From the NCBI GenBank assembly GCA_029245065.1, contig JAQWQB010000009.1, positions 1 through 37,808 of the forward strand: 37,808 nucleotides of DNA, read 5' to 3'. The notes beneath the pieces were generated by a model. It searched no databases, had not been told where the DNA came from, and saw only the letters and a list, made by a program, of their open reading frames with translations. Numbering within the stretch: the first letter of the stretch is position 1; every line of letters starts with the position of its first letter. Made by a program: the position numbers and the translations under genes. This DNA is from Flavobacteriales bacterium (lineage in GTDB: Bacteria > Bacteroidota > Bacteroidia > Flavobacteriales_D > Sanyastnellaceae). Shown piece after piece: positions 1 through 37,808 of this stretch.

Positions 1-272
1 AAGTGGGTATGGTAAACGGGCATCTCAATGTAAACCGTGTCTCCTTTAAGCAACATTGCAGTCTCAATAATCTCTTCGGCATTGTGAAAAAGAATCAGGT
101 CGTTTTCGGAAATGGTAATGCGTTGAATGAGGTCAACACTATCCAAACGCATAGACATGGTCCAGTCTCCAGGAGATGGTGTGACGGGCGTTTTAGTTGT
201 TTGAGCGGGATCGGATGTAGGTTGACAGCTTGCGAGGGCAATGGCAACAATAAGGAGGAGGCTAAATCGCAT
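1..272 (-). CDS. TlpA-like (thioredoxin-fold) lipoprotein, N-terminal part
   Basis: This gene starts at the ATG at 272 and runs off the left edge, so only about 90 residues are visible. The start MRFSLLLIVAIALASCQPT is a lipoprotein signal with lipobox LASC, the Cys being residue 16. The following segment (PGDW at about 34-37, ISENDLILFHNAEE, then GDTVYIEMPVY) resembles the N-terminal beta domain that precedes the thioredoxin fold in Bacteroidota TlpA/AhpC-type proteins. Such proteins are thiol-disulfide oxidoreductases anchored in the envelope. The catalytic CxxC would lie outside the window, so the family call is an inference from the N-terminal style. It lies 50 bp downstream of the aldehyde dehydrogenase gene, separated from it by a terminator hairpin, so it is probably transcribed separately. 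Confidence 0.6.
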   Translation of the reverse strand, partial: MRFSLLLIVAIALASCQPTSDPAQTTKTPVTPSPGDWTMSMRLDSVDLIQRITISENDLILFHNAEEIIETAMLLKGDTVYIEMPVYHTH

Positions 273-286
273 AGAAGGTGAAAATA

Positions 287-316
287 GAAAAAAGCCCCGA
301 CATATTGTCGAGGCTT
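287..316 (-). terminator. Rho-independent terminator of the aldehyde dehydrogenase gene
   Basis: The arms 292-302 and 306-316 form an 11-bp stem with a 3-base loop. Read on the minus strand, the stem contains one G:U pair and is followed by a run of T residues (TTTTTCTATTTT). It begins 7 bases after the stop codon of the gene ending at 323. Confidence 0.85.
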
Positions 317-322
317 GTTCTT

Positions 323-1870
323 TTATAGGTCAAATTTAATTCCTTGAGCCAATGGCAATTCAGAACTATAATTGATGGTATTCGTTTGTCGTCTCATGTA
401 TGCTTTCCAAGCATCACTTCCTGATTCACGTCCGCCTCCGGTTTCTTTTTCTCCACCGAATGCACCGCCAATTTCAGCACCAGAAGTACCGATGTTTACG
501 TTGGCAATTCCACAGTCAGATCCGTTGTTCGAAAGGAACTTTTCCGCAGTGCGCAAGTTGGTAGTCATGATGGCAGAAGACAATCCTTGACGCACACCAT
601 TTTGAAGTGCAATTGCTTCGTCAACCGTTTTGTATGTCATCACATAAAGGATAGGAGCGAATGTCTCTTCTTGAACGATGTTGTAAGAGTTTTCCACCTT
701 CGCGATAGCTGGCTTTACGTAACATCCAGAAGCGTGATTAGGTGAATCAATCACACCGTAATCAGTGAGCAGTTGACCTCCTTCCTTTTGAACAAGATCA
801 ATCGCATTCAGGTAGGCATTAACAGCATCTGTATCGATAAGTGGACCTACGTGGTTGTTCTCATCCAATGGGTCACCAATACGAAGTTGCTTGTATGCAG
901 AAGTCATGATATCCTGAACCTTGTCGAAGATGTCTTCATGAATGATCAATCTACGGGTAGACGTACAACGTTGTCCGGCTGTTCCAACAGCGCCAAATAC
1001 AAGGGCTGGTAGAATCATCTGTAGATCTGCATCTGGCTCAATGATTACAGCGTTGTTTCCACCAAGCTCAAGAAGAGAAGTTCCAAGACGAGCAGCAACT
1101 GCTTGTCCAACAATTTTACCCATGCGGATAGAACCCGTAGCGCTTACCAATGGAACATCAGTATCAGTTGTCATCATCTCGCCTACTTTGTAATCACCAT
1201 TGATTACGGCAGAAATTCCTTCTGGAAGATCATTTGCTTCTGCCACATCGTTCCAGATGTTCTGGCAAGCAACGCTGCAAAGAGGTGTTTTTTCAGATGG
1301 CTTCCAAACACACACATCGCCACATACCCATGCAAGAGCAGTGTTCCAGCACCATACAGCAACCGGGAAGTTGAAAGCAGAAATTACGCCCACAATTCCA
1401 ATTGGGTGCCATTGTTCATACATACGGTGACCAGGTCGCTCTGAGTGCATGGTCAATCCATAAAGTTGACGTGAAAGACCTACGGCGAAGTCGCAGATGT
1501 CAATCATCTCTTGTACTTCACCAAGACCTTCTTGGTATGATTTACCCATTTCGTAGCTAACGAGTGCTCCGAGCGCTTCTTTTTTAGCACGAAGGGCATC
1601 ACCGAATTGGCGAACATATTCTCCTCTCTGTGGAGCAGGAATATTTCTCCATGTTCCGTATGCTTCTTTGGCCGTTGCAATTACCTTGTGGTAATCAGCT
1701 TTGGTAGCTGTTGTTATTTTTCCAATCAGTTCTCCGTTCGTTGGAGAATGAGAAGTTATGGTAGGACCTGAACCGAAGTTGTTTCTTCCGGTTGAAACCC
1801 CGTGATTCGTTTCTGAAATGCCGAGTTCTTTTAAAACTGCAGCGATGTCAATTTGTGTAGCTGTTTCCAT
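323..1870 (-). CDS. ALDH7-family aldehyde dehydrogenase (alpha-aminoadipic semialdehyde dehydrogenase type)
   Basis: A 515-residue NAD(P)-dependent aldehyde dehydrogenase of full family length. The catalytic Cys302 lies in GQRCTSTRR, the general-base Glu268 in LLELGGNN, and the conserved Asn167 in SAFNFPV. The stretches PSEKTPL, GSDCGIANVN, SGAEIGGAFGGEKETGGGRE and the C-terminal TINYSSELPLAQGIKF match the antiquitin/ALDH7A1 subfamily closely. That family oxidises alpha-aminoadipic semialdehyde to aminoadipate in lysine catabolism and can also act on other semialdehydes. It is a single-gene unit with a clear promoter just upstream and a hairpin terminator downstream. No other lysine-degradation gene is present, so the substrate is inferred from family membership alone. 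The enzyme is expected to be cytoplasmic. Confidence 0.93.
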   Translation of the reverse strand: METATQIDIAAVLKELGISETNHGVSTGRNNFGSGPTITSHSPTNGELIGKITTATKADYHKVIATAKEAYGTWRNIPAPQRGEYVRQFGDALRAKKEALGALVSYEMGKSYQEGLGEVQEMIDICDFAVGLSRQLYGLTMHSERPGHRMYEQWHPIGIVGVISAFNFPVAVWCWNTALAWVCGDVCVWKPSEKTPLCSVACQNIWNDVAEANDLPEGISAVINGDYKVGEMMTTDTDVPLVSATGSIRMGKIVGQAVAARLGTSLLELGGNNAVIIEPDADLQMILPALVFGAVGTAGQRCTSTRRLIIHEDIFDKVQDIMTSAYKQLRIGDPLDENNHVGPLIDTDAVNAYLNAIDLVQKEGGQLLTDYGVIDSPNHASGCYVKPAIAKVENSYNIVQEETFAPILYVMTYKTVDEAIALQNGVRQGLSSAIMTTNLRTAEKFLSNNGSDCGIANVNIGTSGAEIGGAFGGEKETGGGRESGSDAWKAYMRRQTNTINYSSELPLAQGIKFDL

Positions 1871-1887
1871 GCATCAATTTTGTGCTG

Positions 1888-1895
1888 CAAAGGTA
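1888..1895 (-). promoter_or_regulatory. Bacteroidota -7 promoter element of the aldehyde dehydrogenase gene
   Basis: Read on the minus strand this is TACCTTTG, a perfect match to the Bacteroidota -7 consensus TAnnTTTG. It lies about 18 bases from the ATG at 1870, so the leader would be very short. The -33 position has only a T-rich stretch and no clean TTG. Confidence 0.6.
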
Positions 1896-2058
1896 GTTAA
1901 AAGCGATGGGGCCGGAAAATCAGTAACACACTGTAAATCAACGGGTTAAAATTCTTTTAGAAACACTGTGTTTTGAGAGGTTCTCGAATTTTGAACCCCA
2001 CGGCACTAGCGAAGACACATTGTTGAATTTTGAGGCCTTAAAATGCGAAAAGGAGTTT

Positions 2059-2074
2059 TGTTCCACGTGGAACA
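2059..2074. promoter_or_regulatory. parS: parS-type ParB-binding site, 3' side of mnmG
   Basis: The 16 bases TGTTCCACGTGGAACA form a perfect palindrome with the parS core CACGTG and GTT/AAC flanks. It abuts the mnmG stop codon (2075-2077). The general bacterial parS consensus is TGTTNCACGTGAAACA; this copy differs at one position, and that change makes it fully symmetric. ParB bound here would load and spread for chromosome segregation. See the second copy at 3952. Confidence 0.85.
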
Positions 2075-3943
2075 TTAACGCCCTAGGTAAACGAGCAAAA
2101 CGGAGATGTCTGCCGGACTAACACCGGAGATTCGGGAAGCATGTGCAATTGTTCGTGGTTGTGCAGCGGTAAGTTTACTTCTCGCTTCGGAACTCATGCT
2201 TGTTAACCGGTCGAACTCAAGGTCAGTAGGAATAGGAATGTTCTCTAGTCTGGCCATTTTGTCTGCCATCTCCTGTTCTTTCTGAATGTACCCTTCGTAC
2301 TTCATGAGGACCTCCGTTCCTTCGAGAACATGAGCAGAGTAAGGGGTGCTTGAAAGATGCTCAGTCAACACGGCAGAACCTTTCTTGAGAACGCTGAGGT
2401 TCATATGGGGTCTTGTGATCAAGGAGTCAAGCTTCACTTTTTGGGTGATAGGTGCGCTGTTGATTTCCTCAAGCACCGGATTAATTTCGGTTGGTACGGC
2501 ACTGGTTTTTGTGAGAAAACGTCTCAACTGTTTCACAGATGCAAGCTTAGCCTCCACTCCTTTCATTCGTTCATCAGACGCCAAGCCTAGCGAATGCGCA
2601 CGTGGAGTGAGACGTTCATCAGCGTTGTCTTGCCGAAGAAGAATGCGGTATTCTGCCCGGGAAGTAAACATACGGTAAGGCTCATCCGTTCCTTTGGTAA
2701 CCAAGTCGTCTATGAGTACACCGATGTAGGCTTCGCTTCTTTCTAGAACGAAAGGTTCTTGTTCTTTCACTTTTAGATGGGCGTTCATACCCGCCATCAT
2801 TCCTTGGCAAGCTGCCTCTTCATACCCAGTAGTACCGTTAATTTGTCCGGCGAAATAGAGGTGTTGAATTCGTTTTGTTTCGAGGGTATGGTGAAGTTGA
2901 GTCGGTGGAAAATAATCGTATTCAACGGCATATCCAGGACGAAACATCTTAGCATGTTCGAAGCCAGGAATCTGTTGCATGGCCTTAACTTGAATATCTT
3001 CAGGGAGAGAAGTAGAGAATCCGTTGACGTAAATTTCCACCGTGTCCCATCCTTCTGGTTCAACGAAGATCTGGTGCCGTTCTCTGTCGGCGAAACGGTC
3101 AATTTTATCCTCAATAGACGGACAGTATCGTGGGCCTAAACCTTGTATTCTTCCATTGAACATTGGGCTTCGATCAAACCCTTCTCGTAGAATATCATGC
3201 ACCGTAGGGTTGGTATAGGTGATATGACAAGAGCGTTGTTTGGTAATGGTATGATGAGGTAAATAGGAGAACGTACGTGGATCTTCATCACCAGGTTGCT
3301 CAAGCATCTTGGTGTAGTCTAGTGACCTGCCATCAACCCTCGGAGGAGTTCCTGTTTTCATTCGCCCAGTTTCAAAGCCAAGCTCAACAAGCTGACCCGT
3401 TATTCCAGTTGCAGCCCGTTCTCCTGCCCTACCTCCACCGAAGTTTTTCTCGCCAAGGTGGATGAGTCCATTCAAGAAAGTACCATTGGTGAGCACAACT
3501 GATTTTGCACGAATCTCAATACCAATTGATGTTTTAACGCCAACGCATTTATCACCCTCAACAATCAAACTGCTTACCATGTCTTGCCAGAAATCTACGT
3601 TGGGAGTTTGCTCTAAACGTAGTCTCCAGTCTGTAGCAAAAAGGAGGCGATCATTTTGAGTTCTTGGGCTCCACATAGCTGGTCCTTTCGACAGGTTGAG
3701 CATGCGAAATTGAATAGCTGATACATCTGAAACCAGTCCGCTGTATCCACCAAGTGCATCTATTTCTCGAACGATTTGGCCTTTCGCAATGCCTCCCATG
3801 GCTGGGTTGCAAGACATCTGTCCGATGGTGCCCATGTTCATAGTAATGAGCAATACGGAAGAGCCTAGATTGGCAGCAGCAGCGGCAGCTTCGTTACCAG
3901 CGTGTCCTGCGCCAACAACAATAACGTCGTAATCTTGAATCAT
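2075..3943 (-). CDS. mnmG: tRNA uridine-5-carboxymethylaminomethyl(34) synthesis enzyme MnmG (GidA)
   Basis: A 622-residue FAD enzyme of full length. The Rossmann dinucleotide-binding motif GAGHAG is at residues 11-16. The MnmG signatures [30 protein letters not shown] and [15 protein letters not shown] are all present, as is the C-terminal helical domain with [17 protein letters not shown] that contacts MnmE and tRNA. With MnmE it installs the cmnm5 group on wobble uridine 34 in the cytoplasm. It is the last gene of the DUF4175 - ATPase - ybeY - mnmG operon, 30 bp after ybeY. The gene is bracketed by two parS-type sites, the upstream one 8 bases from the ATG. mnmG is a classic origin-proximal gene in many bacteria, which fits. 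Confidence 0.97.
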
Positions 3944-3951
3944 AAAATGAA

Positions 3952-3967
3952 TGTTCCACGTGAAACA
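3952..3967. promoter_or_regulatory. parS: parS-type ParB-binding site, 5' side of mnmG
   Basis: The 16 bases TGTTCCACGTGAAACA match the bacterial parS consensus TGTTNCACGTGAAACA exactly. The site sits in the 30-bp gap between ybeY (stop at 3974) and mnmG (ATG at 3943), inside an operon and within the mnmG translation-initiation region. ParB occupancy could therefore also affect mnmG expression; that is an inference. Confidence 0.9.
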
Positions 3968-3973
3968 ATGCGT

Positions 3974-4396
3974 CTAAAACGTACGCAAAGATAGGCAGTA
4001 ATCCTCTTGACTTCGCATTTCTGCTTGGTCTTGCGGCGACTTGTCTTTGTAGCCGGCAAGGTGAAGTACACCATGTATCATAACCCTGTGAAGCTCATCT
4101 GCACGTTTGAGCTTAAGTGTTTTTGCGTTATCAATTACACGGTCGAGGCTAATGAAGAGATCTCCAGAAACGGTGTTGTTTTCGGAGTAATCGAAGGTAA
4201 TAATATCAGTTTCGTAATCGTGTTGAAGGTGCTCCTTGTTCATGTTGAGTAAGTACTCATCTGAGCAAAAGATGTAATTGACCTGACCAATTTCTTTGTT
4301 GTAGTTGGACATACAATCAATGAGCCACAAGCGTATTTTAAGCTTATGAAGAAGGCGAAATGAAAGGTCTTCTTGAAAGAAATGAATGGCAGTCAA
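3974..4396 (-). CDS. ybeY: Endoribonuclease YbeY (16S rRNA maturation)
   Basis: A zinc-dependent single-strand endoribonuclease that takes part in 16S rRNA 3'-end maturation and ribosome quality control. The metal-binding signature appears as HGVLHLAGYKDKSPQDQ; the third ligand, usually His in other phyla, is replaced by the KDK form that I recall as common in Bacteroidota. I chose the TTG at 4396, which gives 140 residues beginning LTAIHFFQEDLSFRLL. This fits the family N-terminus and starts one base after the stop of the upstream gene. A longer reading from the ATG at 4462 would overlap that gene by 65 bases and add 22 residues unlike the family. It is the third gene of a four-gene operon. 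Confidence 0.9.
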   Translation of the reverse strand: MTAIHFFQEDLSFRLLHKLKIRLWLIDCMSNYNKEIGQVNYIFCSDEYLLNMNKEHLQHDYETDIITFDYSENNTVSGDLFISLDRVIDNAKTLKLKRADELHRVMIHGVLHLAGYKDKSPQDQAEMRSQEDYCLSLRTF

Positions 4397-4397
4397 A

Positions 4398-4811
4398 CTA
4401 GAGGGCTTCGAACTCCAATTGTACAAGTTTCCCGTCGTCGTGGAACTCGCAATTGTCTGCAAGGTTGCGCATCAAGAACACGCCTCTTCCGTTGGGTTTT
4501 TCTCGGTTTTCTGGAGAAGTCGGGTCAGGAAGGTTGTCATAATCAAAACCAGGCCCTTCGTCTTCAATGAAGAAACGAATGAGTTTCCCGTCAATTTCGT
4601 AGGCAACACGCACATGCTTTTGAGCATCGAGTTTGTTTCCGTGAACGATGGCATTGTTTACAGCTTCCGTTAGGGAGATAAGAATATTCCCATAGTGGTC
4701 TTCCTTGACGTCCTTTGCCTCGCAAATTTCGTCAATCAATTTCTCAACTACTGCGATGTTGGCAGTAAGCGAGGCGAATGATATTTCTTTACCAATTTCA
4801 GGCATGGTCAT
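4398..4811 (-). CDS. RsbW-like anti-sigma factor / serine kinase ATPase
   Basis: A 137-residue stand-alone GHKL ATPase domain of the HATPase_c_2 type. The N box is visible as LTEAVNNAIVHGN (about residues 48-60), the G1 box as DEGPGFD, and the G2 box as NGRGVFLMRNLAD. Proteins of this type bind ATP, phosphorylate an anti-anti-sigma partner and sequester a sigma factor. No anti-anti-sigma (STAS) protein or phosphatase lies nearby. It is in an operon with DUF4175 upstream (14-bp gap) and ybeY downstream (1-bp gap), so its partner cannot be read from context. A second in-frame ATG two codons downstream is an equally good start. Confidence 0.87.
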   Translation of the reverse strand: MTMPEIGKEISFASLTANIAVVEKLIDEICEAKDVKEDHYGNILISLTEAVNNAIVHGNKLDAQKHVRVAYEIDGKLIRFFIEDEGPGFDYDNLPDPTSPENREKPNGRGVFLMRNLADNCEFHDDGKLVQLEFEAL

Positions 4812-4825
4812 GTCCGGTGGTGGAT

Positions 4826-7800
4826 TTATCGATCTAAATTATTAAAATAATCGTTGACCTTGTCTTTATAATACGGCTTTAGCGAAGGTGGCATTGTTCG
4901 TAACAATTCAATTTCCTTCTCTTTTTGCTTTTTATACTCCTCCAAATTAGCTGGAGTGCCCCGTAGTTCCTGGTCTCCAGACTTAGATTTCCTTTTGTCA
5001 TCTTGACCTCTTGTTCGTTCAGCTTCTTCAGCCTCAAGGAGTCGAATGAGGATATCTTCTTGTCTTTTGAGTGTTTCTTGGGTGATGTTCTTGTTAACGA
5101 TGTCCTCCTCAACTTGTTCCATTTCTTTGGCAATTTGTTTGAAGCCGTTCCCAGCCCCAGTGCCATCTTGGTTTAAATCTTGGCCCATTTTCTCCATCAT
5201 CTGACGAACGGCGGCCTGTTTAGCAGCCATTTTCGCTAGTTCTTTGCTCATGCCCTGCTGACCATCTTTGCCTTCACCAGACTTCCCTTGGTTGCCCATG
5301 GATTCTTTCATCTCCTCTAACTGCTTGCTAAGGGCCTTCTGCATCTTTTTCATATCAGAGGCACTAGGAGAAGGTTTAGGGGCGCCATTACCGCCTGGTT
5401 TTTCGCAGTTTCCTGTTCCAGGTTTCTTGCAGGCCATTTGTTGCTGCATTTGTTGCAACGCTTCATCTAAAAGTAACGCCAAATTATTGAAGGAAGTCAT
5501 CACAAACTGCTGATGCCTAGTTACTTCCGGTGTTTTTCGTTCGCCAATTTCTGTGAGGGCATCAGCCATGTGTTCGTTCACTTGTCCGATTTCTCGGTTT
5601 ACAATAGCTTCAATTTGAACCACACGCTTACTAAGGGCGAAAAGCGAGTCTTCCACCATTTTAGCATCGTCCTTTAGCTTTCGTTGCGTTTGGCCATAAG
5701 ACACATACTTTGGGTCATTCTTATCAATTCCCTTGAAGTTGGCCATGAGTTGCTCTTGGTCGAATGACAATGTGATGATGTTCTCAAGCAACGCACGCAA
5801 TGCCTCCATATCTTCTTCCTCACTCTCCTCCTCGTTTTGCGCCATGGAATCTTCCATTTGCTGCGCCATCTGCTCCATTTGTTCAGCAGCATTTTGCTGT
5901 GACTCAGAGGCTTTTTTCTTCTTCTTCTTCTCAAGAGATTGAGCACTGTCCTTCATTTCTTCCTTGATCTGCTCTTCTTGCTCACTGGTATCGGGCATGT
6001 TTTGCTGATCCTCAAGCTCTTCATTCATCTCTTCGAGCTTCTCCATTTCCTCCTGGAGTTTTTCGAATTCTTCATTGAGCTTCTCTTGTTCCTCTTTTAT
6101 TTTTTCGCTGTCACTGTCTTCCTTCTTGCTTTCTTCAGCTAGTTTCTCTTGTTCCTCAGCCAGCTTTTTCAAGTCATCGATGGTTTCCTCCATCTTCTGC
6201 TCAAACTCAAGCTGCTTGAATTGCTCCAAGGCTCTGTCCAACTCCTTTTCAAGGTCCTCTTGAGACATTTCCATCTGCTCTACAGATTCTTGAAGCTTGT
6301 CTTTGTCCATCTCTTCCATCAACTTCTGAATGTCTTCATAAAGCTTCTTCAGCTCTTCGTTCATGACATTCTCCATTAACTCTTGAAGCTGCTCTTGCTT
6401 CTCTTGAATTGACTCGTTTTGTTGCTCGAATTCGTTCTGCTGATTGTTCTTATCCTCGTTTTGTTGCTGGATATCTTCAATCTGTTCCTGCAGTTCTTTT
6501 TGCTTGTTGAGTAGGTCCTCGAGCTTTTGCTTTTCTTGCCAACCCACTTCTTTTTTCTCGAGTAAGTCTTTTCTCAGGTCTTCCAACTCTTTTTGAAGAT
6601 CTCTGGCGTCTTCTAAACTGTCTTTCAGCTTATCCTTGATGTCTTCGTTCTCCTCATCACGTGTTTCTCTTACTTCCTCCAAAGAAGGAGCAGCGTAGAG
6701 TCTTTCAACTGTTCGTGTTGATTTAGAACCATTTACCCCGTCGTTGTCGAAAATTTCAAAGTAATAAGAGAGTTCTTCGCCAACTCCTACCCCAATTTCG
6801 TCCAACGCCCAGTGATGGAAAAAGCGATCAGCAGTGACGTTCGGGGTCTTGATTGTTACCACTGTGTTCTTATTCAATGGCCTATCAGGATCATCACTTT
6901 TGGTAAACGAATAGTTGAAGGTAAGTCGCTTGAACCCGTAATCATCTTGCACTTCTCCCGTAAAAAAGAGGTGCTTGGTAAGAATACTATCTTCCTGTTC
7001 CTCAACCTGAATGGAAGGGTACCTATCAGGTGTTACATTCAGACGGTAGCTCATGCTATCACCAGAAGGAACACGTTCATTAACAGGCATTAGCGTGTAG
7101 CTCGTGCCTCGCATGACTTTGGTTGAAGAACTAAAACGGTTAGCGGCGGTTGGCGAAAGGTTAATCATCTCATCCCCCATTCGCACCTTCAATTCAGACG
7201 CATTTTTCGTGTTGAAACTCCATGAAACACCGGTTCCTGCTGGAACAGTGAAGTCACCATCATTTTTCAGTGTTTCGTCTTTCAACCCTGTGTAAGCAGG
7301 ATAATCCAACGCCACTTCGAAATTCACAAGCACTGGCTTGGCAATCATTTCCAAATCATATGGGCCGAAATAAAAACCATTCGCATACAAGCGGAACTGC
7401 TGGTTGCTATCAACACCTCTAAAGACGTAGTTGAAACTTGTTTTACTGTCGTTCGAAAGCTTGAAACGGTTCCCGTTTAATTCAATGTATACCTTGTCTG
7501 GAATGGATTCTCCGTTGGCATCAACGAGAAGTTTAAAGTCATCACGCTCAGTGACTTCCATGGCGTCATTCACCAAGTTGAGTGTAAACGGTGCAATGGG
7601 AACAATGTCTTCATTGAAACGAATCAAACGGTCGGTTGAATCTTTTAAAAGACTAGGTGCAGCAAAGAGAATTACCAAAATTATGGCCACTGGTGGAAGG
7701 GCATATTTGAGGTATTTTCTGTTTTCTGAAAGGTCTATTGCGGAAGTGAAAGGAACGGGTGAAAGCTCGCTTGTTCGTTGTTCAATACTGGCAGCAAGCA

Positions 7801-8182
7801 GGCTGTCTGAAGAAATGACACCGTGGTTTTCTTGCAGCTGCAATGTATTCAACAACTTGTCTTTCACTTGTGGAAAGTGGCTCCCAACAATAAGGGATGC
7901 CTCTTTGTAAGAAAGTGTTTTACCAAGACGAAATAGCTTGAGGGTTGGTAGAATGATATACCAAACAAACACTCCAACGCTGGTCAGTGCGAAAGCCCAG
8001 AACAGCAGTGTTCTTGTTCCGGTACCGAAGCGCCCAACAGCCTCTAGCAAGGTTATCGCCAAGTAGAACGCAAGGATAATCCCAACGCTGTACATGAACC
8101 CACGAAGGATTCTGTTTTTGTAATATTTTCGAATAAACTCATCGAGCTTTTGAAGCAACGAAGACTGATTCTGCTTACCCAT
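4826..8182 (-). CDS. DUF4175 family membrane protein with very long coiled coil
   Basis: A 1118-residue protein of the DUF4175 type typical of Bacteroidota; function unknown. There are two membrane helices near residues 29-48 and 57-80 and a third at 161-178. A beta-rich extracytoplasmic region follows up to about residue 490, with stretches such as LDYPAYTG and YSFTKSDDPDRPL. Residues about 500-810 are an extremely Glu/Lys/Gln-rich coiled coil. The tail has a Gly/Lys-rich disordered stretch with helices (about 940-1010) and a final charged segment. It is the first gene of the operon with the RsbW-like ATPase, ybeY and mnmG. The charge and helix content suggest a rod-like envelope or scaffold role, which is an inference only. 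Confidence 0.85.
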   Translation of the reverse strand: MGKQNQSSLLQKLDEFIRKYYKNRILRGFMYSVGIILAFYLAITLLEAVGRFGTGTRTLLFWAFALTSVGVFVWYIILPTLKLFRLGKTLSYKEASLIVGSHFPQVKDKLLNTLQLQENHGVISSDSLLAASIEQRTSELSPVPFTSAIDLSENRKYLKYALPPVAIILVILFAAPSLLKDSTDRLIRFNEDIVPIAPFTLNLVNDAMEVTERDDFKLLVDANGESIPDKVYIELNGNRFKLSNDSKTSFNYVFRGVDSNQQFRLYANGFYFGPYDLEMIAKPVLVNFEVALDYPAYTGLKDETLKNDGDFTVPAGTGVSWSFNTKNASELKVRMGDEMINLSPTAANRFSSSTKVMRGTSYTLMPVNERVPSGDSMSYRLNVTPDRYPSIQVEEQEDSILTKHLFFTGEVQDDYGFKRLTFNYSFTKSDDPDRPLNKNTVVTIKTPNVTADRFFHHWALDEIGVGVGEELSYYFEIFDNDGVNGSKSTRTVERLYAAPSLEEVRETRDEENEDIKDKLKDSLEDARDLQKELEDLRKDLLEKKEVGWQEKQKLEDLLNKQKELQEQIEDIQQQNEDKNNQQNEFEQQNESIQEKQEQLQELMENVMNEELKKLYEDIQKLMEEMDKDKLQESVEQMEMSQEDLEKELDRALEQFKQLEFEQKMEETIDDLKKLAEEQEKLAEESKKEDSDSEKIKEEQEKLNEEFEKLQEEMEKLEEMNEELEDQQNMPDTSEQEEQIKEEMKDSAQSLEKKKKKKASESQQNAAEQMEQMAQQMEDSMAQNEEESEEEDMEALRALLENIITLSFDQEQLMANFKGIDKNDPKYVSYGQTQRKLKDDAKMVEDSLFALSKRVVQIEAIVNREIGQVNEHMADALTEIGERKTPEVTRHQQFVMTSFNNLALLLDEALQQMQQQMACKKPGTGNCEKPGGNGAPKPSPSASDMKKMQKALSKQLEEMKESMGNQGKSGEGKDGQQGMSKELAKMAAKQAAVRQMMEKMGQDLNQDGTGAGNGFKQIAKEMEQVEEDIVNKNITQETLKRQEDILIRLLEAEEAERTRGQDDKRKSKSGDQELRGTPANLEEYKKQKEKEIELLRTMPPSLKPYYKDKVNDYFNNLDR

Positions 8183-8286
8183 TTGTCGTTTTCACCAGTA
8201 GGAGACCCATTTCCCCACGTTAAAAATACGCAATAACTGGGTCAGATGTTCTCACGATTTCATGATAACCAGTGATTTACGAAAAT

Positions 8287-10032
8287 TTAACGCGAGACAA
8301 CAACAACACCACTGAGCCTATTGTGTTGATTATCAGCGTGTACAGCGTAAATTCCGGGTGCAAGATTTTGTGTCGAAACTGTTTGATTTCCACCAGAGCG
8401 AATAACCCGCTTCACAATTCGCCCAGAACTATCAAAAATGGTCAGCTCCCAACTCCCTTCAGGAAGGTTCATGTGCACAACAGTTTTTGCTGGGTTGGGC
8501 CACATGAGGAAGTCATTTTTCGCCACTTCATCAACACTTACAGCTAGAACGAAGACCTCTGAGCCTACTTCACACCCGTATTCTGTTGTAATGGTAACGG
8601 AATAGTTGCCTAATTCAGTGGCTGAAATGGTTGCGCCCGTCTCCCCTTCTAACTCCAAGCCATTGAAATACCATGTGTAGCTGTCGAAGCCACCTTCAGT
8701 GTTCAATGTTTCATTCACAGGGTTGTACAAAAGCGTGATTTCCGGACAAAGAACGAATTCGTCGCTTGTTGCTTCGCATCCGTAAATATTGGTGACAGTG
8801 CATAGGTAAAGACCTGGGCCGTCCAGCACTAAAGAGTCTTGTGGCCCTTGCTGAATGGTGTCAGCATTGAGTGTCCACAAAAACGAAGCGAGTTGAGGGT
8901 CATCATAATCAAGTACGCCTTCTTCATCGAGGTATGTAAAGGTGCTGTTCGGAATTGGGAAAACAGTTACCGTTTCTTCGTTGTTCAAGACGGTAGTTAC
9001 TTCTAAGTTTTCGGTAATGGTTCCACTGGTTTCGCCCGATGAAAAAGAGAAACTACCATCGATTAGCTCCATGGCGTCAGAACCAAGAAAATCATCTGAA
9101 GACCCGAAAAGACCGCCGTTGTCCTGATCATAGACCTCAATAGAATACGGTGGGTTGGTAAGGGCGAGCCCGATGGAATTCCATGAGCCTGTCTCACTAT
9201 CAATAATGGCGTCAGAAGTATAAACAGTTGAGCCGTCCCCATCGATAATCACGAAGTAAGGGTCTGGATTGAACAAAGCCTCTGAGATCTCTTCAACATC
9301 GCCTCCCCAGCCAGACGCCAAAGAAGATATGTTAACAGATTGCAGCACATAATCCTCAATGGTCGTTTCCAACGTTACCGTGTATTCTCCTTCTTCAGTA
9401 TACAGTTGAGTTGGGGGGGTGGCGACGTTTCCAATATTGCCATTCCCAAAATCCCAATCGTATGATGTGACACTCGGTGAGCCATCTATAAGAGCCTCGT
9501 AATTCGCAGCAACTTCGCCACAACCGAACAAGTTATCATAGGTGAATGAAACGTTTCCGCCTTCGCCAGCCAGAACAGTCAGTGGAAGAGAAAAAGACTC
9601 ATTCACGGTTTGTTCAAAACCAAGTGCCGAAACAAGCACCGTGACGCTGATGTTGATTTCGTAAGATCCCGCCACCAAAGGGGTTCCGCAAATTGTAGCA
9701 CATCCGTAGTTGTCGCCTTCGCTTGGGTAATACGTATTGTTTTCACTATTCGCTTCGTATTCCAACCCAAATGGAACACCCACTACTGAAGTAATGACTA
9801 CCTCTAGCAAAGTGGCCTCTAGTTCGGAATCAGGGTCAACGATGGTTCCTGGTAGATAGAACGTCATAACCGTTTCGTAGTAAGCTCCAGCTGTTGCATC
9901 AGGCAATATAAGTGGGCAAATCGTTGGAAATGGTTCTTCGGAAACACAAGATTCATCTGGTGTGCAATCAGGGCACTGTGCCGAAAAAAGCAGGGGAAGC
10001 AACAACAGCGTCGCCAATAATAGTTGTTTCAT
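8287..10032 (-). CDS. Secreted PKD-domain protein with T9SS type A sorting domain
   Basis: A 581-residue exported protein. I use the ATG at 10032 because it gives a clean signal peptide, MKQLLLATLLLLPLLFSAQ, and a longer open frame upstream adds 34 unlikely residues. A PKD-like domain is visible near residues 195-255 (YDWDFGNGNIG, then EEGEYTVTLE), followed by further Ig-like segments (FLWTLNAD, YTWYFNG, each ahead of a C-E-turn). The last 75 residues, FLMWPNPAKTVV to the end (LTIFDSSGRIVKRV, LAPGIYAVH), are a type A T9SS sorting domain, so the protein should cross the outer membrane and be released or anchored on the surface. There is no recognisable enzyme domain. A 7-G run at 9413-9419 lies in the coding region. 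It is divergent from the lamin-tail gene at 10210. Confidence 0.85.
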   Translation of the reverse strand: MKQLLLATLLLLPLLFSAQCPDCTPDESCVSEEPFPTICPLILPDATAGAYYETVMTFYLPGTIVDPDSELEATLLEVVITSVVGVPFGLEYEANSENNTYYPSEGDNYGCATICGTPLVAGSYEINISVTVLVSALGFEQTVNESFSLPLTVLAGEGGNVSFTYDNLFGCGEVAANYEALIDGSPSVTSYDWDFGNGNIGNVATPPTQLYTEEGEYTVTLETTIEDYVLQSVNISSLASGWGGDVEEISEALFNPDPYFVIIDGDGSTVYTSDAIIDSETGSWNSIGLALTNPPYSIEVYDQDNGGLFGSSDDFLGSDAMELIDGSFSFSSGETSGTITENLEVTTVLNNEETVTVFPIPNSTFTYLDEEGVLDYDDPQLASFLWTLNADTIQQGPQDSLVLDGPGLYLCTVTNIYGCEATSDEFVLCPEITLLYNPVNETLNTEGGFDSYTWYFNGLELEGETGATISATELGNYSVTITTEYGCEVGSEVFVLAVSVDEVAKNDFLMWPNPAKTVVHMNLPEGSWELTIFDSSGRIVKRVIRSGGNQTVSTQNLAPGIYAVHADNQHNRLSGVVVVSR

Positions 10033-10157
10033 TTTGATAAGGTTGAGGCCATAATTTACTATAAATTTGCTTACTACAATGAGGCGAAGGGGTTCTAACT
10101 GAAAGTCCAATGGGTTAAAAACGCATCGATGCAAAAGCTATTTAACCTAGGCTTAAT

Positions 10158-10187
10158 TTTAGCTAATCAAATTCATGAGTACCTTCG
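10158..10187 (+). promoter_or_regulatory. Probable promoter of the lamin-tail T9SS gene
   Basis: TACCTTCG at 10180-10187 is one base away from the Bacteroidota -7 consensus TAnnTTTG. A TTT at 10158-10160 stands at the -33 position with a 19-base spacer. The start codon follows 22 bases later. The match is moderate. Confidence 0.4.
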
Positions 10188-10209
10188 CGTGTTCAAAAAC
10201 TAGAAAAGA

Positions 10210-13200
10210 ATGAGAATTTTAACGGCTATCGCGTTGGTTTTTAGCGCATTTCTTACTTCTGCCCAAGGAGACGGCACCATCGGTTTTGACTTGGTAATCA
10301 ATGAGGTAGATGTTGATAATCCTGGAACCGACATCCAAGAGTTCATAGAGCTTTATGGAACCCCGGGTGCATCTTTGGATGGATTGGTTGTAGTGGTTTA
10401 CAACGGTTCTGCAGATGATGTAGAGCAAGCATGGGACTTAGACGGTTATGCACTGAATGAGGAAGGTTTCTTTGTTTTGGGAAGCGCCGCTGTTCCAAAC
10501 GTAGGGTTGGTTTTTGATAACAACCTCTTGCAAAACGGACCAGAAGCGATTGCTATTTACTTAGGTGACGCTGTTGATTTCCCCGTTGATGCTCCGCTTA
10601 CGTTAGAGAACTTAGTTGATGCCATTGTTTATGAAACGAATGACAACGACGATGACGGCTTGTTAACTCTTTTGGAGGCTGGACAGGGCCAGGTTGATGA
10701 ATCTGCAAACGGAAATTCAGGAGGTGAGTCCATGTCGCGTATTCCAGATGGTGGATTGCCTTTTATAACCGAAACCTATGTAACGCAGGTGCCAACACCC
10801 GGATTTACCAACGTTTTGCAATGTGATGGAGGAACCCTAGAATTTGAGGAAGGCGGAACAATGGAGTCTGCTTGTGTAGATCTCAACGAGGCAATTCTTG
10901 AGTTCACGGTTTCTACAACAGCTACCGAAGCAGAATACCTGTGGGTTATCACCAACGAAAGTGATGTTATTGAATTCACAACGGTAGAGCCAGAATATGA
11001 TTTTGTTGGTCTTGACGAAGGCATTTGTCGTGTATGGGGAATCTCATACAGTGGCTTGTTAGACGAAGCTACCATTGCACCAGGGATGATGCTAAGTGGC
11101 ATTTCTGCAGAAGAGTGCGCTTTTCCTTCTTCGAACTTCTTAACGGTTCAAAAAGAAACGTGCCTTGCACCTGATTGCGATGGCGGAACGGTTCTATCCG
11201 ACAACGGAACGAATCCGGTTATTGTGTGCCTAGACTCACAGAACACGGCAGTTACCCTTTCGTTTGAAACGGAAGCACCTGACGCTTCTTACATTTATAT
11301 TGTAACCGACGAGAACGGTTTAATCATTGAGTTTGCGAACGATATTGAATACGATTTTGGCGGGGTAGAAGAGGCAACATGTTTTATCTATGGTTATAGT
11401 TATCTGGGAGATTTGGTGACATCTACTTTCGAAGAGGGGGATGTTGTGACGCAAGTGCAGTCTACTGAATGCGGCTCACTTTCTATGAATGCTGTGGAGA
11501 TCGAAAAAGTACTGTGCGAAGGAAGTGCTAGCTGTAGCGACTTGTTCTTCTCGGAGTACGTTGAAGGAAACGGTTCGAATAAAGCACTGGAGCTTTACAA
11601 TCCAACGCCGTTCGATGTTGATTTGTCAAACTACACGATTCAAACTTACAACGACGGAAGTTCTGTAGCTCAAAATAGTTTGCAGTTGGATGGAACATTG
11701 GCGTCTGGTGCCACTTATGTAATTGTAAACTCAACCAGTGTAGCTCCTTTACTGGCGTTGGCTGACATTACCAGCAACGTTACCTTGTACAACGGAAACG
11801 ACGCTACGGTTCTTCGAAACAACGGAACCATTATTGACGCCATCGGAATCATTGGCAATGATCCGGGCAAGGCTAATCCATACGAGGTTAGCGGCGGGGA
11901 AGGAACCCTGGCAGAACACACGTTGGTAAGGCAATTGACCGTTACGGAAGGAAATGAAAACTGGTCTGTTGTGGCAGAACAGTGGGATGTTTACTCAACA
12001 GACACATTTGATTTTCTTGGTGAACACAGCATCATTCCTTGTGATTACAACGAAGAGCCATCTGTAGGATTTGCCACCACAACAATGAATGTGAATGAAG
12101 GAAACACCGTGAATGTTGTGCTGAATGTTGCTTTTCCAATTGTGGCTTCTGAAGTGCAGGTAAATTACGCTGGTGGAACGGCGACATTGGTAGATGATTT
12201 CGAAGATGTTTTCCCTGTTTCTTTAACTTTCCCTGAGGGCGAATTTGACCAACAGAGTTTTTCTTTCCTTACGATAGATGATGTAGAATTGGAAGGGGGC
12301 GAGACCATAATACTTGAGTTGGAAGCCATATCAGACGTGCAGTTGCTAAACACAGAGATGGTGATAAACATCCTTCCAAGCGACACCGAAATCCCTGTTT
12401 ATTCCATCGAAGAAGTTTCAGGTAATACTGAAACATTTGAAGCAGACTCACTAAATGTGACGTGTGAAATTCGCGGGGTTGTGCACGGTCTAAACACCAA
12501 CCCAACAGGGGTGCAATTCACGCTTATTGACCCAACAGACGGAATCAATATTTATAGCCCGGTGAACGATTTTGATTACACCGTAACCGAAGGAGACAGT
12601 TTGCACGTGGTTGGAATCATAGACCAGTTCAACGGGTTGACACAATTGATTCCTGACACCATCTTCTTAATTACACCCAATAACGACCTGTATGAGGCTG
12701 AGTTGGTAGACTTGCTGGACGAGACAACGGAATCTCAAATGATTCAATTAAAGTGTATCGAAATTGTAGACTTGACAGAATGGACCAACGAAGCCCCTGG
12801 TTTCAATGTTACGGTTACGGACGGAACGGATGAATTTGAACTTCGCATCGACGCTGAGTCTGATATTTTTGGAACGGAGGCCCCAGTAGGCGTGTTTTCC
12901 GTAAGAGGAATTGGTGGTCAGTTCGATTCCTCTTCTCCTTTTGACGACGGATATCAAATTTCACCACGTTACTTGGATGATCTCACAGATCCTGTAAGCG
13001 CTGAATTCTCTGTTCCTGAAGACATTCTTTTTGATGAAGAAGTGCAATTCACCAATTTGAGTGAAGGTGCAACAGCTTACTTGTGGAACTTCGGAAACGA
13101 CGAAACGAGCGATGAATTCGAGCCAAGTACAATTTATACGACTCCTGGAACGTACCAAGTGGTGTTGAACGCATTTAACGATGTGTGCTCAGATCAATTC

Positions 13201-13476
13201 ATCATTGAGATTGAAGTGGGAGATAACTCTATTGCTGAACAAGTACAAAACTCACTTCAGGTTTACCCGAACCCAACGAGTGGACTTGTTACCATTCAAA
13301 GCGGCGCTCAGATAGATGAGGTAATTGTATACGACATGACAGGAAGAGCAGTTCAGACGCTTAATCTGTCGACTGTTTTGGTAGACCTTAATCTTTCAGC
13401 CTTAGCACAAGGAACCTATGTGGTTGAGGTAATTACCGCAAATGGAACGCAAACGGTACGCGTTATCAAGCGTTAG
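10210..13476 (+). CDS. Large secreted lamin-tail / Calx-beta / PKD protein with T9SS type A sorting domain
   Basis: A 1088-residue exported protein with signal peptide MRILTAIALVFSAFLTSAQ. Reading along it: a lamin-tail-like domain at about 28-135 (VINEVDVDNPGTDIQEFIEL); two tandem copies of a Cys-containing domain of about 113 residues at about 203-440, each beginning CDGGT; a second lamin-tail domain from about 441 (FFSEYVEGNGSNKALELYN); a Calx-beta-like domain at about 616-725; an OB-fold-like segment at about 740-900 (CEIRGVVHGLNTNPTGVQF); a PKD domain at about 940-1010 (AYLWNFGNDETS); and a type A sorting domain at about 1015-1088 (VYPNPTSGLVTI). Lamin-tail and OB-fold arrays often accompany extracellular nucleases, but no nuclease motif is visible. 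A surface or adhesion role is most likely. Confidence 0.85.
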   Translation: MRILTAIALVFSAFLTSAQGDGTIGFDLVINEVDVDNPGTDIQEFIELYGTPGASLDGLVVVVYNGSADDVEQAWDLDGYALNEEGFFVLGSAAVPNVGLVFDNNLLQNGPEAIAIYLGDAVDFPVDAPLTLENLVDAIVYETNDNDDDGLLTLLEAGQGQVDESANGNSGGESMSRIPDGGLPFITETYVTQVPTPGFTNVLQCDGGTLEFEEGGTMESACVDLNEAILEFTVSTTATEAEYLWVITNESDVIEFTTVEPEYDFVGLDEGICRVWGISYSGLLDEATIAPGMMLSGISAEECAFPSSNFLTVQKETCLAPDCDGGTVLSDNGTNPVIVCLDSQNTAVTLSFETEAPDASYIYIVTDENGLIIEFANDIEYDFGGVEEATCFIYGYSYLGDLVTSTFEEGDVVTQVQSTECGSLSMNAVEIEKVLCEGSASCSDLFFSEYVEGNGSNKALELYNPTPFDVDLSNYTIQTYNDGSSVAQNSLQLDGTLASGATYVIVNSTSVAPLLALADITSNVTLYNGNDATVLRNNGTIIDAIGIIGNDPGKANPYEVSGGEGTLAEHTLVRQLTVTEGNENWSVVAEQWDVYSTDTFDFLGEHSIIPCDYNEEPSVGFATTTMNVNEGNTVNVVLNVAFPIVASEVQVNYAGGTATLVDDFEDVFPVSLTFPEGEFDQQSFSFLTIDDVELEGGETIILELEAISDVQLLNTEMVINILPSDTEIPVYSIEEVSGNTETFEADSLNVTCEIRGVVHGLNTNPTGVQFTLIDPTDGINIYSPVNDFDYTVTEGDSLHVVGIIDQFNGLTQLIPDTIFLITPNNDLYEAELVDLLDETTESQMIQLKCIEIVDLTEWTNEAPGFNVTVTDGTDEFELRIDAESDIFGTEAPVGVFSVRGIGGQFDSSSPFDDGYQISPRYLDDLTDPVSAEFSVPEDILFDEEVQFTNLSEGATAYLWNFGNDETSDEFEPSTIYTTPGTYQVVLNAFNDVCSDQFIIEIEVGDNSIAEQVQNSLQVYPNPTSGLVTIQSGAQIDEVIVYDMTGRAVQTLNLSTVLVDLNLSALAQGTYVVEVITANGTQTVRVIKR

Positions 13477-13503
13477 TGGTCATCCAATTGTTGAAATGAA
13501 ATT

Positions 13504-13540
13504 GAAACAGCTCACCCAGTACAAGGAGGGCTGTTGTTTC
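13504..13540 (+). terminator. Possible terminator hairpin after the lamin-tail gene
   Basis: AACAGC at about 13506-13511 can pair with GCTGTT at about 13530-13535, with a long loop, and T-rich sequence (GTTTCTTT) follows. It lies about 28 bases after the stop at 13476 and ahead of the DUF502 gene. The loop is long for a classical terminator. Confidence 0.4.
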
Positions 13541-13560
13541 TTTGCTATAAATCAGATGTT

Positions 13561-14133
13561 ATGTTGCGCCGGTTTTTAGGGTTTTTCTTGAATGGCTTGA
13601 TCTTCTCAGTCCCGCTGGTGATCACCATTTTCATTGTTTACCAACTGTTCAGTTTCTTTGATGGACTGTTGCCTGTTGAAAGGAGGTTTCCTGGATCGGG
13701 AATACTCACGTTGGTATTGGTCATTAGTATCATCGGTTACTTGGGGAACACATTCGTTGCGGCCCCTATTCGAAACTGGTTTCACAATTTGATTGAGCGC
13801 ATTCCACTGGTGAAGACGCTCTACTCCTCTATTACCGACTTATTAAGTGCTTTCGTGGGTCAAAAGAAACGTTTTAACCGTCCGGTACTCGTTAAAATGT
13901 CAAATGAAAGCGATTTGGAGCGCATTGGTTTTGTAACGGATGAAGACTTAGATCACCTCGATGAATCTTCTGACAAGGTGGGTGTTTATTTCCCACATAG
14001 CTACACCTATACGGGCAATTTATGGATTGTCCCAAAGGAAAGAATTACTCCAATTGATAGGAACTCGGCTGACCTGATGAAATACATCGTTTCGGGAGGG
14101 GTGGCTGAATTAGAAGACGAAGGGGATGACTAG
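13561..14133 (+). CDS. DUF502 family membrane protein
   Basis: A 190-residue protein from the ATG at 13561. An in-frame TTG nine codons upstream is possible but would put hydrophilic residues before the first helix. There are two membrane helices near residues 5-30 and 45-65. The segments GFFLNGLIFSVPLVITIFIVY and IPLVKTLYSSITDLLSAF are typical of DUF502, whose function is unknown. The soluble C-terminal part (VGVYFPHSYTYTGNLWIVPK) is also characteristic, and the tail is acidic (ELEDEGDD). The stop codon overlaps the start of the downstream EamA transporter by 8 bases, so the two are probably co-translated. Confidence 0.88.
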   Translation: MLRRFLGFFLNGLIFSVPLVITIFIVYQLFSFFDGLLPVERRFPGSGILTLVLVISIIGYLGNTFVAAPIRNWFHNLIERIPLVKTLYSSITDLLSAFVGQKKRFNRPVLVKMSNESDLERIGFVTDEDLDHLDESSDKVGVYFPHSYTYTGNLWIVPKERITPIDRNSADLMKYIVSGGVAELEDEGDD

Positions 14134-15025
14134 AAAAACGCAGTACCTCATTCTGTTGCACCTGATCATTGTGATTTTCGGGTTCACTGGAATTTTGGGC
14201 AAACTGATTTCAATTGATTCAGTCCCGCTGGTGTTTTGGAGGTGTTTTATAGCGGCGTTGAGTCTTGGTGCTTTCATGGCTGTATCCAAGAAAATCAAAC
14301 GCTACCCATTGAAAGTAGTGGGGAGGTTCGCAGTCATCGGACTAATAACAGCAGGGCACTGGATTACGTTTTTCGGTTCCATTAAAGTGTCTACGGTGAG
14401 TGTAGCATTGGCAACACTGGCCTCGGCCTCACTGTTCGTTTCTTTTCTAGAGCCGCTGTTCCACAGGAAACGAATTGATATTCGGGAGATTGTCCTTGGT
14501 ATCGCAGTAATTATTGGCCTGGTATTCATCTTTAGTTTCGAAACATCATACCGCCTTGGAATAGGGCTGGCGTTGATTTCTGCATTTTTAGCGGCGCTTT
14601 TTTCGACCCTCAATTCGTTAGAAATTAAAAAGTATGATTCCTTCAATATTTCGTTTTATGAAATGATATTCGCTTCGCTTGGAGCGTTTGTTTATCTGTT
14701 GTTTGCGGGAGAAGCTAGCCGAGATCTTGTGTTGCTATCGATTACAGACTGGTTCTACATAGCACTTCTGGCTGTAGTAGCAACCGCTTTTGCTTTTGTA
14801 GTGAGTGTGGAGGTAATGAAGGAAATTTCGCCCTTTACGGTAGCCATCTCTATCAATTTGGAGCCTATTTACGCCATCATCTTAGCGCTTTTCATCTTTG
14901 GCGAAGAAGAGAAAATGACCCCTCAGTTCTATGTGGGGGCGATAATCATTGTTGCAGCTATTTTTGTGGATGCCTACCTCAAGCGAAGGTCAAATCGCAA
15001 AAAGGTCAGAAGCAATTCGGTCTGA
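14126..15025 (+). CDS. EamA-family (drug/metabolite transporter superfamily) permease
   Basis: A 299-residue inner-membrane protein with about ten predicted helices arranged as two EamA repeats. The first covers about residues 8-135 (FGFTGILGKLISIDSVPLVF, TVSVALATLASASLFVSFLEP), the second about 145-285 (INLEPIYAIILALFIFGEEE). The paired 'P-and-E' turns at the end of each half (SFLEPLF and NLEPIYAI) are a family hallmark. The transported substrate cannot be told from sequence. Its ATG overlaps the end of the DUF502 gene, and its last 36 bases overlap the end of hemW on the other strand. The tail is strongly basic (KRRSNRKKVRS), consistent with a cytoplasmic C-terminus. Confidence 0.9.
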   Translation: MTRKTQYLILLHLIIVIFGFTGILGKLISIDSVPLVFWRCFIAALSLGAFMAVSKKIKRYPLKVVGRFAVIGLITAGHWITFFGSIKVSTVSVALATLASASLFVSFLEPLFHRKRIDIREIVLGIAVIIGLVFIFSFETSYRLGIGLALISAFLAALFSTLNSLEIKKYDSFNISFYEMIFASLGAFVYLLFAGEASRDLVLLSITDWFYIALLAVVATAFAFVVSVEVMKEISPFTVAISINLEPIYAIILALFIFGEEEKMTPQFYVGAIIIVAAIFVDAYLKRRSNRKKVRSNSV

Positions 15026-16117
15026 AACAAGCCACGCTTTTTCAGTTACTCGATAACGGTCATTCACCATTTCAAGTTTACCTTCTTTCACGAGGTCTTT
15101 CCAAAGCAAGGGTTCTACCTCGTCTGGACGCAAGCCAAACAACGATTTACAACCGACTAAATCTATTCCCGAAGCGGTTCGAAGTCGCGTCATGATGTAC
15201 TCATTGTATTGATCAAAACGAGAGAGGTTTTCTTCTTCTGAGAAAGGCGATCCGTCTTTGATGGCTTTGATATACCTTGGGTTATTGGCAATGTTCCAAG
15301 CCCTTTTGCTTCCATCGAACGAATGTGCTCCCGGGCCAATTCCGATGTAGGCCACTCGGTTCCAATAATTACTATTGTGTTGCGAAGAATGTCCGGGTTT
15401 TGAAAAGTTGGAGACCTCATAATGGTTGTATCCATTCGCCTTTGCGAAAGCGGTCAGCTGCTCGTACTGTTGTTCTATTCGCACGTCAGACACTATTTTC
15501 TCCTTTCCTTTGGCAACGCTTGCTCCAAGTGCTGTTTTGTCTTCCACCGTCAGAATGTAGGCCGAAAAATGCGGTACATCCAGTTTCCCTAGCTCCAAAA
15601 GGTTCTGTTCCCACTCATTTCCCTTCCATGTTGGCAGCCCATAAATCAAGTCGATGGTTAAGTTGTGAAAACCAGCATCTCTGGCGGCCCAAACCGCATT
15701 GAGCGCTTCGGCTTGGTTGTGAGCGCGATTCATCCACTTTAAATCCGAATCATGAAAAGACTGAAGACCAATGCTGAGGCGATTGATACCAATGTCTTTC
15801 CAATCATTCAGTTGCGTGCTGTTCAAGTCATCTGGGTTTGCTTCCAGCGTAACTTCAACGGCCTCTGCCAGGGTGAAAGAACGGCGCATTTTCACCAAAA
15901 GTTCATCCAAATGCTGAGTTGATAGAATAGAAGGTGTGCCTCCACCGAAATAGATGGTGGTTACGGTTTGTCCTTTGAGCTCATCAGCACGTTGTTCAAT
16001 TTCTTGAAGCATGGATCCAACCATGTCTTCGCGCGAATTTAACACCGTTGAAAAGTGGAAGTCGCAGTAATGACAAGCTTGTTTGCAGTAGGGGATATGA
16101 AGGTAGATTCCAGCCAC
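14990..16117 (-). CDS. hemW: Radical SAM heme chaperone HemW (coproporphyrinogen oxidase-like)
   Basis: A 375-residue radical SAM protein. The CxxxCxxC iron-sulphur motif is at Cys11, Cys15 and Cys18 (IPYCKQACHYCDF), followed by the SAM-binding YFGGGTPS, LEANPDD, RLSIGLQSF and DLIYGLP. The 'CDF' ending after the third Cys is typical of HemW and not of true HemN, which has a further Cys there. HemW binds heme and is thought to deliver it to membrane targets in the cytoplasm. The start is a GTG at 16117 that shares one base with the stop codon of the upstream aminopeptidase gene (TAGTG), so translation is probably coupled. Its end overlaps the EamA gene by 36 bases in convergent orientation. 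Confidence 0.92.
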   Translation of the reverse strand: MAGIYLHIPYCKQACHYCDFHFSTVLNSREDMVGSMLQEIEQRADELKGQTVTTIYFGGGTPSILSTQHLDELLVKMRRSFTLAEAVEVTLEANPDDLNSTQLNDWKDIGINRLSIGLQSFHDSDLKWMNRAHNQAEALNAVWAARDAGFHNLTIDLIYGLPTWKGNEWEQNLLELGKLDVPHFSAYILTVEDKTALGASVAKGKEKIVSDVRIEQQYEQLTAFAKANGYNHYEVSNFSKPGHSSQHNSNYWNRVAYIGIGPGAHSFDGSKRAWNIANNPRYIKAIKDGSPFSEEENLSRFDQYNEYIMTRLRTASGIDLVGCKSLFGLRPDEVEPLLWKDLVKEGKLEMVNDRYRVTEKAWLVSDRIASDLFAI

Positions 16118-18696
16118 TAGTTATAGTCTTCAAGCACTTGTAAAAGACGTGTATTTTGCTCCGTTTCTTTGAGCTTTTCCAAGGCCTCATTCGCTCGGTC
16201 AAGTCGGGGATCTTCTACGCCCGTTGTCTCTTGGTTTGCTGAGAGACGCAATTTGTAATCGCCCAGCAGACGGTAAGCATTCATCTTCACCCACCAAGGA
16301 TCAGTTCCTTTTGAAATTTCTTCGACAAGCGGAATCACAGAAGCAGATTCACTCAAATCCAGTCGTGCAAGGAAGCTTTGGTAACGCACCAAAAGCACGT
16401 ACTTTTTATAACCGCTCGATTGGGCAATTTGAGATTCAAAAAACGCTTTTCGCTCAACGGCTTTCGTCTCTACATAGACATCTGCAACAGCGAAGAGCAC
16501 GTCAGAACTTTCAGTGTTTTCAAGCTTCAGAGCTTCAGCAACTGCCGCAGTTGGATCAACCATGGCCAACGCGTGAAGTCCTGCTGCATTTACGTAATAA
16601 GACAACTCTTTATTGATGCAATTGAGTAAAAAGTCTTTCGACATGTTTTCCGGGGCGAATTCAGCCAAAAACTCGATGGCCGTTGCTCTGGTGTACGTCT
16701 TCTCATCTTCTTTAGCGATGCTCAAGGCGCGGTCCAACACGAGCTGACTAATGCTGTCTTTCGTACTGAGGTAATCAAGTGCCGAAGCGCGAATGAACCA
16801 GAAATCATCGGTCAAGGCGTTTTCTAGAACAGCGTACAATGATTCTTCTGCGGTATCTCCCGCTTTCGCTATGGCCGTCAACCGACTGTTGAAACTCCCT
16901 TTCGACTGAAATTGAGCGGCGTATGAAGCATCTTGACGCTGGTCATTTTTAACGCAAAGAAGCACGTTGTCAGGGTCTACATGTACCCATTCTGGCTTCG
17001 CATCAACGGGAATTTTGAGCAATTCTTCGTACTCGGTGATCATGAACTCCTTTCGCACCACCTCATTGCCCATGTGCAGATCAACCGTAATTGGCAATTG
17101 AAAAACAGGGTACTCATCAAAATCCTGCGTTTGAGTAATGACAACCTGTTGCTCCATGGCGTCTTCATCAAAGAAGTAGGCAATTTCCAGTTCAGGATGT
17201 CCCGCCTTCAAGAACCATTGATCAAAGAACCAGTTTAGGTCAAGACCGGTTGTTTCTTCAAAAGCCAATCTCAAATCAGCTACTTCTGCATCTTTGTACT
17301 GGTTGGTATTGAGGTAGAGGTTGAGCGAAGAAAAGAAGGCTTCGTCCCCCACTAAATTTCGCAACATGTGCAGCACTTGCCCTCCTTTGTTATAGGAATG
17401 CGCGTCAAACATGTCTTCTTTGTCTTCGTAATTGAAGCGAATTAGGGGCACTTTTTTGTAACGCGACTCATTCAAATACCCTTGTCGTGATTGCCAACCG
17501 TGGTAGTCTGCCTCGTCTTTTCCGTACTTCGCTTCGTACCAAAGGTATTCGCCGTAGGTTGCAAAAGATTCATTTAAGGGAAGGTGCGACCAACTTTCAC
17601 AGGTTACGAGGTCGCCAAACCAGTGGTGGAAAAGCTCGTGCGCAATGACCGCTTCGTTGTTTTCATCGATCAACTCTCTACTTGTTTGATTGACAAATTC
17701 TCCGTGGATGGTTGCGGTTGTATTTTCCATGGCTCCTGAGACGTAGTCACGTACTACAACTTGCGCGTATTTTTCCCAGGGATAATCAAACTGGAGAAGG
17801 TTGGAATATACCGACATCATTTCAGGGGTATTTCCAAAAATTTGAAACACATAATCAGCGTAATCAGGCTCTACATAATAGTCTACCGGAACAACCCTTC
17901 CTTTTGAATCTTGCCACTCAGCTCTTCCAATTTTGAAATCGCCAACGGCCATCATAGTGAGGTAGGGCGGGTGTTCTAGGTCTTGTTTCCAGTAATCTGT
18001 TCGGGTGTCATCATCATTGAAGTTGCTGTAAACAAGTTGACCATTGGACAGCGTTTGAAAATCCTTAGTTGTGGTAATGAAAATCTCTTGCGTCATCCGT
18101 TCAGCAGGGGTATCAATGGTAGGGAACCACACTGAACTTGCTTCTGTTTGCCCTTGGGTCCAGAGTTGCGTTGGTTTATCTACTTCTGAGCTATCAGGAT
18201 TGATGAAATAAAGCCCTTTCGCATCGGTAATTGCTGCGCTCCCCTGCGTAACTAATTCATTGGGTTTAGCCACGTATTCAATGGCAACAGTGTACGATTC
18301 AAATCGGGTAAACTCTTTCCCTAGTTGGATATCTAAGAAGGCATTGTCATACGTGTATTCAAGGTCCATCTCCATGGCATCTGAAACGAGCATTACCTTG
18401 TTGATATCCATTCCTTTCGCGTCCAAAATAAGTCTGTCTGAGCTGTAGAAATAGGGTTTTAGGGTCAGGGTGGCAGTTCCAATCAAGTACTGTTTTCCCC
18501 AGTCAAAAGCGACTTCTAACTTTGTATGAAGAAGGTCGTGTACTTTGATTTCGGTTGGACGATAAACCTTTTTTTCAGGGACCACTTCAGCGGCTTCTAG
18601 GTCAATCATCACCGGCGCTTCAACAGCAATTTCTTCTGTTGTTTTGCAGGCATAGAGTGCAATGAGTCCGAAAAGGGTGAGTAGGATGTTTTTCAT
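16117..18696 (-). CDS. M1-family metallopeptidase (aminopeptidase N-like), lipoprotein
   Basis: An 859-residue gluzincin peptidase. The zinc site is HELFH at residues 353-357 with the third ligand Glu376 in LNESFATY, exactly the HExxH-x18-E pattern. The substrate-binding GAMEN motif is at 321-325, and an early YFINPDSS-type segment is present in the N-terminal beta saddle. The signal sequence MKNILLTLFGLIALYAC has a lipobox ending at Cys17, so the enzyme should be an envelope-anchored lipoprotein that trims N-terminal residues from peptides. The C-terminal third (about 600-850) looks like HEAT-type helical repeats (ALDYLSTKD, RATAIEFLAEFAPE). A strong promoter lies upstream. It shares a one-base overlap with hemW. 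Confidence 0.93.
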   Translation of the reverse strand: MKNILLTLFGLIALYACKTTEEIAVEAPVMIDLEAAEVVPEKKVYRPTEIKVHDLLHTKLEVAFDWGKQYLIGTATLTLKPYFYSSDRLILDAKGMDINKVMLVSDAMEMDLEYTYDNAFLDIQLGKEFTRFESYTVAIEYVAKPNELVTQGSAAITDAKGLYFINPDSSEVDKPTQLWTQGQTEASSVWFPTIDTPAERMTQEIFITTTKDFQTLSNGQLVYSNFNDDDTRTDYWKQDLEHPPYLTMMAVGDFKIGRAEWQDSKGRVVPVDYYVEPDYADYVFQIFGNTPEMMSVYSNLLQFDYPWEKYAQVVVRDYVSGAMENTTATIHGEFVNQTSRELIDENNEAVIAHELFHHWFGDLVTCESWSHLPLNESFATYGEYLWYEAKYGKDEADYHGWQSRQGYLNESRYKKVPLIRFNYEDKEDMFDAHSYNKGGQVLHMLRNLVGDEAFFSSLNLYLNTNQYKDAEVADLRLAFEETTGLDLNWFFDQWFLKAGHPELEIAYFFDEDAMEQQVVITQTQDFDEYPVFQLPITVDLHMGNEVVRKEFMITEYEELLKIPVDAKPEWVHVDPDNVLLCVKNDQRQDASYAAQFQSKGSFNSRLTAIAKAGDTAEESLYAVLENALTDDFWFIRASALDYLSTKDSISQLVLDRALSIAKEDEKTYTRATAIEFLAEFAPENMSKDFLLNCINKELSYYVNAAGLHALAMVDPTAAVAEALKLENTESSDVLFAVADVYVETKAVERKAFFESQIAQSSGYKKYVLLVRYQSFLARLDLSESASVIPLVEEISKGTDPWWVKMNAYRLLGDYKLRLSANQETTGVEDPRLDRANEALEKLKETEQNTRLLQVLEDYN

Positions 18697-18713
18697 GTTG
18701 CTTCAGATTGAAG

Positions 18714-18743
18714 CAAAGGTAATGGAAGGTAGTTTGGAAACAA
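18714..18743 (-). promoter_or_regulatory. Promoter of the M1 aminopeptidase - hemW operon
   Basis: On the minus strand, TTG at 18743-18741 (-33) is followed after exactly 19 bases by TACCTTTG at 18721-18714 (-7). This is a full match to the Bacteroidota housekeeping promoter. The ATG at 18696 follows 17 bases after the -7 box. Confidence 0.75.
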
Positions 18744-18803
18744 CATGTTAGAATTCAACGGCGTTTTTGGCTAGTTTAGCAGTGTATTTCAATTACAGCG
18801 AAT

Positions 18804-19304
18804 ATGAAAGCGAACGTCAACGGAAAGAAAGAGTGGGAATTACTTCAAGATGGAGATTCTTTCAAAGTAGATGGAATCAAGTCTGATGTGACCTGGGAAT
18901 GGTTAGGTGACCGTCGTGTTCTTCTTCGCGAGGGAAGCGCTCAGTTCGAAGTAGAATTGGTGCACGCTGACATTGAAACAAAAACGGTTACCGTGAGTAT
19001 TCGTGGCAATCAATACGAGGTTCAGTTGAAAGAAGACTTCGACCTTCTGCTCGAAAAAATGGGAATGGGCCCAGGAAGTACGTCGGTTCAGAGCAAAATA
19101 AAAGCGCCAATGCCAGGGCTGGTGTTGGATGTACTTGTTGAGCCAGGACAAACGGTAAATGTTGATGAACCGTTGTTGATTTTGGAGGCCATGAAAATGG
19201 AGAATGTCATTAAATCTCCTCGGGAAGGTGAAATAAAATCAATTGGAGTTGTCAAGGGCAATGCCATTGAGAAAAACACCTTGCTGATCGAATTTCAGAA
19301 CTAA
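18804..19304 (+). CDS. Biotin carboxyl carrier domain protein (acyl-CoA carboxylase type)
   Basis: A 166-residue protein. The C-terminal half is a biotinyl domain with the biotin-accepting Lys131 in EAMKM (LLILEAMKMENVIKSPREG) and the usual APMPGLV start at about residue 101. The N-terminal 90 residues form a beta-rich extension with WEWLGDRRVL and EVQLKEDFD, as in propionyl-CoA or acetyl-CoA carboxylase carrier subunits of Bacteroidota. Carriers of this type shuttle carboxybiotin between carboxylase and carboxyltransferase subunits. Neither partner subunit lies in this window. It is divergent from the M1 aminopeptidase, with a 107-bp shared upstream region. Confidence 0.88.
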   Translation: MKANVNGKKEWELLQDGDSFKVDGIKSDVTWEWLGDRRVLLREGSAQFEVELVHADIETKTVTVSIRGNQYEVQLKEDFDLLLEKMGMGPGSTSVQSKIKAPMPGLVLDVLVEPGQTVNVDEPLLILEAMKMENVIKSPREGEIKSIGVVKGNAIEKNTLLIEFQN

Positions 19305-19337
19305 AGGCAACCACACTCTACTAAAATTGCGTTGTAT

Positions 19338-19351
19338 ACACAGCACTGTGT
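19338..19351. repeat. Short inverted repeat between the biotin carrier and T9SS cargo genes
   Basis: ACACAGCACTGTGT has arms ACACAG and CTGTGT around CA. It lies in the 136-bp gap between 19305 and 19440. It could be an operator or a weak hairpin; there is no T tract after it. Confidence 0.3.
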
Positions 19352-19440
19352 GTAAAACAATAATGATTCTGTGCATACCCACCCCAGGGCAATTGTACTT
19401 TTAGTCATTCGGTGAAGCAGTGTCTTCAACCCGCGCAATT

Positions 19441-20454
19441 ATGACCAGATTAAGCATTCTTAGTATACTTTTCATTCTGTTCGTTTCTTCAATGAACGCT
19501 CAGAATTGTGATGACCCTGCACTGTTGTGCGCGGAAACAAATAACGAAGAGACGATTACCACAGCTAACCCTGTTTCCTTCGACTGCATTGACGCAGACT
19601 TTTCGTTCTTCTATAATTTCACCACAAACAACCTGGCCAACCCAGGGAATGTGACTGTGAACATAGATGTCTTGGATTGCTTCAACAATGGGTTGAGTGA
19701 TACGGTACAAGCTGTCATTGTTGAAGTTATCCCCGGAGCAGACCCTTGTTTGAATTCAAGTTACGTTGCTGTTTCGCCTTGTGTGAGTGACACACTTAAT
19801 TTGCAAATGGAGAGTGATGACCTGCAGCCCAACACAGATTACCTAGTCATCCTTGGAACAGATCATAGTCCGTTTGATGGACCTTGTGGGTTTGATATTC
19901 AAATCGAAGGGCCTGCAGTAGATATTTCAGCGGGTCAATTTGGCGACATGGGATTCTTCGTCACAGGAGATATTTTGGTAACACTAGGAGAGTCAGTAAC
20001 GCTGAGTGCTCAAGGTGCTGATGCCATTCCCGGTTATTCATGGTCTCCTGGAACATTTATCGACGACCCAATTGGAAATGATGTTCTTTCATTTCCAGAG
20101 GAAACCATTGACTACACGGTAACGGGTTTTATAGGCGATTGTGAAGTAACGGACGTAGTGACGGTGATAGTTGGCCCTCCAATTGGCATCCCGAATACCA
20201 TTACTCCCAATGGAGACGGCATCAATGACTTATGGAAAATCAGTGGAATCAGTGAGTTTCCCCGAGTTGAAGTGAGCGTGTTTGACCGCTGGGGTCAGCA
20301 GGTGTACCGCGATTCAGGCTACGAACAGCCATGGAATGGCGAAAGAGCCAACGGTCAGTTCCTCCCAACAGCGGCGTACTACTACGTAATTGAGCTTAAT
20401 TCTGCCAACATTAATATTGAACCCATCACGGGCGTAATTACAATTATTCACTGA
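19441..20454 (+). CDS. Secreted protein with T9SS type B (gliding-motility-type) sorting domain
   Basis: A 337-residue exported protein. I start at the ATG at 19441, which gives a signal peptide ending VSSMNAQ; an in-frame GTG seven codons earlier is less likely. The N-terminal domain is Cys-rich, with Cys residues in NCDDPALLCAE, SFDCIDADFSFFYNF, LDCF and DPCLNSSYVAVSPC. A beta-sandwich or PKD-like segment follows (SWSPGTFIDDPIGN). The last 85 residues, TITPNGDGINDLW, VSVFDRWGQQVY and AAYYYVIEL, are the type B sorting domain that ends Bacteroidota gliding and adhesion proteins such as SprB. The next gene is a PorP/SprF protein starting on the last base of this stop codon, which suggests a cargo-partner pair. 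Confidence 0.88.
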   Translation: MTRLSILSILFILFVSSMNAQNCDDPALLCAETNNEETITTANPVSFDCIDADFSFFYNFTTNNLANPGNVTVNIDVLDCFNNGLSDTVQAVIVEVIPGADPCLNSSYVAVSPCVSDTLNLQMESDDLQPNTDYLVILGTDHSPFDGPCGFDIQIEGPAVDISAGQFGDMGFFVTGDILVTLGESVTLSAQGADAIPGYSWSPGTFIDDPIGNDVLSFPEETIDYTVTGFIGDCEVTDVVTVIVGPPIGIPNTITPNGDGINDLWKISGISEFPRVEVSVFDRWGQQVYRDSGYEQPWNGERANGQFLPTAAYYYVIELNSANINIEPITGVITIIH

Positions 20455-21389
20455 TGATGAGGAAGGGAATTATTTTGCTGCTAGTGCTCATTGGTTTTGT
20501 AGAAGCCGATGCACAACAAATGCCTATCTACTCGAATTATGTGCTGAATTACTTTCAGATTAATCCGGCAGTAGCGGGTTCAAAGCCCTGCTTGGACATG
20601 AAGGTAGGGTACCGCAGGCAATGGATGGGAATACGTGACGCACCGAAAACGGCATTTGGAAACATCCACGGCAGCTTCGGAAAAAAGAAACATAATTTTC
20701 ACGGAATAGGTGGCCAAGTGCTGAATGATGATGCAGGGCCATTGGGCATGACAAACATGAACTTGTCGTACGCTTACCACATGAAAATGAACCGAAGGTA
20801 CTACCTAAGTGCTGGATTCGGCTTAGGGTTTACGCAGTACCGAGTAGATGTTGGGTCCATTATTTTACCAGATGTCCAGTTCGTCAATGACCCTGCTTTT
20901 CAAGGAAGGGCAAGTGAATTCATTTTTCCTCAAATCCAATTCGGACTGTGGTTGTACAAGGATGATCGATTTTATGGCTTCTCCATTCAGAATGTCGTTG
21001 AGAACCAGTTGCAATCGATTGGTTTAGATGCTCGAATGAGAAGGCACTTCACCCTAGCCGCTGGTAGAGCAATTGAAATGCAAGATGGATTTTCATTCAA
21101 ACCGTCTGCCATGATAAAGTACGTTGGAAATAGCCGGATGTCGCTAGATGCCACCGCTATGTTCGACTACAACTCCATGGTAGAACTTGGAGTTGGATTT
21201 AGATCTGGAAACGGATTAACAGGATTGTTTAGAGTAGACCTTTTCAAGTACGTTACCCTCGCTTACGCGTATGACTTTGCGCTGTCGAGAATACGTTTCG
21301 ACGGAAGGAACACACATGAAGTAATTATAGGCATTCAAGCATGCGCGAGAGGCGAAGGAAGTAAGGCACCGTGCGCGGCATATGATTGA
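20454..21389 (+). CDS. PorP/SprF family type IX secretion outer-membrane protein (first copy)
   Basis: A 311-residue outer-membrane beta-barrel with signal peptide MMRKGIILLLVLIGFVEADAQQ. The start is followed by the PorP/SprF hallmark PIYSNYVLNYFQINPAVAGS (about 22-41) and then WMGIRDAPKT. Later segments alternate short amphipathic strands, and the end carries the usual THEVIIGI-type closing strand followed by an unusual Cys-containing tail (ACARGEGSKAPC). In Flavobacterium johnsoniae SprF is needed for SprB to reach the surface, so this protein probably serves the cargo encoded just upstream, whose stop codon overlaps its ATG by one base. The ATG three bases downstream is an alternative start. 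Confidence 0.92.
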   Translation: MMRKGIILLLVLIGFVEADAQQMPIYSNYVLNYFQINPAVAGSKPCLDMKVGYRRQWMGIRDAPKTAFGNIHGSFGKKKHNFHGIGGQVLNDDAGPLGMTNMNLSYAYHMKMNRRYYLSAGFGLGFTQYRVDVGSIILPDVQFVNDPAFQGRASEFIFPQIQFGLWLYKDDRFYGFSIQNVVENQLQSIGLDARMRRHFTLAAGRAIEMQDGFSFKPSAMIKYVGNSRMSLDATAMFDYNSMVELGVGFRSGNGLTGLFRVDLFKYVTLAYAYDFALSRIRFDGRNTHEVIIGIQACARGEGSKAPCAAYD

Positions 21390-21466
21390 TCTATTGAAAG
21401 AAAACTGAAACAAGAGTACCACCCTATACGTAATGTTGAAGGAGGAAAACCGAAACATTCATTCTT

Positions 21467-24400
21467 TTGAAGTTGAGCTTTCGTTGTATTCTGACCGCTT
21501 TGGTCTTATGTGTCTTCACCCCTCAATTGACCGCTCAGTATTACTGGACGGGCGTTGAAGGAGAGTGGGGCAACCCTGCTATGTGGTCATCAGAACCAAA
21601 TGGAACAGGTGGTTTTGGCGTTCCCGGAATGGAAGATGACGTTATTTTTAACACGAGTTTTTCGACAGTAACCATTCAGAATTCCGCTTTCTGCAACAAC
21701 TTGATTGTCCAAAATGGTGTTTCTGGCGCTTTTTCTGGAAATCTTTTGAGTGTTCATGGAGACGTTGTAATTCAGGGCGAAATAGCTACAGAAATCAATC
21801 GCATTTCTTTTGACGGAGGTACCGTTCAATCTGCTGACATCAACCCTGAAATCGATTGCGATGTTTTCATCACGAACAATTCAACCTTGGCACTTCAACA
21901 CCGCTTGTTGCTACCTCGGAATACCATTCAAATTGTCCAAGGGCACTTAGACGCCACCGGACGAGCGATTGTTTGTGACGCATTTCTAGCTTCAAATAGC
22001 CACACACACCTTGCACTGAACGGCAGTAAAATAGTTGTTGAAACGTCTCTTGATGTTCAGCCTTCTGTATCTGTTGATCAATTAGACGACACGGTTTACC
22101 CTTGCGAAGGAAGCACCATCAATGAAGGGGCTTTACTGGTTAATTGGGGTAGAGATAACACTTGCGGAAACGGCCCAGGGCAAACACCATTCACCGTTAC
22201 CACCACAATCATTACGGATTACAACGGAGAAGATGTTTCATGCAACGACGCGGAAGACGGCGAAGCTTTTGCTGGAGTCATAGGCGGCGTTGGACCATTC
22301 TCATACACCTGGGTTGGAGGCCCGAATACACCCAACTACCCAGGAATTGGCGCTGGAACATACACCGTACTTGTAGAAGATTTAGGACAGGGAATTGTTT
22401 GCGTAGATAATGTTCAGCTGACAGAGCCAGCGCCTTTAACCGTGTTTAATTTTACGTATGACCCGCCATCTTGTGCAGGAGAGTGCAACGGATCAGGGTC
22501 ACCAATTGTTATTGGAGGAGTTAGTCCATACGATTTTGACTGGGGGAACGGCGAAACGAATCAGTTCGCAACAATGCTGTGCGAAGGACTCAATTCCCTT
22601 GAAATTATTGACCAGAACGGGTGCGTTTTTGACACCTCTTTCACCGTAGAGCTTGATCAGATTTTCGTAAACCTGGACATCACAGATGTGCTTTGCAACG
22701 GTACACCAACAGGCGCGGCTACGTCAACACCAACAGGTGGCGACGGCGGCCCCTATACGATTTCGTGGTCAACATCAGATAATGGACCAACAGTTACTGG
22801 CCTGCCAGCTGATACCTATGTGGTTACAGTAGAAGACGGTTCTGGCTGTTCGGTAGATAGTACATTTATCGTTTCGGAAGAGCCGCCGGTAGTGATCGCC
22901 TTAGACGATGTTACTGACCCACTTTGCGCTGATTCCAACGATGGAGCCATTGATATTTCTGTTTCAGGTGGAACGCCAACATACCTATTTGATTGGGTAG
23001 GGCCGAATGGTTTCGTGTCTGACCAAGAAGACATTTCAGGACTGGAAGCAGGCGATTATGATATTACAGTAACAGACGATAATGGTTGCCAAACAACGAC
23101 CAGCATAACACTTACAGGCCCACCAGCAATTGTGGCGAATGAAACCATAACAGACGTGCTCTGCTTTGGTGAGTTCACAGGTTCAATTTCTATTGACATA
23201 TCAGGAGGAACAGCCGGTTACGATACAGATTGGACAGGCCCAAATGGTTTTGTTTCCGTTCAGGAAGACATTTCAGGTTTGGAGGCCGGCGATTACACGG
23301 TGGTCATTACCGACGCCATTGACTGCGAAGCTACATTCACCTATACGGTAGATGAACCAGAAGAAATAGTGGTTACCCCTACCATCACACCTATTTCATG
23401 TAATGGGGTGAGCGATGGAGAAATAGAAATCACCATTTCAGGCGGAACGCCAGATTACACCATTGAATGGACAGGCCCGAATGGCTTTACTTCAGATCAA
23501 TTGCTTATTTCGAACCTAGAGGAAGGAGATTACAACCTTACCGTGACAGATGACGCAGGATGTGAAGTAACGGAGTTGTACACGCTTGATAATCCGGCTC
23601 CAATTGAAATTACAATTGATCTTGCGCCTATATCATGTGAGGGTGCAGCAGACGCATCTGCAGATATTACCGTTACAGGGGGCACACCAGATTATACATT
23701 TGAATGGACAGGCCCGAATGGCTTTACTTCAAATCAAGAAGATATTTCAGGGTTGGACGAAGGCGTTTACAACTTGGTTGTAACTGACGATGCAGGTTGC
23801 ACATTGCCTGCTTCATTAGCGGTCTCCAATCCAGACCCAATTGTAGCCGTTCTTGTGCCAACAGACGTTAGTTGCGGTGGCTCAGATGATGGGTCAATTG
23901 AGTTGAGCATTTTAGGCGGACAACCAGGTTACCAAACAGATTGGATTGGGCCAAATGGGTTTACTTCTGACCAAGAAGACCTTTCAGGACTAATTGCCGG
24001 AGATTACACCGTAACCATCACTGATATTGCGGGTTGCGAAATTGAGGAAACGATTACCATTAACGAGCTTCCTCCTTTAGAACTCGTATTCGATGTAACC
24101 CCTATTTCATGCAATGGGGCGAATGATGGAGCAATTGACCTGACCATCACAGGTGGGCAACCACAGTATGTGATCGGTTGGGCAGGCCCGAACCTATTTA
24201 TTACTGAAGACGAAGACATTTTTGACCTCGAACCAGGCTTTTACAACGTATTGGTGATTGATGTCAACGACTGTTTCATTGAAGGTTTTGTGGAAATCAC
24301 AGAACCAGACCCGATTGATGTTACCGTTGATTCCTCGGACCCAACTTGCTTCGATTCGAATGATGGAACCATCACATTGACCATTTCGGGAGGGGTTGAC

Positions 24401-27400
24401 CCCATTACTGTTTCATGGGACAGTGGCGACAATGGAGCAGCATTAACAGACTTACCGGCAGGTGATTACATTCCGACCATCACGGATGATTCAGGTTGTG
24501 AAGTGGTACTACCAGCCATCACACTTACTGCTCCAGAAGAAATTATCATCACCACAGATGAAACGCCAATCCTTTGTGGCGGAGAAGCTACCGGAGCTAT
24601 CGACATGGAATTCACGGGTGGCCAAGGTACCGTTCAAATTGCTTGGACCGGGCCAAATGGATTTACCTCTGACCAGGAAGACATTGCTGATCTGGAAGCA
24701 GGAACCTATGATCTTGTTTTAACAGACGAAGCAGGATGCCAAGCATTCGCAACGGTTGATATATTGGAGCCACTTCCGCTCGATGTTCAGAGCGTGATTG
24801 CACCGCTTAATTGTGCCGATGATTTAGGAAGCATTGAATTGACGATCTCGGGCGGTACAACAGACTATACGGTTGCCTGGACAGGCCCAAACGGGTTTAT
24901 TTCTGATCAAGCGATTATCATCAACCTGGAACAAGGCACCTACGACTTAGTGGTCACGGACGCACTAGATTGCGAGTATACAGAGACATTTGATTTAGTA
25001 GCTCCAGACCCACTAGAGGTAACAAGCGATGTTACTGATTTGCAATGTGGAAGCGGCCCTATTGGAGCTGTGGACCTGACGATCACAGGAGGCACATTGG
25101 ATTACACCATTCTTTGGACAGGCCCAGGTGGCTTTTCTTCGAACGCAGAGGACATTACAGACCTGGGAGAAGGCACTTACGATGTCAGTGTAACAGATGC
25201 AGGAGGTTGTGAAGTTCTTTTGAGTTTCGAGTTTATTCAACCAGAAGAATTAGACATAGAAGTTACTACTGTTGAGCCGGCCTGTTTTGGTGAAAACACG
25301 GGAAGCATCTCAATTGTGATTACCGGAGGTGTTGATCCGTATGACGTTATCTGGACAGGCCCAAATGGTTTCTCATCAACCGCAACGGACATTACAAACC
25401 TTGTTGCTGGTAGTTATGACCTCGGTGTTACCGACGCGGGAACATGTGCATCTTCGCTCACGATTGACCTGGATGAACCAGAAGAGCTAAATGTAGTTGC
25501 TGATATAACGGATATTATTTGTGGGGGCGCCAACTCTGGCGCTATTGACATCACCATCGAAGGGGGCCAAGGTCCGTTTGATGTGGTGTGGTCAGCACCT
25601 GGTTTCAACGCGCTTACGGAAGATATTTTCGACCTAGAAGCTGGTTCTTACACGTTAGACATTCTTGATAACAATGGGTGTTCGTTTACTGCATCTTATG
25701 ATGTGAGTGAAACAGTGCCAATTGACATCACATTGGATACGGCAGATTCTTCTTGCAACGAGTCAAATGGAAGTGCTTCCGTTACAACTACAGGAGGACT
25801 TGATCCAGTGACCATCACCTGGTACGACGAAGATTTCTTTGAAATAGGAACAGGACTTTCAATTGCTGATTTGCCAGCAGGAACGTATGTGGTAGAGGCA
25901 ACAGATGGCAACGACTGCGTGATGGGTGAGACCTTCAGTATTTCTGATTCAGACGCTATTCAGTTGGAGGCAGATGCCACTGACCCGCTTTGTGCAGGAG
26001 ACACCAACGGAACCATTGACTTAACCCTCACAGGAGGAACAGGAACCATTACCATTGCCTGGTCTGGACCTGATGGCTTTGTCTCAGACCAAGAAGATCT
26101 TGCTGATTTACAGGCAGGAATATACAGTGTTGAAGCGACTGATGAAGCAGGCTGTATTGCTGCTTTAACCGTGGAACTGCTTGAGCCAGAAACACTAGAT
26201 GTTCAAGCGTTGATCACTGGAATAGCTTGTGGCACATCTGGCACAGGAGCAATAGAATTGGACATTGCAGGAGGTACAGGCAATATCATCGTTGATTGGG
26301 TAGGGCCGAATTCGTTTACGTCTAATGCTGAAGATATTTTCGACCTAGAAGCCGGAGACTATACAGTACTGGTAACAGATGAAAGTTTGTGCACTTTCAC
26401 GACTACTTACGAAGTACCCGAACTAACCTCTGTGGAAGTTGAATTCGTTCTTACACAAATTGAATGCAATGGTGCGAATGACGGTGCCATTTCAACAACA
26501 GTAACATCTGGAACCCCTGCATTTGACTTTCTATGGACAGGCCCAGATGGCTTTTCTAGTGTGAATGCAGACCTTGCACTTTTAGCACCAGGTGATTACA
26601 CGTTGACCATCACCGACGACAACGATTGTACTGTTGAAGAGACGGTAACCATTACCGAGAACCCCGCTTTGGAACTTGAAGTTATTGAAGCAGCGCCGGC
26701 TTGTAATGCAGCAGATGGAGCGCTAGAAGCTGTGGTAACAGGCGGAACAGTTGGTGGTGATTACACCTACTTCTGGTACGACCTAGACAACGGAAACACA
26801 CTCATAGGAACCGATGCGATTATTGAAGATCTGCCTGCCGGTCAGTATTTTGTAGAGGTATTTGATGACTTGGGGTGCCTAATTAGCGCTCAAGTACCAC
26901 TGGCGAATAACGTTGGTGAAATCACAGCTGTTCTTTCTGATCCGCTATGCTTTAGCGATTTCAACGGTGTGATTGATGCTACAATTACCGGTGCGACTGA
27001 CCCGCTGACAATTTCATGGACAGGGCCAAACGGATTTGCTTCTGACCAAGAAGACATTGCAGACTTGGAAGGCGGTGAATACATCATTGAAGTGTTGGAT
27101 GGAGCAGGTTGTATTTTGACAGAAACATTCACACTAGTAGCTCCTGAAGAACTCATATTGACCACCGTTGGTGGAGATCTACTGTGCGCAACGCAAGCTG
27201 CAGGAACAGTAATTGCCACCATTGAAGGAGGTACAGAAGACTATACGATTGCATGGGTTGGTCCGAATGGCTTTACCTCAGAGGAACAAAATTTAAGTGA
27301 CCTTTTACCAGGTTGTTACGATTTGCAAGTAACAGATGCCAACGCCTGTTTGGCGATTTCTCAAGCGTGCATTGATGCTCCAGATAGTATTCAAGTGGAC

Positions 27401-29089
27401 GCGATTCCTACGAATATTGCTTGCTTCGGAGAATTGACAGGTTCTATTGAAATCGAAACCGAAGGAGGAGTAGGAGGCTTTACGTACGACTGGAGTGGAC
27501 CGAACGAGTTCGCTTCGGACGATGAAGACATCTTTGACTTGGCCGCAGGAGCGTACGATTTGATTATTACGGATGCGAACTTCTGCGAGTTAGACACCTT
27601 CTTTATCATTTCGCAAAACCCGCAAGTTATTGCGGTAGCCGACACCATTTTACCATCGTGTCCAGGATTCGATGATGGACAAATTTCACTGACCATTTCA
27701 GGGGGTCAAGGCCCTTACACACCGAACTGGTTTGAGGGCGGAATTCAGTTTGAAACAGGAGAAGTGGCAACCAACCTTGATGCTGGAACCTACGAAGTAC
27801 AAATTCAAGACGCATTTGGCTGCCTTGTAGTTCAAGAATATGAATTGGTTGACCCTATTCCTTTCGAAATTGACAGCGTTGTGACACCAATTGCTTGTTT
27901 TGGCGAAGGAAACGGATCAATTGAAATTGACGTTTCTGGCGGAACAGGTGATTTAACAACGTTATGGGTGGGTCCGAACGGATACACATCGGCCAATGAA
28001 GACATTTTCGACCTAGAAGCAGGTAGTTACGAGTTGACATTAGGAGATGAACTTGGTTGTACAATGACCTTTGACTTTACCATTGTTGAGCCAGAAGCGA
28101 TAGATGTAAGCATTGAGAACCTCATTAATGCATCTTGTTTGACATCAGAAGATGGAAGCATCCTGATCAATATTCAAGGCGGGGTTGAGCCGTATGAGTT
28201 TGCATGGTCTGGGCCAGATGGTTTTACTTTCGACCAAGAAGACCTGATAGATGCCCCAACAGGAACCTACGACTTACTTATTACAGACGACTTTGGTTGT
28301 ACGTTTGAATTGACTTCAATTCCACTTGGGTTCAATGGAAACGTAGAAGCAGATGCTGGCCCTGATGTGGAACAGTTTGATGGTATTGCACTAGAGGTAA
28401 TTGGAACGCAGACAGGCGGAACAACGGAGTTTTGGTCAGACTTAGATGGCGAGCAAGTGGATCCAGATGGTACACTTTCAGTAGAACTAGAGCCGGGTGA
28501 ATACACCTTCGTTTACAACGCGGTTGATGGTCCTTGTTTCGACACAGATACCATTAACGTGACCATTTTCGCCCTGCCTGAAGTAGATGCAGGTGAAGAC
28601 CAAGACGTTTACTTTGAAGAGCAGGTTGTTATTGGCGGAAGCCCAACGACCGATGTTGAGAATGTATTCACATGGACTCCTTCTGAATTGCTAGTGAATG
28701 ATGAGGTATTGAACCCTCAAACGGTCGAAGTAACCGCTGACACCTGGTATTTTATTGAAGTGGTGGACATCAACGGCTGCGTTGCCCAAGACTCTGTGTT
28801 CATTAGCTTAATCCCGCAATTGGATGTGGTGTCTGGCTTCACACCGAACGGTGATGGTATGAACGATTTCTGGGACATTGGCAACACCGGTTTTTATCCG
28901 ACATTGGTAGTTTCCATCTACAACCGATGGGGTGATTTACTCTTTCAGGATGGAAATGGGTATGCACAACCTTGGGACGGAACCTACAATGGAACTCAAT
29001 TGCCTATTGGCACGTACTACTATGTAATTGATATTGATGAGCCTGAGTTTAAGGCCACAATGAACGGACCAGTTACCATACTGAGATGA
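21467..29089 (+). CDS. Giant SprB-like repeat adhesin with T9SS type B sorting domain
   Basis: A 2540-residue exported protein. It starts at a TTG (21467), since no ATG in frame precedes the signal peptide LSFRCILTALVLCVFTPQL, which ends in TAQ. Residues about 25-240 form a beta-helix-like head (YYWTGVEGEWGNPAMWSS). Residues about 241-2290 hold about 26 tandem SprB-type repeats of about 78 residues. Most share a first Cys (as in ISCNG), a GG turn, GPNGFTSDQEDI, L-x-AG-x-Y and a second Cys near D-x-x-GC. Two non-repeat Ig-like segments follow, and then the type B sorting domain (FTPNGDGMNDFWD, YNRWGDLLF, IGTYYYVID). SprB is the mobile gliding adhesin of flavobacteria; adhesion or gliding is the likely role. 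Its stop overlaps the next porP/sprF gene by 4 bases. Confidence 0.9.
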   Translation: MKLSFRCILTALVLCVFTPQLTAQYYWTGVEGEWGNPAMWSSEPNGTGGFGVPGMEDDVIFNTSFSTVTIQNSAFCNNLIVQNGVSGAFSGNLLSVHGDVVIQGEIATEINRISFDGGTVQSADINPEIDCDVFITNNSTLALQHRLLLPRNTIQIVQGHLDATGRAIVCDAFLASNSHTHLALNGSKIVVETSLDVQPSVSVDQLDDTVYPCEGSTINEGALLVNWGRDNTCGNGPGQTPFTVTTTIITDYNGEDVSCNDAEDGEAFAGVIGGVGPFSYTWVGGPNTPNYPGIGAGTYTVLVEDLGQGIVCVDNVQLTEPAPLTVFNFTYDPPSCAGECNGSGSPIVIGGVSPYDFDWGNGETNQFATMLCEGLNSLEIIDQNGCVFDTSFTVELDQIFVNLDITDVLCNGTPTGAATSTPTGGDGGPYTISWSTSDNGPTVTGLPADTYVVTVEDGSGCSVDSTFIVSEEPPVVIALDDVTDPLCADSNDGAIDISVSGGTPTYLFDWVGPNGFVSDQEDISGLEAGDYDITVTDDNGCQTTTSITLTGPPAIVANETITDVLCFGEFTGSISIDISGGTAGYDTDWTGPNGFVSVQEDISGLEAGDYTVVITDAIDCEATFTYTVDEPEEIVVTPTITPISCNGVSDGEIEITISGGTPDYTIEWTGPNGFTSDQLLISNLEEGDYNLTVTDDAGCEVTELYTLDNPAPIEITIDLAPISCEGAADASADITVTGGTPDYTFEWTGPNGFTSNQEDISGLDEGVYNLVVTDDAGCTLPASLAVSNPDPIVAVLVPTDVSCGGSDDGSIELSILGGQPGYQTDWIGPNGFTSDQEDLSGLIAGDYTVTITDIAGCEIEETITINELPPLELVFDVTPISCNGANDGAIDLTITGGQPQYVIGWAGPNLFITEDEDIFDLEPGFYNVLVIDVNDCFIEGFVEITEPDPIDVTVDSSDPTCFDSNDGTITLTISGGVDPITVSWDSGDNGAALTDLPAGDYIPTITDDSGCEVVLPAITLTAPEEIIITTDETPILCGGEATGAIDMEFTGGQGTVQIAWTGPNGFTSDQEDIADLEAGTYDLVLTDEAGCQAFATVDILEPLPLDVQSVIAPLNCADDLGSIELTISGGTTDYTVAWTGPNGFISDQAIIINLEQGTYDLVVTDALDCEYTETFDLVAPDPLEVTSDVTDLQCGSGPIGAVDLTITGGTLDYTILWTGPGGFSSNAEDITDLGEGTYDVSVTDAGGCEVLLSFEFIQPEELDIEVTTVEPACFGENTGSISIVITGGVDPYDVIWTGPNGFSSTATDITNLVAGSYDLGVTDAGTCASSLTIDLDEPEELNVVADITDIICGGANSGAIDITIEGGQGPFDVVWSAPGFNALTEDIFDLEAGSYTLDILDNNGCSFTASYDVSETVPIDITLDTADSSCNESNGSASVTTTGGLDPVTITWYDEDFFEIGTGLSIADLPAGTYVVEATDGNDCVMGETFSISDSDAIQLEADATDPLCAGDTNGTIDLTLTGGTGTITIAWSGPDGFVSDQEDLADLQAGIYSVEATDEAGCIAALTVELLEPETLDVQALITGIACGTSGTGAIELDIAGGTGNIIVDWVGPNSFTSNAEDIFDLEAGDYTVLVTDESLCTFTTTYEVPELTSVEVEFVLTQIECNGANDGAISTTVTSGTPAFDFLWTGPDGFSSVNADLALLAPGDYTLTITDDNDCTVEETVTITENPALELEVIEAAPACNAADGALEAVVTGGTVGGDYTYFWYDLDNGNTLIGTDAIIEDLPAGQYFVEVFDDLGCLISAQVPLANNVGEITAVLSDPLCFSDFNGVIDATITGATDPLTISWTGPNGFASDQEDIADLEGGEYIIEVLDGAGCILTETFTLVAPEELILTTVGGDLLCATQAAGTVIATIEGGTEDYTIAWVGPNGFTSEEQNLSDLLPGCYDLQVTDANACLAISQACIDAPDSIQVDAIPTNIACFGELTGSIEIETEGGVGGFTYDWSGPNEFASDDEDIFDLAAGAYDLIITDANFCELDTFFIISQNPQVIAVADTILPSCPGFDDGQISLTISGGQGPYTPNWFEGGIQFETGEVATNLDAGTYEVQIQDAFGCLVVQEYELVDPIPFEIDSVVTPIACFGEGNGSIEIDVSGGTGDLTTLWVGPNGYTSANEDIFDLEAGSYELTLGDELGCTMTFDFTIVEPEAIDVSIENLINASCLTSEDGSILINIQGGVEPYEFAWSGPDGFTFDQEDLIDAPTGTYDLLITDDFGCTFELTSIPLGFNGNVEADAGPDVEQFDGIALEVIGTQTGGTTEFWSDLDGEQVDPDGTLSVELEPGEYTFVYNAVDGPCFDTDTINVTIFALPEVDAGEDQDVYFEEQVVIGGSPTTDVENVFTWTPSELLVNDEVLNPQTVEVTADTWYFIEVVDINGCVAQDSVFISLIPQLDVVSGFTPNGDGMNDFWDIGNTGFYPTLVVSIYNRWGDLLFQDGNGYAQPWDGTYNGTQLPIGTYYYVIDIDEPEFKATMNGPVTILR
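22190..28340 (+). repeat. About 26 tandem SprB-type coding repeats of about 235 bp
   Basis: About 26 in-frame units, mostly 76-81 codons, with diverged sequence. The best preserved segments encode GPNGFTSDQED. Units 6 and 7 (around 23440-23500 and 23680-23740) are close in DNA, sharing aatggacaggcccgaatggc, so they look like a recent duplication. The units at about 25620, 26330 and 28005 share the stretch attttcgacctagaagc. The first three units and units 10, 16, 20 and 24 lack the GPNGF signature. Confidence 0.88.
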
Positions 29090-29982
29090 AGCAGTTTTTG
29101 GCCTACATATCGTTTTGTTTGTTCTTCCTAGGGGGAATGAACTTGCACGCCCAACAGCTTCCTCAAATTAGCATGTTCCAAGACAACTACTACGTGTTGA
29201 ACCCGGCATATGGAGGGTCTCAACAAGAGTTTCAGGTATATGGGATGAACCGGACACAGTGGACGGGCATAACAGATGCTCCCCGAACGTTCGCCCTATC
29301 CCTTCAAGGACAACTTAAAAACCCTCACATCGGAGTTGGCGGACATTTGTTTACGGATAACGTTGGTCCGACGAGAAGAACAGGCCTTCAACTTTCGTAC
29401 ACGTGGCACTTTTTTATCAATGAAGACATCAAGTTGGGCTTGGGGCTTTCCGGAGGCATGCTGCAATTTGCCATTGATGGAACGAAAATTTCTCTGAAGG
29501 AAGAAGGAGACCCAGCGTTGTATTCTGAGCTTCGTTCACAAACGGTTTTTGACGCCACTTTTGGAGCTTATATGCGTTCTGACGAATGGTGGGTTGGGGT
29601 AACGTTGCCACAATTACTACAAAATCAAATTCGTTTGTACGATACCGTTGAACAGGCCACTAACCGATTGGAAGATCACTACATGGTTGCCGGGGGGTAT
29701 AAATACGAGCTGAATTCTGATTTCACAATCGAACCAGCCATCCTCATTAAGTATGTGAAGCCAACCCCATTAAAGTGGGAGCTGAGCGCTCGTTGTACTT
29801 ATTTGGATATGTTGTGGTTGGGGGCTTCATTCAGAAGCAACGATGCCGCCGTCATCATGGCAGGATATGAATACCGAAAAGCAATCAGCATCGGTTACGC
29901 CTATGACTTGACAACATCCACGTTGCGAGATCACACCACAGGAACCCATGAAATCTTAGTTGGTTTCCGATTTAATCAATAA
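29086..29982 (+). CDS. PorP/SprF family type IX secretion outer-membrane protein (second copy)
   Basis: A 298-residue beta-barrel protein with a signal peptide ending GGMNLHAQQ. The family hallmark near residue 25 reads QISMFQDNYYVLNPAYGGSQ, followed by WTGITDAPRTFALSLQG. The end strand is GTHEILVGFRF. It overlaps the stop of the giant adhesin by ATGA, so it is co-translated and very likely its dedicated partner, as SprF is for SprB. It is clearly related to the first copy at 20454 but well diverged; the two would not be expected to recombine readily. Confidence 0.93.
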   Translation: MKQFLAYISFCLFFLGGMNLHAQQLPQISMFQDNYYVLNPAYGGSQQEFQVYGMNRTQWTGITDAPRTFALSLQGQLKNPHIGVGGHLFTDNVGPTRRTGLQLSYTWHFFINEDIKLGLGLSGGMLQFAIDGTKISLKEEGDPALYSELRSQTVFDATFGAYMRSDEWWVGVTLPQLLQNQIRLYDTVEQATNRLEDHYMVAGGYKYELNSDFTIEPAILIKYVKPTPLKWELSARCTYLDMLWLGASFRSNDAAVIMAGYEYRKAISIGYAYDLTTSTLRDHTTGTHEILVGFRFNQ

Positions 29983-29999
29983 GACACGTTCATCGTGTC
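29983..29999 (+). other. Short hairpin directly after the second porP/sprF gene
   Basis: GACACG and CGTGTC form a 6-bp stem around a 5-base loop, starting at the base after the stop codon. No T tract follows directly. The T run that follows the first palindromic repeat (30030-30035) may complete termination. Confidence 0.35.
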
Positions 30000-30007
30000 A
30001 TTGACAG

Positions 30008-30030
30008 GGATGCTCCGTTTGCGCGCATCT
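30008..30030. repeat. Imperfect palindromic repeat, copy 1
   Basis: A 23-base unit with arms GGATGC and GCGCATC around CCGTTTGCG. Six T residues follow (30030-30035), so as RNA it could act as a terminator for the upstream operon. Confidence 0.5.
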
Positions 30031-30069
30031 TTTTTCAAAAAACCGAATCATAATTAGGTCACCAGAAAT

Positions 30070-30092
30070 GGGTGCTCCGCTTGCGTGCATCC
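30070..30092. repeat. Imperfect palindromic repeat, copy 2
   Basis: The same 23-base unit as at 30008, with arms GGGTGC and GTGCATCC. It differs from copy 1 at four or five positions; the changes in the left arm keep pairing through G:U. Confidence 0.5.
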
Positions 30093-30308
30093 TGAAAATT
30101 GATTGCGCCAGAAAATTAATTCGTTACGTTCACAAAGTTGATGTTGGGCGAAGGGGTGGAGTTCGGAGCTTTGCACAGGGAAGGGGCCGGTGATATCCTA
30201 GTATATACTTAAGTTATTAGAAAGGGCAAAAATGTGCCAAGAGGAAAGAAACCGGTAATCGAACTGTAAAACCGAAAGCACAGGTCCGTTAATGGTACTA
30301 ATACACAG

Positions 30309-30331
30309 GAATCCTCCGCTTTCGCGCATCC
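30309..30331. repeat. Imperfect palindromic repeat, copy 3 (diverged)
   Basis: Shares CTCCGCTT and CGCGCATCC with the other copies at the same spacing. The left arm is degenerate (GAATCC), so pairing is weak. Confidence 0.4.
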
Positions 30332-30459
30332 TCATAAACGGGTTTTAGAAAATTTATCACACTGAAAATCAGGCGCCTATAAATTATTTTCATTTTTCTT
30401 CCAAGGAAAATCAAGTTCGCAGCGTATAGTCTATCATAACATCAAAAAACCGATTAATT

Positions 30460-31932
30460 ATGAAAAACCTGCAACGCATTTTTATGACCCTAGCGCTCAT
30501 GCTTGGGGTGGTGTCTCTTCAGGCACAAGGCAACGACTGCGATTGCCCAGAACCAACAGAGGAAGACATAGTCTGTGTAGACCTAGGAGGAGAAATCCTC
30601 GCTTTTCCAAGTGCATGCCTGGCAGAATGCATTGGATTTGAAGTAGTAGAAGGAGACTGTACGATTGAAGATTGGGATGACCAAGGAGATTGGGAAGATG
30701 AAGAATGGGACAATGAAATTGAGTGTGACTGCGAAGAGCCAACCGAAGAGGATGTGGTTTGCGTTGAAACACCGTTTGGAATTGAGCCTTTCCCAAGTGC
30801 TTGTATCGCTGCGTGTTTCGGACTAGAAGTAGTGGACGGAGACTGTGATTTTATTGATTGGGATGATCAAGGAGATTGGGGTGACGAAGGAGAGTATGAT
30901 TGTGACTGTCCTGAGCCAACAGAAGAAGACATGGTATGTGTTGAGTCTGGTTTCGGTATCGTCCCTTTCCCAAGTGCATGTTTAGCTGAATGCTGCGGAT
31001 TAGAGGTGGTAGAAGGTGATTGCGCTATGGAAGATTGGGAAGACTACGAAGACGAGTGGGAAGACGATGATTACGATTATGGAAATGATTGTGATTGCGA
31101 AGAACCAACCGAAGATGACATTGTTTGCATCGAAACGGATTTCGGAGTAGTAGCTTTCCCAAGTGCGTGTTTGGCTGAGTGCTTCGGTTTCGAAGTAGTT
31201 GAAGGAGACTGTACAATTGAAGATTGGGAAGATCAAGGAGATTGGGGTGACGAATACGATGATGATTATGGCGTTGACTGTGACTGCGAAGAGCCAACAG
31301 AAGACGACGTAGTATGTGTTGACACTGGCTTTGAAATTCTTCCTTTCCCAAGTGCATGTATCGCAGAGTGTCTAGGACTCGAAGTAGTAGACGGAGATTG
31401 TGATTTCGGTGATTGGGATGACCAAGGTGACTGGGATGACCAAGGTGACTGGGATGATGAAGACATAGACGACATCTTTGATTGCGATTGCGAAGAGCCA
31501 ACAGAAGAAGACATGGTATGTGTTGACACTGGCTTTGAAATTCTTCCTTTCCCAAGTGCATGTCTAGCAGAGTGCTTCGGACTAGAAGTAGTAGAAGGTG
31601 GATGTGACGAGTTCGATGACGGGTCTGAATTCCCAATGGTAGCTATTGAAGAAGCAAGCTATGAAGAAGGACAACTTATCGGAATTGAAGTTTTCCCGAA
31701 CCCAGCGAACGAATTAGTATCCATTACAATTGAAGCGAATGGTGAAGGTGCTGCAAGCCTTCAGATCTACTCAATTACAGGTCAACTAATGATTGATGAG
31801 CAGGTAGGCATTGCTAGCGGAACACAACGTTCTCAAGTGAGCTTAACTGAGCTTCCTGCAGGAACTTACCTAGTGAAGGTAACGGACTCGAAAGGAAACC
31901 AACAGAATGAAACGTTAGTGAAAACGAAGTGA
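30460..31932 (+). CDS. Secreted protein with six Kazal-like domains, acidic Trp-rich linkers and T9SS type A sorting domain
   Basis: A 490-residue exported protein with a signal peptide ending VVSLQAQ. It carries six tandem units, each with six cysteines in the order C-x-C-x9-C-x13-C-x3-C-x9-C (as in CDCPEPTEEDIVC, FPSACLAEC, EVVEGDC). The spacing and the final C-x-A-x-C-x-G-x-x-V-x-x-G-x-C resemble non-classical Kazal protease-inhibitor domains, although the usual G-x-DG-x-TY is missing. Repeat 3 has a seventh Cys (AECCGLEV). The units are joined by linkers of Asp, Glu, Trp and Gly such as DWDDQGDWEDEEW. Residues about 410-490 (VFPNPANELVSI, LPAGTYLVKV) are a type A sorting domain. It directly precedes the sigma-factor operon. 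The inhibitor role is an inference; metal binding or a structural role are alternatives. Confidence 0.78.
   Translation: MKNLQRIFMTLALMLGVVSLQAQGNDCDCPEPTEEDIVCVDLGGEILAFPSACLAECIGFEVVEGDCTIEDWDDQGDWEDEEWDNEIECDCEEPTEEDVVCVETPFGIEPFPSACIAACFGLEVVDGDCDFIDWDDQGDWGDEGEYDCDCPEPTEEDMVCVESGFGIVPFPSACLAECCGLEVVEGDCAMEDWEDYEDEWEDDDYDYGNDCDCEEPTEDDIVCIETDFGVVAFPSACLAECFGFEVVEGDCTIEDWEDQGDWGDEYDDDYGVDCDCEEPTEDDVVCVDTGFEILPFPSACIAECLGLEVVDGDCDFGDWDDQGDWDDQGDWDDEDIDDIFDCDCEEPTEEDMVCVDTGFEILPFPSACLAECFGLEVVEGGCDEFDDGSEFPMVAIEEASYEEGQLIGIEVFPNPANELVSITIEANGEGAASLQIYSITGQLMIDEQVGIASGTQRSQVSLTELPAGTYLVKVTDSKGNQQNETLVKTK
30538..31605 (+). repeat. Six tandem Kazal-like coding units of about 177-204 bp
   Basis: The first Cys codon of each unit lies at 30538, 30724, 30901, 31090, 31279 and 31483. 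The spacings are 186, 177, 189, 189 and 204 bases, all multiples of three. The cysteine cores are strongly conserved, while the acidic linkers vary in length. Confidence 0.9.
31411..31464 (+). repeat. 18-bp tandem repeat inside the fifth acidic linker
   Basis: Three consecutive 18-base units, the first two nearly identical (GAxTGGGATGACCAAGGT) and the third diverged. They encode DWDDQG repeats, and this explains the longer linker of unit 5. Confidence 0.85.
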
Positions 31933-31948
31933 TATTTGTATAGTTACT

Positions 31949-31979
31949 GAGTCTGTCGGTTTAATTAGCCGGCGGGCTC
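31949..31979 (+). terminator. Strong hairpin between the Kazal-like gene and the sigma-factor operon
   Basis: An 11-bp stem (arms 31949-31959 and 31969-31979, with three G:U pairs) around a 9-base loop, followed by ATTACTTTCTT. It lies 16 bases after the Kazal-gene stop and 14 bases before the TTG start of the sigma factor. It could be a leaky terminator that sets the ratio between the two units, or it could occlude the sigma-factor start. Confidence 0.55.
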
Positions 31980-31993
31980 ATTACTTTCTTACA

Positions 31994-32572
31994 TTGGAGC
32001 CAAACCAGGACGAGATACTAAAGGGCTGCCTCAAGCGGAATCGCAAGGCGCAATACATTTTTTACAAGATGTACTTTCCCTACCTGTTCTCAATTTGCCT
32101 CCGCTACACCAATGACCGTGATGAAGCAATGTCGGTACTGAACCTTTCTTTTGCACGCATCATGATGAACCTTAAAAAGTACGACTCCTCACAGCCATTG
32201 AAAACATGGATTAGAAGAGTTACACTGAACTGTATTATTGACGAATTTCGGAAGACAAAATCGTACAAGGAGCACCTTCAATTGGGCAACGATGCTAAAA
32301 TGGACAATGCGTCTTTAGCAAATGACCACCAGACCATCGGAAGCAACTTAGCTGAAGTGGTACAAACGAAATTGAAAAAGCTTTCTCCAGTTACCAGAAG
32401 CGTATTTAATTTGTACGCGGTAGACGGTTACAAGCACAGAGAAATAGCAGAAATGTTAAACATCTCAGAAGGAACTTCAGCTTGGCACTATAGCGAAGCG
32501 AAAAAAGCGATAAGAGAGTTTTTGGAACCAGAATTCAAACACCTAGTGAAGAATGGAAGAGCATCAGCATAA
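31994..32572 (+). CDS. ECF-type RNA polymerase sigma factor
   Basis: A 192-residue sigma-70 family protein with region 2 at about residues 18-85 (AQYIFYKMYFPYLFSICLRYT, PLKTWIRRVTLNCIIDEFRK) and region 4 at about 120-180 (LSPVTRSVFNLYAVDGYKHR, EIAEMLNISEGTSAWHY). There is no region 1 or 3, as expected for ECF factors. The start codon is a TTG at 31994; no upstream ATG is in frame, and the next in-frame ATG would remove half of region 2. The next gene starts 20 bases inside its end, as in many sigma/anti-sigma pairs. It probably directs transcription of envelope or surface genes; the Kazal-like gene just upstream is a candidate target, by inference. Confidence 0.88.
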   Translation: MEPNQDEILKGCLKRNRKAQYIFYKMYFPYLFSICLRYTNDRDEAMSVLNLSFARIMMNLKKYDSSQPLKTWIRRVTLNCIIDEFRKTKSYKEHLQLGNDAKMDNASLANDHQTIGSNLAEVVQTKLKKLSPVTRSVFNLYAVDGYKHREIAEMLNISEGTSAWHYSEAKKAIREFLEPEFKHLVKNGRASA

Positions 32573-33920
32573 CGAGCCCTTCAAGGAGGAATATTGGCAA
32601 GACGCCCTTGGGGTGCTTGAGCAAGAAGAGCGCAAAGCGCGAAGAAAGAAGGTAGTGCCTTTGTTCTTCAGCATCGCGGCACTCATTCTTGTTGTTTTTG
32701 CCGTTCGTTACTATGTGAGCCCAACATCTGTGGAACGCGCTTCAACCGGCACCATCCAAGGACCGCAAACCAATAGAACTGTAGACGGTCAAACGAACAA
32801 CACTTCAACGAACGAAACAGCGGCGGAAACTACGCAGCCTAATGACACCGCTGCACCGGCCAACAGCCGCTACTCAGACAATTCGGAAGTAGAGAATACC
32901 AGAGCCGTTACACCAGAGAATGATCAATTAACCCCAGAAGAGCAAGCGGTAGATGAAGCATTGACCGCTGATGACAATAGCACTAAGCAAGACAACGAGG
33001 AAACAAGCAGAACGGAAGAACAAAACGACAACCTAGAAGCATTGGAAACTGCTGACAACGATTCAGCAAATACGGAAGAAGAGTACCCTCAGGACCAGTT
33101 GGACCCAGCTGATGTTGAAGACACGGTAGACCATACGCCAGGCGGAGACCCACTAGAGAGTATCTTGAACCAAACCTCTCCAGAATTGCCAGCCATTTCG
33201 ACTATTCAACCGGGCTTTGGGTTCGCAAATGCCGCCATCAAACCGGTAGTTCCTGCTCGTTTAGCAACAAGTGAAGGGAAGATTTTCAGCCTCCATTTTG
33301 AAGACAAACACAGAGAATTCCTTCGCCTTCCAACAATGTCGACCCCAATTACCCTATTTGTTGGGAACGCATTTGCTCCTGGCTACGGTTCACGAAAAGC
33401 AAGCCATTGGAACCCACAAGCAGGAATTGCATTGGAGCACCGAGTTGAAAACAACTTGTGGTTCAGAGTTTCAGTTGGCGGACAACAAATTTCGCAGACG
33501 TTTGCATCTAAGAGCTACCTAGAAGAGCAAGCGAGTTTCGGATATGAAGCGCTTGAAACACGTATTTCAACAGATAGGCTTTACCTCTTGGATGTTCCTG
33601 TTGGCCTGGTATGGGACGCCTTCATGAGACATTCCTTTATTGTAGGTGGTGGTATTGAGGCCATTGTGCGAACAGAAAACACCCTTGAAAAGAATAAAAT
33701 CGATGCGTTCGGCACAGAAAACATTGATTCAGAGTCATCGTACGGTTACTTAACCGGTTACAACCCGATTATGTATAACCTGAACATTGGCTATAGGTAC
33801 AAATTTTCGAAACGAAACTCATTGGACATTGTTGCGTCTACCGGTTTTCACGAAGTCAACCAAATTGGAACCTCCAAGAATGGTCGAATTTCAGTTCGAT
33901 ATAATTTCCAAATCAAATGA
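32553..33920 (+). CDS. Putative transenvelope anti-sigma protein: inner-membrane helix plus outer-membrane beta-barrel
   Basis: A 455-residue protein with an unusual layout. Residues 1-33 are charged and cytoplasmic in character (KEEYWQDALGVLEQEERKARR). One membrane helix lies at about 34-54 (VVPLFFSIAALILVVFAVRYY). Residues about 57-200 are a low-complexity Asn/Thr/Glu/Asp/Gln linker. Residues about 240-455 show alternating strands with aromatic ends (LWFRVSVGGQQISQTF, LYLLDVPVGLVWDAF, MYNLNIGYRYKFSKRN, ISVRYNFQIK) like PorT-type outer-membrane barrels. The gene overlaps the sigma-factor gene by 20 bases, which points to an anti-sigma role for the short N-terminus. No classical anti-sigma domain is recognisable. 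It overlaps the next gene by ATGA. Confidence 0.72.
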   Translation: MEEHQHNEPFKEEYWQDALGVLEQEERKARRKKVVPLFFSIAALILVVFAVRYYVSPTSVERASTGTIQGPQTNRTVDGQTNNTSTNETAAETTQPNDTAAPANSRYSDNSEVENTRAVTPENDQLTPEEQAVDEALTADDNSTKQDNEETSRTEEQNDNLEALETADNDSANTEEEYPQDQLDPADVEDTVDHTPGGDPLESILNQTSPELPAISTIQPGFGFANAAIKPVVPARLATSEGKIFSLHFEDKHREFLRLPTMSTPITLFVGNAFAPGYGSRKASHWNPQAGIALEHRVENNLWFRVSVGGQQISQTFASKSYLEEQASFGYEALETRISTDRLYLLDVPVGLVWDAFMRHSFIVGGGIEAIVRTENTLEKNKIDAFGTENIDSESSYGYLTGYNPIMYNLNIGYRYKFSKRNSLDIVASTGFHEVNQIGTSKNGRISVRYNFQIK

Positions 33921-35014
33921 GAAAGGTCCTTTTATTTTCGATCAGTTTGGTCTTGTTCGGCTGCGTGAAGCCCGAACCTGAAGAAGTGGTTTCCCTTCCA
34001 TCTCATTTTTCCCTTGAAGGAACCTTGAATGGAGAAGCGTTTAATATGACGCCGGGAGAAAACGGATTTTACTTGTTTACAGATTTGGCTGACCACAATC
34101 AAGGACGTGTAGATTTTTCGGCAACGTCTGCTCATTTGACAGATGATTTGGCGCATTGGATTTCCTTCGAGCTGATTATGGATGGAGATGAAGATGACTT
34201 CTCTGAAGACCTTATTGATGACATTGAAGAAGGGGAGTTGGCGATAGGGATGGAGCCGTTGGAGGAATATGACGTGGTTCTTTATTCTGATAATGATTTT
34301 ACCTTTTGGTCACTAGATGACGAAGTTGTAGGAGAGGGAAATGAGTTCGAATTCGGGTCTTTGAACACGGAAACGATTACGTGCTCTACGCTTGATTGCT
34401 TGAATGAAATTGGAATATTTCCGACAAACGTTATTGATTGCACATCTAGCCCTACGTTTAATGTCATTAACATTGAGCAACTCGAAAATGGATTATTTGC
34501 GTTGTATCCACCAGAAACGAACAACGAAATGGATTTCTTGGCTTGGGATGTGAATGGTGAGACTTACAACACTTTTGGAAACGAACCTCTCTTGGTAGAG
34601 GCGCCAGGCTCGGGAGTCTTAGATGTTCTGCTATTGGGGGGGGGGGTACAAAGCAACCCGTATTTTGTTGTGCAATCTTTTGTTGGTTTCATTGGTGATT
34701 GCTCATTTCCATGGATTGAATCAGGTATTATCTCTGAGGAAGAACCAATCATGCGCGTTACGTATTACAATGGAAACGGGCAGCTTTACACGTCAGAACT
34801 TATGTGTGACCCGGATGTTGATCAGCTGAACGACGCGTTCTTCGAAGTGCTTTCAATGGAAGATTTTAGCGCGAATGAAAACGGCTTGCCAACAAAGAAA
34901 ATGACTTTTTCGACCAAATTATTGCTGAAGACAGACCTCGGAAACCCGTTTGGCGAAATCTTGGAGTTGGAAATTGAAGAAGGTTCTGTCGCATTTCCGT
35001 ACCATACAGACTAG
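33917..35014 (+). CDS. Uncharacterised lipoprotein with an 11-G tract
   Basis: A 365-residue protein with a lipoprotein signal (MRKVLLFSISLVLFGC, Cys16). I do not recognise the family. It is acidic (ESLxDD-type stretches such as DGDEDDFSEDLIDDIEEGE), beta-rich, and contains four cysteines beyond the lipobox (CSTLDCL, VIDCTS, GDCSF, LMCD). The start overlaps the stop of the barrel gene by 4 bases, so it belongs to the sigma-factor operon. At 34636-34646 there are eleven consecutive G bases encoding LGGGV at about residue 240. Loss or gain of one G would change the frame and end translation at 34829 or 34698 respectively. It ends 3 bp from the convergent acyltransferase gene. Confidence 0.7.
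   Translation: MRKVLLFSISLVLFGCVKPEPEEVVSLPSHFSLEGTLNGEAFNMTPGENGFYLFTDLADHNQGRVDFSATSAHLTDDLAHWISFELIMDGDEDDFSEDLIDDIEEGELAIGMEPLEEYDVVLYSDNDFTFWSLDDEVVGEGNEFEFGSLNTETITCSTLDCLNEIGIFPTNVIDCTSSPTFNVINIEQLENGLFALYPPETNNEMDFLAWDVNGETYNTFGNEPLLVEAPGSGVLDVLLLGGGVQSNPYFVVQSFVGFIGDCSFPWIESGIISEEEPIMRVTYYNGNGQLYTSELMCDPDVDQLNDAFFEVLSMEDFSANENGLPTKKMTFSTKLLLKTDLGNPFGEILELEIEEGSVAFPYHTD
34636..34646. repeat. Homopolymeric G11 tract in the lipoprotein gene
   Basis: Eleven G residues in a row within a coding region that otherwise shows no such runs; the next longest G run I noticed in the window has seven (9413-9419). Such tracts are typical of slipped-strand phase variation. They are also prone to sequencing error, so the length should be verified. 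Confidence 0.9.
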
Positions 35015-35017
35015 CCG

Positions 35018-36169
35018 TTAAATGGCAGAGAATCGGTCTTTCAATTTCAAAAATGGCCTTTCGAGCAACCTGAAACTGAGCTTCGCTAAGACAATTGTTA
35101 CAAGCAAACTAGCAAAAGACTCCAGCACGAGAACCTGCCACACAGCTGTGTTCAATGCAGCTTTTTTCGTCAAGGTCGTAACCACCAATATGCCTACAAA
35201 ATGAAGGCAGTAGAGTCCGTATGAGATTTTTCCCAAATTGGTCAACAGGGCGCTTCGCCCCAACTGAAAAAGCCGCTTCCTCACATAGGTTTGGTCGAAA
35301 ATTACCCCCAGAAACAACAACGCAATGATTGAACGCTCGAACACGGCAATGACCGGAGAACGGAGCAGTAATTCAGACCTAAAAAAGAAAACGAGTCCAA
35401 CAGCCATATAAAGGATCACTACATGCCACTTGGCAGCTTCTTCCACCCGTCTGCGAAAACGGGATGAGGTGGCAATTAACCACGCCCCAAGCGCCCCAAT
35501 TGCCATGTCGCCAATGCAACTCAGTGTGTGCAGTTCATGCATGTTGTAGGATGGATTAAACCACCTAAAACCCCAACTTACAAGGATGATGATTAGGAAG
35601 GCTACCCAGTATTTTCGAATTGGAAGGAGGGCTAAAATCAAAGGCCAAACCAAGTAGAATTGCTCTTCAATGGCGATGCTCCAAAGGACCCCTAGAATAG
35701 ACGCGTCGGGAAGTCCATTCCAAAGCAAGTCGAAGTTGTTCAAGAAAAAGAGGTAGAGCAGTGGATTGGCTGTTTCGTTGGGGACTTCGCCAAACAGGCT
35801 TTTCAAAAGTGGAAACACAAGAAAGCCAAATGCCACACATCCGTAGAACAGCGGCCAGATACGCAGCACACGGCGCATCCAAAAACGACGGACGTGAATT
35901 TTACCTTGCTTTTTTCGCTCTGCGATGAGCAAATAAGTGATTAGAAAACCGCTCAACACGAAAAAGAAATTTACGCCAAGGTTTCCGTTTCCGAAGACTC
36001 CTTTTTTGATGAACTGATAGACTGGGGACGATGTGACGTGGGCAAATTCAGTTGAAAAACTGTGGTAAAAGAATACCGCAAGAAAGCTCAGAAAACGGAG
36101 TGCATCGAGATTTTCAAAGTAAACAGGCTTCTTTTCGCTCATTGTTGCAAGTTCGATTATTTCACTCAT
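35018..36169 (-). CDS. Acyltransferase-3 family membrane protein (OafA/YrhL type)
   Basis: A 383-residue membrane acyltransferase with about ten helices. The N-terminal helix holds the conserved LDALRFLSFLAVFFYHSFS (catalytic-type His36). It is followed by NLGVNFFFVLSGFLIT, the arginine-rich RRFWMRRVLRIWPLF, and SIAIEEQFYLVWP. Proteins of this family move acyl groups, often acetyl, from the cytoplasm onto polysaccharides, lipids or peptidoglycan at the outer face of the inner membrane. The substrate cannot be predicted. The ATG at 36142 (MSEKKPVYFENLDALRF) is an equally good or better start, since the family often begins near there. It is convergent with the lipoprotein gene and divergent from the MscS gene. 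Confidence 0.9.
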   Translation of the reverse strand: MSEIIELATMSEKKPVYFENLDALRFLSFLAVFFYHSFSTEFAHVTSSPVYQFIKKGVFGNGNLGVNFFFVLSGFLITYLLIAERKKQGKIHVRRFWMRRVLRIWPLFYGCVAFGFLVFPLLKSLFGEVPNETANPLLYLFFLNNFDLLWNGLPDASILGVLWSIAIEEQFYLVWPLILALLPIRKYWVAFLIIILVSWGFRWFNPSYNMHELHTLSCIGDMAIGALGAWLIATSSRFRRRVEEAAKWHVVILYMAVGLVFFFRSELLLRSPVIAVFERSIIALLFLGVIFDQTYVRKRLFQLGRSALLTNLGKISYGLYCLHFVGILVVTTLTKKAALNTAVWQVLVLESFASLLVTIVLAKLSFRLLERPFLKLKDRFSAI

Positions 36170-36280
36170 TTCAGCGGTTTTAGGGCGAAGAATCGTGTTT
36201 TTAGGCTCTTTTTCAATTGAAATGTGACGAAAATGAAACGTTCACGTCAGAAAAGCACAAAACCATAACGACAAATAATT

Positions 36281-36346
36281 ATGGAAACGATTACATCATC
36301 TATTGGGTCACTTTATGATACCATTGCCACAGGAATTGGGGATTGA
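36281..36346 (+). other. Likely frameshifted first codons of the mscS-type gene
   Basis: From the ATG at 36281, 21 codons encode METITSSIGSLYDTIATGIG followed by Asp, then TGA. This is a typical first segment of short Bacteroidota MscS proteins. The rest of the channel continues in the -1 frame from the GGGG run at 36338-36341. One extra base there would join the two. Confidence 0.6.
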
Positions 36347-37101
36347 AACTCATTGGTGCATTAGTAGCGCTAATAATTGGGTTGTGGCTCATTCGCTTTT
36401 TAGTGAAAGCAGTAGCAAAAGCGTTTGAAATTCGCAAAATGGACGCAACACTTAAGCCGTTTCTATTGACAGTGATAGGCTTTGGTCTGAAAGCACTCTT
36501 GTTCATTACCATCGCCGGAATTGTAGGAATTCCAACCGCTTCATTCGCAGCACTTATTGCAGGTGTTGGTATTGCTATTGGCGCCGCATTTAACGGATCT
36601 TTGGGCCATTTGGCCAGCGGTGTGATGTTATTAATCTTCCGTCCCTTCAAAGTCGGTGACCTCATTGAAACGAATGGAACGCTTGGCTTCGTTAAAGAAA
36701 TTTCAGTTTTCGTGACCGTGCTTGAAACGTTCCAGAACAAAACGGAAATCATTCCCAACGGAGCGGTGACAGCAAATAAAATTACCAACTACACAACCAT
36801 AGGTAACCTGAGGGTAGACATGCCTTTTTCAATCCGCTACGGAGCTGATATCGAAAAAGCGAAAGCGATTGTATTGGACGTCTTGAAGGGCGATGGTCAG
36901 GTATTACAAGACCCAGCACCTCGCGTAGCTGTTAACAGTCTGAACCAAAGCGCTGTTGAATTGGTAGCCCTGCCATACTCATCTGTAGAAGGGTATTGGG
37001 ATGTTTACTGGGATACACGTCAACGCATTGTTGAAGCATTAGGAAATGCAGGATTCCAGGCTCCATACCAGCAAACGGTTGTAACCATGAAACAAGCTTA
37101 A
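36343..37101 (+). CDS. Small-conductance mechanosensitive channel (MscS family), start region apparently frameshifted
   Basis: From the TTG at 36343 the protein has 252 residues. It has three membrane helices at about 3-25, 38-58 and 63-95. The pore helix carries the Ala/Gly pattern IAGVGIAIGAAFNGSLGHLASGV, followed by the MscS beta domain (FRPFKVGDLIET, NGTLGFVKEISVF, TEIIPNGAVTANKITNYT) and the C-terminal alpha/beta domain. The channel opens under membrane tension to release solutes on osmotic downshock. The chosen start lacks the usual short N-terminal segment, which is visible one frame away from the ATG at 36281. A real frameshift mutation, a sequencing error at GGGG, or genuine use of the TTG are all possible. 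Confidence 0.82.
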   Translation: MKLIGALVALIIGLWLIRFLVKAVAKAFEIRKMDATLKPFLLTVIGFGLKALLFITIAGIVGIPTASFAALIAGVGIAIGAAFNGSLGHLASGVMLLIFRPFKVGDLIETNGTLGFVKEISVFVTVLETFQNKTEIIPNGAVTANKITNYTTIGNLRVDMPFSIRYGADIEKAKAIVLDVLKGDGQVLQDPAPRVAVNSLNQSAVELVALPYSSVEGYWDVYWDTRQRIVEALGNAGFQAPYQQTVVTMKQA

Positions 37102-37110
37102 GTCTAGAGT

Positions 37111-37140
37111 GGAGTAGAAAACTACTCCTTCTTATTCCTT
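37111..37140 (+). terminator. Terminator after the MscS gene
   Basis: GGAGTAG (37111-37117) and CTACTCC (37122-37128) form a 7-bp stem with an AAAA loop, followed by the T-rich TTCTTATTCCTT. It separates the MscS gene from the convergent SUMF1-like gene. Confidence 0.75.
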
Positions 37141-37808
37141 TATGATATACACACAACGGAAGCCTAACCAATGAGTTGGGCTTTCGTATGCAATAGCCTT
37201 TTCGGATTGGCTTTCAGCAGATGTGTGGAAAAAGGATCCGCCTTTTGAAACACCCTCTTCAGCAATCCTTTCGGCCACATTTCCGAAGAGGTTTTGCATG
37301 CCGAACGAATTCTTCACACCCTGTGTTGCAGGGCTCGTGATTCGAGCCTCTGAAGAGGTTTGGATGTTGAAGTCTTTCACGTTGTAAGGCATGTCTTCGC
37401 TGGTGAAAGAAGACTTGCTCTTGCGAACAGGTTTTTCATTTAAAGGTGCGTTTGCCACCAGTTCCCATTCCGCTTCGGAAGGCAGACGGTATGCTAGCTC
37501 AGGCATTTTGTAGTTTTTCTTCTTCGCATGCTGAATAGCTAGCATTTCTTTCACGCGCTCTGTTCGCCAAGTGCAAAACTGTTGTGCTTGGTTATACGAA
37601 ACACCAACTACCGGGTAGTTATGGTAAGCGGGGTGGAAGAAATAGAGCCTTGAGAAGGGCTCATTGAAACCAGTAAACACAGATGAGTCAGGCAATGAAG
37701 CGAGGTATTCAGGGGAATTATCGCCGTAATTGTTCTTCATCCAAGTCGTGTATTCTAGCCAGTTGAACGTAGTAATTTCAGTCTGATCAAAGAAAAGGGA
37801 ATCCGAAA
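37132..37808 (-). CDS. SUMF1/formylglycine-generating-enzyme-fold protein, GldJ/GldK-like, C-terminal part
   Basis: The open frame continues through the right edge, so this is the C-terminal part, about 225 residues. Visible family segments are FFDQTEITTFNWLEYTTW near the edge, then YPVVGVSYNQAQQFCTWRTERV, AYRLPSEAEWE, FGMQNLFGNVAERIAEEGV, SKGGSFF and WLGFRCVYII. These are the standard sulfatase-modifying-factor fold landmarks. In Bacteroidota the fold is used by the lipoproteins GldJ and GldK of the gliding and T9SS machinery as well as by other proteins. The part seen does not settle which. The catalytic cysteine pair of true formylglycine-generating enzymes is not visible. Confidence 0.8.
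   Translation of the reverse strand, partial: SDSLFFDQTEITTFNWLEYTTWMKNNYGDNSPEYLASLPDSSVFTGFNEPFSRLYFFHPAYHNYPVVGVSYNQAQQFCTWRTERVKEMLAIQHAKKKNYKMPELAYRLPSEAEWELVANAPLNEKPVRKSKSSFTSEDMPYNVKDFNIQTSSEARITSPATQGVKNSFGMQNLFGNVAERIAEEGVSKGGSFFHTSAESQSEKAIAYESPTHWLGFRCVYIIKE

Follow-up and report, generated by a model that had tools for sequence, protein, structure and literature searches.

A predicted dual-membrane anti-sigma factor of the Dma/Reo kind, with a putative PKD lipoprotein partner, in a Flavobacteriales bacterium

Introduction

Control of a sigma factor by one protein chain that is anchored in both membranes has already been published: the design is known from Dma1 to Dma3 of Bacteroides thetaiotaomicron and also goes by the name Reo, the partner of EcfO. 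In Dma2 of B. thetaiotaomicron, which is encoded beside an ECF21 sigma factor, a long disordered tether connects the N-terminal anti-sigma domain and a transmembrane (TM) helix to a C-terminal beta-barrel; the Bacteroides dma2 locus has a third gene, which codes for a protein of unknown function (PMC13088901). Dma1 was the first of a class that is confined to Bacteroidota (PMC13088901), and deletion of dma1 or dma2 gives rise to vesiculation phenotypes that act via the cognate sigma factor (Pardue 2026, PMC13088901). The anti-sigma factor Reo of Phocaeicola vulgatus was described in 2022 as crossing the periplasm and carrying an outer-membrane barrel, and its regulon is induced by loss of the anti-sigma factor or by attack of a toxin on the envelope (PMC9308784). 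In 2026, Reo was reported to extend from the cytoplasm to the surface, with outer-membrane stress as the proposed signal (PMC13114119). Since class I anti-sigma domains are found beside only 6% of the Bacteroidetes ECF sigma factors (PMC7406223), Dma-type proteins may explain a large part of the ECF regulation that is otherwise missing.

Here, we analyzed a stretch of 37,808 nucleotides of a Flavobacteriales bacterium (contig JAQWQB010000009.1, positions 1 to 37,808, forward strand), referred to as the window. An initial annotation of this DNA had proposed that one of its genes encodes an unusually direct signaling device connecting both membranes. This reading indeed matches the published Bacteroides homologs (PMC13088901, PMC9308784, PMC13114119), but its novelty is much lower than was assumed, the design being known.

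Results and Discussion

Layout of the gene product

The features of the locus are listed in Table 1. The open reading frame in question starts with ATG, and the 19-residue segment of highest hydrophobicity in its product begins at residue 33. AlphaFold2, run with an alignment of 36 homologs, modeled a single helix, a disordered stretch from about residue 57 to 259, and, from residue 266 to 452, nothing but strands, with pLDDT values mostly between 80 and 97. The proposal of a single chain with an inner-membrane helix and a C-terminal outer-membrane barrel was thus borne out by hydropathy, the AlphaFold2 model, and the barrel fold matches described below. A short, charged cytoplasmic N terminus had also been proposed and was recovered as a charged, Trp-containing region of about 33 residues ahead of the helix. 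This segment is shortened by some 12 residues in front of the Trp, both in the window protein and in the four relatives closest to it, and stays below the length that most relatives have.

Table 1. Features of the window around the predicted anti-sigma gene
Feature	Position	Strand	Evidence
Gene for Kazal-like Cys repeats and T9SS tail, upstream neighbor	30460..31932	+	Por_Secre_tail E 8.5e-12
Hairpin with T-rich tail between upstream gene and sigma gene	31948..31980	+	Consensus scan
ECF sigma factor, 192 aa, regions 2 and 4, predicted cognate partner	31994..32572	+	Pfam, NCBIfam, sigma clade
Overlap of sigma 3' end with anti-sigma start, 20 bp	32553..32572	+	Sequence
Predicted dual-membrane (Dma/Reo-type) anti-sigma factor, 455 aa	32553..33920	+	ORF, homologs, AlphaFold2, VIA-align, hhalign
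Residues 1-33, predicted cytoplasmic sigma-binding segment, FKEEYW motif	32553..32651	+	Pre-TM Trp, wide-family profile
Residues 34-54, predicted inner-membrane helix	32652..32714	+	Hydropathy 2.57 (mean); AlphaFold2 helix 12-54
Residues 55-260, acidic disordered periplasmic linker (predicted)	32715..33332	+	pLDDT <50; net charge -30
Residues 261-455, predicted OmpA/OmpX-class outer-membrane beta-barrel	33333..33917	+	AlphaFold2, VIA-align, Pfam in homologs
Predicted lipoprotein, 365 aa, third operon gene, PKD/Ig-like middle	33917..35014	+	Lipobox-like LFGC, family alignment, AlphaFold2

The linker had been put at about 140 residues, which was too short: by pLDDT and composition, it comprises about 205 residues of low complexity, 76% of which are D, E, N, T, S, Q, P, A, or G. 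A disordered chain has a contour length of about 0.35 nm per residue, and the periplasm is 20 to 30 nm wide. Linkers of 40 homologs have 107 to 308 residues (median, 176) and, at this length per residue, would therefore be long enough to cross the periplasm, as had been assumed. An open reading frame pattern arising by chance does not explain this arrangement, judging from the sequences of 12 family loci, in which a related sigma factor is followed by a homolog with its parts in this order.

The C-terminal barrel

The strands of the model are located at residues 266-274, 287-299, 302-314, 319-327, 331-355, 360-384, 387-397, 406-417, 422-431, and 442-452, and the majority have pLDDT values of >90. 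Foldseek returned OmpA, Ail, OmpX, and their relatives as top matches for the barrel model. In VIA-align, OprF (Z 16.1), OmpA (Z 15.6), and OmpW (Z 15.1) as well as PagL and NspA made up the matches with a Z score of 15 to 16, and the soluble barrel of PsbO scored lower (Z 9.8 to 10.7). Hydrophobic and polar residues alternate in the barrel-wall strands 287-299, 302-314, 406-417, and 442-452; for example, the even positions read PAILHV in the strand 287-299 and IYLIYY in the strand 406-417. The C-terminal part is nearly neutral in charge and contains 13% aromatic residues. A sequence search of the PDB gave no match, and under Pfam the barrel by itself reached only 17.9 bits (cutoff, 27). Since this single-sequence result is merely suggestive, the barrel was assessed by homologs and structure, and in fact OMP_b-brl_2 was found in 24 and OMP_b-brl in 12 of the 36 aligned homologs. 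On iteration, the barrel HMM strayed into the TM helix and linker; its counts were discarded, and barrel counts were taken from the unextended HMM.

A soluble periplasmic fold in place of the barrel would have spoken against the original proposal. Because the AlphaFold2 model, the fold matches from Foldseek and VIA-align, the strand alternation, and the Pfam matches of the homologs all point to a membrane-type barrel, we predict that the C terminus is an OmpA-type outer-membrane barrel. It is somewhat smaller than first estimated, with about 195 residues starting at about residue 261 rather than about 215.

The ECF sigma partner

The gene in front of the predicted anti-sigma gene encodes an ECF sigma factor, as indicated by Pfam (Sigma70_r2, E 7.7e-10; Sigma70_r4_2, E 4.6e-12) and NCBIfam (sigma70-ECF, 74 bits; cutoff, 43); the model of Bacteroidetes FecI-like sigma factors, TIGR02985, was not reached (81 bits; cutoff, 126). 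An overlap with a sigma factor gene had been noted before and was confirmed; judging from the sequence, it couples the two genes, which are separate, unfused open reading frames in different frames. In a phylogenetic tree, the window sigma factor, the Dma partners, and related sigma factors form a clade of 34 rows with a support of 99/96, which leaves out most other ECF sigma factors of the window genome. Within this clade, the Bacteroidaceae Dma sigma factors make up a separate subclade (96/96), and the window sigma factor is found in another branch. As regards membership in ECF group 21, the tree shows the window sigma factor to be related to Das-type sigma factors.

Relatives across Bacteroidota

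A search of 60 genomes (the window's own and those of its family and order) gave matches in 11, all within the family, and wherever the flanking sequence was long enough, the gene order at the family loci is sigma factor, TM-linker-barrel protein, lipoprotein. A scan of named genomes seeded with the sigma factor returned 80 loci from Flavobacteriales, Saprospiraceae, Cytophagales, Sphingobacteriales (Pedobacter, Mucilaginibacter), Bacteroidales, and one Rhodohalobacter. The following counts refer to the 79 loci at which a downstream gene was identified. A TM helix within the first 110 residues is present in 76 of the 79 downstream proteins, and a Trp occurs among the 45 residues preceding this helix in 74 of these 76 (about 32% would be expected from the background frequency of Trp). 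The genes for sigma and anti-sigma factor overlap in 58/79 loci. Single-chain sigma control across the envelope would hence not be peculiar to gut Bacteroides but spread over much of Bacteroidota. At two Saprospiraceae loci (L051 and L074), the open reading frame downstream of the sigma gene codes for 1681 to 1688 aa and reaches the end of the locus; it begins with the usual Trp-TM arrangement, and its C-terminal part resembles neither the barrel nor PKD and, by eye, is perhaps alpha-2-macroglobulin-like.

Relation to Dma, Reo, and other anti-sigma systems

Bacteroidaceae-like Dma loci were located via DUF4943, the family reported beside dma2. These loci contain a sigma factor, a TM-barrel protein of 351 to 356 aa, and a DUF4943 protein in the order published for dma2, and when one of them was used to seed a family search, Dma1-like and fused Dma3-like members were recovered as well; the naming of the recovered loci as Dma1, Dma2, or Dma3 type rests on neighborhood and architecture. 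In the family of the genome with a Dma2-type locus (G130), three loci (L117, L121, and L128) have single open reading frames of 550 to 573 aa with a sigma domain and a match to the Dma barrel, i.e., Dma3-type fusions. The barrels of the window family were aligned with those of the Bacteroidaceae Dma proteins by hhalign with probabilities of 98.3% (alignment A1 against A5; E 2e-14) and 99.2% (A4 against A5; E 2e-19), which indicates that the barrels are homologous. For the cytoplasmic segments, the wide-family profile matched the Bacteroides Dma N termini with a probability of 84%, and the close family of 12 sequences, in which the segment is shortened, gave only 1.4% alone; the cytoplasmic domain is probably homologous to that of Dma.

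The window protein and Dma of B. thetaiotaomicron have in common one TM helix, a long disordered tether, the C-terminal barrel, the adjacent ECF sigma factor, and probably the N-terminal segment, and a third operon gene is present both here and at dma2. They differ in several respects: the window comes from Flavobacteriales and its sigma factor from another branch of the common clade, the cytoplasmic segment is shortened, and the third gene encodes a predicted PKD lipoprotein, whereas that of dma2 encodes a DUF4943 protein. The window system is thus a sister lineage of the same kind, in another branch of the phylum and with a different, predicted lipoprotein partner. Orthology to Dma1 or Dma2 was rejected because the window sigma factor lies outside the Bacteroidaceae subclade and DUF4943 is absent from the window genome, and identity with Dma3 was rejected because sigma and anti-sigma factor are not fused.

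EcfO-Reo of Bacteroides fragilis and Phocaeicola vulgatus is similar in having a predicted cytoplasm-to-surface anti-sigma factor with a C-terminal barrel, encoded downstream of an ECF sigma factor. There, a regulon of NigD lipoproteins and changes in LPS are known, whereas no nigD neighbor was identified at the window locus. With FecI-FecR, the window system would share an outer-membrane barrel whose signal crosses the periplasm to reach an anti-sigma factor of the inner membrane and an ECF sigma factor, but barrel and anti-sigma factor are separate proteins in FecR systems. Neither a FecR nor a secretin/TonB domain was found with Pfam and the TIGR02985 score is low, so a FecR-type anti-sigma factor was rejected. 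Anti-sigma factors of class I such as RseA and RsiW are likewise single-pass proteins of the inner membrane that sequester an ECF sigma factor; unlike these, the window protein has no class I anti-sigma domain and no Hx3Cx2C zinc motif, and its cytoplasmic part has only about 33 aa.

The third gene of the operon

The third gene overlaps the anti-sigma gene by 4 bp. Its product has a lipoprotein-like signal that ends with LFGC and gave no match in Pfam, but PKD was detected in 2 of 10 relatives, and PKD-like repeats are seen in the family consensus. A fold search with the model returned only Ig/FnIII-like matches for residues 181 to 260 with Z scores of <8, which are not diagnostic. Since the window genome contains no DUF4943, the third gene does not belong to the family found beside dma2. 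Lipoproteins of this family, which have about 370 aa, were found as third gene (E ≤ 1e-4) in most barrel-type loci throughout the phylum, and in some relatives a third gene was not recognizable. The predicted trans-envelope anti-sigma factors thus often share an operon with an uncharacterized PKD lipoprotein.

Proposed mechanism and alternatives

We consider it quite likely that the product of the window gene is a Dma/Reo-type anti-sigma factor spanning the envelope, by which the sigma factor would be held and then freed when the outer membrane changes. The parts, their order, the coupling of the genes, and the homology to proteins that act through their cognate sigma factor are established by sequence or prediction. 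The Trp segment at the N terminus would bind the sigma factor and keep it inactive at the inner membrane as long as the barrel is properly inserted in the outer membrane; the single helix would be an uncleaved anchor in the inner membrane, and the linker would cross the periplasm. Failed or displaced assembly of the barrel, attack on the surface, or a signal via a lipoprotein docked on the barrel might then expose or pull the linker or the anchor, and proteolysis or a conformational change would free the sigma factor. The latter would transcribe its regulon, probably including its own operon and perhaps the neighboring gene for a T9SS-exported protein. Points that weigh against this reading are the shortened N-terminal segment, the low profile probability of the close family on its own, and the Pfam score of the window barrel under the cutoff.

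If the hydrophobic segment were a cleaved signal peptide, the protein would be an ordinary outer-membrane protein that happens to be encoded beside a sigma gene, and the barrel alone is indeed an ordinary outer-membrane protein fold. This is very improbable, since the charged, Trp-containing region of about 33 residues before the helix is conserved beside the sigma gene throughout the phylum and is also common to anti-sigma factors without a barrel; furthermore, a disordered spacer of 200 residues would be pointless in a secreted outer-membrane protein. Just as little is to be expected of a soluble periplasmic or never-inserting barrel, which would make the protein a conventional inner-membrane anti-sigma factor with a periplasmic sensor. 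Soluble PsbO barrels do match the model, but at lower Z scores than the true outer-membrane barrels, and the alternating strands as well as the outer-membrane protein families found by Pfam in the homologs argue against it.

A further alternative keeps the dual-membrane anti-sigma factor but takes the barrel mainly as a fixed anchor, the real sensor being the PKD lipoprotein, which would report a surface ligand or contact and not outer-membrane stress. That the lipoprotein is conserved as third gene at the majority of barrel-type loci in the phylum is in line with this, as are its PKD/Ig-like domains, which are common in ligand-binding surface proteins, and the third gene of Bacteroides dma2, also coding for a protein of unknown function (PMC13088901). 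However, relatives that appear to lack the third gene speak against a lipoprotein as the sensor, and we regard this explanation as unlikely, though not negligible.

Paralogs with PKD and T9SS domains

The window genome has 20 matches to sigma region 2, and in addition to the window's own, six (L132, L133, L135, L137, L139, and L148) have a TM protein encoded behind them whose N terminus is laid out similarly. Two of these TM proteins (L149:1336-2811 and L152:1142-2683) have strand-rich C termini that look barrel-like and gave no strong match in Pfam or NCBIfam. Two others, L150:4865-5983 (-) on contig C81 and L151:1108-2409 (+) on contig C97, have the Trp segment and the TM helix followed not by a barrel but by PKD and T9SS type B/CHU_C domains. 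L150 matched TIGR04131 with 38.6 bits (cutoff, 35) and CHU_C with 36.2 bits (cutoff, 27); L151 has a clear PKD domain, and its CHU_C match stayed under the cutoff. Nearly every genome searched contains homologs of L150 and L151, with full-length matches in most family members, although many of the listed matches concern other proteins with PKD/CHU_C regions. In 28/28 loci of the L150/L151 type examined (relatives L154 to L181), the gene immediately upstream encodes a sigma factor. TIGR04131 was found in 11 of 14 L150-type proteins, and among the L151-type proteins PKD was present in 14/14 and CHU_C in 6/14. The cytoplasmic segments of both types matched the wide profile of the window family with 95 to 97%.

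From these data, we tentatively, and with considerable doubt, suggest one trans-envelope chassis in Bacteroidota, consisting of the sigma-binding segment with its Trp motif, the inner-membrane helix, and the long linker, with interchangeable ends: either its own barrel, as in the window, or, as in paralogs of the window genome and throughout the order, PKD plus a T9SS CHU_C/type B domain that would report the status of secretion or of the surface directly to the sigma factor. A C terminus of the CHU_C type would, on a chassis of this kind, be delivered through the T9SS or docked on it. Alternatively, the C termini of the L150/L151 type could be degenerate domains retained in the periplasm. No description of anti-sigma factors with T9SS sorting domains was found in the open-access literature searched, an absence that is no proof. 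The paralogs suggest a second wiring of the cell surface to transcription and are the part most worth following.

Upstream region

The four closest relatives (G004, G011, G031, and G025; loci L002, L182, L183, and L184) also have, directly before the sigma gene, a gene similar to the upstream neighbor with its Kazal-like repeats and T9SS tail, and it is possible that the gene is coregulated or a member of the regulon. The hairpin between this gene and the sigma gene is possibly a terminator or attenuator; sites of this type are no more common than in shuffled sequence. Farther upstream, the window codes for a very large, adhesin-like repeat protein of 2540 aa with a gliding-motility-type C terminus (21467-29982), followed by a gene for PorP/SprF (Pfam E 2.1e-73), a typical pair of T9SS type B cargo and partner.
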